From contig NZ_JAGHMF010000015.1 of NCBI RefSeq assembly GCF_017741815.1, forward strand, positions 124,001-188,000: DNA of 64,000 nucleotides, in the 5' to 3' direction. Positions 1-64,000 of the stretch are shown here, piece after piece. This stretch comes from Rhizobium sp. 16-488-2b (GTDB lineage: Bacteria > Pseudomonadota > Alphaproteobacteria > Rhizobiales > Rhizobiaceae). Numbering within the stretch: the first letter of the stretch is position 1; every line of letters starts with the position of its first letter. A program made the translations under genes and the position numbers. The notes beneath the pieces were generated by a model. That model had not been told where the DNA came from. It saw nothing but the letters and a program-made list of their open reading frames with translations, and searched no databases.

Positions 1-693
1 AAGGGTGGCCTCTATTCCGGACGTTTCATTTCATTCGCCATCGAAAAGAAGATCGCCAGCCGCAATACGGCCGCCGCCTTCATGCAGGAAATGCTCGCCT
101 ATCGCTTCCTGCGCCCTGTCGAAATCCCATCCGACAAGCGCACGCGCCTGCTGGAGCCAACCGAAACGGCGCTCGAGCATTTCCACAAATGGCTCGCCGC
201 CCACCTGATGATCCTCGACAACCTCGATGGCGGCCATCGTCTTGAGGCGGCGATGAAGGATCCGATGGTCTTTGCCCGCATGCAGCCGCGGATCGCCAAG
301 GGCATCATCGACAGCGACGCGGTGCGCGATCCCGGCGCGACCTATAATCTTTTCAACTGGGCGAATTCCGGCGGTCTCGTCATGGATCTGCTGATGACGC
401 GCATAACCTCTTTCGACAAGTCGATGGAGCGCGTCGCGATCGGCAGGTTGTCGCTGAAGGAGATCCGCGACCAGTTCATGATCTCCAACACGCACCTGAA
501 GCGACTGCTGTCGCAGGCAGCCGAGATGGGCAGCATCGGCTGGTCCGAAGCCTCGTTCAAGGGCGAGACCTGGATGTCGAAGAAGTTCGTGCGGGAATAT
601 TGGGGCTACCAGGCCGCGAAATTCGCCGTCATCGACGCGGCCGCCGCAAGCGTGCTCGGGCCCGCGGTCCCGAAGACCGCGCGCCTGGCTTGA
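1..693 (+). CDS. Winged-helix regulator-like protein, 5' partial
   Basis: The reading frame is open from base 1, so the start lies outside the window; about 230 residues are visible. The N-terminal visible part resembles a winged-helix fold (helical segment, then a strand-rich stretch ending in TETALEHFHKWL). A second helix-turn-helix-like segment sits further on (LSLKEIRDQFMISNTHLKRLL). Hydrophobic helices lie between them. This suggests a DNA-binding regulator, perhaps a two-domain MarR/PadR-like protein, but I do not recognise the family and no ligand can be inferred. It ends 4 bases before the convergent yqeY. Confidence 0.6.
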   Translation, partial: KGGLYSGRFISFAIEKKIASRNTAAAFMQEMLAYRFLRPVEIPSDKRTRLLEPTETALEHFHKWLAAHLMILDNLDGGHRLEAAMKDPMVFARMQPRIAKGIIDSDAVRDPGATYNLFNWANSGGLVMDLLMTRITSFDKSMERVAIGRLSLKEIRDQFMISNTHLKRLLSQAAEMGSIGWSEASFKGETWMSKKFVREYWGYQAAKFAVIDAAAASVLGPAVPKTARLA

Positions 694-697
694 TCGA

Positions 698-1153
698 TCA
701 GTTCAAGAGTTCCTTGACGGCGCCCGACGCCTTGGAGAAATCCATCTGGCCGGCATAGCGTTCTTTCAGCACTGCCATCACCTTGCCCATGTCCTTCGGA
801 CCGGCGGCACCTGTCTCAGCGATGATCGCCGCGATGTTGGCGCGCACATCCGAATCGGAGAGCTGCTTCGGCATGAAGTCCTGCACCACCTTGATTTCGG
901 CGCGCTCCTTGGCGGCGAGTTCCGGACGATTGTTCTCGTCGTAGATCTTCGCCGATTCGTCGCGCTGCTTGACCATTTTGGCCAGGATCTGCAGGATTTC
1001 GTCGTCGCTGGCCTCTTCTTTGCCGGCGCCGCGATTGGCGATATCGCGGTCCTTGATCGCGGCCTGGATCAGGCGAACGGTCGAAAGACGCTCGGCATTC
1101 TTGGATTTCATCGCATCCTTGAGGGCGGCGGCGAGTTGATCGCGCAACATCAT
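698..1153 (-). CDS. yqeY: GatB/YqeY domain protein
   Basis: A 151-residue cytosolic protein consisting of a single YqeY domain, the domain that also forms the C-terminal tail of GatB in the tRNA-dependent amidotransferase. It starts MLRDQLAAALKDAM and contains the family segments STVRLIQAAIKDRDIA and VVQDFMPKQLS. Stand-alone YqeY proteins are proposed to bind tRNA, but their role is not settled. Two adjacent ATGs (1153 and 1150) follow an AGGAG, so either could be used; spacing is 5 or 8 bases. The gene is divergent from carA. Confidence 0.9.
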   Translation of the reverse strand: MMLRDQLAAALKDAMKSKNAERLSTVRLIQAAIKDRDIANRGAGKEEASDDEILQILAKMVKQRDESAKIYDENNRPELAAKERAEIKVVQDFMPKQLSDSDVRANIAAIIAETGAAGPKDMGKVMAVLKERYAGQMDFSKASGAVKELLN

Positions 1154-1267
1154 AAACACTCCTGTTTGAATGCCGCTTCATAAACCAGACGAATGCGTGG
1201 GATCAAATAAATTGCGAAACGCGCGACATAAAGCGGCAGAAAACCCTTAGAATCTGCGGTACAAAGA

Positions 1268-1296
1268 TTGACCTCAGGAAATAGCGTGGCTATTTA
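1268..1296 (+). promoter_or_regulatory. Putative carA promoter with overlapping operator palindrome
   Basis: TTGACC (1268-1273), a 17-base spacer and TATTTA (1291-1296) resemble a sigma-70-type promoter reading toward carA. A perfect dyad, AAATAGC-N3-GCTATTT (1279-1295), fills the spacer and the -10 element, the expected place for a repressor operator. It would give a leader of about 120 bases. The regulator is unknown. Confidence 0.45.
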
Positions 1297-1423
1297 CCGC
1301 CACCTGCACCAAAATTCGTGATCAGGCCTGAGAGCGCGCGCCTTGCCGCGCGTACACGCTTGCGAACCAAAATGGCCGGCCAACGTTGCCCAAGGACGTC
1401 TGGCGGCCGGAAACGGGATGAAG

Positions 1424-2629
1424 ATGACCGCGACAGCACCCTGGACAACCGAAAAGCCGACCGCCCTGCTCGTTCTGGCGGATGGCACAGTGATCGAAGG
1501 CAAGGGCATCGGCGCGACCGGCAAGGTCCAGGCCGAAGTGGTCTTCAACACCGCGCTAACTGGTTACGAAGAGATCATGACCGATCCCTCCTACCTCGGC
1601 CAGATCGTCACCTTCACCTTCCCGCATATCGGCAACATCGGCACGAACGAAGAAGACATCGAAGACCTGACGCCGGCAGCACGCCACGGCGCGGTCGGCG
1701 TCATCTTCAAGGCCGACATGACCGAGCCCTCCAACTACCGCGCCGCCAAGCATCTCGATGCCTGGCTGAAGGCCCGCGGCGTCATTGGCCTCTGCGGCGT
1801 CGACACCCGCGCGCTGACTGCCTGGATCCGCGAGAACGGCGCGCCGAACGCCGTCATCGCCCACGACCCGAACGGCGTCTTCGACGTCGACACGCTGAAG
1901 GCCGAAGCCAAGGCCTGGAGCGGCCTCGAAGGCCTCGACCTCGCCAAGATCGCCTCCTCCGGCCAGTCCTCGCAGTGGTCGCAGACCCCGTGGATCTGGA
2001 ACGAAGGCTACGGTGAACTGAAGGCCGAGGACGCCAAGTACCACGTCGTCTGCCTCGACTACGGCGTCAAGCGCAACATCCTGCGCCTGTTTGCCGGCCT
2101 CGACTGCAAGGTCACCGTCATGCCGGCAACGACGAGCGCCGAGGAAGTGCTCGCCATGCAGCCAGACGGCATCTTCCTGTCGAACGGCCCGGGCGACCCG
2201 GCAGCAACCGGCGAATACGCCGTTCCGGTCATCCAGTCGCTGATTAAGACGGATATCCCGCTCTTCGGCATCTGCCTCGGCCACCAGATGCTGGGCCTGG
2301 CACTCGGCGCCAAGACCGAGAAGATGCACCAGGGGCACCACGGCGCCAACCATCCGGTCAAGGACCACACGACGGGCAAGGTCGAGATCGTCTCGATGAA
2401 CCATGGCTTCGCGGTCGACACGAAGTCGCTGCCCGAAGGTGTTGAGGAGACTCACGTTTCGCTGTTCGACGGCACGAACTGCGGCCTGCGTGTTTCAGGC
2501 AAGCAGATCTTCTCCGTCCAGCACCACCCGGAAGCCTCCCCCGGCCCGCAGGACAGCCACTACCTCTTCCGCCGCTTCATCAACATGGTGCGCGAGAAGA
2601 AGGGCGAAGCGGCACTGGCCGAACGCTAA
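1424..2629 (+). CDS. carA: Carbamoyl-phosphate synthase small subunit
   Basis: The glutamine amidotransferase subunit of carbamoyl-phosphate synthase. It hydrolyses glutamine and passes ammonia to CarB for arginine and pyrimidine synthesis. The 401-residue protein has the CarA N-terminal domain (LVLADGTVIEGKGIG... FNTALTGYEEIMTDPSY) and a class I GATase domain with nucleophile C284 (FGICLGHQM) and catalytic H368/E370 (QHHPEASPGP). The start at 1424 (MTATAPWTT) is chosen because conservation begins there; ATG 1418 is also possible. carB is not adjacent but about 8 kb downstream on the same strand. Confidence 0.96.
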   Translation: MTATAPWTTEKPTALLVLADGTVIEGKGIGATGKVQAEVVFNTALTGYEEIMTDPSYLGQIVTFTFPHIGNIGTNEEDIEDLTPAARHGAVGVIFKADMTEPSNYRAAKHLDAWLKARGVIGLCGVDTRALTAWIRENGAPNAVIAHDPNGVFDVDTLKAEAKAWSGLEGLDLAKIASSGQSSQWSQTPWIWNEGYGELKAEDAKYHVVCLDYGVKRNILRLFAGLDCKVTVMPATTSAEEVLAMQPDGIFLSNGPGDPAATGEYAVPVIQSLIKTDIPLFGICLGHQMLGLALGAKTEKMHQGHHGANHPVKDHTTGKVEIVSMNHGFAVDTKSLPEGVEETHVSLFDGTNCGLRVSGKQIFSVQHHPEASPGPQDSHYLFRRFINMVREKKGEAALAER

Positions 2630-2710
2630 GCGCAGATCCGTGGCGCGGTCGACAACGCCTGCGCCACGACCGGCACGAGTGATGCCGATAGCGGCATCTC
2701 GCCCAAAAAG

Positions 2711-2725
2711 TTAATGGCAATTTAA
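2711..2725 (+). promoter_or_regulatory. CtrA-like box upstream of the acyltransferase
   Basis: TTAA-TGGCAAT-TTAA, followed by C, matches the alphaproteobacterial CtrA consensus TTAA-N7-TTAAC exactly. It lies 58 bases upstream of the acyltransferase start in an otherwise GC-rich gap. Control by the cell-cycle regulator CtrA is an inference. Confidence 0.45.
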
Positions 2726-2745
2726 CGCCCGCCACCCAAGATCAG

Positions 2746-2772
2746 CGCCAAGGACGACAATCGTCGTTGGCG
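2746..2772 (+). promoter_or_regulatory. Hairpin abutting the acyltransferase ribosome binding site
   Basis: An inverted repeat of 12 bases per arm with one mismatch (2746-2757 and 2761-2772) and a 3-base loop. Its right arm ends on the first base of the GGAGG (2772-2776) that serves the start at 2783. It could limit ribosome access, but no regulator is visible. Confidence 0.3.
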
Positions 2773-2782
2773 GAGGCGTTTG

Positions 2783-3838
2783 ATGCAGGACAAGCAGCAC
2801 ATTGCCAGCCTTGACGGTCTGCGCGGCATCGCTGCCGCCGCCGTCGTTTTCGCGCATCTGCACCTGATCTTTCCCGCGTTCGAAGGCCTGGAAGTCACGG
2901 GTATCGGTGACCGCTCGGTGGCGATCTTTTTCGCGCTCAGTGGCTTCCTAATGGCCTATCTCTATGGCGACCGGCCAATTAACCGCACAGCGGTCGCGGA
3001 CTTCCTCGTCAGCCGTTTTTCCCGCATCTATCCTGTCTATCTGGTCGCCGTTGTCGCCATCATCGCACTTTCCAGCATTCCGGCTTTCGACTTCATCAAT
3101 CCGATCCATGGGCCGAAAGAGATCGTCCGACACGTGCTCCTGTTCGGCTCCAGCGGCGTGCTCTGGTCTGTCCCTCCGGAAATCCAGTTCTACCTCCTCT
3201 TCCCGTTGATCTGGCTGTTCTTCACCGATCGAAAGCGTTACCAGACCCTCGGCCTGCTGATCGCCGGCTTCCTCGCCATAGACGCCCTGCTCGGCTTCCC
3301 CGGTCCCGGCATCTTGCTGCTGTCGAAGCTGGCATTCTTTCTTTTCGGCGCAGCCGCCGGCAGACTGCATTCGATGCTGGCCGGACAGCAGATCCGCCGC
3401 CCGGTAGGCAAGCTGATCGGTCTGCTCGCATTGGCCTTGCCCTTCTTCGTGCTCGTCTCCAGGCAGCTATTTCCGGCGCCTGAAAGTGCATGGGGGCTGG
3501 AGTCGGCCTTTGCCGCCGCACTCGTGGTGCTGCTGGTCGCACGCGAGCATCCGATATCGGCGGCGCTGTTTGCCGCCCCGCCGACGCGCTTTCTCGGAAA
3601 GGTCAGCTTTTCGCTCTATCTCTTCCACGTCCCGGTGATGTTCCTGATGGCCAATGCGCTGTCGGACATGTTCCCGCCCTACGCGGTCGTCCCGGTCGCG
3701 CTTTGCGCCGCGTTGCTGATTGCCTGGATCAGTTACGAATGCATCGAGACGCCGGCCCGCCGGGCGCTGGTATCGCTCTGGCGCCGCCGACGCACGATCG
3801 AAACGGTGGAACTGGTGGAAAAGCAGGTCGGCGCATAG
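2783..3838 (+). CDS. Acyltransferase family 3 membrane protein
   Basis: An integral membrane O-acyltransferase of the AT3 family, which modifies sugars of exopolysaccharide, LPS or Nod-type oligosaccharides; the acceptor here is unknown. The 351-residue protein opens with the family motif SLDGLRGIAAAAVVFAHL and has about ten hydrophobic segments. It includes FFALSGFLMAYLY and the late SFSLYLFHVPVMF segment, and ends in a basic cytosolic tail. ATG 2783 has GGAGG 6 bases upstream; TTG at 2780 is less likely. The preceding gap holds a CtrA-like box and a hairpin. Confidence 0.9.
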   Translation: MQDKQHIASLDGLRGIAAAAVVFAHLHLIFPAFEGLEVTGIGDRSVAIFFALSGFLMAYLYGDRPINRTAVADFLVSRFSRIYPVYLVAVVAIIALSSIPAFDFINPIHGPKEIVRHVLLFGSSGVLWSVPPEIQFYLLFPLIWLFFTDRKRYQTLGLLIAGFLAIDALLGFPGPGILLLSKLAFFLFGAAAGRLHSMLAGQQIRRPVGKLIGLLALALPFFVLVSRQLFPAPESAWGLESAFAAALVVLLVAREHPISAALFAAPPTRFLGKVSFSLYLFHVPVMFLMANALSDMFPPYAVVPVALCAALLIAWISYECIETPARRALVSLWRRRRTIETVELVEKQVGA

Positions 3839-3877
3839 AGACTACGGCTTGGGAGGCGACCGGATCGGAGGATGCCG

Positions 3878-4296
3878 ATGCAACGTCCGCGCAAATACAC
3901 CGGGGTGGATGCCTCTGCGGAAGGATCCGCTACCGCATTGCGGGTGCCCCGCTACGCAGCAGCCTCTGCCATTGCCGGACATGCCGCAAGATCGCCTCCG
4001 CGCCGACGCTTCCTTTCGTGGTGTTTCCCGCGGGCAGTTTGGTCTTCGAAGGCGATTCCCCTCAGAGCTTCGCCTCCTCCGAACATGTCGTGCGAACATT
4101 CTGCGGCACCTGCGGCTCGCCGCTGATCTATGCCACCACGACCGATCCACAGACCGTCGACGTCATGACCGTGAGCCTCGACAACCCCGAGGCCTATCCA
4201 CCGCAAAACCATGTCTGGGTGTCGGAAAAGCTCGGCTGGGATGTCATTGCCGACAACCTGCCGCAGCATCCCCGAGGCTTGCCCGACAAGGATTGA
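3878..4296 (+). CDS. GFA/CENP-V family protein, probable frameshift near the N-terminus
   Basis: A small zinc-binding protein of the GFA family (named for glutathione-dependent formaldehyde-activating enzyme). The Cys set is complete: GGCLCGRIRYRI, LCHCRTCRKIAS and FCGTCGSPL. The frame carrying this domain has no ATG, GTG or TTG near the expected start. The ATG at 3878 (after CGGAG) gives MQRPRKYTG, a good family N-terminus, but in a different frame. Losing 2 bases or gaining 1 in the G run at 3902-3905 joins them as YTGGCLCG or YTGGGCLCG. This is either a real mutation or a sequencing error. Confidence 0.6.
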
Positions 4297-4311
4297 CGCC
4301 GGACCCGGACG

Positions 4312-5700
4312 TCACACCTCGCGCCGCATCAGGATATAGAACCGCGCGCAGAGCATCAGCGCGGCCGTGAACAATCCGATCAGGAAGCCGAGCCAGATGC
4401 CGATGCCGCCGAGCCCGAGCGGAAACGCCAGCGCCCAGGCCAGGAAGAAGCCGATCGGCCAATAGGCGATCAACGCCAGGATCATCGGCACGCGCGCATC
4501 CTTCAGCCCGCGCAGCAGGCCATTGGCGATGGCCTGCAAGCCATCGACCAACTGGAACAGCCCGGCAATCACGATCAGCGGTCCGGCATATTCAAGCACC
4601 TGCGGCGCCTCGGCCGAATGCGTGTCGAGAAACCAGCCCGCGAAGAAACCGGGCATGATCGCAAACAGCAACCCGCCGACCGCCGAGATCACGCAGGCGA
4701 GTACCGACACGGACACGGCCGCGCGCACCAGAGCCACGCGATCCCCCTGCCCGTGCGCGACGCCGACCCGGACGGTCGCCGCCTGCGACAGGCCGAGCGG
4801 GATCATGAAGGCGATCGATGCCCACTGCAGCGCGATGCCATGCGCGGCAAGCTCGATGGTGCCGATCCGGCCCATCAAAAGCGACGCCATCGTGAACAGG
4901 CTGACTTCGGCAAGGATGGTGACGCTGATCGGCAACCCAAGGCGCACGACCTCGAAGAAGGCTTTCCAATCCGGTCGCCAGAAGCGAACCAGGATCTCGT
5001 AGCGCCGTGTCTCTGGCCGGCTCTGAACGTAAGCCAGAATGAAGAAGAAGCCAGCCGTCTGCACCAGCACCGAGACGATCGCCGCACCGCGCAGCCCCAT
5101 GGCCGGCAGGCCGAAATGGCCGAGCACCAGCGCATAGGCGAAGACGGCGTTCAGCACCAGCATGGCGATCGTGACATTGAGGATGACGGCCGCCTTGCCG
5201 ATGGCGCTGACCAGCGCGCGCAGCACGTTGTAGAGCAGCCCCGGCAGCACGGCGAACTGGCCGATGACGATATAGCTATGCGCCAGCGCCGCCACCTCGG
5301 GCTTCTGCCCGGCGGCAAGCAAGATGTGCTCGGAATTGAAGAAGGCCGGCAGCATCAGCACCCAGAAGGCGAGAACCACCCACAGGCCCATGCGCAGCGA
5401 CCGTCGCACGCTGACAACGTCGCCACGGCCATAGGCCTGCGCCACCATCGGAATGACGGCGATCGAGAAACCGGAGCCGAAAACCAGGATTGTGAACAGG
5501 AACTGGCCGGCCAGCACCATCGCCGCCAGATGCTCGGCGCCGAGCCTCCCGACGATCATCACGTCGGTGGTGTTGATACCGAGCTGGGCCAGCTGCGCAC
5601 CGATCAGCGGCACGCCGAGCGCCAGCGTCGCGCGGATATGCGCGCTCCAGCGGTTATCGGTTGTCGGCGCCAGCTTTCGCGCGTCGATCGGCGTGTCCAT
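4312..5700 (-). CDS. MATE family multidrug efflux transporter
   Basis: A NorM-type antiporter of the inner membrane that exports cationic drugs in exchange for Na+ or H+. The 462-residue protein has about 12 hydrophobic segments in two MatE repeats; the first begins GVPLIGAQLAQLGINTTDVMIVGRLG. The start at 5700 (MDTPIDARK) has AGGA upstream and gives the usual family length; a longer version would add a non-conserved extension. The same-strand TetA-like pump lies 138 bases upstream. Substrates cannot be read from the sequence. Confidence 0.92.
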   Translation of the reverse strand: MDTPIDARKLAPTTDNRWSAHIRATLALGVPLIGAQLAQLGINTTDVMIVGRLGAEHLAAMVLAGQFLFTILVFGSGFSIAVIPMVAQAYGRGDVVSVRRSLRMGLWVVLAFWVLMLPAFFNSEHILLAAGQKPEVAALAHSYIVIGQFAVLPGLLYNVLRALVSAIGKAAVILNVTIAMLVLNAVFAYALVLGHFGLPAMGLRGAAIVSVLVQTAGFFFILAYVQSRPETRRYEILVRFWRPDWKAFFEVVRLGLPISVTILAEVSLFTMASLLMGRIGTIELAAHGIALQWASIAFMIPLGLSQAATVRVGVAHGQGDRVALVRAAVSVSVLACVISAVGGLLFAIMPGFFAGWFLDTHSAEAPQVLEYAGPLIVIAGLFQLVDGLQAIANGLLRGLKDARVPMILALIAYWPIGFFLAWALAFPLGLGGIGIWLGFLIGLFTAALMLCARFYILMRREV

Positions 5701-5838
5701 GACGGTGTCCTGTGAGTTGGTGCAAATAGTCGCAAGGCGCGACAATATGACCAAGGCTCTAACGGAAATGCCGAGGAAGGGACACCGAAAATATGCAGAT
5801 GATGAAATATTCATCATCACATCATCAATTCTGATCGA

Positions 5839-7086
5839 TCACTCGGCCGCCTGACCGAGCGCCTTGCCTGTCTTGGAGACACGCACCCTGAGAAGAAACA
5901 CCAACGTGGCGATCAGGATGAAGAACGCCGCCATCAGGAACGGCGCGCCCGCGAAGGTGACCGGCGCATCCGGCTTGGTGAAATAGCCGAACATCTGCGT
6001 GAAGATCAGCGGACCGATGATCGTCGTGATGCTGGAAAGGCTCGTCAGCGCCCCCTGCAGCTCGCCTTGCGCCGAGGGCGGAACCTTGCCGGCCGCGATG
6101 CTTCGCAGCGGCGGATCGGCGATGTTTTCCATCACGGTCAGCACGATGACCGCATAGACCACCCATCCCTCCCAGGCGAATGCATAACCCGTGAGGCCCA
6201 CCACAGAGAAACAGAGCCCGACCACCGCTGTCTTCCATTCACCGAGAACGGGCACGATCCTCGGCAGCACCAGCGCCATGACGACGGCGGCACCGATCCC
6301 GTAAATGCCGAGCGAAAGCCCGATCTCGCCCTCGCTCCAATTGTAGCGGTAGCTGGTGACGAACGACCAGACAGCAGGATAGACCGCATGCGCCAGCCAG
6401 AACAGGAACATGACGGCGGCGATCCAGCCGATACCGGGATAGTTTCGCATCTGCTTCAACGCGCCGAGCGGATTGGCGCGCTTCCATTCGAAACGGCGCC
6501 GGTTTTTCGCATCGAGCGTCTCGGGCAGCAGGAAGCAGGCCGCGACGAAATTGAGGAACGACACCGCAGCCGCGCCATAAAACGGCACGCGCGGCCCGAA
6601 CTCGCCGAGAAAGCCACCGATGACGGGGCCGACGGTAAAGCCGACGCCGAAGGCGATGCCGATGAGGCCGAAATTCTTGGCGCGGTTCTCTTCGTTGCTG
6701 ATGTCGGCGATATAAGCCGAGCAGGTCGCGAAGCTGCCGCCGCTCAAGCCAGCCAGCATGCGGCCGATGAACAGCATCCAGAAACTAGTCGCCACCGCGC
6801 AGATCAGATTGTCGATGGCGAAGGTCAGAACCGAAAGCAGCAGCACCGGCCTTCTCCCGAAGCGATCGCTCAGATTGCCGAGCAACGGCGCGAACAGGAA
6901 CTGCATGCCGGCATAGACAACGAGCAGCCAGCCACCATCGAGCGCCGCATCGCTGACGGAACCGCCGGTCAGCTGCTCGAGATAGACTGGTAGCACCGGC
7001 ATGATGATCGCGATCCCGATCACGTCGAGAAACAGGATCATGAAGACGAGGAAAAGGCCGCGGCGGACGAACTTGGGATCAAGCAT
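5839..7086 (-). CDS. TetA-like major facilitator efflux pump
   Basis: A 415-residue 12-helix MFS transporter of the DHA1 class, closest in pattern to TetA tetracycline/H+ antiporters. Visible features are motif A between helices 2 and 3 ([14 protein letters not shown]) and the motif C region ([23 protein letters not shown]). Real drug specificity is unknown: many chromosomal TetA-like proteins of alphaproteobacteria are not tetracycline pumps. A LysR gene sits upstream on the same strand and the intervening gap contains an inverted repeat. Confidence 0.88.
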
Positions 7087-7165
7087 GCGAGGTCTCTACA
7101 GCTGTTTGTTTTCTGAAAAGACGATCTCATCGCCGCCCGTTCTACATACCGCAGGCAAAACAGCG

Positions 7166-7193
7166 AAACAATACGTGAACATTTCAATTGTTT
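7166..7193. promoter_or_regulatory. Inverted repeat upstream of the TetA-like pump
   Basis: AAACAAT (7166-7172) and ATTGTTT (7187-7193) form a perfect 7-base dyad with a 14-base spacer. It lies 80-107 bases upstream of the pump start in the only sizeable gap nearby, so it is an operator candidate. No regulator is assigned. Confidence 0.3.
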
Positions 7194-7242
7194 TGATAGG
7201 CTCACGACTTCCGTTGATGGCGAACCGGAACAAAGCGCGCAC

Positions 7243-8151
7243 CTAACTCTGTTTTTGCGGTTCCGCCTTTATGAAGTCGACGAAGGCGCGCAGCGCCGCC
7301 GGCATATGGCGGCGGCTTGCGTAATAGAGGAAAGGCCCGGAGAATTCCGTTACCCACTCCTCCAGAATGAGCTGCAGCCGCCCGGCCTCAACCTCGGGCA
7401 TGACCACCTCCTCGAAGGTGCGCATGATGCCGAGGCCGGCAACCGCAGCGCCTACCTCGATCTCCAGCGCATTGGCAGACACCTGCCCCGTCGGCGTGAT
7501 CATCAGCGTCTCGCCATCCCGGTCGAACTCCCACGGCGTCGCGCTCGTGCCGCTCAAGAACCGGTGGATGATGCAATCGTGGTCGATCAGGTCGCGCGGA
7601 TGCTTCGGCATACCGCGACGCTTCAGATAATCGGGCGACGCGGCCGTCACATAGCGCTGCCGGCGCGGACCGATCGGCACGGCGATCATGTCGCGCTCCA
7701 GCCGCTCGTCATATCGAATGCCCGCATCATAGCCGGCGCCGAGCACGTCGATGAAACTGTCCTCGCCGATCACCTCGATCCGCACCTTCGGATAGGCCTT
7801 CAGAAAACGGTTGATGATATCGGACAGGAAGGAGCGCGCTGCGATGGTCGGCACGTTGAGCCTGAGCGTTCCGGATGGTCCCTCACGGAAGCTGTCGAGT
7901 TGCCCGAGCGCCGACGCGACCTCCCCCAACGCCGGCGCCAGCCGTTCGAGAAGCCGCTGCCCGGCCTCCGTCGGCGTCACGCTGCGCGTCGTCCGGTTGA
8001 GAAGCCGCACCCCGAGCCGCTCCTCCAGCCGTCGCAGCGAATCGCTGAGCGACGACGCAGAAACGCCCCGCTTGCGCGCCGCCGCGCGAAAGCTGCGCTC
8101 TCTGGCGATTGCCGTGAAGGCATCGAGGTCGCTGAGTGGAAGATCATCCAT
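7243..8151 (-). CDS. LysR family transcriptional regulator
   Basis: A 302-residue LysR-type regulator: an N-terminal winged helix (SFRAAARKRGVSASSLSDSLRRLEERLGVRLLNRTTR) followed by a periplasmic-binding-protein-like effector domain. The family acts as tetramers on T-N11-A boxes and usually regulates a neighbouring gene. The neighbours are the TetA-like pump and the zinc metallopeptidase on the same strand; there is no divergent partner, so the target is unclear. Confidence 0.92.
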   Translation of the reverse strand: MDDLPLSDLDAFTAIARERSFRAAARKRGVSASSLSDSLRRLEERLGVRLLNRTTRSVTPTEAGQRLLERLAPALGEVASALGQLDSFREGPSGTLRLNVPTIAARSFLSDIINRFLKAYPKVRIEVIGEDSFIDVLGAGYDAGIRYDERLERDMIAVPIGPRRQRYVTAASPDYLKRRGMPKHPRDLIDHDCIIHRFLSGTSATPWEFDRDGETLMITPTGQVSANALEIEVGAAVAGLGIMRTFEEVVMPEVEAGRLQLILEEWVTEFSGPFLYYASRRHMPAALRAFVDFIKAEPQKQS

Positions 8152-8256
8152 TGTGCATTTTCCCGCACGATCGGCTCAAATTGAGCCGAACTATCGCACA
8201 AGGATACACGAGACGAAAGCCGGTGAACGCGGCCCCGGAGCCGGGACCGCTAGCCG

Positions 8257-9174
8257 TCAGACCGGACCGGAGAAGGTGTCACAGGCCTGCATCTGACCGG
8301 TGTCGAAGCCCCGCTTGAACCATTTCACGCGCTGCGCCGATGTACCGTGGTTGAAGCTCTCGGGCACGACATAGCCCTGGCTACGCTTCTGCAGCGTATC
8401 GTCACCGATCTGTTGCGCGGCATTCAGCGCCTCCTCAAGGTCGCCCGCTTCGAGAATACCCTTCTGCTGGGTGAACTTGCCCCAGATGCCGGCGAAGCAA
8501 TCGGCCTGCAGTTCGACGCGCACCGACATCTTGTTGGCGTCGGCCTCGCTCATGCGCTGACGCGCCTCGTTGAACTTTGGCAGGATGCCGAGCAGGTTCT
8601 GCACATGATGGCCAACTTCGTGCGAGACGACATAGGCCTCGGCGAAATCGCCGGATGCACCGAACTTGCGGCTGAGCTCGTTGAAGAATGCCGTATCGAG
8701 ATAGACCTTGCGGTCCTGTGGGCAATAGAACGGCCCGGTCGCGGCAGATGCAAAACCGCAGCCCGACTGCGTCTGTCCGGAGAACAGCACCAGCTTTGGA
8801 TCTTCGTATTCGCGTCCCATCGATTGGAAGATGCCCTGCCACGTATCCTCGGTCTCGGCGAGCACCGTGCGCACGAAGGCGGTCATCTCGTCGTTGGCGG
8901 GTGTCTGGCTGCCGCCAGACTGGCTCTGCTCGTAACCCGGGCCACTGGACATGCCGCCATCCATCATCTGTAGGAGGTCGATGCCCATGGCCTTGAAGAT
9001 CAGATAGAGCACGACGAGAAAGATGATGGTGCCGATGCTGAGCCCGCCACCGCGCCGGCCCATGCCGCCGCCGGACGGGAAGCTGAAGCCGCCCCCTCGT
9101 CCCAATCCACCCATGGAAGGATCACCGCGACGATCCTCGATATTGTCGGACTGACGCCGGCCTTTCCATTCCAT
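8257..9174 (-). CDS. Neutral zinc metallopeptidase (YpfJ family)
   Basis: A 305-residue membrane-anchored member of the YpfJ/zinc_peptidase family. After a short basic, Gly-rich N-terminus there is one transmembrane segment (LSIGTIIFLVVLYLIF). The catalytic domain carries the HExxH zinc motif (VVSHEVGHHVQNLLG) and the downstream acidic ligand region (ELQADCFAGIW). The start at 9174 (MEWKGRRQSDN) has GGGGAG 6 bases upstream. The substrate is unknown. Confidence 0.9.
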   Translation of the reverse strand: MEWKGRRQSDNIEDRRGDPSMGGLGRGGGFSFPSGGGMGRRGGGLSIGTIIFLVVLYLIFKAMGIDLLQMMDGGMSSGPGYEQSQSGGSQTPANDEMTAFVRTVLAETEDTWQGIFQSMGREYEDPKLVLFSGQTQSGCGFASAATGPFYCPQDRKVYLDTAFFNELSRKFGASGDFAEAYVVSHEVGHHVQNLLGILPKFNEARQRMSEADANKMSVRVELQADCFAGIWGKFTQQKGILEAGDLEEALNAAQQIGDDTLQKRSQGYVVPESFNHGTSAQRVKWFKRGFDTGQMQACDTFSGPV

Positions 9175-9348
9175 GATGATCTCCCCGCAGAGACTGCTTG
9201 CTCTCTCATCCCTTATATATCCGGGAGAGTGGGAAATTCCAGCCGATTTCAACCACGCGTATCCGCCCTTCGCGGCCACGACAGGCGCTTGACGCGCGCC
9301 TTGCTTTCGCTCCTTCTGCACGAGTGAGATATCGGAGGAGAACTGGGC

Positions 9349-10377
9349 ATGAAGGCAGTGCGGCTGGAAGCAATCGGGAGACTCTCGTTCAGTGAGGTGG
9401 AAAAGCCAAGCCCCGGTCCGGGCGAGCTGCTTGTCCGCGTCGAGGCCTGCGGCATCTGCGGTACCGACAGGCACCTGCTTCACGGCGAATTCCCCTCCAG
9501 ACCACCCGTCACGCTCGGCCACGAATTCACCGGCATAATCGAGGAGACCGGCCCCGCCGTCAGCGGTTTTCGAAAGGGCATGCGCATCACCGGCGACCCG
9601 AACATCTCCTGCGGCCAATGCGACCAGTGCCAGCGCGGCCGCGTCAATCTTTGCCGCAACCTCCAGGCAATCGGCATCAGCCGCGACGGCGGCTTCGCGG
9701 AGTATGTGATCGTCCCGCAAAAGCAGGCCTTCGCCCTGCCCGACGATCTCGATCCCGTCCACGGTGCCTTCTGCGAACCGCTCGCCTGCTGCCTGCACGG
9801 TGTCGATCTGGCCGAGATCAGGACCGGCTCATCTGTGGTCGTATTGGGCGGCGGCGTCATCGGACTGCTGGTCGTGCAACTCGCGCGCCTTGCCGGCGCC
9901 ACAGACGTCGTGCTCGTCACCCGCAGCGCCGACAAGCGGCGGCTGGCCGAAAGCCTCGGCGCCACAGCAACCGCCGACCCAACTGACGGCGACGTCATCA
10001 AACACATCACCGCGCCGGATGGTCTGCTGCCGGGCGGCGCCGATGTCGTCATCGAATGCGCCGGCGTCGCCGAGACCGTCGAGCGGGCCCCTGCCCTTGC
10101 CCGTCATGGCGGCACGGTCGTGATTCTCGGCGTCATGCCGCAGGGCGCGAAAGTGTCGATCGAGCCCTTCGACCTGCTGTTTCGCGAAATCAGGCTGATC
10201 GGCTCCTTCATCAACCCCTTCACCCACAGGCGCGCCGCGGACCTCATCGCATCTGGCACGATCAAGGTCGAAGCGCTGATTTCGCGCCGTATCGGGCTTG
10301 CCGAAGCGGTGGAAGCGATCAGCAATCCGGCCCGTCCCGGCGAGATTCGCGCCCTCGTTTTACCTAGCCTCGGCTAG
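9349..10377 (+). CDS. Zinc-dependent alcohol dehydrogenase, MDR superfamily
   Basis: A 342-residue medium-chain dehydrogenase of the sorbitol/threonine dehydrogenase type. It has a catalytic zinc site (CGICGTDRH and GHE), a structural zinc lobe with four Cys (SCGQCDQCQRGRVNLC), and a Rossmann fold (VVLGGGVIGLLVVQLA). The substrate is probably a polyol or sugar alcohol, but this cannot be decided from sequence. A GGAGGA precedes the ATG. No operon partner is evident. Confidence 0.9.
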   Translation: MKAVRLEAIGRLSFSEVEKPSPGPGELLVRVEACGICGTDRHLLHGEFPSRPPVTLGHEFTGIIEETGPAVSGFRKGMRITGDPNISCGQCDQCQRGRVNLCRNLQAIGISRDGGFAEYVIVPQKQAFALPDDLDPVHGAFCEPLACCLHGVDLAEIRTGSSVVVLGGGVIGLLVVQLARLAGATDVVLVTRSADKRRLAESLGATATADPTDGDVIKHITAPDGLLPGGADVVIECAGVAETVERAPALARHGGTVVILGVMPQGAKVSIEPFDLLFREIRLIGSFINPFTHRRAADLIASGTIKVEALISRRIGLAEAVEAISNPARPGEIRALVLPSLG

Positions 10378-10539
10378 CCCTTTCCGATTCCTGTCGATTC
10401 CGTAAATTATGGGGTTCCGTTCACGGATACATTTGCCTATAAGCCGCTTCTAGCCTGAAAAGACCATCATATGCGCGACCCGGCCGGTGCCTCCCACCCT
10501 GGCCGGCTTTCTGCGCAGCTAGGAAACGGAAAAAAGCCC

Positions 10540-13500
10540 ATGCCGAAGCGCCAAGACATCAAATCGATCCTCATCATCGGCGCAGGACCGATCGTCATTG
10601 GCCAGGCATGCGAGTTCGACTATTCCGGCACACAGGCCTGCAAGGCGCTGAAGGAGGAAGGCTACCGCGTCATCCTCGTCAACTCCAACCCGGCCACGAT
10701 CATGACCGACCCGGGCCTTGCCGACGCAACCTATGTCGAGCCGATCACCCCTGAAGTTGTCGCCAAGATCATCGCCAAGGAGCGCCCCGACGCGCTGCTG
10801 CCGACCATGGGCGGCCAGACCGCGCTCAACACCGCGCTGTCCCTGAAGCGCATGGGCGTTCTCGACCGCTACAATGTCGAGATGATCGGCGCCAAGCCGG
10901 CCGCCATCGACATGGCCGAAGACCGCGCTCTGTTCCGCGAAGCCATGGACCGCATCGGCCTCGAAACCCCGCGCTCGATGCTCGCCAACGCCACCGACAT
11001 CAAGGATGCCGACCGCAAGACGCATGAAGCCGAGCGCAACAAGCTGAAGGAAAGCCTCTCGGGTGCTGAACTCGACAAGGCGCTCGACGCGCTGGAAAAC
11101 CAGTGGAACCTCGGCGAGACCGACCGCAAGCAGCGCTACATCAGCCACGCCATGGCGATTGCCGCACAGGCGATCGACGTCGTCGGCCTGCCCGCCATCA
11201 TCCGCCCCTCCTTCACCATGGGCGGCACCGGCGGCGGCATTGCCTATAACCGCTCGGAGTTCTTCGAAATCATCGGCGGCGGCCTCGATGCCTCGCCGAC
11301 GACGGAAGTCCTGATCGAAGAGTCGGTTCTGGGCTGGAAGGAATATGAAATGGAAGTCGTCCGCGACAAGGCGGACAACTGCATCATCATCTGCTCGATC
11401 GAAAACATCGACCCGATGGGCGTCCACACAGGCGATTCCATCACCGTCGCGCCGGCACTGACGCTGACCGACAAGGAATACCAGATGATGCGCAACGCCT
11501 CGATCGCGGTTCTGCGCGAGATCGGCGTTGAAACCGGCGGCTCGAACGTTCAGTTCGCAGTCAACCCGAAGGACGGCCGCCTCGTCGTCATCGAAATGAA
11601 CCCGCGCGTCTCGCGCTCCTCGGCTCTCGCATCGAAGGCAACTGGCTTCCCGATCGCCAAGGTCGCCGCCAAGCTCGCTATCGGCTACACGCTCGACGAA
11701 CTCGACAACGACATCACCGGCGGCGCGACGCCGGCCTCGTTCGAACCGTCGATCGATTACGTCGTCACCAAGATCCCGCGTTTCGCTTTCGAGAAGTTCC
11801 CGGGCGCCTCGCCGGTTCTGACCACGGCCATGAAGTCGGTCGGTGAAGTCATGGCGATCGGCCGCACCTTCGCCGAATCGCTGCAGAAGGCCCTGCGCGG
11901 CCTCGAAACCGGCCTCACCGGCCTCGACGAAATCGAAATCCCCGGTGTCGAAGAAGGCGAAGGCAGCCAGAACGCCATCCGCGCCGCCATCGGCACGCCG
12001 ACGCCTGATCGCCTGCGCATGGTCGCCCAGGCACTGCGCATGGGCATGAGCCCCGAGGAAGTGCACGAAGGCTGCAAGATCGACCCGTGGTTCATCGCCC
12101 AATTCAAGGCGATCATCGACATGGAAGCCCGCGTTCGCGAACACGGCCTGCCCACCGATGCCGCCAACCTGCGCACGCTGAAGGCCATGGGCTTCTCCGA
12201 CGCCCGCCTCGCTACACTGTCAGGCAAGCGCCCGAAGGAAGTTGCCGAACTGCGCAATTCGCTGAACGTCCGCCCGGTCTTCAAGCGCATCGACACCTGC
12301 GCCGCCGAATTCGCTTCGCCGACCGCCTACATGTATTCGAGCTACGAGACGCCCTTCGTCGGCGCCGCCCGCTCGGAAGCCGAAATCTCCGACCGCAAGA
12401 AGGTCGTCATCCTCGGCGGTGGCCCGAACCGTATCGGCCAGGGCATCGAGTTCGACTATTGCTGCTGCCATGCCGCGTTCGCTCTGCGCGACGCCGGCTA
12501 TGAAGCGATCATGATCAACTGCAACCCGGAAACGGTCTCGACCGACTATGACACCTCCGATCGCCTCTACTTCGAGCCGCTGACGGCCGAAGACGTGATC
12601 GAAATCCTGCGCGCCGAGCAGGAAAAGGGCGAAGTCGTCGGCGTCATCGTGCAGTTCGGCGGCCAGACGCCGCTGAAGCTCGCCGAAGCGCTTGAGAAGA
12701 ACGGCATCCCGATCCTCGGCACCGCGCCCGATATGATCGACCTTGCCGAAGACCGCGATCGCTTCCAGAAGCTCCTGATCAAGCTCGACCTGACGCAGCC
12801 GAACAACGGCATCGCCTACTCGGTCGAACAGGCCCGCCTGGTCGCCACCGAAATCGGCTTCCCGCTGGTGGTTCGCCCGTCCTACGTTCTGGGTGGCCGT
12901 GCCATGCAGATCATCCACAACGAGAGCATGCTGCAGACCTATCTGCTCGACACCGTTCCGGAACTCGTGCCTGAAGACATCAAGCAGCGTTATCCGAACG
13001 ACAAGACCGGCCAGATCAACACGCTGCTCGGCAAGAACCCGCTGCTCTTCGACAGCTACCTGTCGAACGCCATAGAAGTCGACGTCGACTGCCTCTCGGA
13101 CGGCAAGGACGCCTTCATCGCTGGCATCATGGAGCATATCGAGGAAGCCGGCATTCACTCCGGTGACAGTGCCTGCTCGCTGCCGCCACGCACGCTCTCA
13201 TCCGAAATGATCGACGAGCTCGAGCGTCAGGCAAAGTCGATGGCCAAGGCTCTCAACGTCGTCGGCCTGATGAACGTCCAGTTCGCCATCAAGGACGGCA
13301 CCGTCTACGTGCTGGAAGTGAACCCGCGCGCCTCGCGTACCGTTCCCTTCGTGGCCAAGACCATCGGCGCCCCGATCGCCAAGATCGCCGCCCGCGCCAT
13401 GGCCGGCGAAAAGCTCGATCCGCTGTTTGCCGCCTATGGCGAAAAGCCGGATCCGCGTAACCTGAAGCACATCGCGGTCAAGGAAGCCGTCTTCCCATTC

Positions 13501-14028
13501 GCCCGCTTCCCCGGCGTCGACACGCTGCTCGGCCCGGAAATGCGCTCGACCGGCGAAGTCATCGGCCTCGATACCGATTTTGCGCTGGCCTTCGCCAAGT
13601 CGCAGCCCGGCGCCAGCGTCGAGTTGCCGCGTGACGGAACGGTCTTCGTATCGGTACGCGACGACGACAAGCCGCGCGTCCTTCCGGCGATCCGCATGCT
13701 GGTCGAACAGGGCTTCAAGGTTCTAGCCACCGGCGGCACCGCCCGCTTCCTCGCCGAAAACGGCATCGAGGCCGTGAAGATCAACAAGGTGCTTGAGGGC
13801 CGTCCGCACATCGAGGACGCCATCCGCAACCGTCAGGTCCAGCTGGTCATCAACACGACCGACTCGAACAAGGCGATCTCCGACTCCAAGTCGCTTCGCC
13901 GCGCGACGCTGATGCAGAAGGTGCCTTACTACACCACCATGGCCGGCGCCGAGGCAGCCGCCCAGGCAATCAAGGCGCTCAAGGCCGGCAACCTCGAGGT
14001 TCGCCCGCTGCAGAGCTACTTCGCCTAA
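10540..14028 (+). CDS. carB: Carbamoyl-phosphate synthase large subunit
   Basis: The synthetase subunit that makes carbamoyl phosphate from bicarbonate, ATP and CarA-derived ammonia. At 1162 residues it is longer than the E. coli enzyme (1073), mainly through an insert rich in charged residues near residues 155-200. Both ATP-grasp halves are visible: [14 protein letters not shown] in the first and [14 protein letters not shown] in the second. An MGS-like allosteric domain ends the protein ([16 protein letters not shown]). The start at 10540 begins [21 protein letters not shown]; an in-frame ATG at 10471 would add a non-conserved tail. Confidence 0.97.
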
Positions 14029-14037
14029 GATATCAAG

Positions 14038-14068
14038 GCCGGCCGTGATCCTTCACGGCCGGCTTTTT
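14038..14068 (+). terminator. Intrinsic terminator of carB
   Basis: A perfect 11-base stem (14038-14048 with 14053-14063), a 4-base loop and five T residues, starting 10 bases after the carB stop codon. Confidence 0.92.
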
Positions 14069-14184
14069 CGCCGCGCCGCTGCCAGCGTGACGACACGCTG
14101 GAGTGTCGCAAAACGCGACAATCCACCTGAGATTTCAAACCCTTCGCGATCATGTTACGATATCCCCACACGTGAGGGGCATCG

Positions 14185-15477
14185 ATGGGCAAGAATATCG
14201 TCATTCTGTTCGATGGCACGTCGAACGAAATCTCCGCCGACCGCACCAATATTCTGAGGCTGTTCGGCGTTCTCGACCGCAGCGACAGGCAGATCGTCTA
14301 TTACGATCCCGGCGTCGGCACTTTCGGCGCCGCCAATGCATGGTCCAACGCCTACCGCAAGACGGTCGAACTCTGGGGCCTGGCAACCGGCTGGGGCCTC
14401 GATCAGAACGTCAAGGAGGCCTACCGCTTCCTCGTCGACAATTACGAGCCCGGCGAACCGGGGGACGATCAAGAGTATCGGGACCGCGACAACATCTACA
14501 TCTTCGGCTTCAGCCGCGGTGCCTATACGGCGCGGGTGCTGGCAGGCTTCGTCCACTCGCTCGGGCTGATGAGCAAGTACCACGTCAATCTCATCGACTA
14601 CGCCTACAACACCTACAAAGGCATCTCCGAAAGCGAGCAGCAGCAGGGCGGAGCGGATGCCGCCGATGTCGATTGGGACGCGCCCTCTGCCTTCAAGACC
14701 ATGCGCCTCTACGAGCGCACGCTGAAGACCGACCGCCCGCCGATCAAGCTGCTCGGTCTCTTCGACACCGTTTCCTCGGTCATTGTTTGGGGCAAATGGC
14801 GCCCGCAGCTCCTGACGCTTCCCTTCACCGATCGCAATCCGAGCGTGGAAGTAGTCCGCCACGCGCTCGCCATCGATGAGCGGCGGACCATGTTCAATCC
14901 GCTGCCATGGCGGCCGGGACAGGACTACTGGGGCGGCCCCTTCAAGCCGCCGGCCCCGCCCCCGCAGAATGTGAAGGAAGTCTGGTTCTCCGGTGTCCAC
15001 GGCGATATCGGTGGCGGCTATCCGGAAGCGGAGAGCGCCGCGATCAAGATACCGCTCGCCTGGATGATCGCCGAGACCCGAAGCACCGGCCTCACCTATA
15101 ACGAGGACGCGGTCAAGGAACTCGTCCATGGCGACAACCCGACGAAGAGCTATGTCCGGCCGGCCCCAACGGCACCGCTGCACGACTCCATGAACTGGGC
15201 ATGGAAGCTGCTCGAATATGTGCCGAGGCGTGTGCCGATCACCTCCTGGCGCAAGCGCGGCGACACGACGCGCATCTACCTGCCGCTGGCCGACCGTCGA
15301 TTCATCCCCGACGGCGCCTCGCTGCACCAATCGGTGATCGACCGATTGTCATCGACGACAGCACCGCCCTACGCGCCGCCGAACCTGCCGCTGCGCTTCG
15401 AGATGGAGCCCTGGAGCAACGACAGCCCGCCACCGTCAGAAGATTCGGAGGTCGTTCCGATCACTCCGGCCGCTTGA
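14185..15477 (+). CDS. DUF2235 alpha/beta-hydrolase domain protein
   Basis: A 430-residue cytosolic protein with the DUF2235 domain. It starts at the first strand (KNIVILFDGTSNEISADRTNILRLF in outline) and contains the nucleophile elbow GFSRGAYTAR, a GxSxG motif. The family includes Tle1-type phospholipase effectors of type VI secretion, but no vgrG, immunity or secretion gene is nearby, so a stand-alone lipase or esterase is more likely. GAGGGG precedes the ATG. It overlaps the 3' end of the convergent VOC gene by 17 bases. Confidence 0.85.
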   Translation: MGKNIVILFDGTSNEISADRTNILRLFGVLDRSDRQIVYYDPGVGTFGAANAWSNAYRKTVELWGLATGWGLDQNVKEAYRFLVDNYEPGEPGDDQEYRDRDNIYIFGFSRGAYTARVLAGFVHSLGLMSKYHVNLIDYAYNTYKGISESEQQQGGADAADVDWDAPSAFKTMRLYERTLKTDRPPIKLLGLFDTVSSVIVWGKWRPQLLTLPFTDRNPSVEVVRHALAIDERRTMFNPLPWRPGQDYWGGPFKPPAPPPQNVKEVWFSGVHGDIGGGYPEAESAAIKIPLAWMIAETRSTGLTYNEDAVKELVHGDNPTKSYVRPAPTAPLHDSMNWAWKLLEYVPRRVPITSWRKRGDTTRIYLPLADRRFIPDGASLHQSVIDRLSSTTAPPYAPPNLPLRFEMEPWSNDSPPPSEDSEVVPITPAA

Positions 15478-15838
15478 AATAGGCCTCGAGCCGGTACCCA
15501 TCCGGATCGATGATGAAGGCAGCATAATAGAACTGGCTGTAATCCGGCCGCACGCCCGGCGCACCATTGTCGGTTCCGCCATTGGCAAGCCCGGCCGCGT
15601 AAAAGGCATCGACGGACTCTTCCGACGGCGCCATGAAGCAGAAATGCAGCCCCGACTCCATATCAGGCGCCACAGGCCGCGCAACCTCGCCGACCCAGAG
15701 CCCCACCCGATCGGCGCCATAGCCGCTGACATTGCCGAAGTTCGTCAGCCGCTCATAGCCGAGCGGCGCCAGCGCGGCATCGTAAAACGCCTGCGACTTC
15801 TCAAGGCTCTTCACACCAATCGACACATGATCGAACAT
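15461..15838 (-). CDS. VOC family (glyoxalase-like) protein
   Basis: A 125-residue single VOC module of two beta-alpha-beta-beta-beta units. It starts MFDHVSIGVKSLEKSQAFYD and ends with the typical AFIIDPDGYRLEAYFK. Members are metal-dependent dioxygenases, isomerases or antibiotic-binding proteins. The first-strand His (DHVSIGV) and terminal Glu (LEAYF) that usually bind metal are present. Start 15838 has GGAG upstream; a longer frame to 15907 lacks conservation. The specific reaction is unknown. Confidence 0.88.
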   Translation of the reverse strand: MFDHVSIGVKSLEKSQAFYDAALAPLGYERLTNFGNVSGYGADRVGLWVGEVARPVAPDMESGLHFCFMAPSEESVDAFYAAGLANGGTDNGAPGVRPDYSQFYYAAFIIDPDGYRLEAYFKRPE

Positions 15839-15919
15839 AAACGGTCTCCAGATTGCTTTGCCGGCAACGCTACAACATTCGCGCCGAAGCGCCATGGCAA
15901 TTCGCAAGGCGCGCGATCG

Positions 15920-17389
15920 TCATGCCGCCATGCCCGCCATCAGCTCCCGCACCCGCACCATATCCGCCCGAAACAGCGCCATCTCCTCCGCCTTCAACCG
16001 CTCGTCTGGAATGCGCAGCAGATAGGACGGGTGGACGGTGACGAATAGCGTCCGTTCCTTCCCCATCCTGATGGGCTGCCCCCTGATATCGGACAGCTTG
16101 TGTTTGGTATCCGTCAGCGCCGTAAGCGCGGTGGCGCCCATGGCGACGATCAGCTTCGGCTTGATAAGTTCGATCTCCAGATTGAGCCACCAGCGGCAAT
16201 GGGTGACCTCGCCCATATTCGGCCGCTGGTGGATGCGGCGCTTGCCGCGCGGCTCGTATTTGAAGTGCTTCACCGCATTGGTCACATAGACCGACTGCCG
16301 GTCGATCCCCGCCTCGCCGGCCACCTGGTCGAACACCTTGCCCGCAGGCCCGACGAACGGCCGGCCGGCGAGATCCTCCTGATCCCCCGGTTGCTCCCCG
16401 ACGAACATCACCTTCGCATCTTCAGGCCCCTCGCCGAACACCGTCTGCGTCGCCTTCTCATGCAGCGGACAGCGCGTGCAGACGGCCGCCTCCTCGCGCA
16501 GCGACGCCAGCGTGCCCACCGGCGCCCTTGGTGCTGCGGGCACGCGGCGTGCGGCTTCCTGCAACCGGTCGTGAAACGGCAGCGGCTCGCTCGCCTGGCG
16601 CTTGGCCATATCAAGAACCTTGCTTTCCGCGTCGGCGATCATGCCGGGAATGAGATCGGCCTCTGGCAGGTTCTTCCAGTATTTCTTCGGCATCTCCGCC
16701 TGCATCGCCTTCACCTTCAGGCGCGCCGGATTGAAGATATTGGCATAGTACGTCCGCCACAGCTGGTCGGCCGGATCGGTGAGATCGGGCTTCTCGCACG
16801 GATCGTGGCTGACGGTCAGTTTCTCGCCATCCCAGGCAGCCGAGCCCTTGGGCGTCGCGATCACCCAGTCCATGTCGTTGAACCGCTTCTGGAAGAACGG
16901 CGCCTTGCGGGCGACGATGTGATGATCCGGCTCGAACCAGGCGAGAAACTTCCGCCGCCCGTTGAGCGAAATCCCCGAGCCCACCTCCTTGAACCGCACG
17001 AAGGCCGTCATCTTGTGGGCGTCGCGGCGCACGCTTTTGTCCATGGCCCGCGCCCGCGCCACGTCCTCGTCCGAGGCGACATCGAGCAACGACCGATCGC
17101 TTTGCAGCCGCCAAAGCAGCCGGTAGAGGAGATAGAAGCGCATCGGAGCGCTATGGCAGATCACGGCTTCCGCAAGCCCGATAAAGGCGGGCGGCACCGT
17201 CAGCGGCTTGGAGGCATCGAGCGTCGGCAGCTTCGGTAAGGTATCAGGCGCGGCAAACAGATCCGTCTCGCGATACCGCTCCCGCCACTCGATCTCCTCG
17301 GGCGCAACACCGGATGCCGCCAGCCGCCGTGCCGCGTCGCGCCACTCGGCCAATTCTCCCCGGCCCTCCAGCAACACGGTAATCATCAC
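15920..17389 (-). CDS. DUF4130-UdgX fusion (uracil-DNA glycosylase superfamily)
   Basis: A 489-residue fusion. Roughly residues 1-260 are a DUF4130 domain; the rest is a UdgX-type uracil-DNA glycosylase superfamily domain. This has an iron-sulfur-type Cys region (CTRCPLHEKA), the active-site loop GEQPGDQEDLAGRPFVGPAG and the UdgX-specific loop KRRIHQRP with H387. In characterised UdgX the equivalent His attacks the excised-uracil site and stays covalently bound to DNA. Its ATG overlaps the stop of the upstream radical SAM gene, so the two are translationally coupled. The DUF4130 role is unknown. Confidence 0.9.
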   Translation of the reverse strand: MMITVLLEGRGELAEWRDAARRLAASGVAPEEIEWRERYRETDLFAAPDTLPKLPTLDASKPLTVPPAFIGLAEAVICHSAPMRFYLLYRLLWRLQSDRSLLDVASDEDVARARAMDKSVRRDAHKMTAFVRFKEVGSGISLNGRRKFLAWFEPDHHIVARKAPFFQKRFNDMDWVIATPKGSAAWDGEKLTVSHDPCEKPDLTDPADQLWRTYYANIFNPARLKVKAMQAEMPKKYWKNLPEADLIPGMIADAESKVLDMAKRQASEPLPFHDRLQEAARRVPAAPRAPVGTLASLREEAAVCTRCPLHEKATQTVFGEGPEDAKVMFVGEQPGDQEDLAGRPFVGPAGKVFDQVAGEAGIDRQSVYVTNAVKHFKYEPRGKRRIHQRPNMGEVTHCRWWLNLEIELIKPKLIVAMGATALTALTDTKHKLSDIRGQPIRMGKERTLFVTVHPSYLLRIPDERLKAEEMALFRADMVRVRELMAGMAA

Positions 17390-18618
17390 AGCAACGACAA
17401 TTGTTCCGGCTTCGGCTCGAACATCGCCCTTAGATCCGGCCGGTCGATCAGCCGGCGCGGCGACCAGCCCTCGGCCGAGATGAACGCCTGCACCTTCTTG
17501 ATGGACACGCCGAGCCGCGTCAGGTCTTCGATCCGCAGCCGCCTGAAACGGCGCGCCGAGAGGATCGATTTCACCGTCTTCGTTCCCAACCCCGGCACCC
17601 GAAGCAGCGTCTCGCGCGGCGCCCTGTTGATATCAACCGGAAAATCGTTGCGGTTGCCAAGCGCCCAGGCAAGCTTCGGATCGAGATTGAGGTCGAGCAT
17701 CCCGCCCTCCTGCGAGGACGTGATCTCGTCGATGCCGAACCCATAGAAACGGTAGAGCCAGTCGGCCTGATAGAGCCGGTGCTCGCGCATCAGCGGCGGC
17801 TTGATCAGCGGCAGGTTCTTCGACGAGTCGGGAATGGGGCTGAAGGCCGAGTAGTAGACGCGCCGCAGCCCGTAGCTTCCGTAAAGCTGCGCGCTGGTCC
17901 CGAGAATGGTCGCGTCATTGGCGCCATCGGCCCCAACGATCATCTGCGTGCTCTGCCCACCAGGCACGAACCGCTTGCGCCGCTTGGTCTGCAGCGTCGG
18001 CTCGGAAGCCGCCTCGATCTTCAATCTCAAATCGCCCATCGAGCGGCGAATGCTGGCCGGCTTCTTCTCCGGCGCCAGTTGCGCGATGCCGCGATCGGTC
18101 GGCAGCTCGATATTGAGCGACAGACGATCGGCATAAAGCCCCGCCTCTTCGATCAGATGTGGCGAGGCCTCGGGAATGGATTTCAGATGAATGTAGCCTC
18201 GGAAATTATGCGTGGTGCGCAGCTCGCGCACGATCCGCACCATCTCCTCCATCGTGTGGTCGGAAGAGCGGATGATCCCTGAGGATAGGAACAGCCCCTC
18301 GATATAATTGCGCCGATAGAACTCCAGCGTCAGCCATATAACCTCCTCGGGCGTGAACCGCGCCCGCTCCACATTGCTGGACGAGCGGTTGATGCAATAG
18401 GCGCAGTCGTAGATGCAGAAGTTGGTGAGCAGGATCTTCAACAGCGAAATGCACCGCCCGTCCGGCGCATAGGCGTGGCAGATGCCCGCACCTTCAGTCG
18501 AACCAAGCCCGCCGCTCTTGCCGGAATCGCGCTTGGTGGTTCCGCTGGAGGCGCAGGAGGCGTCATATTTGGCCGCGTCCGAGAGGATGGCCAACCGCTC
18601 TTCGAGTGACTTCTTCAT
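17386..18618 (-). CDS. Putative DNA modification/repair radical SAM protein
   Basis: A 410-residue radical SAM protein of the type genomically linked to UdgX. It has a CxxxCxxC iron-sulfur motif (CIYDCAYC) and, at the C-terminus, a helix-hairpin-helix DNA-binding motif (LLRVPGLGTKTVKSILSAR). It presumably acts on DNA, but substrate and product are unknown. I chose ATG 18618 (MKKSLEERLAIL) because homologous sequence begins there. Upstream in-frame starts (18642, 18645) would add a short tail encoded by the LexA-type box. The downstream UdgX gene overlaps by 4 bases. Confidence 0.88.
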   Translation of the reverse strand: MKKSLEERLAILSDAAKYDASCASSGTTKRDSGKSGGLGSTEGAGICHAYAPDGRCISLLKILLTNFCIYDCAYCINRSSSNVERARFTPEEVIWLTLEFYRRNYIEGLFLSSGIIRSSDHTMEEMVRIVRELRTTHNFRGYIHLKSIPEASPHLIEEAGLYADRLSLNIELPTDRGIAQLAPEKKPASIRRSMGDLRLKIEAASEPTLQTKRRKRFVPGGQSTQMIVGADGANDATILGTSAQLYGSYGLRRVYYSAFSPIPDSSKNLPLIKPPLMREHRLYQADWLYRFYGFGIDEITSSQEGGMLDLNLDPKLAWALGNRNDFPVDINRAPRETLLRVPGLGTKTVKSILSARRFRRLRIEDLTRLGVSIKKVQAFISAEGWSPRRLIDRPDLRAMFEPKPEQLSLL

Positions 18619-18624
18619 ACCAGT

Positions 18625-18639
18625 GTTCACTATATGTTC
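18625..18639 (-). promoter_or_regulatory. LexA (SOS) box of the radical SAM-udgX operon
   Basis: On the coding strand the sequence is GAAC-ATATAGT-GAAC, an exact match to the alphaproteobacterial LexA direct repeat GAAC-N7-GAAC. It ends 7 bases before the ATG at 18618. TTGACT at 18649-18654 (minus strand) and TATAGT inside the box, 15 bases apart, could form the promoter, giving a nearly leaderless mRNA with LexA on the -10 element. Confidence 0.7.
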
Positions 18640-18753
18640 CATCACTAACAGTCAAGAAAAGCCGCCATGGATCGATGTTTTTCAAGTTTGACGCGAAAAG
18701 CCATGAGGGGTTGCAAGTCGCTTCATCGAATTCTCTGGAAATCGACGGAGGCA

Positions 18754-18775
18754 ATCTGCTATAAACGAAGCAGAT
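18754..18775 (+). promoter_or_regulatory. Dyad at the probable greA promoter
   Basis: ATCTGCT (18754-18760) and AGCAGAT (18769-18775) are a perfect 7-base inverted repeat around TATAAA (18760-18765), a likely -10 element for greA. No convincing -35 is seen 17 bases upstream, so a factor-dependent promoter is possible. It may be an operator or a 5'-end hairpin. Confidence 0.35.
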
Positions 18776-18788
18776 AGAGTTTTTGCAT

Positions 18789-18824
18789 GGTTCCGAAGTT
18801 CCCCTTCGGGACCTGTTTTCTTTT
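18789..18824 (+). terminator. Attenuator-like terminator in the greA leader
   Basis: A 10-base stem with one G-T pair (18789-18798 with 18804-18813), a 5-base loop and a T-rich run (TGTTTTCTTTT) lie between the TATAAA at 18760 and the greA start at 18866. This is an intrinsic-terminator pattern inside a leader, recalling the early terminator before E. coli greA that yields a short RNA. Confidence 0.6.
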
Positions 18825-18865
18825 GTGTCTCTGCCTAGCCGACACAAAGACTGAAGGACAAGAAA

Positions 18866-19342
18866 ATGGTTGATAAGGTACCGATGACGCAGGGTGGTTT
18901 CGTCAAGCTGCAGGAAGAGCTGCGCTGGCGTCAGCAGGAAGAACGCCCGCGAATCATCGAGGCGATTGCCGAGGCCCGCGCACACGGCGACCTCTCGGAA
19001 AACGCCGAGTACCACGCCGCCAAGGAAGCGCAGAGCCACAACGAAGGCCGCATCGGCGAGCTCGAGGATCTGACGGCGCGCGCCGAAGTCATCGACCTCT
19101 CCAAGATGTCCGGCAGCACGATCAAGTTCGGCGCCAAGGTGAAGCTCGTCGATGAGGACACCGAGGAAGAAAAGACCTACCAGATCGTCGGCGACCAGGA
19201 AGCCGACGTGAAGGCCGGCCGCATCTCCATCTCCTCCCCGATCGCCCGTGCGCTGATCGGCAAGGAAGTCGGCGATTCCATCGAGGTCAACGCGCCCGGT
19301 GGCTCCAAGGCTTACGAAGTTCTGGCCATCACCTGGGGCTGA
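18866..19342 (+). CDS. greA: Transcription elongation factor GreA
   Basis: A 158-residue factor that enters the RNA polymerase secondary channel and stimulates cleavage of backtracked RNA. An N-terminal coiled coil with the acidic tip ([19 protein letters not shown]) is followed by the C-terminal FKBP-like domain ([18 protein letters not shown]). AAGGA precedes the ATG. A terminator-like hairpin in the leader suggests attenuation. The lpsB gene follows after 5 bases, so the two are probably cotranscribed. Confidence 0.97.
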
Positions 19343-19347
19343 GGACC

Positions 19348-20424
19348 TTGGCGGATCGCGGCCGATCGCACATCGTCGATATCGCTGACGTCGAAATCAT
19401 AGCGCCGAACTTCAAGAAGCGTCTGTCAGGCGTGACATCGACGATCATCCAGCTTGTCCCGGTCCAGCGGGCGCTCGGTCAGAAGATCGCGGCGCTCGGG
19501 CCAGGCCTGCCGGCATCGATCCCGCATATCCGCTTCCGCGACCTTTTGAGACTGTGGCGCGCGCCCTCGATCCGGCCCTTCCGCGTCTGGCACGCCCGCC
19601 GCAACATCGAGATGCTCCCTGCCCTCATCATGCGCGACCTCCTGCGCATGAAGCTGAAGATCGTCTTCACCTCCGCCTCGCAGCGCAAGCACAGCGGCTG
19701 GACGAAGTTCCTCGTCTCGAAGATGGACGCGGTGATCGCGACCTCGGGCAAGACGGCGAACTATCTGGAAGTCCCTAGCACCGTCATCCTGCACGGCATC
19801 GACACCGCCCGCTTCTCGCCGCCCTCCGATAAGGCGCAGGCCAAGCGCGAATGCGGCCTTGATCCGGACAAGAAGATCGCCGGCTGCTTCGGCCGCGTCC
19901 GCCACCAGAAGGGCACCGACCTCTTCGTCGATACCATGCTGCGGCTTCTCCCCGACCATCCTCAGTGGAGCGCCATCATCGCCGGCCGCGCCACGGCCCA
20001 GCATGTCGAGTTCGAAAACGGCCTGAAGGCAAAGGTCGCCGCCGCCGGCCTCTCGGACCGCATCCTCTTCGTCGGTGAGCACACCAACATCAACGACTGG
20101 TACCGCGCGCTAGATCTGTTCGTTGCGCCGCAGCGCTGGGAAGGTTTCGGCCTGACCCCGCTCGAAGCCATGGCCTCGGGCGTGCCTGTTGTCGCAACCG
20201 ATGTCGGCGCTTTTCCCGAGATCGTCACGACCGGCGACCAAGGCGCAGGCATGATGATTGCCCGCGACGATCTCGACGCGATGGCAAAGGCCGTTTCAGC
20301 ACTCATGGATGATGAAAGCCGCCTGGCACGGCTCGCCGCCAATGCCCAGACGCATGTCATGGAAAACTTTCGCATCGAAGGCGAGGCCACGAAGCTGAAG
20401 GCCGTCTACGACAGCCTCGGCTGA
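19348..20424 (+). CDS. lpsB: LPS core glycosyltransferase, LpsB/LpcC type
   Basis: A 358-residue GT-B, family 4 glycosyltransferase. The C-terminal donor-binding domain has CFGRVRHQKGTDLFVD and the E-x7-E segment EGFGLTPLEAMASGVPVVATD. Sequence character and position after greA match rhizobial LpsB/LpcC, which transfers a mannose-type sugar to the LPS core. The only near start is TTG 19348 (MADRGRSHIV), with GAGGA close by and GGGG further up. In Sinorhizobium the cluster continues with lpsE, lpsD and lpsC; here it meets lrp directly. Confidence 0.85.
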   Translation: MADRGRSHIVDIADVEIIAPNFKKRLSGVTSTIIQLVPVQRALGQKIAALGPGLPASIPHIRFRDLLRLWRAPSIRPFRVWHARRNIEMLPALIMRDLLRMKLKIVFTSASQRKHSGWTKFLVSKMDAVIATSGKTANYLEVPSTVILHGIDTARFSPPSDKAQAKRECGLDPDKKIAGCFGRVRHQKGTDLFVDTMLRLLPDHPQWSAIIAGRATAQHVEFENGLKAKVAAAGLSDRILFVGEHTNINDWYRALDLFVAPQRWEGFGLTPLEAMASGVPVVATDVGAFPEIVTTGDQGAGMMIARDDLDAMAKAVSALMDDESRLARLAANAQTHVMENFRIEGEATKLKAVYDSLG

Positions 20425-20430
20425 GACAAC

Positions 20431-20898
20431 TCAGACTTCGGTCAATCCGAGCTTCTTGATCTGGCGGATCGTCAGCATGGTGCGCACGGTGTCGACATGT
20501 TCGTTGGCGGTCAGCACCTCGATGACGAAGTCCTGGAACCGCGTTAGGTTTTCAGCCACGCAATGCAGCAGGAAGTCGCTGTCGCCCGAGACCATCCAGG
20601 CCTGCCGCACCAGCGGCCACTGCGTCGTCGCCGCGGCAAACGCCTTGAGGTTGGCTTCCGACTGATGCTTGAGACCGACCATGCAGAAGGCGACGAGATC
20701 GAAGCCCAGCTTCGGGCTGTTCAGCATCGCGTGATAGCCTTCGATGACGCCGGACTCTTCCAGCTTGCGCACACGCCGAAGACAGGGCGGCGCCGAGATG
20801 CCGACCCGGTCGGCGAGCTCGACGTTGGTCATGCGGCCATCCGCCTGCAGCTCACGCAAGATCTTGATATCGATGGCGTCCAGTTCAGCGCGAACCAA
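20431..20898 (-). CDS. lrp: Lrp/AsnC family transcriptional regulator
   Basis: A 155-residue Lrp-type regulator. The N-terminal helix-turn-helix (ELDAIDIKILRELQADGRMTNVELADRVG in outline, then ISAPPCLRRVRKLE) is followed by the RAM effector domain (VSGDSDFLLHCVAENL). The likely start is TTG 20898, which has GAAAGG 7 bases upstream and gives the usual length; longer frames run into the divergent trxB promoter region. It converges on lpsB with a 6-base gap. It is probably a global amino-acid-responsive regulator rather than specific to LPS. Confidence 0.9.
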   Translation of the reverse strand: MVRAELDAIDIKILRELQADGRMTNVELADRVGISAPPCLRRVRKLEESGVIEGYHAMLNSPKLGFDLVAFCMVGLKHQSEANLKAFAAATTQWPLVRQAWMVSGDSDFLLHCVAENLTRFQDFVIEVLTANEHVDTVRTMLTIRQIKKLGLTEV

Positions 20899-21127
20899 GC
20901 GAGTGCCTTTCTTTAAAATCGTGAATCCAGCTTCTATATAAAGCGGCACAATACGCAAGAATCTTTCCCTGAGATGACGGAATCTTGCACATCCACACCG
21001 AATGCCTTGTTGGTAACGCAAGGCTGCCCTTGAATAAAAGCATTGGTCGTTCATAAATAACGCATGGACGCGTGATGGCCGTATTCGCCTTATATCCAGC
21101 GCGTCCAGCCAGTTGAAAGGAAGTCTC
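20899..21127. promoter_or_regulatory. Divergent lrp/trxB control region
   Basis: This 229-base gap contains two separated dyads: GCAAGA (20955-20960) with TCTTGC (20983-20988), and GCCTTG with CAAGGC around 21004-21024. Both are candidate sites for autoregulation by the divergent Lrp protein. A TATATC near 21091 may be the trxB -10 element. No promoter could be fixed with confidence. Confidence 0.3.
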
Positions 21128-22102
21128 ATGTCCGCCCGCCACACCAAGGTGCTCATCATCGGTTCCGGCCCCGCCGGCTATACCGCTGCCGTCTATGCGG
21201 CGCGCGCGATGCTGAAGCCGGTCCTGATCGCAGGGATGGAGCAAGGCGGACAGCTGATGATCACCACCGACGTCGAGAACTATCCGGGCTTCGCCGATCC
21301 GATCCAGGGCCCTTGGCTGATGGACCAGATGCTGCAGCAGGCGAAGCACGTCGGCGCCGAGATCGTCAACGACATCGTCACCGAAGTCGAGATGAACCAG
21401 CGCCCCTTCGTGGCCCGCACCGATAGCGGCCAGGTCTGGACCGCCGACACGCTGATCATCGCCACCGGCGCCAAGGCCAAGTGGCTCGGCATCGAAAGCG
21501 AGCAGACCTTCCAGGGCTTCGGCGTCTCCGCTTGCGCTACCTGCGACGGCTTCTTCTATCGCAACAAGGACGTGATCGTGGTCGGCGGCGGCAACTCTGC
21601 CGTCGAGGAAGCGCTGTATCTCTCGAACATCGCCAAGACCGTGACGGTCGTTCACCGCCGCGACAGTTTCCGTTCGGAAAAGATCCTGCAGGAACGCATC
21701 TTCGCCAAGGAGAACGTCAAGATCCTCTGGAACACCGAGATCGCCGAAATCACCGGCGCGCCGGCCAAGCCGCCGATGCCGCCGTCCGTCTCTGGCGTTC
21801 GCCTGCGCGACACGCGCACCGGCGCTGTTGCCGACCACACGATCGACGGCGTCTTCGTGGCGATCGGCCATGCGCCGGCAACCGAGCTCTTCAAGGGCAA
21901 GCTGAAGCTGAAGGACAACGGCTACCTCTGGACCGCACCCGATTCGACCGCGACCTCGGTCGAGGGCGTTTACGCGGCCGGCGATGTCACCGACGATACC
22001 TTCCGCCAGGCGATCACGGCCGCCGGCATGGGCTGCATGGCAGCGCTTGAGGCCGAACGTTATCTCACGGGCCAGCTGCCCGTCGCCGTAGCTGCGGAGT
22101 AA
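21128..22102 (+). CDS. trxB: Thioredoxin-disulfide reductase
   Basis: A 324-residue FAD/NADPH enzyme that reduces thioredoxin in the cytosol. It has an N-terminal FAD fold (VLIIGSGPAGYTAAVYAAR), the redox-active CATC (SACATCDGFF), an NADPH fold (VIVVGGGNSAVEEALYL) and the C-terminal FAD motif (GVYAAGDVTDDTFRQA). ATG 21128 has GAAAGGA upstream; the longer frame from 21113 lacks conservation. The LysR gene follows 22 bases on and is probably cotranscribed. Confidence 0.96.
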   Translation: MSARHTKVLIIGSGPAGYTAAVYAARAMLKPVLIAGMEQGGQLMITTDVENYPGFADPIQGPWLMDQMLQQAKHVGAEIVNDIVTEVEMNQRPFVARTDSGQVWTADTLIIATGAKAKWLGIESEQTFQGFGVSACATCDGFFYRNKDVIVVGGGNSAVEEALYLSNIAKTVTVVHRRDSFRSEKILQERIFAKENVKILWNTEIAEITGAPAKPPMPPSVSGVRLRDTRTGAVADHTIDGVFVAIGHAPATELFKGKLKLKDNGYLWTAPDSTATSVEGVYAAGDVTDDTFRQAITAAGMGCMAALEAERYLTGQLPVAVAAE

Positions 22103-22124
22103 TATCGGCATGAGGGGTGGTGGA

Positions 22125-23021
22125 ATGCCGTTGGACTGGGACAAGCTGCGTATTTTCCACGCAGCTGCCGAAGCCGGTTCGTTCACGCACGCGGCCGACA
22201 AGCTGCATCTGTCCCAATCCGCGATCAGCCGTCAGGTGAGCGCGCTGGAGCAGGACGTCGGCACCAAGCTGTTCCACCGCCACGCCCGCGGCCTCATACT
22301 CACCGAACAGGGCGAGCTGCTCTACCGCACCGCCCATGACGTGCTCTTGAAGCTCGAAACCGTGAAGATGCAGCTCACCGAGACGACGGAAACGCCGTCA
22401 GGCAAGCTGCGTGTCACGACGACCGTCGGCCTCGGCCAGGGCTGGCTCACGGACAAGATCCAGGAGTTCATGCAGCTCTATCCGGATGTTCAGATCCAGC
22501 TCATCCTCGACAACGAGGAAGTGGATGTGAACATGCGCTACGCCGATTGCGCGATTCGTCTTCGCCAGCCGCAGCAATCCGATCTCATCCAGCGCAAGCT
22601 GTTCACCGTGCACATGCACGTCTACGCGGCCCCCTCCTATATCAACCGATATGGCGAGCCGCAGGCGGTCGAGGATCTCGACAACCACCGAATCATCACC
22701 TTCGGTGAACCGGCGCCGAACTATCTGCTCGACGTGAACTGGCTTGAAATCGCCGGCCGCTCGTCGGACAACAAGCGCATTCCGCACCTGCAGATCAACA
22801 GCCAGACCTCGATCAAGCGCGCCTGCCTGCTCGGCATGGGCGTCGCCTGCCTGCCCGACTACATCGTCGGCCGCGACCCGGGTCTGATTCAGCTGCCGAT
22901 CAACGCCGACGTGCCGTCCTTCGACACCTATTTCTGCTATCCCGACGAAATGAAGAACGCCGCCAAGCTCAAGGCTTTCCGCGACTTCATCGTCAGCAAG
23001 GCCAGAAACTGGAGCTTCTAA
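22125..23021 (+). CDS. lsrB: LysR family regulator, LsrB/VtlR type
   Basis: A 298-residue LysR regulator (MPLDWDKLRIFHAAAEAGSFTHAADKLHLSQ in outline; then the helix-turn-helix SAISRQVSALEQDVG). Position after trxB and before two AbcR-type sRNAs is that of Sinorhizobium LsrB and of Brucella/Agrobacterium VtlR, known for symbiosis or virulence, envelope and redox phenotypes and for activating an abcR gene. ATG 22125 is chosen for the GAGGGG 8 bases upstream; ATG 22110 is in frame but poorly spaced. Matched dyads upstream of both sRNAs are candidate targets. Confidence 0.88.
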   Translation: MPLDWDKLRIFHAAAEAGSFTHAADKLHLSQSAISRQVSALEQDVGTKLFHRHARGLILTEQGELLYRTAHDVLLKLETVKMQLTETTETPSGKLRVTTTVGLGQGWLTDKIQEFMQLYPDVQIQLILDNEEVDVNMRYADCAIRLRQPQQSDLIQRKLFTVHMHVYAAPSYINRYGEPQAVEDLDNHRIITFGEPAPNYLLDVNWLEIAGRSSDNKRIPHLQINSQTSIKRACLLGMGVACLPDYIVGRDPGLIQLPINADVPSFDTYFCYPDEMKNAAKLKAFRDFIVSKARNWSF

Positions 23022-23058
23022 CTGATTTTGCGACGAAATTGGCAGCCGTGCAGAGCGC

Positions 23059-23113
23059 GCATGCCTGACATGCACAAAAATTGGTTGCCGGCTGCACATT
23101 AAAACACCATATC
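23059..23113 (+). promoter_or_regulatory. Promoter and upstream dyad of the first AbcR-type sRNA
   Basis: A perfect dyad GCATG-N5-CATGC (23059-23073), an 11-base gap, TTGCCG (23085-23090), a 17-base spacer and CATATC (23108-23113). The second sRNA shows the same layout with identical spacing, which argues for one shared regulator, probably the adjacent LsrB/VtlR. Confidence 0.6.
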
Positions 23114-23119
23114 AACCTC

Positions 23120-23235
23120 AGCTGATGCACACGGTGGCTTTTCCTCCCAGTTCCACCGCATTAGCTGTTCCCCTCTGGAGGTTTAGACCTTCATACCTAT
23201 AAAGGGCCCCGAGCTTTCGGTGGCCCTCTTTTTTT
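23120..23235 (+). ncRNA. AbcR-type sRNA (alpha-r15 family), first copy
   Basis: About 116 bases between the lsrB and arsR genes. The core from GATGCACACGG to the CCTCTGGAGGTT stretch is shared with the second copy. It contains exposed pyrimidine-rich anti-ribosome-binding-site segments (TTCCTCCCAG and GTTCCCCTCTGG) and ends in a GGGCC/GGCCC terminator hairpin with seven T residues (23203-23235). These are the hallmarks of the Hfq-dependent AbcR1/AbcR2 pair that represses many ABC-transporter mRNAs. The transcription start is estimated from the promoter. Confidence 0.85.
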
Positions 23236-23283
23236 GCCTTGATTTGCCCTAATTTTCCGCATCGCAGCAAAAAATGCTGCATT

Positions 23284-23338
23284 GCATAGCAGGCATGCGC
23301 AAAAGGGCATTGAAATCTGCCCGCCAAAGCATCATATC
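23284..23338 (+). promoter_or_regulatory. Promoter and upstream dyad of the second AbcR-type sRNA
   Basis: GCATA-N5-CATGC (23284-23298), an 11-base gap, TTGAAA (23310-23315), a 17-base spacer and CATATC (23333-23338). The conserved block GCAT-N6-CATGC-N-CAAAA is in the same register as in the first copy, although the sequence around it has diverged. Confidence 0.6.
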
Positions 23339-23344
23339 GCACTC

Positions 23345-23459
23345 AGTTGATGCACATGGCGGTTCTCTCCCAGTGCCGCTGCATTAGCTGTTCCCCTCTG
23401 GAGGTTGAATAACCTTCACACCTTAAAGGGCCCCGTTCATTCGGTGGCCCTCTTTTTTT
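23345..23459 (+). ncRNA. AbcR-type sRNA (alpha-r15 family), second copy
   Basis: About 115 bases, the tandem partner of the sRNA at 23120. It shares GATGCACATGGCGG, the CTCTCCCAG segment, CATTAGCTGTTCCCCTCTGG and the terminator (GGGCC/GGCCC stem, seven T residues ending at 23459). I do not assign AbcR1 versus AbcR2, because that naming depends on comparison with reference species. Confidence 0.85.
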
Positions 23460-23526
23460 GCTTAAAATTTAACCACGGAAAAAATCGCACGCGTCGTTCG
23501 CGCATGTCTTGAACATCGAAAACCGT

Positions 23527-23562
23527 CGATCCATATATCGGTAAGAAACGATTTATGGATCG
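23527..23562. promoter_or_regulatory. Operator-like palindrome at the arsR start
   Basis: A 14-base inverted repeat with one mismatch (23527-23540 and 23549-23562) and an 8-base spacer lies just upstream of the chosen arsR start at 23573. Its size and position suit autorepression by the ArsR-type protein. Confidence 0.5.
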
Positions 23563-23572
23563 GCAAACGACG

Positions 23573-23866
23573 ATGGACAACGACGAAATCCTGAAAGCGA
23601 TATCCCATCCCAAGCGGATGGAAATCTTGAACTGGCTGAAGAACCCCGAAGAGCATTTCTCTTCGCAGGAGCACCCACTCGAAATGGGCGTCTGCGCCAG
23701 CCAGTTCGAACGCTGCGGCCTCTCGCAATCGACCGTATCCGCCCATCTGGGCACGCTCAGCCGTGCCAATCTCGTGACCACGCGCCGCGTCGGTCAGTGG
23801 ATATTCTACAAGCGCAACGAAGAAACAATCGCTGCCTTCCTCAAGCAACTGGCACAGGATCTCTAA
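23573..23866 (+). CDS. ArsR-type helix-turn-helix regulator
   Basis: A 97-residue winged-helix protein: HPKRMEILNWLK is helix 1-2, and CGLSQSTVSAHLGTLSRANLVTTRRVGQWIFYK is the recognition helix and wing. One Cys follows MGV and another precedes GLSQ, but the classical metal-binding CxC of ArsR/SmtB is absent, so the signal may not be a metal. ATG 23573 is preferred over 23555, which lies inside the palindrome. The MFS gene starts 2 bases after the stop, so it is the likely target. Confidence 0.85.
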   Translation: MDNDEILKAISHPKRMEILNWLKNPEEHFSSQEHPLEMGVCASQFERCGLSQSTVSAHLGTLSRANLVTTRRVGQWIFYKRNEETIAAFLKQLAQDL

Positions 23867-23868
23867 AC

Positions 23869-25038
23869 ATGCCCCTCGCCCTCCTCGTCCTGGCGCTCAG
23901 CGCTTTTGCGATCGGCACGACCGAATTCGTCATCATGGGCCTGCTGCCCGAAGTCGCCACCGACCTTGCGGTGACGATCCCGCAGGCCGGCTGGCTCGTT
24001 ACCGGTTATGCGCTCGCGGTCGCCGTCGGCGCCCCTGTCATGGCGGTCTCCACCGCGCACCTGAAACGCCGCACGGCGCTGATCGCGCTCATGGCCTTCT
24101 TCATCGCCGGCAATCTGCTCTGCGCGTTGGCGCCGAGCTATTGGGTGCTGATGATCGCCCGCGTTGTCACCGCGCTCTGCCATGGCGCCTTCTTCGGCAT
24201 CGGCTCCGTCGTCGCCGCCAGCCTTGTGGCGCCGGATCGCCGCGCTCGCGCCGTAGCGCTGATGTTCACCGGCCTGACGCTTGCCAACGTGCTCGGCGTG
24301 CCGCTCGGCACCGCCATCGGCCAGGCATTCGGCTGGCGCTCGACCTTCGCGGTCGTCACCGTCCTCGGCATCATCACCATCGCCGGCCTGATCGCCGTCC
24401 TCCCCAGGGACAAACAGGAAGAACAGGGCAACATCTTCCGCGAGATCGCCGCCCTGAAGAACGGCCACCTCTGGCTGGCGCTGTCGACCACCGTCTTCTT
24501 CGCCGCCTCGATGTTCGCGCTCTTCACCTACATCGCGCCGCTGCTGCGTGACGTCACCGGCCTGTCGCCACAGGGCGTCACCTGGACGCTGTTCCTGATC
24601 GGCCTAGGCCTCACGGTCGGCAACCTGCTCGGCGGCAAACTCGCCGACTGGAAGCTTGGGCCGACGCTCGCCGGCGTCTTTGCGATGATCGCCGTGACCT
24701 CGGTCGCCTTCGGCTTCACCAGTCCCTATTTCATCGCCGCCGAAATCACCCTCTTTATATGGGCCGTGGCGACCTTCGCCGCCGTCCCCGCGCTGCAGGT
24801 CGGCGTCGTGCACTTCGGCAAAGATGCGCCCAATCTGGTCTCGACGATCAATATCGGCGCCTTCAACACCGGCAACGCGCTCGGCGCCTGGGCTGGCGGC
24901 ATGGCCATCGAGCTCGGCTTCGACATGACCCGTGTACCGCTCGTCGCCGCCTTCATGGCCCTGATCGGCCTTGTCGTCACGGCACTTACCTATCTCTCCG
25001 CCAAGGGCAAGGCAGCCATGCCCGCCCCGGCTGAATGA
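23869..25038 (+). CDS. AraJ-like major facilitator exporter
   Basis: A 389-residue, 12-helix MFS protein of the AraJ/YdhP arabinose-exporter type, beginning ALLVLALSAFAIGTTEFVIM, the family signature GTTEFVIMGLLPEVA. Two six-helix halves are separated by a cytosolic loop near residues 185-200 (PRDKQEEQG). It is coupled to the ArsR gene and followed 46 bases on by an Old Yellow Enzyme, suggesting an induced export or detoxification unit. The substrate is unknown. Confidence 0.9.
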   Translation: MPLALLVLALSAFAIGTTEFVIMGLLPEVATDLAVTIPQAGWLVTGYALAVAVGAPVMAVSTAHLKRRTALIALMAFFIAGNLLCALAPSYWVLMIARVVTALCHGAFFGIGSVVAASLVAPDRRARAVALMFTGLTLANVLGVPLGTAIGQAFGWRSTFAVVTVLGIITIAGLIAVLPRDKQEEQGNIFREIAALKNGHLWLALSTTVFFAASMFALFTYIAPLLRDVTGLSPQGVTWTLFLIGLGLTVGNLLGGKLADWKLGPTLAGVFAMIAVTSVAFGFTSPYFIAAEITLFIWAVATFAAVPALQVGVVHFGKDAPNLVSTINIGAFNTGNALGAWAGGMAIELGFDMTRVPLVAAFMALIGLVVTALTYLSAKGKAAMPAPAE

Positions 25039-25084
25039 TCCTTCCAACGCCCCCAAACCACTAGCACCACCGAAAGGACTTCCC

Positions 25085-26206
25085 ATGAGCAAGCTCTTCG
25101 AACCGACGCAGGTCGGCGACATCACCGTCAAGAACCGCATCGTCATGGCCCCGCTGACCCGCAACCGCTCGCCGGGTGCCGTGCCGAACGACCTCAACGT
25201 CGAGTATTACACGCAGCGCGCCTCCGCCGGCCTGATCGTCACCGAAGCGACCGCGATCACCCACCAGGGCCAGGGCTATGCCGACGTCCCCGGCCTCTAC
25301 AGCAAGGAAGCCCTGGATGGCTGGAAGCGCGTGACCGACGCCGTGCACGCCCATGGCGGCAAGATCGTCGTCCAGATGTGGCATGTCGGCCGTATCTCGC
25401 ACACGACGCTGCAGCCGAACGGCGGCAAGCCGGTCTCCTCCAGCAACAAGACCGCCAAGTCGAAGACTTATCTCGTGAACGCCGACGGCACCGGCAGCTT
25501 CGCCGAGACATCCGAGCCGCGCGCGCTTGAAACCGCCGAGATCGCAGGCATCGTCGAGGATTACCGCAAGGCTGCCCGCGCCGCGATCGACGCCGGCTTT
25601 GATGGCGTCGAGATTCACGCCGCCAACGGCTACCTGATCGACCAATTCCTGCGCGCCGACATCAACGACCGCACCGACCAGTATGGCGGTTCGATCGAAA
25701 ACCGCGCCCGCTTCCTGTTCGAAGTGGTCGATGCGATCACCAAGGAAATCGGCCCGCGCGTCACCGGCATCCGCATCTCGCCGGTCACCCCCGCCAACGA
25801 CGCATCCGACGCCGCGCCGCAGCCGCTCTTCGACTACGTCGTCGAGGGTCTGGCAAAGTACGACCTCGCCTTCATCCACGTCATCGAGGGCGCCACCGGC
25901 GGTGACCGCAACTTCCAGCAGGGCGACAAGCCCTTCGACTACACCGGCCTGCGCGCCGCCTATGAAAAAGCCGGCGGCAAGGCAAGCTGGATGGTCAACA
26001 ACGGCTATGATCGCCAGCTCGCCATCGACACCGCCGAAAGCGGCAAGGCCGACCTGATCGCCTTCGGCAAGCCCTTCATCGCCAATCCCGATCTCGTGGA
26101 GCGCCTCAAGGCCAACGCCCCGCTCAACGAACTCGACCAGGCCACCCTCTATGGCGGCGGCCCGAAGGGCTACATCGACTACCCGGCCCGCGAAAAGGTC
26201 GCCTGA
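25085..26206 (+). CDS. nemA: Old Yellow Enzyme family alkene/nitroester reductase
   Basis: A 373-residue FMN-dependent reductase of the N-ethylmaleimide/glycerol trinitrate reductase group (NemA/NerA), reducing activated alkenes or nitrate esters with NAD(P)H. It has the FMN-binding N-terminus (NRIVMAPLTRNRS), VVQMWHVGRISH, the active-site segment FDGVEIHAANGYLIDQFL and GGSIENRARF. GAAAGGA precedes the ATG. Its place after the ArsR-MFS pair suggests a joint response to electrophilic compounds, which is an inference. Confidence 0.9.
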   Translation: MSKLFEPTQVGDITVKNRIVMAPLTRNRSPGAVPNDLNVEYYTQRASAGLIVTEATAITHQGQGYADVPGLYSKEALDGWKRVTDAVHAHGGKIVVQMWHVGRISHTTLQPNGGKPVSSSNKTAKSKTYLVNADGTGSFAETSEPRALETAEIAGIVEDYRKAARAAIDAGFDGVEIHAANGYLIDQFLRADINDRTDQYGGSIENRARFLFEVVDAITKEIGPRVTGIRISPVTPANDASDAAPQPLFDYVVEGLAKYDLAFIHVIEGATGGDRNFQQGDKPFDYTGLRAAYEKAGGKASWMVNNGYDRQLAIDTAESGKADLIAFGKPFIANPDLVERLKANAPLNELDQATLYGGGPKGYIDYPAREKVA

Positions 26207-26222
26207 TCGACACCAAGCCTCG

Positions 26223-26252
26223 AAATCCCGCCACCCGGCGGGATTTCTCTTT
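26223..26252 (+). terminator. Intrinsic terminator after the OYE gene
   Basis: A perfect 10-base stem (26223-26232 with 26237-26246), a 4-base loop and a following CTCTTTC, 17 bases past the stop codon. The stem itself ends in ATTT, so the U-tract is short. Confidence 0.8.
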
Positions 26253-26303
26253 CTAGACCCACGCCATTTCCCTTTCCGGCCGCGACCGGCTAGCATCTCA
26301 CAC

Positions 26304-27107
26304 ATGTTCAAGCCCTCTCTCGACCGCTGGCATCTCACCCCTGACGGCGAGCCTGTCGTCACCCACTCCAGCAACCTCCTGCCCGTCCTGTGGCGCGGCA
26401 AGCCGGCCATGCTGAAGCTGAGCGCCGACGAAGCCGAGCGATCGGGCGCCGCGGTGATGCATTGGTGGGACGGAAACGGTGCGGCGAAGGTCTATTGCCA
26501 CGACGCCGATGCCATCGTGCTGGAGCGCGCCCAAGGTCGCCGCTCACTACTCACCATGGCCGCTGAAGGCGAGGATGACGAGGCAAGTCGCATCCTCTGC
26601 AACACCGTCGCCAAGCTGCATGCCCCACGCCAGACACCGAAGCCACCGCTCATTCCCCTTGCCCGATGGTTCCGTGATCTCGCACCGGCCGCCAGCAAAT
26701 ACGGCGGCGTCCTCACCGAGTGCCACGACATCGCCACCGCCCTGCTCGCCGAACCGCGCGACGAGACCGCCCTGCACGGCGATATCCACCACGGCAACGT
26801 CCTCGATTTCGAAGAACACGGCTGGCTGGCGATCGATCCCAAGGGCCTGGTTGGCGAGCGCGGCTTCGACTATGCCAACATCTTCGCCAACCCGGAACTC
26901 TCGACGGTCACCGATCATGATCGGCTTCGTCGCCAGCTGCCAATCATATCCGCTGCCGCCAACATCGAGCCCGCACGCCTGCTGCGCTGGATCGCCGCCT
27001 ATTGCGGCCTCTCCGCCGCCTGGTTTTTCGATGACGGCATGCTGTCGGAAGCGCAGAGCCCGCTGACGGTCGCCCGCATCGCGCTCGCGGAACTAAGCCA
27101 AGGCTAG
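26304..27107 (+). CDS. Aminoglycoside/hydroxyurea-type phosphotransferase, APH(6)-like
   Basis: A 267-residue kinase of the APH(6)/hydroxyurea phosphotransferase family. It has the catalytic loop LHGDIHHGNVLDF (Asp and Asn of the Brenner motif) and the metal-binding WLAIDPKGLVGE. The N-terminal lobe is short. Chromosomal homologues are common in rhizobia, and streptomycin resistance cannot be assumed. The start has a weak ribosome binding site. It overlaps the convergent next gene by 4 bases. Confidence 0.85.
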   Translation: MFKPSLDRWHLTPDGEPVVTHSSNLLPVLWRGKPAMLKLSADEAERSGAAVMHWWDGNGAAKVYCHDADAIVLERAQGRRSLLTMAAEGEDDEASRILCNTVAKLHAPRQTPKPPLIPLARWFRDLAPAASKYGGVLTECHDIATALLAEPRDETALHGDIHHGNVLDFEEHGWLAIDPKGLVGERGFDYANIFANPELSTVTDHDRLRRQLPIISAAANIEPARLLRWIAAYCGLSAAWFFDDGMLSEAQSPLTVARIALAELSQG

Positions 27108-28102
27108 CCGCGCGGCGCAACTGCGCCCGCCGTCTCACCTTCCCTCCGCCCCTCAAGGCAGCCGAGCGACGTCAATGTCATCCTCACAGCCTCATCAACA
27201 GGCGTGCGCGGCTCGAAACCGAGTTCGGCCACCAGCCGCTCATTGCTCATCCGGATCGGCTCGCGCCAGAGATAGCGCATCTCCTTCAACTCGCGCATGA
27301 AGGTCACGAAGGGTGCCGCCAAGGGCACGACGAACCAGGGAAATCCCCGCACCTTCACCCGCCCGCCAACGGCGCGCCTGATCGCCTCGACCATCTGCTG
27401 CCCATCGCGATCCCAGAAGCCGTCCATGTGATAGACGGCGAAGGCGGGCAGCCGCTCGCGGCGCTCGACCAACTGCACCATCGTCTCCGCCACGTCAGGC
27501 AGATAGGCCCACTGATGCCCCACGCCCTTGCGCGCCGGGTTGGTCACGGTGGAAACGGGCTTGCCCGGCGTGATCATGCCCTGCGAGAACCAGCTACTCC
27601 CCGCCCCCGGCCCGAAGAAATCGCCGGCGCGCACGATGATGACGGGCGCCCCATCACGCGATCCGGCCTCCAGCCGCTTTTCCATCTCGACGCGGATGCC
27701 ACCCTTCTTCGTCACCGGATGCTGCGGGCTATCCTCGCGCAGAACAGGAAAGGCATCCGGCCCGAAATTGTAGACCGTGCCGGGAAGCACGATCGTTGCG
27801 CCGACCGACTTGGCGGCCGCGATCGTGTTGTCGAGCATCGGCAGCACCAGCTTCTCCCAGTCGCGATAGCCGGGCGGATTGACGGCGTGCACGATCAGGC
27901 TCGCTCCTTCAGCGGCTGCCATCACATCGGCGGCACGCATCGCGTCACCTTGCACCCAGTTCAAACAGGGCTCGGCGGCGCGCGCCTTCTCCACATTGCG
28001 GTTGAGCGCGCGGACATGCCAGCCGCGCGAAACAAGCTTGCGGGCAACCGCGCCGCCAATACCACCGGTTGCTCCGAGTACAAGTGCGATCTGCTGTGTC
28101 AT
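27104..28102 (-). CDS. NAD(P)-binding epimerase/reductase-like protein
   Basis: A 332-residue extended short-chain dehydrogenase or NmrA-like protein. It has an N-terminal Rossmann motif (VLGATGGIGGAVARKL) and a NAD(P)-contacting VHAVNPPGY region. A Tyr (TVYNFGP) lies in the place of the SDR Tyr, but the usual YxxxK is not clear, so catalysis is uncertain. Start 28102 is preferred to the preceding ATG for its spacing from GGAG. A divergent LysR gene probably controls it. Confidence 0.8.
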   Translation of the reverse strand: MTQQIALVLGATGGIGGAVARKLVSRGWHVRALNRNVEKARAAEPCLNWVQGDAMRAADVMAAAEGASLIVHAVNPPGYRDWEKLVLPMLDNTIAAAKSVGATIVLPGTVYNFGPDAFPVLREDSPQHPVTKKGGIRVEMEKRLEAGSRDGAPVIIVRAGDFFGPGAGSSWFSQGMITPGKPVSTVTNPARKGVGHQWAYLPDVAETMVQLVERRERLPAFAVYHMDGFWDRDGQQMVEAIRRAVGGRVKVRGFPWFVVPLAAPFVTFMRELKEMRYLWREPIRMSNERLVAELGFEPRTPVDEAVRMTLTSLGCLEGRREGETAGAVAPRG

Positions 28103-28150
28103 CATCGTCTCCATCTGTTGATGGTCAGATGATGCGCCCATGCAGAGATA

Positions 28151-28171
28151 AACGAAATTGACGAAATTCGT
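28151..28171. promoter_or_regulatory. Repeats in the divergent epimerase/LysR gap
   Basis: ACGAAATT occurs twice, nine bases apart (28152 and 28161), and the second copy forms the palindrome ACGAA-N-TTCGT (28161-28171). This 90-base gap is where the LysR protein would be expected to bind. Confidence 0.35.
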
Positions 28172-28192
28172 ATCTCATCTATACGTATTTGA

Positions 28193-29104
28193 ATGACAAC
28201 AGAGCCAAGCTGGGATTTCTACCGCACCCTTCTCGCCGTGCTCCACCACGGCTCGCTATCGGCCGCCGCCCGCGAGCTCGGCCTGACGCAACCGACCATC
28301 GGCCGCCATATCGACGCGCTGGAAGAGATCGTCGGCACGCAACTCTTCGTCCGCTCGCAGAGCGGCCTGATGCCGACTGAAGCCGCCCTCGAACTCAAGC
28401 CCTATGCCGAAACGCTGGCCTCAACCTCCGCCGCCCTGCTGCGCACCGCCTCCGGCGACCGCGACCGCATCGCCGGCCCGGTCCGCATCAGCGCCAGCGA
28501 AGTGATCGGCGTCGAGGTTCTGCCCTCGATCCTGGCGCCGCTGATGGAGCAGTACCCGGAGCTCGAGATCGAGCTCTCCGCCTCCGACGCGGTCGAGGAT
28601 CTGCTGAGCCGCGAAGCCGATATCGCCGTGCGCATGAGCGAACCGACACAGGACGCGCTGGTCGTGCGCCGCATCGGCGATATCCCGCTCGGCTTCCACG
28701 CCCATCGCCGCTATCTCGACCATCGCGGCACGCCAGAGACCATGGCCGATCTAGGCAACCACCGCCTGATCGGCTTCGACCGGCACACCGGCTATGTCAG
28801 GACTATGCTGAAACGCTACCCTGTCTTCGCCGACCTAACCTTCGGCTTCAAGGCCGACAGCACGCTGGCGCAGCTGGCGGCGATCCGTTCGGGATTGGGG
28901 ATAGGAATGTGCCAGACAGCGCTGGCGGCGTCGGATGAGGACCTTGTCCACGTTCTGCCGCAGGCGTTTCAAATCCCGCTTGCGACCTGGGTGGTGATGC
29001 ACGAGGCGATCAAGACCTCGCCGCGCTACCGCGTCACCTTCGATGCGTTGGTCGCGGGCCTGCTCGATTATACCAGGGAAGGAGCGCTCGGCCGCCGGGA
29101 TTGA
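28193..29104 (+). CDS. LysR family transcriptional regulator
   Basis: A 303-residue LysR protein with the N-terminal helix-turn-helix (GSLSAAARELGLTQPTIGRH) and a LysR substrate-binding domain. It is of the group in which the recognition helix reads PTIGRHIDALE. It is transcribed divergently from the NAD-binding protein, the classical arrangement in which a LysR protein controls the neighbour and itself. The inducer is unknown. Confidence 0.92.
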   Translation: MTTEPSWDFYRTLLAVLHHGSLSAAARELGLTQPTIGRHIDALEEIVGTQLFVRSQSGLMPTEAALELKPYAETLASTSAALLRTASGDRDRIAGPVRISASEVIGVEVLPSILAPLMEQYPELEIELSASDAVEDLLSREADIAVRMSEPTQDALVVRRIGDIPLGFHAHRRYLDHRGTPETMADLGNHRLIGFDRHTGYVRTMLKRYPVFADLTFGFKADSTLAQLAAIRSGLGIGMCQTALAASDEDLVHVLPQAFQIPLATWVVMHEAIKTSPRYRVTFDALVAGLLDYTREGALGRRD

Positions 29105-29132
29105 CGGAACGCGTCAGGAAAGGCGCGATCGG

Positions 29133-29414
29133 TCAGGCGCGCGGCGACGTTGCTGCCTGGTGGGTCTTCCAGTTGCCATCGACCACCTCGGTCTCCGGAC
29201 GGTCGCCACCTTCGGCATATTCCTCGTGCCACTTGCCCTTGTCGTCCTGCCAGCTGATCTCGGCGGAATCGCCGCCGACCTGCTGCTCGGCCGCCACGAT
29301 ACGGGCCGCCTCAAGCGCTTCGGAATGTGTCGGGAAGGCCTCGGAATACACGTTTCCCAACCGGTAGGCCCAGCCGCCATCGTGCTGGACGACTTCATAG
29401 ACCACCTTGACCAT
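29133..29414 (-). CDS. DUF2188-like small protein
   Basis: A 93-residue acidic protein with an N-terminal YEVVQHDGGWAYRLGN and a helix SEALEAARIVAAEQ, the pattern of DUF2188 (a strand, a W-containing hairpin and a helix). Family members have no defined biochemical role. GAGGAG lies 8 bases before the ATG at 29414; the frame continues upstream without conservation. Gaps on both sides are short and carry nothing I can name. Confidence 0.75.
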   Translation of the reverse strand: MVKVVYEVVQHDGGWAYRLGNVYSEAFPTHSEALEAARIVAAEQQVGGDSAEISWQDDKGKWHEEYAEGGDRPETEVVDGNWKTHQAATSPRA

Positions 29415-29625
29415 GCACTTCACTCCTCTTTTGCTTGGTTCCACACACCGAACCGACAGGATCGAATCCTGTTCCGCGCGGTGCCATCTGGCAAAAAGAC
29501 GAGAGGCGCCGCGATATGCTTCCGGCTGACCGATGAGGCAGTATTCCATTAAATGCCCAAGACTGCAAACCTGCCCCGCGCAATCGCCGGCTTGATATGT
29601 GAAATCATCGCCTTAGACTTGAGAG

Positions 29626-30747
29626 ATGAATCAAGATCGGAGCTCGACGTTGGGGATAGTGTCACGCCTGAAAACCGAACGGTACCTGCTGATCGCGATT
29701 GCGGTCGGCGTGGCGGCCTTTCTGTCGGAACACGCGATCATGGAGATGGGCCAGGGCGCGGCTCTTATTGCGGCAGCCGCCCTCGTCGTTACCATCGTGC
29801 TCGCCTCGATGCGTGTGGCCCATCACGCCGAGATCCTCGCCATCAAGGTCGGCGATCCCTATGGCACGATGATCCTGACGCTCTCGGCCGTCGCCGTCGA
29901 GGTCATCATCCTCGCCATCATGATGTCAGGCGAAAGCTCGCCGACGCTGGTGCGCGACACGATCTATTCGGCGCTGATGCTCGATATCAACGGCATCCTC
30001 GGCCTCGCCGCTTTGCTCGGCGGCCTGAAGCATGGCGAGCAGCCCTATAACGACAACTCCGGCAAGACCTACGGCGTGATGATCCTGACGGCCATCGGCA
30101 TCTCGATGATCGTCCCGGAATTCGTGCCCGACGATAAGTGGCACTACTATTCCGCCTTCACCATCGTCGCGATGATCGCGCTCTACGCGCTTTTCCTGCG
30201 CATGCAGGTTGGCCAGCACAGCTACTTCTTCAGCTACAGCTACCCACGCGCCGAGCGCAAACAGGACGCATCGGAGGACCATGGCGACGAAGGGTCGACG
30301 GCGGTCTCGATCGCCACGATCCTGGCGGGCGTCGTCATCATCGGCCTGCTCGCCGAATTCATGTCGGCCTTCATGACGACGGGCCTGAAGGACACGGGCG
30401 CGCCCATCGGCCTCACCGCCCTCGTCGTCGCAACCATATCGGCCGCGCCCGAGATCCTGACCGCGCTTCGCGCCGCGTTGAAGAACCGCATGCAGGCAAC
30501 CGTCAACATCGCCATGGGCGCCTCGCTCTCGACGGTCATCCTGACCGTCCCGGTCATGGAAGCAATCGCCCTCTACACCGGCCAACCCTTCATCATGGCG
30601 ATGACGCCGGTGCAGACGGTGATGGTCACGATCACCCTGATCGCCGCCGCCATCAATCTCAACGATGGCGAGACCAACGCCATCGAGGGCATGACGCACT
30701 TTATCCTATTTGCCACCTTCCTGATGCTCGCAAGCCTGGGGCTATAG
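29626..30747 (+). CDS. chaA: Calcium/sodium:proton antiporter, ChaA type
   Basis: A 373-residue inner-membrane CaCA-superfamily antiporter exchanging Ca2+ or Na+ (in E. coli also K+) for H+. It has two halves, each with the acidic alpha-repeat motif: VGDPYGTMILTLSAVAVEV in the first and ATISAAPEILTALRAAL in the second. About 11 hydrophobic segments and a charged central loop (ERKQDASEDHGDEG) are visible. The ATG has only a weak ribosome binding site (GAGAG). Confidence 0.92.
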   Translation: MNQDRSSTLGIVSRLKTERYLLIAIAVGVAAFLSEHAIMEMGQGAALIAAAALVVTIVLASMRVAHHAEILAIKVGDPYGTMILTLSAVAVEVIILAIMMSGESSPTLVRDTIYSALMLDINGILGLAALLGGLKHGEQPYNDNSGKTYGVMILTAIGISMIVPEFVPDDKWHYYSAFTIVAMIALYALFLRMQVGQHSYFFSYSYPRAERKQDASEDHGDEGSTAVSIATILAGVVIIGLLAEFMSAFMTTGLKDTGAPIGLTALVVATISAAPEILTALRAALKNRMQATVNIAMGASLSTVILTVPVMEAIALYTGQPFIMAMTPVQTVMVTITLIAAAINLNDGETNAIEGMTHFILFATFLMLASLGL

Positions 30748-30817
30748 CGAGGGATAGAATCCGAAATCAACGCCTTACGGCGAAAACCTGAATCGGATTG
30801 CCAACTGAGAAAAGCGA

Positions 30818-31972
30818 TTACGCCGCGATCTTTTCATAGAGAACGGCCCGATTGCGGCCGCTGTCCTTGGCGGCATAAAGCGCCGCATCGGCCATCTTGA
30901 GCAGATCGCTCCAGGAGCGGCCCGCATCCGCGCTCGTCGCAACGCCGATGCTGACGGTGAGCGGCACACGCTGCCCGTTGCTATCCACTTCGAGCTTTCC
31001 AATCACATCGACCAGACGCTCGGCCGCCTTCATGGCTTCCAAGGCATTCGTCTTCGGCAGATAGGCCGCGAACTCCTCGCCGCCGAGACGCGCGAAGCTG
31101 CCGCTTGCATTGAGGTTGCGGCTGATCGCATCGGCGAAGCTGATGAGCACCTGGTCGCCGGTATCGTGGCCGAAGCGGTCGTTGACCTGCTTGAACAGGT
31201 CGAGATCCATCAACAGCAGCGCATCGTCCCCGCGCATCACCTTCGGCATCCGCGAGGTGAACCAGCGGCGGTTGCCGACGCCGGTCAGCATGTCTGTATC
31301 GGCCGCATGCCGCAGCGCCGCCTCGGCGCGCTCCTTCACAAGGATGATGACGAAGAGCGCGATCGCGAAATGGCAGATGATGCGGATGAAGAACGCCCAG
31401 CGCGGCGTCATCGGAGCGATTGCCGGAGTCAGCATGGCAACAACAATGAGCAAGGCCAAAAGCGACGACAGGGCGATTACGCAAGACAGCACGACCCGCA
31501 CCGGCAGCCGCTCCGGCCGCCGATCATGCAGGACCGTGGCGGCCGCCGCTGCAAGCGACAGGAACGAGATGAAATTGCTGACCGCGCCGCGAGCCATGTC
31601 ATCCAGATAGAACTTCGTCGCGACCGCAACGACGACCAGAAACGCCGGAATGATCAGCACGAACCAGTCGATCCGACGCCGACGGCCGCTGCTGAGCTGG
31701 CGCATGCCGACCCAGAAGACTGAATAACCGATCAGGCCGAATGCAAAAGTGCCGAAGGTCCATATTTCATGCGACAGCACCGAACGCTCGCCCAGCCCGG
31801 CCAGGGTCGAGGACATCGCCAGCGACAAGAAGCCGATCGCCAACGTTCCCAGCCCTTCGCCGCGCCTCGATTGCCAGCGCATATAGATAAAGCACAGAGC
31901 GCCGACGAGAAACGAGCATTGGTGCAGCAGGAGTACCGTTGCGAAATCGAGCTGGAAGGGTTGAAGCGTCAT
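30818..31972 (-). CDS. Membrane diguanylate cyclase (GGDEF)
   Basis: A 384-residue protein with about six N-terminal transmembrane segments (residues 10-210) and a C-terminal GGDEF domain carrying LGGEEF, compatible with c-di-GMP synthesis. The inhibitory RxxD site expected just before it is replaced (NASG), so product feedback may be absent. Start 31972 (MTLQPFQLDF) is chosen because the longer frame runs into the aminotransferase terminator. No EAL domain is present. Confidence 0.88.
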   Translation of the reverse strand: MTLQPFQLDFATVLLLHQCSFLVGALCFIYMRWQSRRGEGLGTLAIGFLSLAMSSTLAGLGERSVLSHEIWTFGTFAFGLIGYSVFWVGMRQLSSGRRRRIDWFVLIIPAFLVVVAVATKFYLDDMARGAVSNFISFLSLAAAAATVLHDRRPERLPVRVVLSCVIALSSLLALLIVVAMLTPAIAPMTPRWAFFIRIICHFAIALFVIILVKERAEAALRHAADTDMLTGVGNRRWFTSRMPKVMRGDDALLLMDLDLFKQVNDRFGHDTGDQVLISFADAISRNLNASGSFARLGGEEFAAYLPKTNALEAMKAAERLVDVIGKLEVDSNGQRVPLTVSIGVATSADAGRSWSDLLKMADAALYAAKDSGRNRAVLYEKIAA

Positions 31973-32063
31973 GATCCGAAGGCAATGAAATCTATAAAAA
32001 CAGCGCACCAATAGACGGCAGTCATTAGCGATCTTTAAATGGGCGGCAGCAAAACACACCCAC

Positions 32064-32093
32064 AATAAAAAACCCGCCGTCGCCGGCGGGTTT
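32064..32093 (-). terminator. Intrinsic terminator of the aspartate aminotransferase gene
   Basis: On the minus strand a 9-base stem (32093-32085 with 32078-32070) and a 6-base loop run into TTTTTTATTG. It begins 22 bases after the aminotransferase stop codon. Confidence 0.85.
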
Positions 32094-32114
32094 CGAAGTT
32101 CGAAACAAGACTGC

Positions 32115-33341
<1,227 letters not shown>

Positions 33342-33656
33342 TTAGCAGACGGCCGGGGCCGGATTTCTGCGCTACGGTCTATGTCCAATGTAGGCAGGCT
33401 TTTCAAGGCCAAAGGGGTGATGAATCGGATGATTCTTCGTGATCATTCGCGCCATCGAGATCGTGATTCGCATAATCCGAAGCCGCCTCATCGACGCGAT
33501 CCCGATTTACGCCTTGAAATCAAAAACTTCGCCAAATTGGCCATTCGCCACGAATTGGCCGCAACAAATGCCGTGGCGTGCCGCAATTCGGTCGCGAGCC
33601 CGCCGAGATCGAAGCCGCATTCTTGCATCTCCGAAATTGGTTACTGAGGGCATGCC

Positions 33657-36008
33657 ATGTTTCTGGAAGATGAAGTCACCTTGAGGCGGCTGCGCGCCGC
33701 CCGCGTTTCCATATCCCTGCTGATCGCATTCGTGGCATTCGCCGCCTCCATCCTGATAACCTCAGGACTGGTGACGGCGGCATATGCCGCTGATGAAAGC
33801 CAGCCGAAAGCCCGCGAGCTCGCTGGCCTGATCAAGCCGAACGACGTCAACAGCGGCTCGCTGCTCTTTCCCGCCAAGGAGGCCGGCTTCTTCGTCGAGG
33901 CGCCGCGCCTGAAGACCGACGTCGAGATGGATGTCACCGGCCCCATCGCCCGCGTCAAGGTCACCCAGCGCTTCCAGAACCCGAGCAAGGGCTGGGTCGA
34001 GGGCACCTACGTCTTCCCGCTGCCTGAAAATTCCGCCGTCGACGTCCTGAAGATGCAGATCGGCGACCGCTTCATCGAAGGCCAGATCAAGCCTCGCCAG
34101 GAAGCCCGTGAGATCTACGAACAGGCCAAGGCCGAGGGCAAGAAGACCGCGCTTCTGGAACAGCAACGCCCCAACATCTTCACCAACCAGGTCGCCAATA
34201 TCGGCCCCGGCGAAACCATCGTCGTGCAGGTCGAATACCAGCAGACGGTGCATCAGTCCGGCGGCGAGTTCTCGCTGCGCTTCCCGATGGTCGTGGCACC
34301 CCGCTACAATCCGGCGCCGATCGTCCAGACCGTCGATTTCAACAACGGCGCCGGCTTCGCCGTCCCGTCCGATCCGGTAGAGAACCGCGAGAAGATCGCA
34401 GCACCGGTGCTCGATCCGCGCGAAAACGCCAAGATCAACCCTGTCGCGCTGACCGTGAAGCTCAAGGCCGGTTTCCCGCTGGGCGATGTCAAATCCTCCT
34501 TCCACGATGTCGATATCAAGACCGACGGCGACCAGAACCGCGTGATCGCGCTGAAGGGCGAAGCGGTTCCCGCCGACAAGGATTTCGAACTCACCTGGAA
34601 GGCGGCCCCCGGCAAGACGCCAAGCGCCGGCCTCTTCCGCGAAGTGCGCGACGGCAAGACCTATCTGCTCGCCTTCGTCACCCCGCCCGCGACGCCGGAT
34701 GCGAATGCAGCCCCCGCCAAGCGCGAGGTCGTCTTCGTCATCGACAATTCGGGATCCATGTCCGGCCCGTCGATCGAGCAGGCGAAGGAGAGCCTGGCGC
34801 TCGCCATCTCCAGGCTCAACGCCGACGATCGCTTCAACGTGATCCGCTTCGACGACACGATGACCGACTACTTCAACGGCCTCGTCGCCGCCTCCCCCGA
34901 CAATCGTGAAAAGGCCATATCCTACGTCAGGAGCCTGAACGCCGATGGCGGCACCGAGATGCTGCCGGCGCTGCAGGATGCGCTGCGCAACCAGGGCTCG
35001 GTCGCGGCGGGCGCGCTGCGCCAGGTCGTCTTCCTCACCGATGGCGCGATCGGCAACGAGCAGCAGCTCTTCACCGAGATCACCCAGAACCGCGGAGACG
35101 CCCGCGTCTTCACCGTCGGCATCGGCTCGGCGCCCAACTCCTACTTCATGACCAAGGCGGCCGAGATGGGCCGTGGCACCTTCACCCAGATCGGCTCCAC
35201 CGACCAGATCGCCACGCGCATGGCCGAGCTGTTCCAGAAGCTGCAGAACCCGGCGATGACCGATATCGCCGCGACCTTCGAAAACGCCAAGGCCGAGGAC
35301 ATCACCCCCAATCCGATGCCCGACCTCTACACCGGCGAACCCGTAGTGCTGACCGCCGAGCTGCCGGACACCAAACCATCGGGCAAGCTTCAGATCACGG
35401 GCAAGACCGGCGCCCTGCCATGGCGCGTCGAGATGGATATCGCCAATGCCGCCGACGGCCAGGGCATCTCCAAGCTCTGGGCGCGCCGCAAAATCGACGA
35501 CCTCGAAGCCCGCGCCTATGAGCGGCAGGACCCGACAGCACTCGACAAGGACGTCGAGACCGTGGCGCTCGCCCATCACTTGGTCTCGCGCATGACCAGC
35601 CTCGTCGCTGTCGACGTCACCCCGTCGCGGCCACAGGATAAGCCGCTGGACTCCGCCAAGCTTCCGCTTAATCTGCCCGATGGCTGGGACTTCGAGAAAG
35701 TCTACGGCGAAACCGCCCCTGCCCCGCAGGCCCCGTCAGGCAACGGACCCGACCACGCCATGGCCGCACCGCTGCAGCAGGTGGCGGAGCTTGCGGCAAC
35801 CCGCATGGCGGCCGCCCCGACACCCAAGGCCGCCAACCTGATCGCCCAGCGCTCGGCCTCTATCCAGCTTCCGCAGACCGCAACGCGCGCCGACGAGCAG
35901 ATCGCCCGTGGCGTGACCATGATGGTACTGGCACTGCTGGCCGCAACCGGGCTGATGGCGTGGAAGCGCCGCAACGCCATCGCGCAAGGAACCCGCCGTG
36001 GCCATTAG
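33657..36008 (+). CDS. Sortase target protein with VIT and vWA domains
   Basis: A 783-residue exported protein of the type known as marine proteobacterial sortase target. An N-terminal signal/anchor (about residues 18-44) is followed by a VIT domain (to about 190) and a von Willebrand A domain. The latter has an intact MIDAS motif (DNSGSMSG) and LTDGAIGNEQ. The C-terminus has a sorting-like signal: LPQTA at 738, a hydrophobic helix (about 752-769) and the basic stop KRR. The sortase gene overlaps its 3' end. Function is unknown; metal-dependent adhesion is a family-based guess. Confidence 0.92.
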   Translation: MFLEDEVTLRRLRAARVSISLLIAFVAFAASILITSGLVTAAYAADESQPKARELAGLIKPNDVNSGSLLFPAKEAGFFVEAPRLKTDVEMDVTGPIARVKVTQRFQNPSKGWVEGTYVFPLPENSAVDVLKMQIGDRFIEGQIKPRQEAREIYEQAKAEGKKTALLEQQRPNIFTNQVANIGPGETIVVQVEYQQTVHQSGGEFSLRFPMVVAPRYNPAPIVQTVDFNNGAGFAVPSDPVENREKIAAPVLDPRENAKINPVALTVKLKAGFPLGDVKSSFHDVDIKTDGDQNRVIALKGEAVPADKDFELTWKAAPGKTPSAGLFREVRDGKTYLLAFVTPPATPDANAAPAKREVVFVIDNSGSMSGPSIEQAKESLALAISRLNADDRFNVIRFDDTMTDYFNGLVAASPDNREKAISYVRSLNADGGTEMLPALQDALRNQGSVAAGALRQVVFLTDGAIGNEQQLFTEITQNRGDARVFTVGIGSAPNSYFMTKAAEMGRGTFTQIGSTDQIATRMAELFQKLQNPAMTDIAATFENAKAEDITPNPMPDLYTGEPVVLTAELPDTKPSGKLQITGKTGALPWRVEMDIANAADGQGISKLWARRKIDDLEARAYERQDPTALDKDVETVALAHHLVSRMTSLVAVDVTPSRPQDKPLDSAKLPLNLPDGWDFEKVYGETAPAPQAPSGNGPDHAMAAPLQQVAELAATRMAAAPTPKAANLIAQRSASIQLPQTATRADEQIARGVTMMVLALLAATGLMAWKRRNAIAQGTRRGH

Positions 36009-36777
36009 ATCAGGCAGAACCAGCGGAGCCGGGCCGGCCGATGACTTCGGCCCGCTTCCCACCTATCTGGAACTCGCCATGGCGACAGCGGCGGCAACCG
36101 CCTTCGACGCGCCTGATGACAAGCAGCCCTCCGCACTATTGCCCCGCTTCTCGGTGGTCGAGAAGGTGATCGCTGCAGGCATCGCCATCCTGGCGATCTA
36201 CGGGATGATCCTGATCAGCGACGGCATCTACATCAAGGCGAAGGCGCAGCTGTCGCAATTCCTGCTCGCACGTGCCTTCGCGGCCGAGTTGCGCGGCGAG
36301 GATGCCAAGCCCTGGCCCTGGGCCGACTTCACTACCGAGGCGAAGGTCAGCGCCCCACGCCTCGGCAAGCAGGCGATCGTTCTATCCGGCGCCTCAGGCG
36401 AAGCCCTTGCCTTCGGCCCCGCATGGCTCACCAACACCCCGCAGCCGGGCGACGAAGGCACATCCGTCATCGCCGCCCATCGCGACACCCACTTCCGCTG
36501 GCTGAAGGACGTCAAGCCGGGCGATGAGATCGAGGTGACGCGTCGCGACGGCGAACGCCTGATCTTCAAGGCAGGCGAAGGCCGCGTCGTCTCCTGGGAC
36601 AACAGCGGCATCGACCCGACGGCACATGGCCACAACCTCGTGCTGGCGACCTGCTGGCCTTTCGGCGCCACTGAACGCGGGCCGCTCCGCTACATCGTCG
36701 AGGCCGAGCTTGTGGACGCGAGAGCGACCGGCTCCGTTCAAGGCCGAAACACAATGCCGTTATCCCCCACCCCTTGA
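35998..36777 (+). CDS. Class GN sortase
   Basis: A 259-residue membrane-anchored transpeptidase of the Gram-negative sortase class. One transmembrane segment (VIAAGIAILAIYGMILI) precedes the sortase barrel with catalytic H161 (AAHRDTHF), C219 (LATCWPF) and R231 (LRYIV). It starts at GTG 35998 inside the target gene, an 11-base overlap that keeps the pair together. It should cleave its partner's LPQTA signal; what it is attached to in a Gram-negative envelope is not known. Confidence 0.93.
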   Translation: MAIRSGRTSGAGPADDFGPLPTYLELAMATAAATAFDAPDDKQPSALLPRFSVVEKVIAAGIAILAIYGMILISDGIYIKAKAQLSQFLLARAFAAELRGEDAKPWPWADFTTEAKVSAPRLGKQAIVLSGASGEALAFGPAWLTNTPQPGDEGTSVIAAHRDTHFRWLKDVKPGDEIEVTRRDGERLIFKAGEGRVVSWDNSGIDPTAHGHNLVLATCWPFGATERGPLRYIVEAELVDARATGSVQGRNTMPLSPTP

Positions 36778-36852
36778 GGGTTGAAGCAAGGCGCCTGCTC
36801 CTCCAAGTCTCAGGCGGATTGACATTTGTAAGTTGGCATTAGGGGATGGGGA

Positions 36853-38019
36853 ATGAGATCAGTTTCGACACTTCGGCTCGGTAAAGCGCCAGGGATTGGC
36901 TTGTTGCTGACGGCGATCCTTGCCCAATCCGCCCCCGTGATGGCGGCCGACACGGTCGAGACCAAGAAGGTCCAGGTTCAGGTCGAAACGATCGCCTCGG
37001 GGCTGGAGCATCCCTGGGCGGTGGCTGTCCTTCCCGATGGCGGCTATCTCGTGACCGAACGCCCCGGCCGCTTGCGGATCATCCGGGACGGCAAGCTCTC
37101 CGCGCCAATATCCGGCGTCCCCAAGGTCTACGCCAGAAGTCAGGGCGGCCTGATGGACGTGGAACTGGCACCCGATTTCGCCACCTCGCGGACCCTCTAT
37201 CTCACGGCCGCGACCCCAGGTGACGGCGGCTCCGGCACCGAAGCCTTCAGCGCCACGCTTTCAGCCGACGGAACGGCGCTCGATAACGTCAAGTCGATCT
37301 TCAAGATGCGCAAGTTCACCAGCGGCGGCATCCAGTATGGCTCGCGCATCGCCATCGCCAAGGATGGCTCGCTCTTCATCAGCATCGGCGACCGTGGCGA
37401 TCGCGACCGCTCGCAGGATTGGCAGGACGATGCCGGCTCGATCGTCCACATCAACGCCGATGGCAGCATCCCCAGTGACAATCCCTTCAAGGACGGTGCC
37501 AACGCGCTGCCGGAAATCTGGTCGAAGGGCCACAGGAACCCGCAGGGCATCACCTTCGACGCCGCCGACGGCAAGCTCTATACCGTCGAGCACGGCGCAC
37601 GCGGCGGCGACGAGATCAACGGCATCGAGCCGGGCAAGAACTACGGCTGGCCGATCATCACCTACGGCCGCGACTATTCCGGCGCCGAAATCGGCGAAGG
37701 CACCGCCAAGAAGGGCCTGGAGCAGCCGTTCTATTACTGGGATCCCTCGATCGCCCCTGGCGCCGTCGCCATCTACCGCGGCAAGATGTTTCCCGAATGG
37801 GATGGCGACTTCCTGGTCGCGGCCCTCAAATTCCAGCTCCTGTCGCGCATGCAGCGCGATGACAGCGGCGCTTTCGTCGCCGAGGAGCGCATCTTCGACG
37901 GCGCCTATGGCCGCATGCGCGATATCGTGGTGGCGCCCGATGGCGCGCTTCTGATCGTCACCGACGAGGACGACGGCACGCTGCTGCGCGTCTCCCGGGC
38001 ACCCGCCAACAACGGCTGA
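36853..38019 (+). CDS. PQQ-dependent aldose sugar dehydrogenase (YliI/Asd type)
   Basis: A 388-residue soluble periplasmic six-bladed propeller of the glucose/sorbosone dehydrogenase family. A signal peptide (about residues 1-31, cleavage after VMAA) precedes blades with GLEHPWAVAVLPDGGYLVTE, GDRGDRDRSQDW and the Ca2+/PQQ-site region HRNPQGITFD. It probably oxidises aldoses with PQQ; whether this organism makes PQQ cannot be judged here. It follows the sortase by 75 bases with no terminator seen. Confidence 0.9.
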   Translation: MRSVSTLRLGKAPGIGLLLTAILAQSAPVMAADTVETKKVQVQVETIASGLEHPWAVAVLPDGGYLVTERPGRLRIIRDGKLSAPISGVPKVYARSQGGLMDVELAPDFATSRTLYLTAATPGDGGSGTEAFSATLSADGTALDNVKSIFKMRKFTSGGIQYGSRIAIAKDGSLFISIGDRGDRDRSQDWQDDAGSIVHINADGSIPSDNPFKDGANALPEIWSKGHRNPQGITFDAADGKLYTVEHGARGGDEINGIEPGKNYGWPIITYGRDYSGAEIGEGTAKKGLEQPFYYWDPSIAPGAVAIYRGKMFPEWDGDFLVAALKFQLLSRMQRDDSGAFVAEERIFDGAYGRMRDIVVAPDGALLIVTDEDDGTLLRVSRAPANNG

Positions 38020-38144
38020 TCTAGGCCGCCAACGTCGCCTTGCTGCGGTCGAACGAAACTGGTAACGGTCGCCCATCTCGACCACTCCCGTTTCGGCCGC
38101 AAAGCGCTAACCCCGTCTGGCCGACCTCCCAGATTGAGGCTGAC

Positions 38145-39059
38145 ATGACGCGCATACAGGCGAACCTTGTTCTATTGCTGGCTGGCGCCATCTGGGGCGG
38201 CGGCTTTGTCGCGCAGTCGACGGCGATGGAAACGATCGGCCCGCTCTGGTTCGTCGGCCTCCGCTTCGCGATCGCTACCGTCGCCGTGCTCCCCTTCGCG
38301 CTGATCGAGGCGCGCAAGAGTAAGGTCAAGACTAGCGGGCGCCACGCCATGCTCTATCTGCTGATCGGCCTCACCCTCTTCGGCGTCATGATCACCCAGC
38401 AGATCGGCCTCCAGACGACGACGGTCACCAATTCGAGCTTCCTCACCGGGCTCTACGTCGTCATCGTGCCGATCATCGCCGTGGTTTTCCTGCGCCGGGC
38501 GCCGCATTGGATCGTCTGGCCGGGCGCCTTGATGGCATTGACCGGCATCTATCTTCTGTCGGGTGGCGACATGTCGGCCCTGTCGCGCGGCGATATCCTG
38601 ACCATCTTCTGCGCCGTCTTCTCCGCCGGACAGATCACCCTCGCCGGCATCATCGTCTCCGAGACCGGCCGAGCCTTGACGCTGTCGGTGGCGCAATTCG
38701 CCGTCACCGCCGTCCTGGCGCTGGCCGCGGCTTTCATCGTCGAGCCCCTCAGCCTAGCGGCGATCTGGGATGCGGCGCCGGAAATCCTCTATGTAGGCAT
38801 CTTCTCATCTGGCGTAGCCTTCTCGCTCCAGATCATCGGCCAGCGCTACACCACCTCCTCGCAGGCGGCCATCTTCCTGTCGTCCGAAGCGCTGTTCGGC
38901 GCGGCGCTCGGCGCTCTGGTGCTTGGCGAGAAGATCTCCGCTCTCGGCTATGTCGGCTGCGGGCTGATGTTCGCGGCAATGCTTCTAGTTGAAATCGTCC
39001 CCGAGATAGCGCGTCGACGTCGTCAAAACGGCCTGCTTATCAGCCAAAATCCGGGCTGA
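38145..39059 (+). CDS. EamA (DMT superfamily) transporter
   Basis: A 304-residue inner-membrane protein with ten hydrophobic segments in two EamA repeats. The first starts LLLAGAIWGGGFVAQSTAM; the second ends with SSEALFGAALGALVLGEKIS, the conserved helix before the last hairpin. Members export metabolites or amino acids; the cargo is unknown. ATG 38145 has GAGG upstream; the longer frame from 38040 is not conserved. Confidence 0.9.
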   Translation: MTRIQANLVLLLAGAIWGGGFVAQSTAMETIGPLWFVGLRFAIATVAVLPFALIEARKSKVKTSGRHAMLYLLIGLTLFGVMITQQIGLQTTTVTNSSFLTGLYVVIVPIIAVVFLRRAPHWIVWPGALMALTGIYLLSGGDMSALSRGDILTIFCAVFSAGQITLAGIIVSETGRALTLSVAQFAVTAVLALAAAFIVEPLSLAAIWDAAPEILYVGIFSSGVAFSLQIIGQRYTTSSQAAIFLSSEALFGAALGALVLGEKISALGYVGCGLMFAAMLLVEIVPEIARRRRQNGLLISQNPG

Positions 39060-39477
39060 AGCCGAAAATATGAAAAAAAGTTTAACGTTCGCGAGGTCGC
39101 GCGCACGTTGTAATTTTGGCAAAATCTGCTCCTAAAATATATTGCTCGCGATACAAAACGTTATTCAGCGGCGGCTGATGAGTGCTTTTTTTCGTCGGAG
39201 CACTAAACCCACCCGGAATTGGCGTGCGAGGTCGCGTTGCGTCGGAAAACTTTTGCTTGCCAAAAGTGAATAATCGCAGCAATCTCGTGGCGTTCGGGCA
39301 TTTTGCGAGCATGGGAAGTCCTTAAGATTGTGCGCGCCGGAGACGCTAATACTCCGGTCGGTTGGTTCTAAATAAGCAGGCGGAAGTTCTGCGAAGAACT
39401 CTACTGATTTAGAGGGGACCTTTTTCTCACAATTCAATAATTGCCTGTTAGCGTCTCCGTGAGGAGGCAATATCAGT
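39060..39477 (+). promoter_or_regulatory. Long structured leader upstream of the cold-shock gene
   Basis: A gap without a convincing gene but rich in dyads. Local hairpins are AGTGCT/AGCACT (39181-39204), ACTTTTG/CAAAAGT (39249-39267), CCGGAG/CTCCGG (39337-39357) and AGTTCT/AGAACT (39385-39400). A long-range 12-base helix can join 39338-39349 to 39448-39459; its right arm lies next to the strong GAGGAGG at 39461. The promoter could not be fixed. Confidence 0.5.
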
Positions 39478-39519
39478 ATGCTGCCCGTGTGGATGGCGGG
39501 CAGAGATCAAAGGACCTGA
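39478..39519 (+). CDS. Leader ORF upstream of the cold-shock gene
   Basis: A 13-codon frame, MLPVWMAGRDQRT, with the best ribosome binding site of the region (GAGGAGG, 39461-39467) and its stop 3 bases before the cold-shock ATG. A 7-base hairpin (39481-39487 with 39497-39503) lies inside it. Translation would unfold that hairpin and deliver ribosomes to the next start. Expression is unproven. Confidence 0.4.
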   Translation: MLPVWMAGRDQRT

Positions 39520-39522
39520 CGC

Positions 39523-39738
39523 ATGGCCGAGACTGGGACTGTAAAATTCTTCAACACCGACAAGGGCTTCGGATTCATCAAGCCTGACAAGGGCGGCGCG
39601 GACATCTTCGTTCACATTTCCGCCGTGCAGGCTTCCGGATTGGCCGGACTGACGGAAAACCAGAAGGTTAGCTTCGACACCGAACCGGATCGTCGCGGCA
39701 AGGGCCCGAAGGCCGTCAACCTGCAGATCGACGGCTGA
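39523..39738 (+). CDS. cspA: CspA family cold-shock protein
   Basis: A 71-residue single cold-shock domain that binds single-stranded RNA and DNA. Both nucleic-acid motifs are present: RNP1 (KGFGFIKP) and RNP2 (IFVHIS). It usually melts mRNA structure at low temperature. AAAGGA lies upstream of the ATG but within the leader ORF. A complex leader, as in other csp genes, suggests post-transcriptional control. Rhizobia have several csp genes, so the exact paralogue is not assigned. Confidence 0.95.
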   Translation: MAETGTVKFFNTDKGFGFIKPDKGGADIFVHISAVQASGLAGLTENQKVSFDTEPDRRGKGPKAVNLQIDG

Positions 39739-39767
39739 TAGAGCCTACCTTTGCAATCGAGTTGAAG

Positions 39768-39788
39768 CCCGGCGGGCCGCCGGGTTTT
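39768..39788 (+). terminator. Intrinsic terminator of the cold-shock gene
   Basis: A 6-base GC stem (39768-39773 with 39779-39784), a 5-base loop and four T residues, 30 bases after the stop codon. Confidence 0.85.
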
Positions 39789-39875
39789 ATCGTTCAGCCT
39801 GCATTCAGCCGCCAGCCGTTAACTTGCCATCATCAAGGTGCAAAACCGGCCAAGAGTTTGAACAGGACAGAACAC

Positions 39876-40310
39876 ATGAATAGCCTTGCCAAGACCCTTC
39901 TTCTGACGGCAACCGCGGCTGCCATCACATTCTCGTCGATCGGTGTCGCATCGGCTGACGACTGGCGTTATCGCCACCACCATAACAATGATGCATGGGT
40001 CGGCGGCGCTGTCGGTCTGGCAACAGGCTTGATCGTCGGTTCGGCGATCGCCAATGCACCGCGCTACGACGAACCGCGCTACATCGACCCGCCCTACGCT
40101 TATGACGATGGTCCGGTCTACGCAGCGCCTCCCCGTTATTATCGCCCGGCACCGGTGCGCTACTATCAGCCGGCTCCGGTTCGCGTCGGTGTCGAGCCGT
40201 GGACCCCGCAGTGGGAGCGCTACTGCTCTTACCGCTACCGTTCGTTCGATCCGCGCAGCGGCACCTTCATCGGCAATGACGGCCGCAGCCACTTCTGCGT
40301 CGCCAACTGA
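39876..40310 (+). CDS. BA14K family exported protein
   Basis: A 144-residue exported protein. A signal peptide (cleavage about residue 27, VASADD) precedes a glycine-rich hydrophobic helix, a Pro/Tyr repeat region (YYRPAPVRYYQPAPVR) and the BA14K motif at the C-terminus (YCSYRYRSFDPRSGTFIG, then HFC). BA14K was described as an immunoreactive, lectin-like protein of Brucella and is widespread in Rhizobiales; its molecular role is not established. AGGACA precedes the ATG. Confidence 0.9.
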   Translation: MNSLAKTLLLTATAAAITFSSIGVASADDWRYRHHHNNDAWVGGAVGLATGLIVGSAIANAPRYDEPRYIDPPYAYDDGPVYAAPPRYYRPAPVRYYQPAPVRVGVEPWTPQWERYCSYRYRSFDPRSGTFIGNDGRSHFCVAN

Positions 40311-40334
40311 TCGAACACAGATCGTTCATGTACG

Positions 40335-40366
40335 AAGCGCCGCTTTTCAGCGGCGCTTTTGTTTTG
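40335..40366 (+). terminator. Intrinsic terminator of the BA14K gene
   Basis: A 10-base stem (40335-40344 with 40349-40358), a 4-base loop and TTGTTTT after it, 24 bases past the stop codon. Confidence 0.88.
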
Positions 40367-40400
40367 TGCGAGCTTTGCCCGTTCTGATCCCCTGCCCGGG

Positions 40401-41051
40401 TCAAAGCCCCTGCAGATAGGGATTGCCGCGCCGCTCGTCGCCGATCCGGCTGCCCGGGCCATGGCCGCAGATAAAGCCGACCTCGTCGCCCAGCGGCAGC
40501 ACCTTGTCGCGGATGGAATCGAGCAACTGCTGGTGGTTTCCGCCAGGAAGATCGGTGCGGCCGATCGAACCGTTGAACAGAACGTCGCCCAGATGCGCGA
40601 ACTTCTGCGCCCGGTTGAAATAGATGACATGCCCCGGCGCGTGGCCCGGCGTGTGATAGACCTCGAACACATGCTCGCCGAAAGACACCGTATCGCCATC
40701 CTTCAGCCAGCGATCCGGCTCGACATTCTGCATCTGGCCTGATGGCAGCCCGTATTTCTCCGCCTGCGTCTCGATCCGCTGAAGCAGCGGCAGGTCGTCC
40801 TCGTGCGGGCCGATGATGTCGACGCCCAACGCTTCCTTGAGCTCCTTGGCCCCGCCGGCATGGTCGAGATGGCCGTGGGTCAGCCAGATCGCCTTGATCT
40901 TCAGCCCATTCTGCTCGATCCCCTGCAGGATATTGGCGACATCCCCGCCCGGATCGATCACCACGCCTTCCTTCGTCGCTTCATCGAAAAAGATCGTGCA
41001 GTTCTGCTGAAACGCTGTCACCGGAATGATCCCGGCCTGGAGCATGCTCAT
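40401..41051 (-). CDS. Metallo-beta-lactamase fold hydrolase, glyoxalase II-like
   Basis: A 216-residue MBL-fold hydrolase with the zinc motif THGHLDHAGG and the further ligands in HTPGHAPGHV, LGDVLFNGSIGRTDLPGG and CGHGPGS. It resembles YcbL-type glyoxalase II-like thioesterases, shorter than true glyoxalase II because the C-terminal helical domain is missing. Start 41051 (MSMLQAGIIPVTAF) is chosen for conservation. The physiological thioester is unknown. Confidence 0.9.
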   Translation of the reverse strand: MSMLQAGIIPVTAFQQNCTIFFDEATKEGVVIDPGGDVANILQGIEQNGLKIKAIWLTHGHLDHAGGAKELKEALGVDIIGPHEDDLPLLQRIETQAEKYGLPSGQMQNVEPDRWLKDGDTVSFGEHVFEVYHTPGHAPGHVIYFNRAQKFAHLGDVLFNGSIGRTDLPGGNHQQLLDSIRDKVLPLGDEVGFICGHGPGSRIGDERRGNPYLQGL

Positions 41052-41247
41052 GGGGTGCCTCGCTTTATGTCTTGCGCAGTTCGTCCGTCTCGATGTCGAT
41101 ATAGTCGCAAACGCCGGCGCGTGCAGCCTCGATTTTGCCGAGCGCTCCGTCACGCCGCAACGACAAGTGTAATCTCCTGTGATCGCCCTTGGCGGAACCT
41201 CCCCTTGTTCCGGGCGTTACCAACCCGTCTATAAAAGGAGACCCACG

Positions 41248-41859
41248 ATGACCATGAAGCGAAATCTTTTCCTGGCAGGCGCAATGGTTCTGGCGACCGC
41301 CGGCCTCGCCCGCGCGGAAATGGCCGCAACGGCCATCAACGATCTGACCATTCACGCCGGCCCCGGCGAGCAGTATCCCGCTGTCGGCGTTGCGACGCGC
41401 GGCTCCGAAACCATCCTCGACGGCTGCGTCGCCGGCAGCCAGTGGTGCCGTGTCGATGTCAACGGCATGCGCGGCTGGGTTTACGCCCAGTATCTGCAGA
41501 TGGACCAGGACGGCAACCAGGTGATCGTCCAGCAGCACCAGTCCGATCTCGATATCCCCGTTGTGACCTATGAAACCACGGCAGCGACCGGCCCCGCCGA
41601 GCCTGCTCCGGGCGACGAACTGCTCGGCCCGGTCGGCTCGGTAGAGACGATCGAACCGCCGCAGACGGTCACCACCTATATCGAGAGCAACCCTGGTCGC
41701 ACTGTCGAGGTCGGCGGTGATGTCGTCGTCGGCGCGCAGGTTCCCGGCACCGTGACGTTCCAGGAGATCCCTGACTACCAGTACCGCTACGCTCGCATCA
41801 ACGACCGTCCGGTACTGGTCGATCCGGGCACGCGTCGTATCGTCTACGTCTACAACTAA
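41248..41859 (+). CDS. SH3b and DUF1236 exported protein
   Basis: A 203-residue exported protein: signal peptide (about 1-23), a bacterial SH3 domain (DLTIHAGPGEQYPAVGVATRG... GWVYAQYLQ), an acidic Pro-rich linker, and a C-terminal DUF1236 motif (ARINDRPVLVDPGTRRIVYVYN in outline). Such SH3b-DUF1236 proteins are typical of rhizobia and probably act in the periplasm, perhaps on the wall. AAGGAG lies 8-9 bases before the ATG. Confidence 0.88.
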   Translation: MTMKRNLFLAGAMVLATAGLARAEMAATAINDLTIHAGPGEQYPAVGVATRGSETILDGCVAGSQWCRVDVNGMRGWVYAQYLQMDQDGNQVIVQQHQSDLDIPVVTYETTAATGPAEPAPGDELLGPVGSVETIEPPQTVTTYIESNPGRTVEVGGDVVVGAQVPGTVTFQEIPDYQYRYARINDRPVLVDPGTRRIVYVYN

Positions 41860-41879
41860 GACCTGAAATCATGGACAGC

Positions 41880-41905
41880 AAAGGCGGCCATCCGGCCGCC
41901 TTTTT
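41880..41905 (+). terminator. Intrinsic terminator of the SH3b gene
   Basis: A perfect 10-base stem (41880-41889 with 41894-41903), a 4-base loop and a T run, 20 bases after the stop codon. Confidence 0.9.
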
Positions 41906-42102
41906 CATGCGCGCTCGCCAGACGGCTGTGAACTCGCCGCAACGCTCGCGTCATGCCTGTTGATTGTTGCCGCAAATATGCCTCTTAATCCAATCACGCA
42001 GGGGAATTGCGTATCGCATGGGAGTTTTGCGCGGGGCATCTCGGTTCGACTGACAACACCGATCTTCTTTGCACGCGCGAAAGCCGAAAACCGAGAGACA
42101 CT

Positions 42103-42135
42103 GGAACATATGTCATGATTGCTGACCTATGTTCC
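42103..42135. promoter_or_regulatory. Operator-like palindrome upstream of the MarR gene
   Basis: GGAACATA (42103-42110) and TATGTTCC (42128-42135) are a perfect 8-base dyad with a 17-base spacer, 46 bases before the chosen MarR start. A weak promoter (TTGATT 41960, TCTTAA 41983) lies upstream, so bound protein would act within the leader. Confidence 0.45.
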
Positions 42136-42180
42136 CGCGCTGTCGGTCAAGCGGCGCAGACTAGGAAAGGAAATGCCAAA

Positions 42181-42690
42181 TTGGCACGACAGAGCAGCCC
42201 GAGAGCCGGCAGGCAGGAGCCCAAGCCGGAGCCTTTGACCAAGCCGCTGGAAAACACCGAAACCATCGACTTCGACATCATCGAGCTCCTGTTTTTCTCC
42301 TATCGGGACTTCGTCTCCGACCCTGATGCCATCCTGGCAAAGAGCGGCTTTGGACGTGCGCATCACCGCGTGGTGCATTTCGTTAACCGAAACCCCGGCA
42401 TGACCGTTGCCGATCTCCTGGATACGTTGAAGATAACCAAACAGAGTCTCGCAAGGGTACTCAAACAGCTTATCGATTCGGGGTATATTCAACAAAAAGC
42501 GGGGCCTGAGGACCGACGTCAGCGCAAGCTCTATCCCACCGCCACAGGCAGGGATCTGGCGCTTGCACTCGCCGAGCCGCAATCGCGCCGTATTGAGAGA
42601 GCATTCGACGGAGCCTCCCCGGAGGTCAGGGCGGGCGTAAAGGCCTTCCTGAGTGGCATGCAGAACAGACAAAACTCGAAAGCGGACTGA
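42181..42690 (+). CDS. petP: MarR family regulator, PetP-like
   Basis: A 169-residue MarR protein with the winged helix (MTVADLLDTLKITKQSLARVLKQLIDSGYI in outline, wing DRRQRKLYPTATG). It is followed without a gap by an OmpR-type response regulator, the order of petP-petR first described in Rhodobacter capsulatus. The likely start is TTG 42181 (MARQSSPRAG) with AAGGA 9 bases upstream. Earlier in-frame ATGs (42007, 42115) would place the palindrome at 42103 inside the gene. Naming by order is moderately sure. Confidence 0.8.
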   Translation: MARQSSPRAGRQEPKPEPLTKPLENTETIDFDIIELLFFSYRDFVSDPDAILAKSGFGRAHHRVVHFVNRNPGMTVADLLDTLKITKQSLARVLKQLIDSGYIQQKAGPEDRRQRKLYPTATGRDLALALAEPQSRRIERAFDGASPEVRAGVKAFLSGMQNRQNSKAD

Positions 42691-43392
42691 ATGGCGGCGA
42701 AGATAGTGATTTCGGACGATGCGGCACACTTGCTCGTTGTGGATGACGACACGCGTATTCGCGCGCTGCTCAACCGCTATCTGAGCGAGAACGGCTTCCG
42801 TGTGACGGTCGCGGCCGATGGCGCCGAAGCACGACGCAAGCTTGGCGGCCTGGATTTCGATCTGATCATCATGGACGTGATGATGCCAGGCGAATCCGGC
42901 ATCGACGTCACCAAGGATCTGCGCATCATCAAGAACGTGCCGATCATCATGCTGACGGCGCTCGCCGAATCCGACAGCCGTATCGCCGGCCTTGAGGCCG
43001 GAGCCGACGATTACCTGCCCAAGCCCTTCGACCCGCGCGAGCTCGTTCTCCGCATCAACAACATCCTACGCCGCAACGTCTCCGGCGATGCGCCCAAGAT
43101 CGAACAGGTCATGTTCGGCCCCTACACGTTCTCGCTGACCCGCCGCGAGCTCAAGAAGGCTGCCGAGATCGTGCGCCTGACGGATCGCGAGCAGGAAATC
43201 ATGCTGCTCTTTGCCAAGCGCGCCGGCGACACCATTCCCCGCCACGAACTGATCGGCAACGATGTCGATGTCGGCGAGCGCACGATCGACGTGCAGATCA
43301 ACCGCCTGCGCCGCAAAATCGAGGACGACCCGTCAAATCCGGTCTGGCTCCAGACGGTTCGTGGTATAGGATACCGCCTGAGCATCGATTGA
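42691..43392 (+). CDS. petR: OmpR family response regulator, PetR-like
   Basis: A 233-residue regulator: a receiver domain with acidic pocket D18-D20 and phospho-acceptor D62 (LIIMDVMMPGE), the switch Thr (MLTALAE) and Lys (YLPKPFDP), then a winged-helix output domain (TIDVQINRLRRKIE). Its ATG abuts the petP stop codon, indicating coupling. The histidine kinase 26 bases downstream is the probable partner. Targets are not visible here. Confidence 0.92.
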   Translation: MAAKIVISDDAAHLLVVDDDTRIRALLNRYLSENGFRVTVAADGAEARRKLGGLDFDLIIMDVMMPGESGIDVTKDLRIIKNVPIIMLTALAESDSRIAGLEAGADDYLPKPFDPRELVLRINNILRRNVSGDAPKIEQVMFGPYTFSLTRRELKKAAEIVRLTDREQEIMLLFAKRAGDTIPRHELIGNDVDVGERTIDVQINRLRRKIEDDPSNPVWLQTVRGIGYRLSID

Positions 43393-43418
43393 TGATCCGG
43401 GACCCGGAAAGGCTCTAG

Positions 43419-44795
43419 ATGGTAACATTCGATTCCCTGCGACGCGAGGACCGCTCGCCGGTTTCCGGCTGGCGTTGGTTCACCCGCCTGCTGCGCCGCC
43501 AGCTGCCCAAGGGCCTCTACGTCCGTTCGCTGATCATCATCATCATGCCGATGGTGCTCCTGCAATCTGTCGTCGCCGCCGTCTTCATGGAGCGGCACTG
43601 GCAGATGGTCACCCAGCGCCTGTCGATGGCCGTGACCGCCGATATCGCCGCGATCATCCAGATGATCGAGACCTATCCGCAGGATACTGATTACAGCGAG
43701 GCAACCCGCATCGCCCGCGACCAGCTCGGCCTGCAGATCTCGATCGAGCCCGATGGCGAGCTCCCCCCGCCCCGCATCAAGCCGTTCTTCTCCATTCTCG
43801 ACGGCATTCTGAGCGACGAAATCCGCGACCAGATCAAGCGCCCCTTCTGGATCGACACGGTCGGCGATTCCAATCTCGTCGAGGTCAGGGTGAAACTCGA
43901 CGGCAAGATCCTGCGCGTGCTCGCCAAGCGCAATCAGACATACGCGTCCAACACCCATATCTTCATCGTCTGGATGGTCGGCGCATCGCTGGTGCTGATC
44001 ACGATTTCCATCCTGTTCCTGAGGGGCCAGATCCGCCCGATCCAGAAACTCGCGGCCGCTGCCGAAAGCTTCGGCAAGGGCCAGAAGGCCGACAACTTCT
44101 ACCCGCGCGGCGCTGATGAAGTCCGCCGCGCCGGCCTCGCCTTCATCCTCATGCGAGAGCGCATCGAGCGCCAGATGGAGCAGCGAACGGCGATGCTCAC
44201 AGGCGTCAGCCACGACCTGCGTACCATCCTCACGCGCTTCAAGCTGCAGCTGGCGCTCGCCGGCGACAATCCCGACCTGCAGGGCATGAGCGACGACGTC
44301 AACGACATGCAGTCGATGCTCGAGGCCTACATGGCTTTCGCCCGCAGCGAGGTTGAGGAAGATGTCGGCGAACTCAAGCTCAGCGAACTGTTGTTGAAGC
44401 TCGAGCCGGACTTCGCCCTGCACGACAAGACGCTCACCTACTCGATCGACGGCGACGACGACATCGAGGTCAGGCCGAACGCATTCACGCGCCTCGTCAC
44501 CAACCTCGCCTCCAACGCCCGCCGCTACGCCAAGACCCTCAACATCGAGGCCAAGCACGGCGCCAAATGGCTGACGATCGTGTTTGACGACGACGGCCCC
44601 GGCATTCCCGAACAGAACCGCGAGGACGTCTTCAAGCCCTTCTTCCGCCTCGACGAAGCGCGCAATCTCGATGCGTCAGGAACGGGTCTCGGTCTTGCGA
44701 TTGCCCGCGACATCGCCCGCAGCCATGGCGGCAACGTCACGCTTGGCGACAGCCCGCTCGGCGGCCTGCGCGCCGTCATCCGCATCCCGGCCTGA
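43419..44795 (+). CDS. Sensor histidine kinase, EnvZ/RstB type
   Basis: A 458-residue inner-membrane kinase: transmembrane helix 1 (SLIIIIMPMVLLQSVVAAVF), a periplasmic sensor (about residues 60-175), helix 2 (IFIVWMVGASLVLITISILF), a HAMP linker, an H-box (GVSHDLRTILTRFKLQL), and ATPase boxes N (NLASNARRYA) and G (DDDGPGIP, GTGLGLAIA). EnvZ-type kinases sense osmotic or envelope stress. It should phosphorylate the adjacent PetR-like regulator. Confidence 0.93.
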   Translation: MVTFDSLRREDRSPVSGWRWFTRLLRRQLPKGLYVRSLIIIIMPMVLLQSVVAAVFMERHWQMVTQRLSMAVTADIAAIIQMIETYPQDTDYSEATRIARDQLGLQISIEPDGELPPPRIKPFFSILDGILSDEIRDQIKRPFWIDTVGDSNLVEVRVKLDGKILRVLAKRNQTYASNTHIFIVWMVGASLVLITISILFLRGQIRPIQKLAAAAESFGKGQKADNFYPRGADEVRRAGLAFILMRERIERQMEQRTAMLTGVSHDLRTILTRFKLQLALAGDNPDLQGMSDDVNDMQSMLEAYMAFARSEVEEDVGELKLSELLLKLEPDFALHDKTLTYSIDGDDDIEVRPNAFTRLVTNLASNARRYAKTLNIEAKHGAKWLTIVFDDDGPGIPEQNREDVFKPFFRLDEARNLDASGTGLGLAIARDIARSHGGNVTLGDSPLGGLRAVIRIPA

Positions 44796-44802
44796 GAACT
44801 CG

Positions 44803-45384
44803 ATGGCGATCGATATCACCGATATGACCTGGCTCAACCCGCCACCTTCCGCCGAGCAGGGAAATGACGGCCTGCACGTGCGCTCCGGCGAGAAGACCGA
44901 TTTCTGGCAGGGGACATATTACGGCTTCCACCGCGACGACGGCCATTTCCTCCATCGGCCACGCCACGGAGACTTCACCGCCGAGCTGAGCTTTTCAGCG
45001 GACTACCAGGCGCTCTACGATCAGGCCGGCATCATGCTGCGCGCCGGCGCGACGCACTGGATGAAATGCGGGATCGAATATACCGACGGCGCCCGCCACT
45101 TCAGCGTCGTCGTCACCAACGGCAATTCCGATTGGTCGGCATTTCGCATCGACCATGATTTCGCAAGGATGTCGGTGCGGGTCACGCGCAATGGCGATGC
45201 GCTGTTCATCCAGTACAGGACCGACATGATGGCGGATTGGCGCATGGCGCGCCTCGCCTGGTTCGACCCGAAATTCGCGGAATTGATGGTCGGCCCGGTC
45301 TTCTGCTCACCGCAACGCGGCGGCTTCGAAGCGACGTTTCACGACTTCAGCCTGTCGGACCCGCTCTCGCGCGACATTCACTAG
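44803..45384 (+). CDS. DUF1349 domain protein
   Basis: A 193-residue cytosolic protein of the DUF1349 family, a concanavalin-like beta-sandwich. Visible family stretches are DFWQGTYYGFHRDDGHFL, YDQAGIMLRAGATHWMKCGIEY, and GPVFCSPQRGGFEATF. Some relatives (YesU) sit in carbohydrate-use operons, and sugar binding is a guess. It begins 7 bases after the kinase stop and so probably shares its transcript, an odd partner for a two-component system. Confidence 0.85.
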   Translation: MAIDITDMTWLNPPPSAEQGNDGLHVRSGEKTDFWQGTYYGFHRDDGHFLHRPRHGDFTAELSFSADYQALYDQAGIMLRAGATHWMKCGIEYTDGARHFSVVVTNGNSDWSAFRIDHDFARMSVRVTRNGDALFIQYRTDMMADWRMARLAWFDPKFAELMVGPVFCSPQRGGFEATFHDFSLSDPLSRDIH

Positions 45385-45431
45385 AATGTCGGCAATGAAA
45401 CGCCGGGCGCAAAGCCACGGCGCTCCACCAA

Positions 45432-45773
45432 TCACATGATCTTCTTGCCGTTCGGAACCGGCTTGTCCGGCGCCGCGAGCACGATGGCGCCGGCCTCGTC
45501 CTCGAAACCGAGCGTCAGCACCTCGGAGCGGAACGGCCCGATCTGCCGTGGCGGGAAATTGACCACGCACAGCACCTGCCGCCCGACGAGGTTTTCAAGC
45601 GTATAGTGCACGGTGATCTGCGCCGAGGACTTCTTGACCCCGATCTCGGGTCCGAAGTCGATTAGCAGCTTGAAGGCCGGCTTGCGCGCCTCGGGAAACG
45701 GATTGGCCTCGATAACGGAGCCGACACGGATGTCGACCCGCTCGAAATCGCCGTAGGTAATTTCTTCGGTCAT
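45432..45773 (-). CDS. csaA: tRNA-binding domain protein CsaA
   Basis: A 113-residue OB-fold protein of the EMAP II-type tRNA-binding family. It contains FERVDIRVGSVIEANPFPEARKP in outline, KKSSAQITVHYT and VNFPPRQIGPFRSEVL. CsaA is reported as a chaperone-like, secretion-associated protein in Bacillus; in proteobacteria a tRNA-binding role is more likely. Start 45773 (MTEEITYGDFE) is the first conserved residue. proC lies upstream on the same strand, separated by a RIME-like repeat. Confidence 0.92.
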   Translation of the reverse strand: MTEEITYGDFERVDIRVGSVIEANPFPEARKPAFKLLIDFGPEIGVKKSSAQITVHYTLENLVGRQVLCVVNFPPRQIGPFRSEVLTLGFEDEAGAIVLAAPDKPVPNGKKIM

Positions 45774-45787
45774 GAAAATCAGCCTTA

Positions 45788-45894
45788 TCCAGAGCATGTC
45801 GCGCAAAAGTGTGTGCGGTTTTGCGATAACGACATGCGGCAAAACAAAGACCTAAAGCGCAATTAGCGATCTGAAAGATCGCGACGCGCTTTAA
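45788..45894. repeat. RIME-type rhizobial intergenic repeat
   Basis: A mosaic palindromic element of the kind found many times in rhizobial genomes. One dyad is GCATGTCG (45794-45801) with CGACATGC (45830-45837), with an inner GCAAAA/TTTTGC pair. A second is TAAAGCGC (45853-45860) with GCGCTTTA (45886-45893). It fills the proC-csaA gap and its last arm overlaps and supplies the proC stop codon. No second copy was noticed in the window. Confidence 0.75.
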
Positions 45895-46712
45895 CCCGCC
45901 AGCTCCTCGGCGCGCTTGCGAGCGGCCGAAAGCGCCTTGTCGAACAGCGGCTGCATCGCATCGTCAGCCATCAGCACCGAAAGCGCGGCCGCCGTCGTGC
46001 CGCCTGGCGACGTAACGTTCTGGCGAAGCTTCGATGCGTCGTCGGGGGACTGGTGCAAGAGTTCACCAGCCCCCGCGACAGTTTCCCGTGCAAGCCGCAT
46101 GGCAAGGTCCGCCTGCAGGCCAAGTTTGCGGCCTGCTTCTGCCATGCACTCCACGAGATAGAACACATACGCAGGACCACTGCCCGAAAGGGCTGTAACG
46201 GCATCGATATCGGATTCGGAAGGCACCCACTCCACGGGTCCGGAGACCCTCAGCAGCGCATGCACCTGATCGCGCTGGTTCTGACCAACGCGGGCATTGG
46301 CGAAGGCGCCGGTGACGCCGCGGCCGACCATGGCCGGCGTGTTTGGCATGGCGCGAACCATCGCCGCTTCGCCAAGATGGGATTCGAGGAAACCGAGCGT
46401 CTTGCCCGCCGCGACCGAAACCACGACCGTATCGTCGCCGACGGCGCTCTTCACGGAGGGGAGCACCGCGTCCATCACCTGCGGCTTCACCGCCAGAAAC
46501 AGCACACCAGCCTTCAGTTCGGCGGGCAGCGCCGTCACATGCCTGGCGCCCGCCTCATTGATCGTTGCCATCATCTGAGCCGAGGGGCCGGGATCGACGA
46601 CGACGACGGAGGCACCGGGCACACCATTCTTCAGCCAGCCGGAGAGCATCGCGCCCCCCATGTTGCCGGCGCCGACAAGAACGATTGGACCCGAGGACGA
46701 CAGACCGGACAT
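45891..46712 (-). CDS. proC: Pyrroline-5-carboxylate reductase
   Basis: A 273-residue enzyme for the last step of proline synthesis, reducing pyrroline-5-carboxylate with NAD(P)H. It has a Rossmann N-terminus (IVLVGAGNMGGAMLSGWL), the AMPNTPAMVGRGVTG segment and the P5C-binding C-terminus (ALSGSGPAYVFYLVE, NVTSPGGTTAAAL). ATG 46712 follows the upstream gene's stop by 1 base; a GTG at 46724 would overlap it. The end lies within a RIME-type repeat. Confidence 0.95.
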   Translation of the reverse strand: MSGLSSSGPIVLVGAGNMGGAMLSGWLKNGVPGASVVVVDPGPSAQMMATINEAGARHVTALPAELKAGVLFLAVKPQVMDAVLPSVKSAVGDDTVVVSVAAGKTLGFLESHLGEAAMVRAMPNTPAMVGRGVTGAFANARVGQNQRDQVHALLRVSGPVEWVPSESDIDAVTALSGSGPAYVFYLVECMAEAGRKLGLQADLAMRLARETVAGAGELLHQSPDDASKLRQNVTSPGGTTAAALSVLMADDAMQPLFDKALSAARKRAEELAG

Positions 46713-46713
46713 G

Positions 46714-47214
46714 TTACGCTTCACCCACAGTTTCGAACAACACGGCTTCCATGGCGCGGTTGGCGTCCATGCCGGACCAGATCACGAACTGGAACGCCTG
46801 ATAATAGGTCTCGCAGGTATCAAGCGCGCTGGCGAGCAGCACCTCCACCTGACGGTTCGTCGGCTCGGCGCCGCCGGCAAGCAGCAGCGACTGGCGGAAG
46901 ATGATCACATCCTCCTGGCGCCAGACGTCGAAGTGACCCATCAGCACCTGACCGTTGATACCGGCCAGAAGCTTCGTCACTTCATTCATGCGCTGTTCGG
47001 GGATCTTGATGTCGAAGGCGCAGCCGAGATGCAGCGCCTCGAATTCCTCCATCCAGGAAAAGGAGACGTGATAATCCGTCCACTTGCCCTCGACCGTCAT
47101 CGCGATTTCGTCGTCACCCGACCGCTCGAAAGCCCAGTCGTTGTGGGCGGCGACGTACTCGATCATATCGACCGGGTTCGACTGACGCTCGACTTCCAAT
47201 TCCATGAGGCTCAT
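46714..47214 (-). CDS. YbjN domain protein
   Basis: A 166-residue protein of the YbjN family (sensory-transduction regulator-like, structurally akin to type III secretion chaperones). Visible parts are DMIEYVAAHNDWAFERSGDDEI, SFSWMEEFEALHLGCAFD and WRQEDVIIFRQSL. AAGAAGG precedes the ATG at 47214. It is coupled to proC (1-base gap), an arrangement common in rhizobia, but no link to proline synthesis is known. Confidence 0.88.
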   Translation of the reverse strand: MSLMELEVERQSNPVDMIEYVAAHNDWAFERSGDDEIAMTVEGKWTDYHVSFSWMEEFEALHLGCAFDIKIPEQRMNEVTKLLAGINGQVLMGHFDVWRQEDVIIFRQSLLLAGGAEPTNRQVEVLLASALDTCETYYQAFQFVIWSGMDANRAMEAVLFETVGEA

Positions 47215-47608
47215 GCAGCACCTTCTTGACCGGAGTGAATGCGTAACGACTTCGTCCAACGAGACACAAGCGAACACACGCAACTAACCCGGAAACCACC
47301 AACCCAGATGACCGTTGAACCGCTACCAGACTTACGCAGTGAACCTGCCCGGAGCTTACCAACTGCTTCGAATCATCATTTAAAATCAGTGTATAACGCA
47401 CCCGGTGGTGTGCCAGCCCCCTGAGGGCCGTTTTAGGGAACGCCACTGTGGAAAGGTGTTGGGAATTGGATTCAGAAGGAGGGTATAAACGACTCTGCCC
47501 ATTGGCTTTTTTGGCAGTGTCCACAGGTGGATAAACACACCCGCTTTTTTAGCCGAAGCAGCGGTGTGTCTCTCAAAGGCCACACCGCGCCCTGTCCCCA
47601 AACGGGAT
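47215..47608. other. 394-base non-coding gap with inverted repeats
   Basis: No gene is convincing here. Three related arms occur: ACACACC-CGC (47534-47543), GCGGTGTG (47561-47568) and CACACCGC (47581-47588). The middle one can pair with either neighbour. TGTCCACAGGTGGATAA around 47518-47534 resembles a pair of degenerate DnaA boxes. The part near 47215 must hold the promoter of the YbjN gene; I could not place it. Confidence 0.4.
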
Positions 47609-47881
47609 TTACTTGCCCTTGGCGGCAGGCTTGGATTCGAGCTTCGCCTCGAGTGCCGCGATACGCGCCAGCAGCGCATCATTTTCGTCGCGCGCCTTGA
47701 TCGCCATCTCGCGCACGACCTCGAACTCTTCCCGCTTGACCACGTCCATGCTGTTCAGCCAGCGTTCGGCCTGCGCATTGAACATCGTCTCGACTTCCTT
47801 GCGCACGCCCTGGGCGGCACCTGCGGCATCTGTCATCAGCTTTGCGAACTCGTCCATGATGCGGTTTGCGCCTGTCGTCAT
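47609..47881 (-). CDS. ubiK: Ubiquinone biosynthesis accessory factor UbiK
   Basis: A 90-residue protein of the UbiK/YqiC (BMFP) family: an amphipathic N-terminal helix (NRIMDEFAKLMTDAAGAAQG) and a C-terminal coiled coil (EFEVVREMAIKARDENDALLARIAALEAKLE in outline). In E. coli UbiK assists UbiJ in aerobic ubiquinone synthesis. It is divergent from lgt with a 193-base gap in which I see no clear site. Confidence 0.88.
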   Translation of the reverse strand: MTTGANRIMDEFAKLMTDAAGAAQGVRKEVETMFNAQAERWLNSMDVVKREEFEVVREMAIKARDENDALLARIAALEAKLESKPAAKGK

Positions 47882-48074
47882 GGCGGTTTACTCCCTTTGA
47901 AATAATGGCTTCCGGCCGCTCTCGGCCCTCAGGAATGAGGTAGGGCTTCGCCGTTAAGGATGCAAGCGCTTTGCACTGGATAAGCGGTCGCACTTATCTC
48001 GCATCACTAACAATCAACTTGACCCGCTGTTATGGCAAGGCCATCTTCCGCCCACATCAACGGATGGGATTACC

Positions 48075-48923
48075 TTGCAGACAGCTGCCGACCTTATGGC
48101 CATCATGCCGTTCCCCAATATCGACCCGATCGCCTTTGCAATCGGGCCCGTGGCCATTCACTGGTACGGCCTGGCCTATGTCGCCGGCATCATGATCGGC
48201 TGGTATTACGCGCGCCTCATCGCCGCGAACGACAGCCTCTGGCCCGGCAATGTCTCGCCGATCACCAAGGCGCAGCTCGACGATTTCGTCGTCTGGGTGG
48301 CGCTCGGCGTCGTCCTGGGCGGCCGCATCGGCTATATCCTGTTCTACGACATGCCCGCGATCATCGAGAGCCCGATCCGCGCCATCCAGATCTGGAACGG
48401 CGGCATGTCCTTCCATGGCGGCCTGACCGGCACGACGATCGCCATGATCATCTTCGCCAAGCGCAACAAGATCCCGCTCTGGAACCTCTTCGATATCGTC
48501 GCCGCCGTCGTTCCCGTCGGCCTGTTCTTCGGCCGCATCGCCAACTTTATCAACGGCGAGCTCTGGGGCCGGCTGACGGACGTGCCTTGGGCCGTGGTCT
48601 TCCCGACCGGCGGCCCTTTCGCACGCCATCCGAGCCAGCTTTATGAAGCGGGCCTCGAAGGCATCGTGCTGGTTCTCGCGCTCGCCGCCCTCATCTACGG
48701 CATGAAGGCGCTGAAGACCCCAGGCTTCGTCGCCGGCGTCTTCGTCTGCGGCTACGCGCTGTCGCGCATCTTCGTCGAGTTCTTCCGTGAACCTGACGCA
48801 CAACTCGGCTACCTTCTCGGCACCAACTGGCTGACGATGGGCATGGTCCTGTCTTCGCCGATGATCCTGCTGGGCCTCTGGGCCATGATCCGCGCCCGTC
48901 GTCAGGCTGCCCTGCAGTCCTGA
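48075..48923 (+). CDS. lgt: Prolipoprotein diacylglyceryl transferase
   Basis: A 282-residue inner-membrane enzyme that adds diacylglycerol from phosphatidylglycerol to the lipobox Cys of prolipoproteins. About seven transmembrane segments are seen, with the Lgt signature [14 protein letters not shown] and the conserved HGGLTG and GGRIGY motifs. The likely start is TTG 48075 (MQTAADLM); ATG 48096 is possible. It heads a same-strand run with the MidA-type, pgeF and M24 genes. Two lipoproteins in this window would be substrates. Confidence 0.95.
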
Positions 48924-48946
48924 TCGCGGCACCGGAGGAGGAGAAC

Positions 48947-50047
48947 ATGACCACCGCACTCGGTGAGAAGATCAAGGCTATCATTCAGGCGAACGGTCCG
49001 ATCAGCGTCACCGATTACTTTTCGCTGTGCCTCGCCGATCCCGAATACGGATATTACAAGACCAAGGAACCCTTCGGCAGTTCCGGCGACTTCGTCACCG
49101 CACCCGAGGTCAGCCAGCTCTTCGGCGAGATGATCGGCGTCTTCATCGTCCACGCATGGCAGCGCCACGGCACGCCTTTAGATGTGAAGCTGGTCGAGAT
49201 CGGCCCCGGACGCGGCACGATGATGTCGGACATGCTGCGCGTCATAGAGCGCCTCGCGCCGCCACTCTTCGAAACGATGACCGTCCACCTCGTCGAGACC
49301 AGCCCGCGCCTGCGCGAGGTGCAGGCGGAAACGCTCGCCGCCCATCAGGGCAGGATCAGCTGGCACGACGGCTTCGACGAAATCCCGCCGGGCCTCACCC
49401 TGATCGCCGCCAACGAACTCTTCGACGCCATCCCCATCCGCCAGTTCGTGAAGACCGCAACCGGCTTTCGCGAACGCATGGTCGGCCTCGATGTCGATGA
49501 CGAACTGTCCTTCGGAACCGGCGTCGCCGGCATCGACCCGCAGCTGCTCCCCGAGCAGGCAGCGACCGTGCCGCTCGGCACCCTCTTCGAGATCGCTCCC
49601 GCCCGTGAATCCGTCATGGTTGCCATCGCCGATCGGCTGAAGGCCTTTGGCGGCACCGCGCTGGCGCTCGACTACGGCCACCTGATCACCGGCTTCGGCG
49701 ATACGCTGCAGGCGGTGCGCATGCACGAGTTCGATCCGCCGCTCGCCCACCCCGGCGAAGCCGATCTCACCAGTCACGTCGATTTCCAGGCGCTCGGCGA
49801 GACTGCGGTGGCAGCCGGGCTCCACGTCAACGGCCAGCTGCATCAGGGCGACTTCCTGGTGGGCCTCGGCATCCTCGAGCGCGCCGCCGCCCTTGGCCGT
49901 GACCGCGAACCCCGCACCCAGCAGATCATCCAGGCCGCCGTCGACCGCCTGGCCGGCGAAGGCGAAGGAAAGATGGGGGAACTCTTCAAGGTGATGGCCG
50001 TTTCCCATCCCGCCATCGATCTGATGCCGTTCCGTTCCGTGGATTGA
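48947..50047 (+). CDS. SAM-dependent methyltransferase, NDUFAF7/MidA family
   Basis: A 366-residue class I methyltransferase. It has DPEYGYYKTKEPFGSSGDFVTAPE in outline, the SAM motif VEIGPGRGTMM and the ANELFDAIPIRQF segment. The mitochondrial orthologue methylates an Arg of complex I NDUFS2 during assembly, so a similar role on NuoD is plausible. It begins 23 bases after lgt with GGAGGAGGAG before the ATG. Confidence 0.92.
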   Translation: MTTALGEKIKAIIQANGPISVTDYFSLCLADPEYGYYKTKEPFGSSGDFVTAPEVSQLFGEMIGVFIVHAWQRHGTPLDVKLVEIGPGRGTMMSDMLRVIERLAPPLFETMTVHLVETSPRLREVQAETLAAHQGRISWHDGFDEIPPGLTLIAANELFDAIPIRQFVKTATGFRERMVGLDVDDELSFGTGVAGIDPQLLPEQAATVPLGTLFEIAPARESVMVAIADRLKAFGGTALALDYGHLITGFGDTLQAVRMHEFDPPLAHPGEADLTSHVDFQALGETAVAAGLHVNGQLHQGDFLVGLGILERAAALGRDREPRTQQIIQAAVDRLAGEGEGKMGELFKVMAVSHPAIDLMPFRSVD

Positions 50048-50142
50048 CAGGGCGCGCGCGGCGGGGTCAACATCGCCGCAATCGACAGCGCTTCGTCCGG
50101 CACACCGTCTGGGCGTCGCTAAAACAAATCGTGGAATGACCG

Positions 50143-50937
50143 ATGACACATGCGCCCTCCCCGGAACCGATCCAAAGCGCGCTGCTGAACGAAGCGACGG
50201 GCGACACAATCCAGCACGGCTATTTCACCCGCCAGGGCGGTGTCTCCGACGGCATCTATCGCGGCCTCAATGTCGGCCTCGGCTCCAACGATGAGCGCGC
50301 CAAGGTCGAGGAAAACCGCAGGCGCGTCGCCGGCTGGTTCGACCTGCCCGTCGAGCGGCTGGCAACCGTGCATCAAGTGCATTCGCCCGACGTCGTGGTG
50401 GTCGACGCCTCCTATGACGGCACCCGCCAGCCGGCCGACGCGCTTGTCACCGCAACCCCCGGCATCGCGCTTGGCGTGCTCGCCGCCGATTGCGGCCCGA
50501 TCCTGTTCGCCGATCCGGAAAACAGGGTGGTCGGTGCAGCCCATGCCGGCTGGAAAGGCGCCTTCACCGGCGTGCTCGAAAACACCATCGATGCCATGAT
50601 CAAGCTCGGCGCCAAGCGCGAGGCAATCGTCGCCTGCCTGGGCCCATCGATCAGCAAGGCGAGCTACGAGGTCGGTCCCGAATTCGTCGAGCGCTTCGTC
50701 AGCGAAAACGGCGATTACCAGCGCTACTTCACCCCGTCGGAAAAGCCCGGCCATTCGATGTTCGACCTGCCGTCCTTCACCATCGATCGGTTGCGTGCCG
50801 CCGGCGTCAAGGCCGAAAGCCTGGGCGTCTGCACCTACCCCGACAGCGAACGCTTCTTTTCCTACCGACGAACGACACACAGCCAGGAACCGGACTACGG
50901 CCGGCAGATTTCGGCAATTGCCATAAGGGAGATGTGA
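50143..50937 (+). CDS. pgeF: Peptidoglycan editing factor PgeF (multicopper polyphenol oxidase family)
   Basis: A 264-residue protein of the YfiH/PgeF/LACC1 family. The zinc site is intact: VHQVHS, AADCGP and AAHAGWKG. In E. coli PgeF prevents misincorporation of L-Ser into the peptidoglycan stem; older annotation calls the family laccase-like. It lies 95 bases after the methyltransferase and 5 bases before the M24 gene. Confidence 0.93.
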   Translation: MTHAPSPEPIQSALLNEATGDTIQHGYFTRQGGVSDGIYRGLNVGLGSNDERAKVEENRRRVAGWFDLPVERLATVHQVHSPDVVVVDASYDGTRQPADALVTATPGIALGVLAADCGPILFADPENRVVGAAHAGWKGAFTGVLENTIDAMIKLGAKREAIVACLGPSISKASYEVGPEFVERFVSENGDYQRYFTPSEKPGHSMFDLPSFTIDRLRAAGVKAESLGVCTYPDSERFFSYRRTTHSQEPDYGRQISAIAIREM

Positions 50938-50942
50938 CCGGT

Positions 50943-52094
50943 ATGGGCCTACACTTCGAAACCTCCGAATTCGCCGATCGCCTCGCGCGACTGACGCAAC
51001 AGATGCAGGAGGAGAAGCTCGATGCCCTCCTCCTCTTCGCCCAGGAAAGCATGTACTGGCTGACGGGTTACGACACCTTCGGCTACTGCTTCTTCCAGAC
51101 GCTGATCGTCAAGGCCGACGGCACCATGGCGCTTCTCACCCGGTCGGCCGATCTGCGCCAGGCGCGGCAGACGTCGATCATCGAAAACATTCATATCTGG
51201 GTCGATCGCGTCAACGCCGACCCGACCGTCGATCTGAAGAACCTCCTGGTCGAGATGGACCTGCTCGGCGCGCGCATCGGCGTCGAATACGACACCCATG
51301 GCATGACCGGCCGCATCGCAAGGCTTCTCGACACGCAGCTGATGGCCTTCGGCCAGATTTCCGACGCCTCCTACCTCGTCAGCCGCCTGCGCCTGATCAA
51401 GAGCCCGACGGAGATCGCCTATGTCGAGCGCGCGGCTGCCCTTGCCGACGACGCGCTGGACGCTGCGCTTTCGCTGACGAAAGCAGGCGCCGACGAGGCC
51501 GCGATCCTTGCCGCCATGCAGGGCGCGGTCTTTGCCGGCGGCGGCGACTATCCCGCCAACGAATTCATCATCGGCTCCGGCGCCGACGCCCTGCTCTGCC
51601 GCTACAAGGCCGGTCGCCGCAGGCTCGACGCCAACGACCAGCTGACGCTGGAATGGGCCGGCGCCTACGCGCATTACCACGCCGCAATGATGCGCACGAT
51701 CGTCATCGGCGAACCGAGCTATCGCCACCGCGAGCTCTACAATGCCTGCCTTGAGAACATCCAGGCCATCGAAACGGTGCTGAAACCGGGACATACGTTC
51801 GGCGATGTCTTCGACGTCCACTCGAAGATCATGGAAGAGCGCGGCCTCTCGCGTCACCGCCTGAACGCCTGCGGCTACTCGCTCGGCGCCCGCTTCTCAC
51901 CCTCCTGGATGGAGCACCAGATGTTCCACGTCGGCAATCCGCAGCCGATTGAGCCGGGCATGTCTCTCTTCGTCCACATGATCATCATGGATTCCGACAG
52001 CGGCACGGCCATGACACTGGGTCAGACCTATCTTACGACCGCCGCCGAACCGAAGGCTCTGTCGCGCCACCCGCTCGACTTCATCAACCTCTGA
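50943..52094 (+). CDS. M24 (creatinase/aminopeptidase P) family protein lacking metal ligands
   Basis: A 383-residue pita-bread-fold protein with an N-terminal creatinase domain and a C-terminal M24 domain (SRLRLIKSPTEIAYVERAA, then EFIIGSGADALLCRYKAG). The two Asp metal ligands of true aminopeptidase P are not conserved: the segment reads LEWAGAYAHYHAAMMRT where D and D are expected. It is therefore probably a metal-free hydrolase of creatinase or ectoine hydrolase type. The substrate is unknown. It begins 5 bases after pgeF. Confidence 0.88.
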   Translation: MGLHFETSEFADRLARLTQQMQEEKLDALLLFAQESMYWLTGYDTFGYCFFQTLIVKADGTMALLTRSADLRQARQTSIIENIHIWVDRVNADPTVDLKNLLVEMDLLGARIGVEYDTHGMTGRIARLLDTQLMAFGQISDASYLVSRLRLIKSPTEIAYVERAAALADDALDAALSLTKAGADEAAILAAMQGAVFAGGGDYPANEFIIGSGADALLCRYKAGRRRLDANDQLTLEWAGAYAHYHAAMMRTIVIGEPSYRHRELYNACLENIQAIETVLKPGHTFGDVFDVHSKIMEERGLSRHRLNACGYSLGARFSPSWMEHQMFHVGNPQPIEPGMSLFVHMIIMDSDSGTAMTLGQTYLTTAAEPKALSRHPLDFINL

Positions 52095-52207
52095 GTGACC
52101 ACCCTTTAGAATCGACAATTGACATTGCAGTGCCCCGACCGTCATAAAGTTGGCCGGGGCATATGCCGCGTGGCGACACGCGCACGAAAAGAAGGATGAC
52201 ACGAGGG

Positions 52208-53068
52208 ATGACGCGACTTGCGACAGCGCCCACGCTCATCGCCTGCCTTGCCCTGCTTTCAGCCTGCAACACCACGGATGCCCTCACGCCCCTCGTCGAC
52301 ATCGGCGACACCTCGGGCAGCATCCGCTCGACGCCGGTCACCCAGGGCGAGGTCGAGCGCATGGCCGGCACGCCGCGCCGCGCCCAGGCTTTTGCCTCTT
52401 CGCCGCGCGAGGGCGGCTACCACCCCGCCTATGTCGAGCAGGACACAACATCCGGCCCCATATCCGGTCGCGGCGCTCCGCCGACGACGATGCAGGCGCA
52501 GGCCTATGCGCTCGACGGCCAGACCGAACAATCGCCAAGAGCGTCTGCCGCCATCCGCAGCCAGCCCCTCTCCGAGCCGGTCTCCGACACCGTTTCGGAA
52601 CCTGTATCCAACGCCCAGGCCGAAGAGCAGGACATCGCCGACGCGGAAGCCAAGGAAAAGGCAACCGAGCCGAAGCGCACGGCGATGCTGACACCATCCG
52701 GCGCATCGACCGTCCGCTTCCTACCGATCATCGGCGCCCCCGTTCAGGCCGTGACGCCCTTGTCGCGGCAGCTCGGCGCCGAGGCGCGCTCGCACGGCCT
52801 CTCGATCAAGAGCTCCAACGACAACAGCACCGCCTTCATCCTCAAGGGTTACCTCTCGGCCTTTTCCGACAGCGGCAAGGTCACGGTGGTCTATGTTTGG
52901 GATGTGCTCGATAACAGCGGCGCCCGGCTGCACCGCATCCAGGGACAGGAGAGCGTTCCCTCGCAGGCGCAGGATCCCTGGGCCGTGGTTCCGGCCTCCG
53001 TCATGCAGCAGATTGCGTCCAAGACGATCACCGAGTTTTCCTCGTGGCGGGACGCCCGTGGCGGTTAA
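52208..53068 (+). CDS. Putative lipoprotein of unknown function
   Basis: A 286-residue lipoprotein: signal peptide and lipobox (ACLALLSAC), a low-complexity Ser/Pro/Glu-rich middle (about residues 60-150), and a compact C-terminal domain (RQLGAEARSHGLSIKSS... FILKGYLSAFSDSGKVTVVYVWDVLD). I do not recognise the family. Start 52208 places the signal correctly; ATG 52196 is also possible and adds four residues. It precedes prs by 106 bases. Confidence 0.75.
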   Translation: MTRLATAPTLIACLALLSACNTTDALTPLVDIGDTSGSIRSTPVTQGEVERMAGTPRRAQAFASSPREGGYHPAYVEQDTTSGPISGRGAPPTTMQAQAYALDGQTEQSPRASAAIRSQPLSEPVSDTVSEPVSNAQAEEQDIADAEAKEKATEPKRTAMLTPSGASTVRFLPIIGAPVQAVTPLSRQLGAEARSHGLSIKSSNDNSTAFILKGYLSAFSDSGKVTVVYVWDVLDNSGARLHRIQGQESVPSQAQDPWAVVPASVMQQIASKTITEFSSWRDARGG

Positions 53069-53174
53069 GCCACAAGCTTTTTGGAAATATCAAGGCGCAA
53101 GTCGCGTTTACCCTTGCATTCGGAAACAAGCTGGCTAAAAAGCGCGGCTATCAGCAGGCAACAGGCGGACCAAG

Positions 53175-54107
53175 ATGAAGGTTTTCGCAGGCAATTCGAA
53201 CCGGCACCTCGCCGAAGAGATCTGCAACTATCTTAAAGTGCCCTTGGGCAGAGCAACGGTCCGAAGATTTGCCGACCAGGAAATCTTCGTGGAAGTCCAG
53301 GAAAACGTACGCGGCGAGGATGTCTTCCTCGTGCAGTCGACGTCCTTCCCGACGAACGACCACCTGATGGAATTGCTCATCATGATCGATGCGATGCGCC
53401 GCTCGTCGGCCCGCCGCATCACCGCGGTCCTCCCATACTTCGGCTACGCACGCCAGGACCGCCGCGCTTCGGGCCGCACACCGATTTCGGCCAAGCTCGT
53501 CGCCAACCTGATCACCGAAGCCGGTGCCGATCGCGTCCTGACGCTCGATCTCCACGCCGGCCAGATTCAGGGCTTCTTCGATATCCCGACTGACAACCTT
53601 TACGCCGTGCCGATCCTGACGCGCGACATCAAGGCCAACTATGACATCTCCAACGTCATGGTTGTTTCGCCGGACGTCGGCGGTGTCGTGCGCGCCCGCG
53701 CGCTCGCCAAGCGTCTCGACTGTCTTCTGTCGATCGTGGACAAGCGCCGCGATCGCCCGGGCGAATCCGAAGTCATGAACATCATCGGCGACGTTACCGG
53801 CAAGGACTGCCTGCTGATCGACGATATCGTCGATTCCGGCGGCACGCTCTGCAACGCGGCCGACGCGCTGCTCGCCAAGGGCGCTGCAAGCGTTACCGCC
53901 TACATCACCCATGGCGTTCTGTCGGGCGGTGCGGTCACCCGCATCACCAATTCGAAGCTGCGCGAACTCGTCATCACCGACTCCATCCAGCCGACCACGG
54001 CTGTTCAGTCGGCGCACAATATCCGCGTGCTGACCACCGCAACGCTGATCGGCGAAGCCATCAACCGCACCAGCCAGGAAGAATCCGTCTCCAGCCTCTT
54101 CGACTGA
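53175..54107 (+). CDS. prs: Ribose-phosphate pyrophosphokinase
   Basis: A 310-residue enzyme making PRPP from ribose 5-phosphate and ATP, feeding nucleotide, His and Trp synthesis. It has the catalytic flexible loop region ([10 protein letters not shown]), the pyrophosphate-binding [12 protein letters not shown], and the ribose-phosphate-binding loop [21 protein letters not shown] precedes the ATG. Length and motifs are typical of class I PRPP synthetases. Confidence 0.97.
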
Positions 54108-54195
54108 GCTGAGACGGAATCGCTGTCAGCACTTCCTCCCCCGCGCCAATTCGGCTAGGATTATCAATGATATCCAGCCGACGGGAGGAAGAGGC

Positions 54196-54708
54196 GTGGC
54201 GACAATACTGAAATCTCCGATCAGACTGGCGATGCTGGTCATCCTTCCGGCACTCTCCGCCTGCACGGCGGACATGGGTCCCGGCTATGGACCGGGCCCT
54301 GGTTACGGACCCGGACCGGGCCCGGTTCGTCCCGCGCCACCGCCGCGCCCTCGCCCACCGCAGCCGCAAATGTGCACCATGGAATACGCGCTGGTTTGTG
54401 GAGAACGTGGCGGACGCACGCAGACCTTCGGCAATGCCTGTCAGGCCAACAACAGCGGCTTCAGGATCGTCGGTCGTGGCGAATGCCGCGCCGGGCCGCC
54501 GATGACGCCGGGACCCGGCCCTCGCCCGCCCCGTCCGCGCCCTCCCCATGAAGAACCGATGCCGCCGCAGCGGCCAGGTGGCATCTGCACGCGCGAATAT
54601 CGCCCGGTTTGCGGCGAGCGAGGCAGACAGATCAGAACATTTTCGAATTCATGCGAGGCAGGCAATGCGGGCTTCCGCATCGTCGGTCAGGGCGAATGCC
54701 GGCGCTGA
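54196..54708 (+). CDS. Lipoprotein with two Kazal-like domains
   Basis: A 170-residue lipoprotein starting at GTG 54196 after GGAGGAAGAG. The signal ends in the lipobox ALSAC. A Gly/Pro-rich linker leads to two similar Cys motifs, MCTMEYALVCGERGG... NACQANNSGFRIVGRGEC and ICTREYRPVCGERGR... NSCEAGNAGFRIVGQGEC, joined by a second Pro/Arg-rich linker. The pattern is that of Kazal-type serine protease inhibitors with a reduced Cys set (four per domain). Inhibition of a protease is an inference. Confidence 0.88.
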   Translation: MATILKSPIRLAMLVILPALSACTADMGPGYGPGPGYGPGPGPVRPAPPPRPRPPQPQMCTMEYALVCGERGGRTQTFGNACQANNSGFRIVGRGECRAGPPMTPGPGPRPPRPRPPHEEPMPPQRPGGICTREYRPVCGERGRQIRTFSNSCEAGNAGFRIVGQGECRR

Positions 54709-54735
54709 TTATGCTGACTCTCTAACGAGCAGCAC

Positions 54736-54764
54736 GTTTCCGGCCCACGGACGGGGCCGGAAAC
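54736..54764. terminator. Hairpin between convergent genes
   Basis: A perfect 11-base stem (54736-54746 with 54754-54764) with a 7-base loop between the Kazal gene and the convergent exported-protein gene. Neither side has a T run, so it may be a weak bidirectional terminator or an mRNA-stabilising hairpin. Confidence 0.55.
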
Positions 54765-54774
54765 GACTTGGAGC

Positions 54775-56226
54775 TCAGTTCGCGCCCTTGATCACCTGGC
54801 CGTTGACGGTGATCGAACCATCGCGTGCGACGTTGACATCCCAGCGCTGACGACCATCCGGATCGGTCTTGCCGAAGCCCTTGACCATCATCAGGCCGAA
54901 GGAAACCTGGTTGAGGTCAGGATTGCTCTTGGCCAGTTCCTGGATGGCGGTGATCGTCTTGTCGAAGTCGCGCGCGACGATCGAGGCGTTCAACGAATAG
55001 GCCGTGGTCGACTCCGGAATGCCACGAACTTCACCCGAGATCTCGGCGTCATAGACGCTGGAGCGCGCCGAAATCTTCGGGAAGGCAACGACGAACTCGC
55101 CATTGGTCAGGAGCTTCTCGAAAGCCTTGTCGCTTTCCGCCTTGCTCTTCTTATCGTCTGTGAAATCGACCTTCATCAGTTCGTCGCCGACGGCCGCGAT
55201 GTTGAGTTCCGGAAAGGCGAACTGCATGTCCACCTCTTCGGGAACGAAGGGTGCATACATCTCGGGCAGCAATGCGCTGTTGAAGCTGATCTGTTTCGCC
55301 GCCATGCCGACATCGAAGCGCATCGCATCGCTCGGGCCGCTCATGCCGATCGTGTAATCGACGCTGTCGGCGCCACCGCTGCCGGCCACGCTCGACACGT
55401 TGACCTTGTTAAGGGTCACCGTCTCGTTGAGGCTCGACATCAACGGGAACGACTTGCGCAGCAGCTCCTTTAGCTTTTCGCTCTCGGCCCGCTTCAGCTT
55501 CTTCTCATCGGCATGTTCGAGGATGAAGGCGAGGATTTCGCGGAAATCATTGACGGAAACGCCGTTCACGGCAGCCGCGAAATCCACCGTGTCGGCGCGG
55601 ATTTCGACCGGCGGCACGTCCTTGCCGCTGATCTTCTCGACAAAGCCGTTCATCGTGCCGCTGCCGGCAAAATTGGTGCGCCCCTGCATCTCGCCGTCCG
55701 ACGAGGTCATCTTATAGGTCGACGATCCGGTCTCGACGCTCACCTCTTCCTTCTCTGTCTTCGACGAGAAGCGGAGTGCCTTGCTGGAGAAGTCACCGGA
55801 CTTCAGATAGCTGATCGCCGGGTCGAAGACGCCGTTCGAAATCAGCGAATCGATGACGTAGGTAAATTCGGTGTTCGGCTGACCGGGTGCCTTGAAGGTA
55901 CCTGTGACGTCGAGCGAGTTGTTGCCCTCGATCGTCCACAGGCCGCTCTCTTCAGGCGTCGCGAAGATCGACCAGGGGTTTAGGCCCTTGATGGAGAAAT
56001 TCTTCGGGTCGGCCTTTTTCAACAGCGCCGCGAAGTCATAGACGATCTCGTAGCGCGTGCCGGCCGGGTTGACAGTCACGAAGCCTTTGGCTGCATCCTT
56101 CGGCAGGAGCTTCGACAGGTTCGCCTCGATTTCCTTGGCGCCCTTCTGGTTAATATCGACCGCGTAGGACGTCGAAACCAGGCCGAGAAGAACGACACCT
56201 GTCGCCGTTAGGGTCTTGAGTTGCAT
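54775..56226 (-). CDS. Large exported protein of unknown function
   Basis: A 483-residue exported protein with a signal peptide (cleavage about residue 22, STSYAV). The mature part is rich in alternating strand patterns (TRYEIVYDFAAL, TYVIDSLISNGVF, YDAEISGEVRGIP, RWDVNVARDGSITVNG) with few Cys, as in beta-rich periplasmic or outer-membrane-associated proteins. It has some resemblance to DUF945-like proteins, but I cannot assign it. GGGAGAG precedes the ATG; the long upstream frame is not part of it. Confidence 0.8.
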   Translation of the reverse strand: MQLKTLTATGVVLLGLVSTSYAVDINQKGAKEIEANLSKLLPKDAAKGFVTVNPAGTRYEIVYDFAALLKKADPKNFSIKGLNPWSIFATPEESGLWTIEGNNSLDVTGTFKAPGQPNTEFTYVIDSLISNGVFDPAISYLKSGDFSSKALRFSSKTEKEEVSVETGSSTYKMTSSDGEMQGRTNFAGSGTMNGFVEKISGKDVPPVEIRADTVDFAAAVNGVSVNDFREILAFILEHADEKKLKRAESEKLKELLRKSFPLMSSLNETVTLNKVNVSSVAGSGGADSVDYTIGMSGPSDAMRFDVGMAAKQISFNSALLPEMYAPFVPEEVDMQFAFPELNIAAVGDELMKVDFTDDKKSKAESDKAFEKLLTNGEFVVAFPKISARSSVYDAEISGEVRGIPESTTAYSLNASIVARDFDKTITAIQELAKSNPDLNQVSFGLMMVKGFGKTDPDGRQRWDVNVARDGSITVNGQVIKGAN

Positions 56227-56308
56227 GATGAATCTCTCCCGTACCATTTGAGGTCGCATGTGAAGGCTAGGCCCCCGCCCTGTCAACCCGACAGTTGCAA
56301 ACGAGACG

Positions 56309-59092
56309 TCATGCCGCGATCTTGCGCGAGCGCATCGGCATCGGACGGCCGAGCAGATAGCCCTGCGCCTCGTCGCAACCCTCATCGAGCAGAATGCCAA
56401 GCTGCACATCCGTTTCGACGCCTTCCGCGAGCACCGGAATATTGAGGCTTTGCCCAAGCGCCACTATCGCGCGGATGATCGCCTTGGCCTGCTCGCTGGT
56501 CTCGACTTCGTTCATGAAGCTGCGGTCGAGCTTGATCTTGTCGAACGGGAAGGAGCGAAGCGTTTCCAGCGACGAATAGCCTGTGCCGAAATCGTCGATG
56601 GCGATGGAGACGCCGAGATTCTTGACCTTGCGGAGCGTCAGCAGCGCCCGGTCCTTGTCGACGATGATCGAGGACTCGGTGATCTCGAGTTCGAGACGCC
56701 ATGGCTCAAGCCCGGTCTCGAACAGGACCGAATGCACGAGATGGGCGATATCCTGGTGGCCTATCTGGACAGGCGATAGGTTGACGGCGATCTTGTGTTT
56801 CTCGGCCCAGCCTGCGGCCTCCTTGCAGGCCTCGCGTAGCACCCACTCCCCGATCGGCACGATCGCGCCGCATTCCTCGGCAACCGAAATGAACTCGCCC
56901 GGCGGCACGTTACCCCGTGTCGGGTGCTGCCAGCGCAGCAGAACCTCATAGCCGGTAATGTCGCCGGTGGAGACCGACTTCTGCACCTGGAAATGCAGAT
57001 GCAGCTCGTTCTTTTCGATGGCCAACCACAGATCGCTTGCCATCTTGCGACGGTCCCGGGCCGCCTCGTCCATTGCCACTTCATAGAAGCAGATGCGCTC
57101 GGAAAGAGTCGCCTTGGCGCGATACATGGCAAGGTCGGCGTTGGCGAGCAGCATCTCGCCGGTCGTGCCGTCCTGCGGATAGATGGCGACGCCGATGCTG
57201 GCGTCGGGATTGATGTCGAACCCGTCGATCTGGAATTCGGTCGTCAGGCTGACCTCCAGCCGCGCCACGAAATCATGCAGATCCGCGATATCCGAGAATT
57301 GCTTGATCGCCGCAAACTCGTCGCCGCCGAACCGGGCGACGAATTCGTCTTCACCGAGAAGCGCGCTCATGCGATCGGACAAGGTGACAAGCACCTGGTC
57401 GCCGGCGTGATGGCCGCGCTGATCGTTGATCTCCTTGAACTTGTCGAGATCGATGCCGATGACGGCGACCTTTGTCCCGGCACGCTTGGCGACCGCCAGA
57501 TCCTGCAACAGGCGCTCGGAGAACTCCGAGCGGTTGGGCAATCCGGTCAACGCGTCGTGACGCGCCATGAAGGCAATCTTTTCTTCCGAAATCAGCCGCT
57601 CGGTGATGTCTTCATAGGTCGCAACCCAGCCGCTATCGGGAAGCATATTGAGGTTGAGCTGGATCGACCGGTTGTGCGCGCCCTTATGAACGATCGACCG
57701 TTCGCCGGATCTCAGCGCACGCATCAGCTTGTCGTAATGCTCGGACGCGCGTTTCTCGACCGTCTCGGGATCCGAGAAATGGATCTCGTACCCGATCGTG
57801 ATGATCTCCCTGTAGGTCATGCCGGGGCGGATCGCTCCCGGCTCGAATTCGAAGATGTCGCCATAGCGGCGGTTTGCCAGCACGAGGCGTTCCTCGGCAT
57901 CGAACAGGCAGATACCCTGTGAGACGTTCTCAAGCGCGAGATCGAGATTGCGCGAGACTTCCTTGATGCGGTCGCGGTCGGCCTTCTGCTCTGTCACATC
58001 CTTCGTGATCTTCGCATAACCGGCGATCTCGCCATCGGCGCCCCAGATGGGGTCGATCACGACGTGCGCCCAGAACGAGCTTCCGTCTTTGCGGAAACGC
58101 AAGCCCTCGGCTTCGAATTTGCCTTCCGTGCGCGCCTTGAGCAGCGCTTGTTGCGGCATGCCGGCGGCACGATCCTCCACCGAATAAAAACGCCCGAAGT
58201 CCTCGCCGATGATTTCGTCGGCGGTATATCCCTTGGCTCGTTCAGCGCCGGCATTCCAGTTGGCAACGCGACCCTCCTTGTCGAGCATGTAGATCGCGTA
58301 GTCGGTAACGCCCTGCACAAGCATTTCGAAACGCGCCTTGCTCTCCTTCGTCGAGCTCTCCGCCCGCATCGCGAACAGGGCCGCGGCGAAGCCCGAGGCA
58401 ATCATCGATAGCGAGACGGACAGGAGGGTGACGACCATGAAGCCAGTGGACATCGTTTCACTTGGATCGATCTCCGGCCCGGGACCAGGCACGATCGTCA
58501 GCGCCGCCATGGCGGTGAAGTGCATCGCCACGATCGCGACGCAGACGGTCGCCGCAGGCACGAGCAGCTTGCGCGCATCCGCCTTGATATCGGGAAGCAG
58601 GGCAAAACCGATAGCCGAAATGACCACCGCGCAAGCCATCGAGGCAAGCACAAGCGATTGGTCCCAGGTCATGCTGCCGGGAAACTGCACCGCCGCCATG
58701 CCGAGAAAATGCATCGATGTGACGCCGACGCCGAACAGCATGCCCGCGAACGCCCGCCGCACCCTGCTCTCAGCACCAGCGGCGAAGGCCACGGCCGCAA
58801 GCGTCGCGACCACAACCAACGCGAGGGACGTCAGTGTTTCGGACGTGTCGTAGCCGACGACCACGCCGCCGTCATAGGCAAGCATCGCCACGAAATGCGT
58901 GGCCCATATGCCGAATCCTCCAGCGGCGCCGCCCATCAGAAGCCAGATCAGGCGCGCCACCTTTACGGCGTTGCGCGCCCGTTGCAGCAGCGTCAACGCG
59001 GCCAGGCTTGAGAGGAAACACAGGCATCCGGCCAAAACGACCAGCCTGATATCGTGCATGTAGGCAATACAGGAGAAAACAGTAAACATCAC
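56309..59092 (-). CDS. MHYT-PAS-GGDEF-EAL c-di-GMP turnover protein
   Basis: A 927-residue membrane protein. An N-terminal MHYT sensor has its repeated motifs (WATHFVAM, TSMHFLGM, VAMHFTAM), thought to bind copper and sense O2, CO or NO. Two PAS segments (about 260-370 and 390-500) follow, then GGDEF (RFGGDEF, apparently intact) and a C-terminal EAL domain reading EVL in place of EAL but keeping DDFGTGYSS and AEGVET. It may both make and degrade c-di-GMP, or one domain may be regulatory. It is divergent from rplY. Confidence 0.93.
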   Translation of the reverse strand: MMFTVFSCIAYMHDIRLVVLAGCLCFLSSLAALTLLQRARNAVKVARLIWLLMGGAAGGFGIWATHFVAMLAYDGGVVVGYDTSETLTSLALVVVATLAAVAFAAGAESRVRRAFAGMLFGVGVTSMHFLGMAAVQFPGSMTWDQSLVLASMACAVVISAIGFALLPDIKADARKLLVPAATVCVAIVAMHFTAMAALTIVPGPGPEIDPSETMSTGFMVVTLLSVSLSMIASGFAAALFAMRAESSTKESKARFEMLVQGVTDYAIYMLDKEGRVANWNAGAERAKGYTADEIIGEDFGRFYSVEDRAAGMPQQALLKARTEGKFEAEGLRFRKDGSSFWAHVVIDPIWGADGEIAGYAKITKDVTEQKADRDRIKEVSRNLDLALENVSQGICLFDAEERLVLANRRYGDIFEFEPGAIRPGMTYREIITIGYEIHFSDPETVEKRASEHYDKLMRALRSGERSIVHKGAHNRSIQLNLNMLPDSGWVATYEDITERLISEEKIAFMARHDALTGLPNRSEFSERLLQDLAVAKRAGTKVAVIGIDLDKFKEINDQRGHHAGDQVLVTLSDRMSALLGEDEFVARFGGDEFAAIKQFSDIADLHDFVARLEVSLTTEFQIDGFDINPDASIGVAIYPQDGTTGEMLLANADLAMYRAKATLSERICFYEVAMDEAARDRRKMASDLWLAIEKNELHLHFQVQKSVSTGDITGYEVLLRWQHPTRGNVPPGEFISVAEECGAIVPIGEWVLREACKEAAGWAEKHKIAVNLSPVQIGHQDIAHLVHSVLFETGLEPWRLELEITESSIIVDKDRALLTLRKVKNLGVSIAIDDFGTGYSSLETLRSFPFDKIKLDRSFMNEVETSEQAKAIIRAIVALGQSLNIPVLAEGVETDVQLGILLDEGCDEAQGYLLGRPMPMRSRKIAA

Positions 59093-59331
59093 ATATCCGG
59101 AACAATTTGCCGTTTCGCTTTCATACGCGGCCGCTTAAGAAATCAATAATTCCGGCGGCACGCGAATTCTTGACGATTGCTAATCGCAACTGTCATTAAC
59201 GCTCCGTCAACGACGGCTGATCTTGGGTTTTGATTGTCGCGCTCAGCGGATTCCTAAGTTGCATCAGTCCATGCTAAAGGAATACTGCGCGGCCTAGCCT
59301 GCATCAGCGCTCCTCTTGAGCGCCGCAACTC

Positions 59332-59360
59332 TTGCCATTCCGCCGCAACTAGACTATAGC
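59332..59360 (+). promoter_or_regulatory. Putative rplY promoter
   Basis: TTGCCA (59332-59337), a 17-base spacer and TATAGC (59355-59360) resemble a sigma-70-type promoter. A perfect dyad GCGCTC-N5-GAGCGC (59307-59323) lies just upstream. The predicted start near 59367 gives a leader of about 114 bases. Confidence 0.5.
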
Positions 59361-59397
59361 GCACGCGTCCGCACAGACACCCTTGGAGGCAATGCGG

Positions 59398-59463
59398 ATG
59401 AGGATGGGGAAACCCGCCTCCAGTTCAGCGACAGGCGATGCCTGCGCCGAGCTCTCCAAATAA
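59398..59463 (+). CDS. Possible leader ORF upstream of rplY
   Basis: A 21-codon frame (starting [10 protein letters not shown]) with GGAGG 8 bases upstream (59385-59389) and its stop 17 bases before the rplY ATG. That ribosome binding site can pair with GCCTCC at 59416-59421. No homologue is known to me; it may be chance. Confidence 0.3.
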
Positions 59464-59480
59464 CCTCGGAAGGAAAAGTC

Positions 59481-60092
59481 ATGAGCCACGAAAGCTACGA
59501 GCTCAAGGCCGAGGCGCGCGAACGGGTTGGTAAGGGGTCCGCCCGTGAACTTCGCCGCAATGGTCTCATCCCGGCTGTCATCTATGGTGACAAGCAGGCC
59601 CCAATTTCGATCTCCCTCAGCACCAATGAGGTAACGAAGCGCATCCACGCTGGCGGTTTCATGACCACCATCGCTACGATCGACGTCGACGGCAAGAAGT
59701 ACAAGGTTCTGCCGAAGGACTACCAGCTCGATCCGGTCCGCGACTTCACCATGCACGTCGACTTCCTGCGCGTATCCGGCAACACCGCCGTTACCGTTGC
59801 GATCCCGGTTCACTTCATCAATGAAGAGAAGTCCCAGGGCCTCAAGGTTGGCGGCGTTCTGAACATCGTTCGTCACGACGTCGAAGTTCATTGCCCGGCT
59901 GATGCCATTCCGGAATTCTTCAACGTTGACCTCAGCGGCAAGAAGATCGGCGACAGCATCCACATCTCCGAAGTCACCCTGCCGAAGGGCGTGACCACGG
60001 TTATCGACCGCGACTTCACCATCGCTACGATCGTTGCTCCGGCAGCTGGCGTATCGGAAGAAGAAGAAGAAGCTGGCGAAGCTGAAGCTTGA
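59481..60092 (+). CDS. rplY: 50S ribosomal protein L25/general stress protein Ctc
   Basis: A 203-residue L25 of the long CTC type: an N-terminal 5S rRNA-binding domain ([23 protein letters not shown] in outline), then the TL5-like C-terminal domain ([25 protein letters not shown] in outline). It ends in an acidic tail ([11 protein letters not shown]). GGAAGGAAAA precedes the ATG at 59481. In most relatives pth follows directly; here two genes of a c-di-GMP module intervene. Confidence 0.96.
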
Positions 60093-60124
60093 TCCTTTGA
60101 TCGCTTGAACGCTTTGTAAAGTAT

Positions 60125-60156
60125 AAGACCCGCTTTCTCCGGAAAGCGGGTCTTTT
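60125..60156 (+). terminator. Intrinsic terminator of rplY
   Basis: A 13-base stem (60125-60137 with 60142-60154) with a 4-base loop; the 3' arm runs into TTTT. It starts 33 bases after the stop codon and separates rplY from the following genes. Confidence 0.92.
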
Positions 60157-60279
60157 CATTTCCGCGAAGATCGGCACTTCAACTTCGATTAAGACATTTC
60201 GTGGAAGCATGCCCCATCATTTCAGAGCAGGTTTTATTCTGAATGAAGAAGTTTTGCGGCAAGGGGCAGACACAGGAAA

Positions 60280-62637
60280 ATGCATAATTCCGTTCAGAAC
60301 AGATTTCTAGGAATTGTGTTCGCCGCACTCGTTCTGCTCGTAACCCCGCTTTTTGTTCTGTTCCTTTTCCTGTCCTCCGGGCGCGCCGAAAAGGAAATCC
60401 GCGACCACATCTCCGTTCTTCTCGTTGCCAATTCGCAAGCGCTGGCAAAGCCGCTCTGGGATCTCGACGAAGACAGCGTCGCCCAGATCAGCGCTGCAGT
60501 CGTCTCGCAGGGGAAGATCGTCAAGGTTCAGGTGCGCGACGCATCGGGCCAGCTTGACGTCACCCAGTCAACCATCCCCAGCTCCTATGACGGCCAGCTG
60601 ATCGAAGTCTCGCACGCCATCACCTACACCACGCTCGACGGCCCGAAGAAGCTGGGCACGATCTCGGTGTTCTATCCTGCGCCGGACTTGTTCTCGGGCC
60701 TGAAGAACGAAGAGATCATCTTCCTGTCGATCTTCGTCTTCGCGGTGTTGATCGTCTTCTGCGCCGCTCTCATCGGCAACCGCATCGTCCTCGTTCGCCC
60801 GTTGATGCGCCTGATCGCAGCCATCGAGGCCACCGGCCAACTCGGCTCGCGCCACCATGTCGACTGGAGCTCAAACGACGAGATGGGCCGCCTCGCCCAA
60901 AGCTTCAATACCATGCAATCCAAGCTGGAAAGCGAGGAACAGGAGCTGAAGCTCGCGCATCGCCGCGCCATCGACATCTACAATCTGACGCCCGCCATGC
61001 TGTTCTCGCTTGACGAGAACGACCATATTACCGCCGTCAGCGACTACTGGCTCGCCGCCACCGGCTACGAGCGCGATGATATCATCGGCAACCGCTTCAC
61101 CGATCTCGTCACCCCGGACGCCCGCAGCGCCTTCCTCGGCCGCAAGGGTGAGCTGAATGGCGGCGCGACTGTCGATGTCACCGTCAAGTTCCTCTGCGCC
61201 GACGGCCGCGTCATGGACGTGCTGATCCTGGAATCGAAGGCTGCCACCGGCGGCCAGGGCGGCCTGTCGCTGTCCGTCATGACCGATGTTACGGCATTGA
61301 AGGCCTCGGAAGCCCGCAACCACAAGCAGGCGATCACCGACCATCTCACGGGCCTTCTCAATCGTCAGGGCTTCGAAACCGTGCTCGACGGCAAGATCCG
61401 CGAGGCGGACGCCGCCAATCAGGAGCTCGCCTGCCTGTTCGTCGATCTCGATCGCTTCAAGTGGATCAACGACAACCTCGGCCACGCAGAGGGCGACAAG
61501 GCGCTGCGCGAATTCGTCGGCCGCCTGAAGAGCAAGCTCGCACCGACGGATGTGGCCGCTCGCCTCGGCGGTGACGAGTTCGCCATCCTGCTGCCATCCG
61601 GCAACGCCGCCGAGCGCGCCGACCTCATGGCCGAGATGCTCGCCTCCATTTTCAACGAACCCTTCGGCACCGACATGCATCTGAGCGCCAGCGTCGGCAT
61701 CGCCATCTATCCGCGCCACGCAGACAATGCGGCCGAACTGCTGCAGAAATCCGACATGGCGATGTATGCCAAGAAGCGCGACGGCAAGAACGGGGCCCAG
61801 CACTTCGACAACGGCATGGTCGACCACGCCCGCGCCCGCGCCGAGATCGAAAGCTGCATCGAGATCGGCCTGATAGAGGACTGGTTCGCGGCGTATCTCC
61901 AGCCGATCGTCAATCTCAACGGCCGCGGCGTCGCCGGCTTCGAAGCGCTGATGCGCCTCAACCACCCGGTGAAGGGATTGATGGCTCCGGCCGAGGTCAT
62001 CAACGTCGCCGAGGAGACCGGCAAGATCATCCGCGTCGGCAATGTCATCATGGAGAAGGCGATCGAGCATGTGGCAGTGCTCTCGGCGCTCCCCGGCCTT
62101 GAGAACAGCTACCTCGCCATCAATTTCTCGCCGTTGCAGTTCGAGCCGTCGCTGCCCGCGCGACTGGCCTCGCTGCTGATGCGCTACAACATCCGCCCCG
62201 AGCGGATCGTCGTCGAGATCACCGAGGCGGTGCTGATGCACAACAACCCCGAAATCCGCAAGATCGTCAGCGATATCCGCCAGTTCGGCTGCCGCATCGC
62301 GCTCGATGACTTTGGCACCGGCTACTCCTCGCTCAGCTATCTCAACCGCTTCTCCGTCGACATCATCAAGATCGACCAGTCGTTTACCCGCTCGATCAAT
62401 GATGCCAACGAGGATATCCGGCAGAAGAGTCGCACGCTCGTCGAAAGCATCACCACCCTTTCGCACAAGATGGGCTGCACCGTGATCGCCGAAGGCATCG
62501 AGACCGAGCAGGAATGCCATACGCTTTGCGACATGGGTCTCGACTACGGCCAGGGCTATCTCTTCCACCGTCCACAGACCGTCGACCAGCTGATGATCCG
62601 GTTGGCGGACGCAAACGCGCTCGCCCGCGCCTCCTGA
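60280..62637 (+). CDS. HAMP-PAS-GGDEF-EAL c-di-GMP turnover protein
   Basis: A 785-residue inner-membrane protein. It has transmembrane helix 1 (about 9-32), a periplasmic sensor (about 33-145), helix 2 (IIFLSIFVFAVLIVFCAALI), HAMP, PAS (about 230-350), GGDEF with LGGDEF and EAL with FEALMR. The EAL domain retains DDFGTGYSS and IAEGIE, so both activities look possible. A periplasmic solute-binding protein gene lies 20 bases downstream, suggesting a binding-protein-dependent sensor. AGGAAA adjoins the ATG. Confidence 0.93.
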   Translation: MHNSVQNRFLGIVFAALVLLVTPLFVLFLFLSSGRAEKEIRDHISVLLVANSQALAKPLWDLDEDSVAQISAAVVSQGKIVKVQVRDASGQLDVTQSTIPSSYDGQLIEVSHAITYTTLDGPKKLGTISVFYPAPDLFSGLKNEEIIFLSIFVFAVLIVFCAALIGNRIVLVRPLMRLIAAIEATGQLGSRHHVDWSSNDEMGRLAQSFNTMQSKLESEEQELKLAHRRAIDIYNLTPAMLFSLDENDHITAVSDYWLAATGYERDDIIGNRFTDLVTPDARSAFLGRKGELNGGATVDVTVKFLCADGRVMDVLILESKAATGGQGGLSLSVMTDVTALKASEARNHKQAITDHLTGLLNRQGFETVLDGKIREADAANQELACLFVDLDRFKWINDNLGHAEGDKALREFVGRLKSKLAPTDVAARLGGDEFAILLPSGNAAERADLMAEMLASIFNEPFGTDMHLSASVGIAIYPRHADNAAELLQKSDMAMYAKKRDGKNGAQHFDNGMVDHARARAEIESCIEIGLIEDWFAAYLQPIVNLNGRGVAGFEALMRLNHPVKGLMAPAEVINVAEETGKIIRVGNVIMEKAIEHVAVLSALPGLENSYLAINFSPLQFEPSLPARLASLLMRYNIRPERIVVEITEAVLMHNNPEIRKIVSDIRQFGCRIALDDFGTGYSSLSYLNRFSVDIIKIDQSFTRSINDANEDIRQKSRTLVESITTLSHKMGCTVIAEGIETEQECHTLCDMGLDYGQGYLFHRPQTVDQLMIRLADANALARAS

Positions 62638-62657
62638 ACGCTGAGAGAGAAGCCGAG

Positions 62658-63380
62658 ATGATCAAACCACTGCTGCTTCTCGCCCTCCTGAGCCTGTCCC
62701 TCGCCGCTCCAACACGTGCCGCCAACGTCAACTTCGTGACCGAGGAATACCCGCCCTTCAGCTATCACGAAGGCGACATCCTGAAAGGCGCATCGGTCGA
62801 GCAGGTACAGTTGTTGATGCAGAAGGCCGGCATCGATATGCGTATCGAACTCATGCCTTGGACCCGCGCCTACGTCGCCGCGCAGACCACGCCGATGACC
62901 TGCCTCTTCACAACGGCTCACAGCCCCGAGCGTGATAAGCTGTTCAAATGGGTCGAACCGCTTTTGGTGGACGACAATATTCTCGTCGCGACAGCCTCCT
63001 CGGGCATTCGCGAAACCGATCTGGACGATACCCGACGTTATGTCGTCGGAACGCATCGCGGCGACTACACCGAGAAACTGCTCAAGGAAAAGGGCTTCCC
63101 CAAGGTCGATATCGCCAGCGACTTTCCCTCGACACTGCGCAAACTCATCAATGGCCGCATCGACCTCATGCCCATCTCGGAGATCTACTTCGAGAAGCTC
63201 AAGGTCAATCAACCCCTCGTGCGCGTCGCCACGCTCTCCTCCCAATCCCTGGGCATCGCCTGCGAAAAGAGCTTCCCCGAGGATATCAGGGCCAAGATGC
63301 AGCAGGCGCTCGACGCATTGATCGCTGACGGCACGCAGCGGTCGATCTTCAACAAATACGGCCTACACCCGCGTCAGTGA
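62658..63380 (+). CDS. Periplasmic solute-binding protein (SBP family 3)
   Basis: A 240-residue periplasmic binding protein: signal peptide (cleavage about residue 21, TRAAN), FVTEEYPPFSYHEGDILKG (the family's opening signature), then the two-lobe fold with LMPWTRAYVAA and LINGRIDLMPIS. Such proteins bind amino acids or related small molecules. No ABC permease or ATPase gene accompanies it; its partner appears to be the c-di-GMP enzyme 20 bases upstream. The ligand is unknown. Confidence 0.9.
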   Translation: MIKPLLLLALLSLSLAAPTRAANVNFVTEEYPPFSYHEGDILKGASVEQVQLLMQKAGIDMRIELMPWTRAYVAAQTTPMTCLFTTAHSPERDKLFKWVEPLLVDDNILVATASSGIRETDLDDTRRYVVGTHRGDYTEKLLKEKGFPKVDIASDFPSTLRKLINGRIDLMPISEIYFEKLKVNQPLVRVATLSSQSLGIACEKSFPEDIRAKMQQALDALIADGTQRSIFNKYGLHPRQ

Positions 63381-63503
63381 TGCGGCTTCCCGGGTCTAGC
63401 TTCATCGATTCTGGCCGCCATCGACATGCTTGCGCTTGACTTCGGCGCCGTTTCGCGGTGGTGAACGTGCTTGGAATGTGAAACGCCCAGGAATGAACGC
63501 GCC

Positions 63504-64000
63504 ATGCTTGTTATCGCCGGCCTCGGCAATCCCGGCAGACAATATGCCGGCAACCGCCACAACATAGGCTTCATGGCCGTGGACGCCATCCACCGCCGCC
63601 ACTCGTTTTCGCCCTGGTCGAAGAAGTTCAAGGCCGAGATATCGGAAGGCGAGATCGCGGGCGAAAAGGTGCTGCTGATCAAGCCCCAGACCTACATGAA
63701 CCTGTCGGGCGAATCCGTCGGCGAGGCCATGCGCTTCTACAAGCTGCAGCCACCAGACATCGTCGCCATCTACGACGAACTCGACCTCGCGCCCGCCAAG
63801 GCCCGCATCAAGGTCGGCGGCGGCCATGGCGGCCATAATGGTGTGAAGTCGCTCGACGCCCATTGCGGCAGGGACTACCGCCGCCTGCGCCTCGGCATCG
63901 GCCATCCCGGCAACAAGGATCTGGTGCACAACTACGTGCTCGGCGATTTCGCCAAGATCGACCAGCAGTGGCTGGAACCCATGCTCGACGCGCTCGCCGA
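63504..64000 (+). CDS. pth: Peptidyl-tRNA hydrolase, 3' partial
   Basis: The first 165 or so residues of the enzyme that frees tRNAs from aborted peptidyl-tRNA. It begins [23 protein letters not shown], including the catalytic His (RHNIGF), and has the Asn in [10 protein letters not shown], the catalytic Asp in IYDELDLAP, and [13 protein letters not shown]. The frame runs off the right edge. AGGA precedes the ATG. The 123-base gap upstream shows no terminator for the binding-protein gene and no clear promoter. Confidence 0.96.

Follow-up and report, generated by a model that had tools for sequence, protein, structure and literature searches.

The window analysed here (a 64,000-nucleotide stretch of Rhizobium sp. 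16-488-2b DNA) contains, on its minus strand, a two-gene operon coding for a radical SAM protein and a fusion of a TIGR03915 domain to the uracil-DNA glycosylase family member UdgX. A predicted LexA operator, interleaved with putative promoter elements, lies immediately before the first gene, and greA runs divergently from it. The features are as follows, in window coordinates:

15920–17389, minus strand: TIGR03915 (DUF4130)–UdgX (TIGR03914) fusion gene, assigned by family models and by the motifs GEQPG, KRRIH and HPSYLLR
17386–18618, minus strand: radical SAM protein gene (TIGR03916) with a C-terminal helix-hairpin-helix, assigned by family model and structure model
18625–18639, minus strand: predicted LexA (SOS) operator GAACATATAGTGAAC, a GAAC-N7-GAAC repeat conserved in relatives
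18629–18634, minus strand (read 18634–18629): putative −10 element TATAGT inside the operator, of the form TA-NNN-T and found at the same place in relatives
18650–18655, minus strand (read 18655–18650): putative −35 element TTGACT, with TTGAC at this position common among relatives
18866–19342, plus strand: greA, the divergent neighbour and not the owner of the box, by family match and locus comparison

The first gene matches TIGR03916, 'putative DNA modification/repair radical SAM protein', with 571.6 bits (cut-off 343.5), and carries the CxxxCxxC radical SAM cluster motif as CIYDCAYC; a motif of the type TN.C...DC.YC.NR is found in 104/105 alphaproteobacterial loci. The best named protein matches come from Rhizobium, with the radical SAM protein of Rhizobium sp. 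16-449-1b being 100% identical. The two genes are joined by a start/stop overlap, the GTG (17389) and ATG (17386) of the fusion gene overlapping the radical SAM stop codon (17386–17389). The second gene product is matched by TIGR03915 (214.7 bits, above cut-off) and by the UdgX model TIGR03914 (343.1 bits, cut-off 189.95), and its UdgX part aligns with the solved UdgX structure 6ajo across residues 292–467 (E 6e-46, 160 bits). Under the definitions of motif A, R-loop and motif B in the available text of PMC10359453, all three are present: GEQPG (as GEQPGD), KRRIH with its histidine, and HPS..LR. Beyond the operon end, on the opposite strand, we note a gene for a Tle1-like T6SS phospholipase domain protein (14185–15477, plus strand; PF09994, 261.9 bits).

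Modelling the radical SAM protein gave a mean pLDDT of 72. Among the 50 Foldseek matches listed are general radical SAM enzymes (MgmA, MiaB and HydE) and Tex, with query-length TM-scores of 0.40 or below; none of these 50 indicates a specific function. The TIGR03915 (DUF4130) domain (16643–17386, minus strand) was modelled with a pLDDT of 87 and has no Foldseek match below E 0.001. A second structural comparison of this domain returned mostly RecJ/Cdc45/pyrophosphatase-type chains, which we take to be DHH-type; their Z-scores of 4–7.9 perhaps reflect a common arrangement only, and we treat the likeness as a lead.

Positions 18639–18625, read on the coding (minus) strand, form a direct repeat GAAC-N7-GAAC that exactly matches the alphaproteobacterial LexA box (GTTC-N7-GTTC/GAAC-N7-GAAC in the accessible portions of PMC8565304 and PMC9578287). 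The letters thus agree with the initial annotation, which had identified an exact box overlapping TATAGT, with TTGACT 15 bases upstream; its distance of seven bases from the ATG is corrected to six, the hexanucleotide ACTGGT separating GAACATATAGTGAAC from the ATG at 18618–18616. Operator, −10 element and start codon are thereby packed within about 20 bases. The 15-base spacer between TTGACT and TATAGT is short for a sigma-70 promoter, which counts against a promoter at this position, and a consensus promoter scan that admits spacers of 16–18 bases found none in the region.

Taken within this one genome, the bare GAAC-N7-GAAC pattern is weak evidence. It occurs at three sites in the window against 1.93 expected, a number reached by 31/100 shuffles, and at 175 sites genome-wide against 149 for the reversed pattern. 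An A+T-rich class, GAACAHWWDNNGAAC, stands further from its control (15 sites genome-wide against three for the reversed pattern), in a comparison where the class was defined after viewing the genome site list and includes the site under study. Its members include sites before lexA, uvrA/ssb, dinB, uvrD and imuA; of these, the matches to imuA (47 bits) and, at part length, to uvrA and uvrD score below their cut-offs. The same genome encodes LexA (TIGR00498, 181 bits) with a box of this type in front of the gene, and the first 12 bases of GAACATATAGTGAAC recur in that lexA promoter (L060); recA has one-mismatch boxes only. A matrix built from five SOS promoters, too thin a training set, ranks the operon box 15th of the 104 sites scored (out of 175). 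It is conservation in relatives, set out below, that is decisive in making the box significant.

Two further sets of boxes in the genome deserve mention. One box, GAACATATAGGGAAC (L058:1501–1515; own genome C4:113353–113367), lies 33 bases before a gene for a DarG-like macrodomain protein (183.7 bits, below the cut-off of 250); the next ORF is one that we would call, by eye from its sequence, DarT-like, and the two are possibly an SOS-controlled toxin–antitoxin pair. Near A+T-rich boxes at two other places (L035:1612–2238 and L064:782–1414) are ORFs with similar starts, one having a weak TnsA-like match (31.6 bits, cut-off 110) and the other none.

We followed the box through three sets of genomes or loci, which overlap and contain many close relatives, so that their counts are non-independent and are not to be summed. 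A search of 61 genomes, including that of the strain itself, yielded 25 with a TIGR03916 gene above the family cut-off. Every one (25/25, two from other families of the order) has the exact box directly upstream of the gene; no close relative in this search that keeps the operon has lost it, with 24/24 other genomes retaining the box. We took the best 80 named loci, all alphaproteobacterial, out of at least 587; protein identity among them falls as low as 68%. In 78 the exact box lies no more than 60 bases from where the match begins, and the remaining two (L098 and L099) carry GAACAAAACGTGAAT, one base off. The background in these 80 loci is five exact sites in 629,911 bases outside the upstream stretch, and the reversed pattern occurs ten times across the whole loci. 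A phylum-wide draw of 398 Pseudomonadota genomes gave 84 above cut-off, 55 alphaproteobacterial and 29 others; the exact box, on either strand and no more than 200 bases upstream, is present in 55/55 of the former (own genome included). Genome G030 also has the remnant of a second radical SAM gene start (C14:243107–243205, L026), which retains the LexA box, and UdgX fragments lie nearby.

Outside the class the operon carries another motif. CTGT-N8-ACAG is the LexA motif of Gammaproteobacteria and most Betaproteobacteria, and upstream of the operon in the 29 non-alphaproteobacterial genomes it is exact in 19 and has one mismatch in five, all of genus code g134. One-mismatch matches are weak evidence, GAAC-N7-GAAC itself being found with one mismatch in 4/28 non-alphaproteobacterial loci. 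The other five operons (L150, L182, L194, L201 and L205) have neither motif. L201 contains GAACGAACGTAC, which to us resembles a betaproteobacterial LexA motif, and in L150 GAAC-N7-GAAC, CTGT-N8-ACAG and GAAC-N4-GTTC are all absent with one mismatch allowed. L182, L194 and L205, from one non-alphaproteobacterial genus, share a conserved palindrome at the box position (TCTCATCCAATGAGA, TCTCAT-N3-ATGAGA); with one exact place per genome, it is ruled out as a general LexA motif of that genus. The E. coli and Pseudomonas LexA boxes, as given in the accessible part of PMC9578287, agree with CTGT-N8-ACAG. A different predicted LexA motif on the same operon outside the class is stronger evidence for LexA control than the conservation of any one motif. 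The SOS control that had been proposed from the window alone is strongly supported by comparative sequence (25/25, 78/80, 55/55 and the motif switch), and we regard control of the operon by LexA as very highly probable.

The 78 named alphaproteobacterial loci that have the box exactly show how it is placed relative to the start codon. Counted to the first start codon in frame, the gap that follows the box is 2 bases in 30 loci, 6 in 20, 4 in ten, 5 in eight, 3 in four and 7 in two, with gaps of 0, 14, 28 and 29 at one locus each; it is thus seven bases or fewer in 75/78, and the start is ATG in 77/78. Elsewhere in the genome of the strain itself the distance to the listed ORF start is greater, at 48 bases for the lexA and uvrD boxes and 19 bases for the dinB box, against six bases for the operon box. 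The N7 core matches TA-NNN-T in 56/78 loci and T-W-NNN-T in 62/78. With the A of the ATG as +1, the place for a −35 element is 35 bases upstream; an exact TTGAC lies 15–60 bases before the start in 41/78 loci, at 35–38 bases in 38 of those 41, and is absent from that interval in the other 37. SD-like 4-mers precede the start in 4/78. Covariation of gap and spacer was matched in 0/10,000 permutations over 38 pairs (those with TTGAC 33–40 bases from the ATG only), a figure that ignores kinship and carries little weight. The layout is common, not universal, among alphaproteobacterial loci, and in one locus group (for example, L169–L171 and L207) the box sits about 103 bases upstream on the opposite strand; certain further loci also depart from it. 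Judged from the spacing, the mRNA probably starts leaderless or nearly so; the almost leaderless transcript predicted in the initial annotation has strong comparative support in the short gap, the TTGAC spacing and the scarcity of SD-like 4-mers.

Several other accounts of these letters can be weighed against an operator laid over a promoter. Were the box a chance match, or did it serve greA or another neighbour, it would be one of 175 genome sites that hardly exceed the control of 149; the comparative data nonetheless refute this for practical purposes, and we give it next to no credence. The box moves with the operon, because a greA match was found in just 48/106 loci (flanks of 1.5–3.5 kb, some shorter), the box being kept where greA is not nearby, and because the 400 bases before greA contain a box in 0/14 genomes of the same genus that lack the operon. 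The remnant gene start in G030 still has its box too. It is also improbable that the conserved sequence is a core promoter (−35/−10) only, with GAAC repeats that are incidental or belong to another regulator. Such a promoter would account for the good −10 that the box overlaps and for a TTGAC-to-ATG spacing conserved wherever TTGAC occurs, but not for GAAC words flanking the −10 that are exact in 78/80 loci, for boxes that do not overlap the −10 in this way, being on the opposite strand or at a greater distance upstream (for example, L206, L216 and L169–L171), or for the other LexA motif found in its place, exactly or one base off, in 24/29 non-alphaproteobacterial operons. The choice of start codon matters here as well. 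Two other possible in-frame starts, GTG (18645) and ATG (18642), come shortly before the box, and the longest ORF, opening at 18645, spans it; translation from either codon would place the box within the coding region and the promoter farther upstream. We judge this unlikely, at much the same level as a bare core promoter. Because the TIGR03916 match begins at residue 5 of the shorter protein, past the lower ATG, because an ATG abuts the box in only 3/25 loci (L006, L011 and the strain's own L013, among L001–L025), and because the lower ATG is conserved across the relatives' loci, the radical SAM gene probably begins at 18618.

A separate matter is which part of the operon the operator belongs to. 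We surveyed the UdgX domain in 105 alphaproteobacterial loci (L001–L025 and L070–L149; L071 ends at the contig end). In 91 the fused domain can be read, and each of these has both GEQPG and the R-loop histidine, which argues that UdgX is under selection within the unit. In 13 loci, from Azospirillaceae and a neighbour, Acetobacter, Asticcacaulis and a Yoonia-like group, the second gene stops after TIGR03915 and there is no second UdgX match in the flank examined; these keep the box, exact in 11 and with one mismatch in two. On the radical SAM tree the UdgX label changes at least three times. Of 22 stand-alone UdgX genes above cut-off in the genus we examined 20: all have an intact R-loop histidine, and in none (0/20) do the 100 bases preceding the UdgX domain contain a box. 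Against these figures stands an exact, G+C-rich GAAC-N7-GAAC 161–200 bases before the domain in three of the 20 (L241, L244 and L248). In L244 and L248 the repeat coincides in part with the ATGAAC at which a divergent ORF begins, roughly 70 bases ahead of the UdgX ORF, and L246, a related locus, has lost one base of the repeat; we take this repeat for chance, another kind of control being possible. In L238 and L239 a GAAC-N7-GAAC falls inside the coding region. Since the box stays where UdgX is missing and the stand-alone UdgX genes examined go without one at their start, the SOS switch appears to go with the radical SAM–TIGR03915 pair. We lean towards the pair as the SOS-controlled unit, with UdgX an optional fusion partner that comes under LexA through its neighbours. 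This is compatible with a LexA operator over the operon promoter and alters only its meaning: SOS control would say little about UdgX in general. The initial annotation's claim that the locus gives UdgX a physiological setting therefore holds where the domain is fused and not beyond, given a box that tracks the pair.

Our main reading, to which we assign a probability of roughly 0.87, is that a LexA operator is laid over the −10 element of the leaderless, or nearly leaderless, promoter of the radical SAM–TIGR03915–UdgX operon. In undamaged cells LexA on GAAC-N7-GAAC would cover the −10 and the transcription start, excluding RNA polymerase. Upon DNA damage, RecA would trigger LexA self-cleavage, and transcription would begin at the ATG or within a few bases of it. 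Translation of the first gene would proceed without a Shine–Dalgarno leader and that of the second through the start/stop overlap. As to the products, their families suggest that a [4Fe-4S] radical SAM enzyme with a DNA-binding helix-hairpin-helix would act with the TIGR03915 domain on DNA damage. UdgX, again by family, would remove uracil, bond to the abasic site via the R-loop histidine and protect that site until RecA-dependent repair; we put the odds of such a capture role for this product at about even. A wider picture is more speculative and, taken whole, rather unlikely: the pair may be an SOS-induced DNA-repair system across Alphaproteobacteria, expressed from a LexA-covered leaderless promoter, with UdgX an optional covalent-capture module, TIGR03915 perhaps a RecJ/DHH-like DNA-binding domain minus the nuclease site, and the radical SAM enzyme perhaps acting on or resolving the captured abasic site or another SOS-associated lesion.

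The initial annotation offered SOS control as a prediction; at the operon level it is already in print. COG4277, we presume, is the TIGR03916 radical SAM gene. The accessible text of Sanchez-Osuna et al. 2021 (PMC8565304) places a two-gene COG1573–COG4277 operon, labelled 'UDG base excision repair', under Bacteroidetes SOS motifs and, citing Erill 2016 and da Rocha 2008, credits earlier work with reporting SOS regulation of this uracil-DNA glycosylase system in both Alphaproteobacteria and Verrucomicrobia. Other SOS networks are said in a 2020 paper to include 'a radical SAM protein', with no further detail; a Caulobacter repair survey has four COG1573 UDG genes in its list and no gene for a radical SAM protein. 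Uracil, glycosylase and radical SAM are absent from the main text of the Caulobacter SOS papers, the review and the Dinoroseobacter paper examined. For UdgX, the mutational study PMC10359453 describes the physiological role as largely unknown; the protein is proposed there to shield abasic sites, the adducts being resolved by RecA-dependent pathways or proteases; its main text contains neither 'SOS' nor 'operon'. SOS control of the fusion would fit this abasic-site protection idea. A literature search covering few subscription papers found none joining UdgX with LexA or with radical SAM, and no test of abasic-site protection by an SOS-controlled UdgX.

SOS membership of the operon being published, the tight promoter layout and a box that follows the pair and not UdgX may be new. 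What is added here is that layout, the class-wide count, the motif switch within one sample and the setting apart of the SOS-controlled pair from UdgX. Joining UdgX with the SOS-operon literature makes its cellular role testable, and the promoter offers a clear case of LexA operator, −10 element and start codon in close packing.

Two known systems bear comparison. The UdgX structures 6ajo and 6ail, presumably of the Mycobacterium smegmatis protein, share with the UdgX part described here the GEQPG motif A, the KRRIH R-loop histidine and the HPS motif B; their chains consist of the UDG domain only, whereas here UdgX follows TIGR03915 in a fusion and shares its operon with a radical SAM gene. 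The closest likeness at the level of regulation is to the SOS-regulated COG4277–COG1573 operon (PMC8565304), with the same two-gene make-up and a LexA-type operator. That account, in its accessible text, differs from ours in using no UdgX name, in describing no leaderless geometry and in treating together the TIGR03915 and UdgX parts that are separated here.
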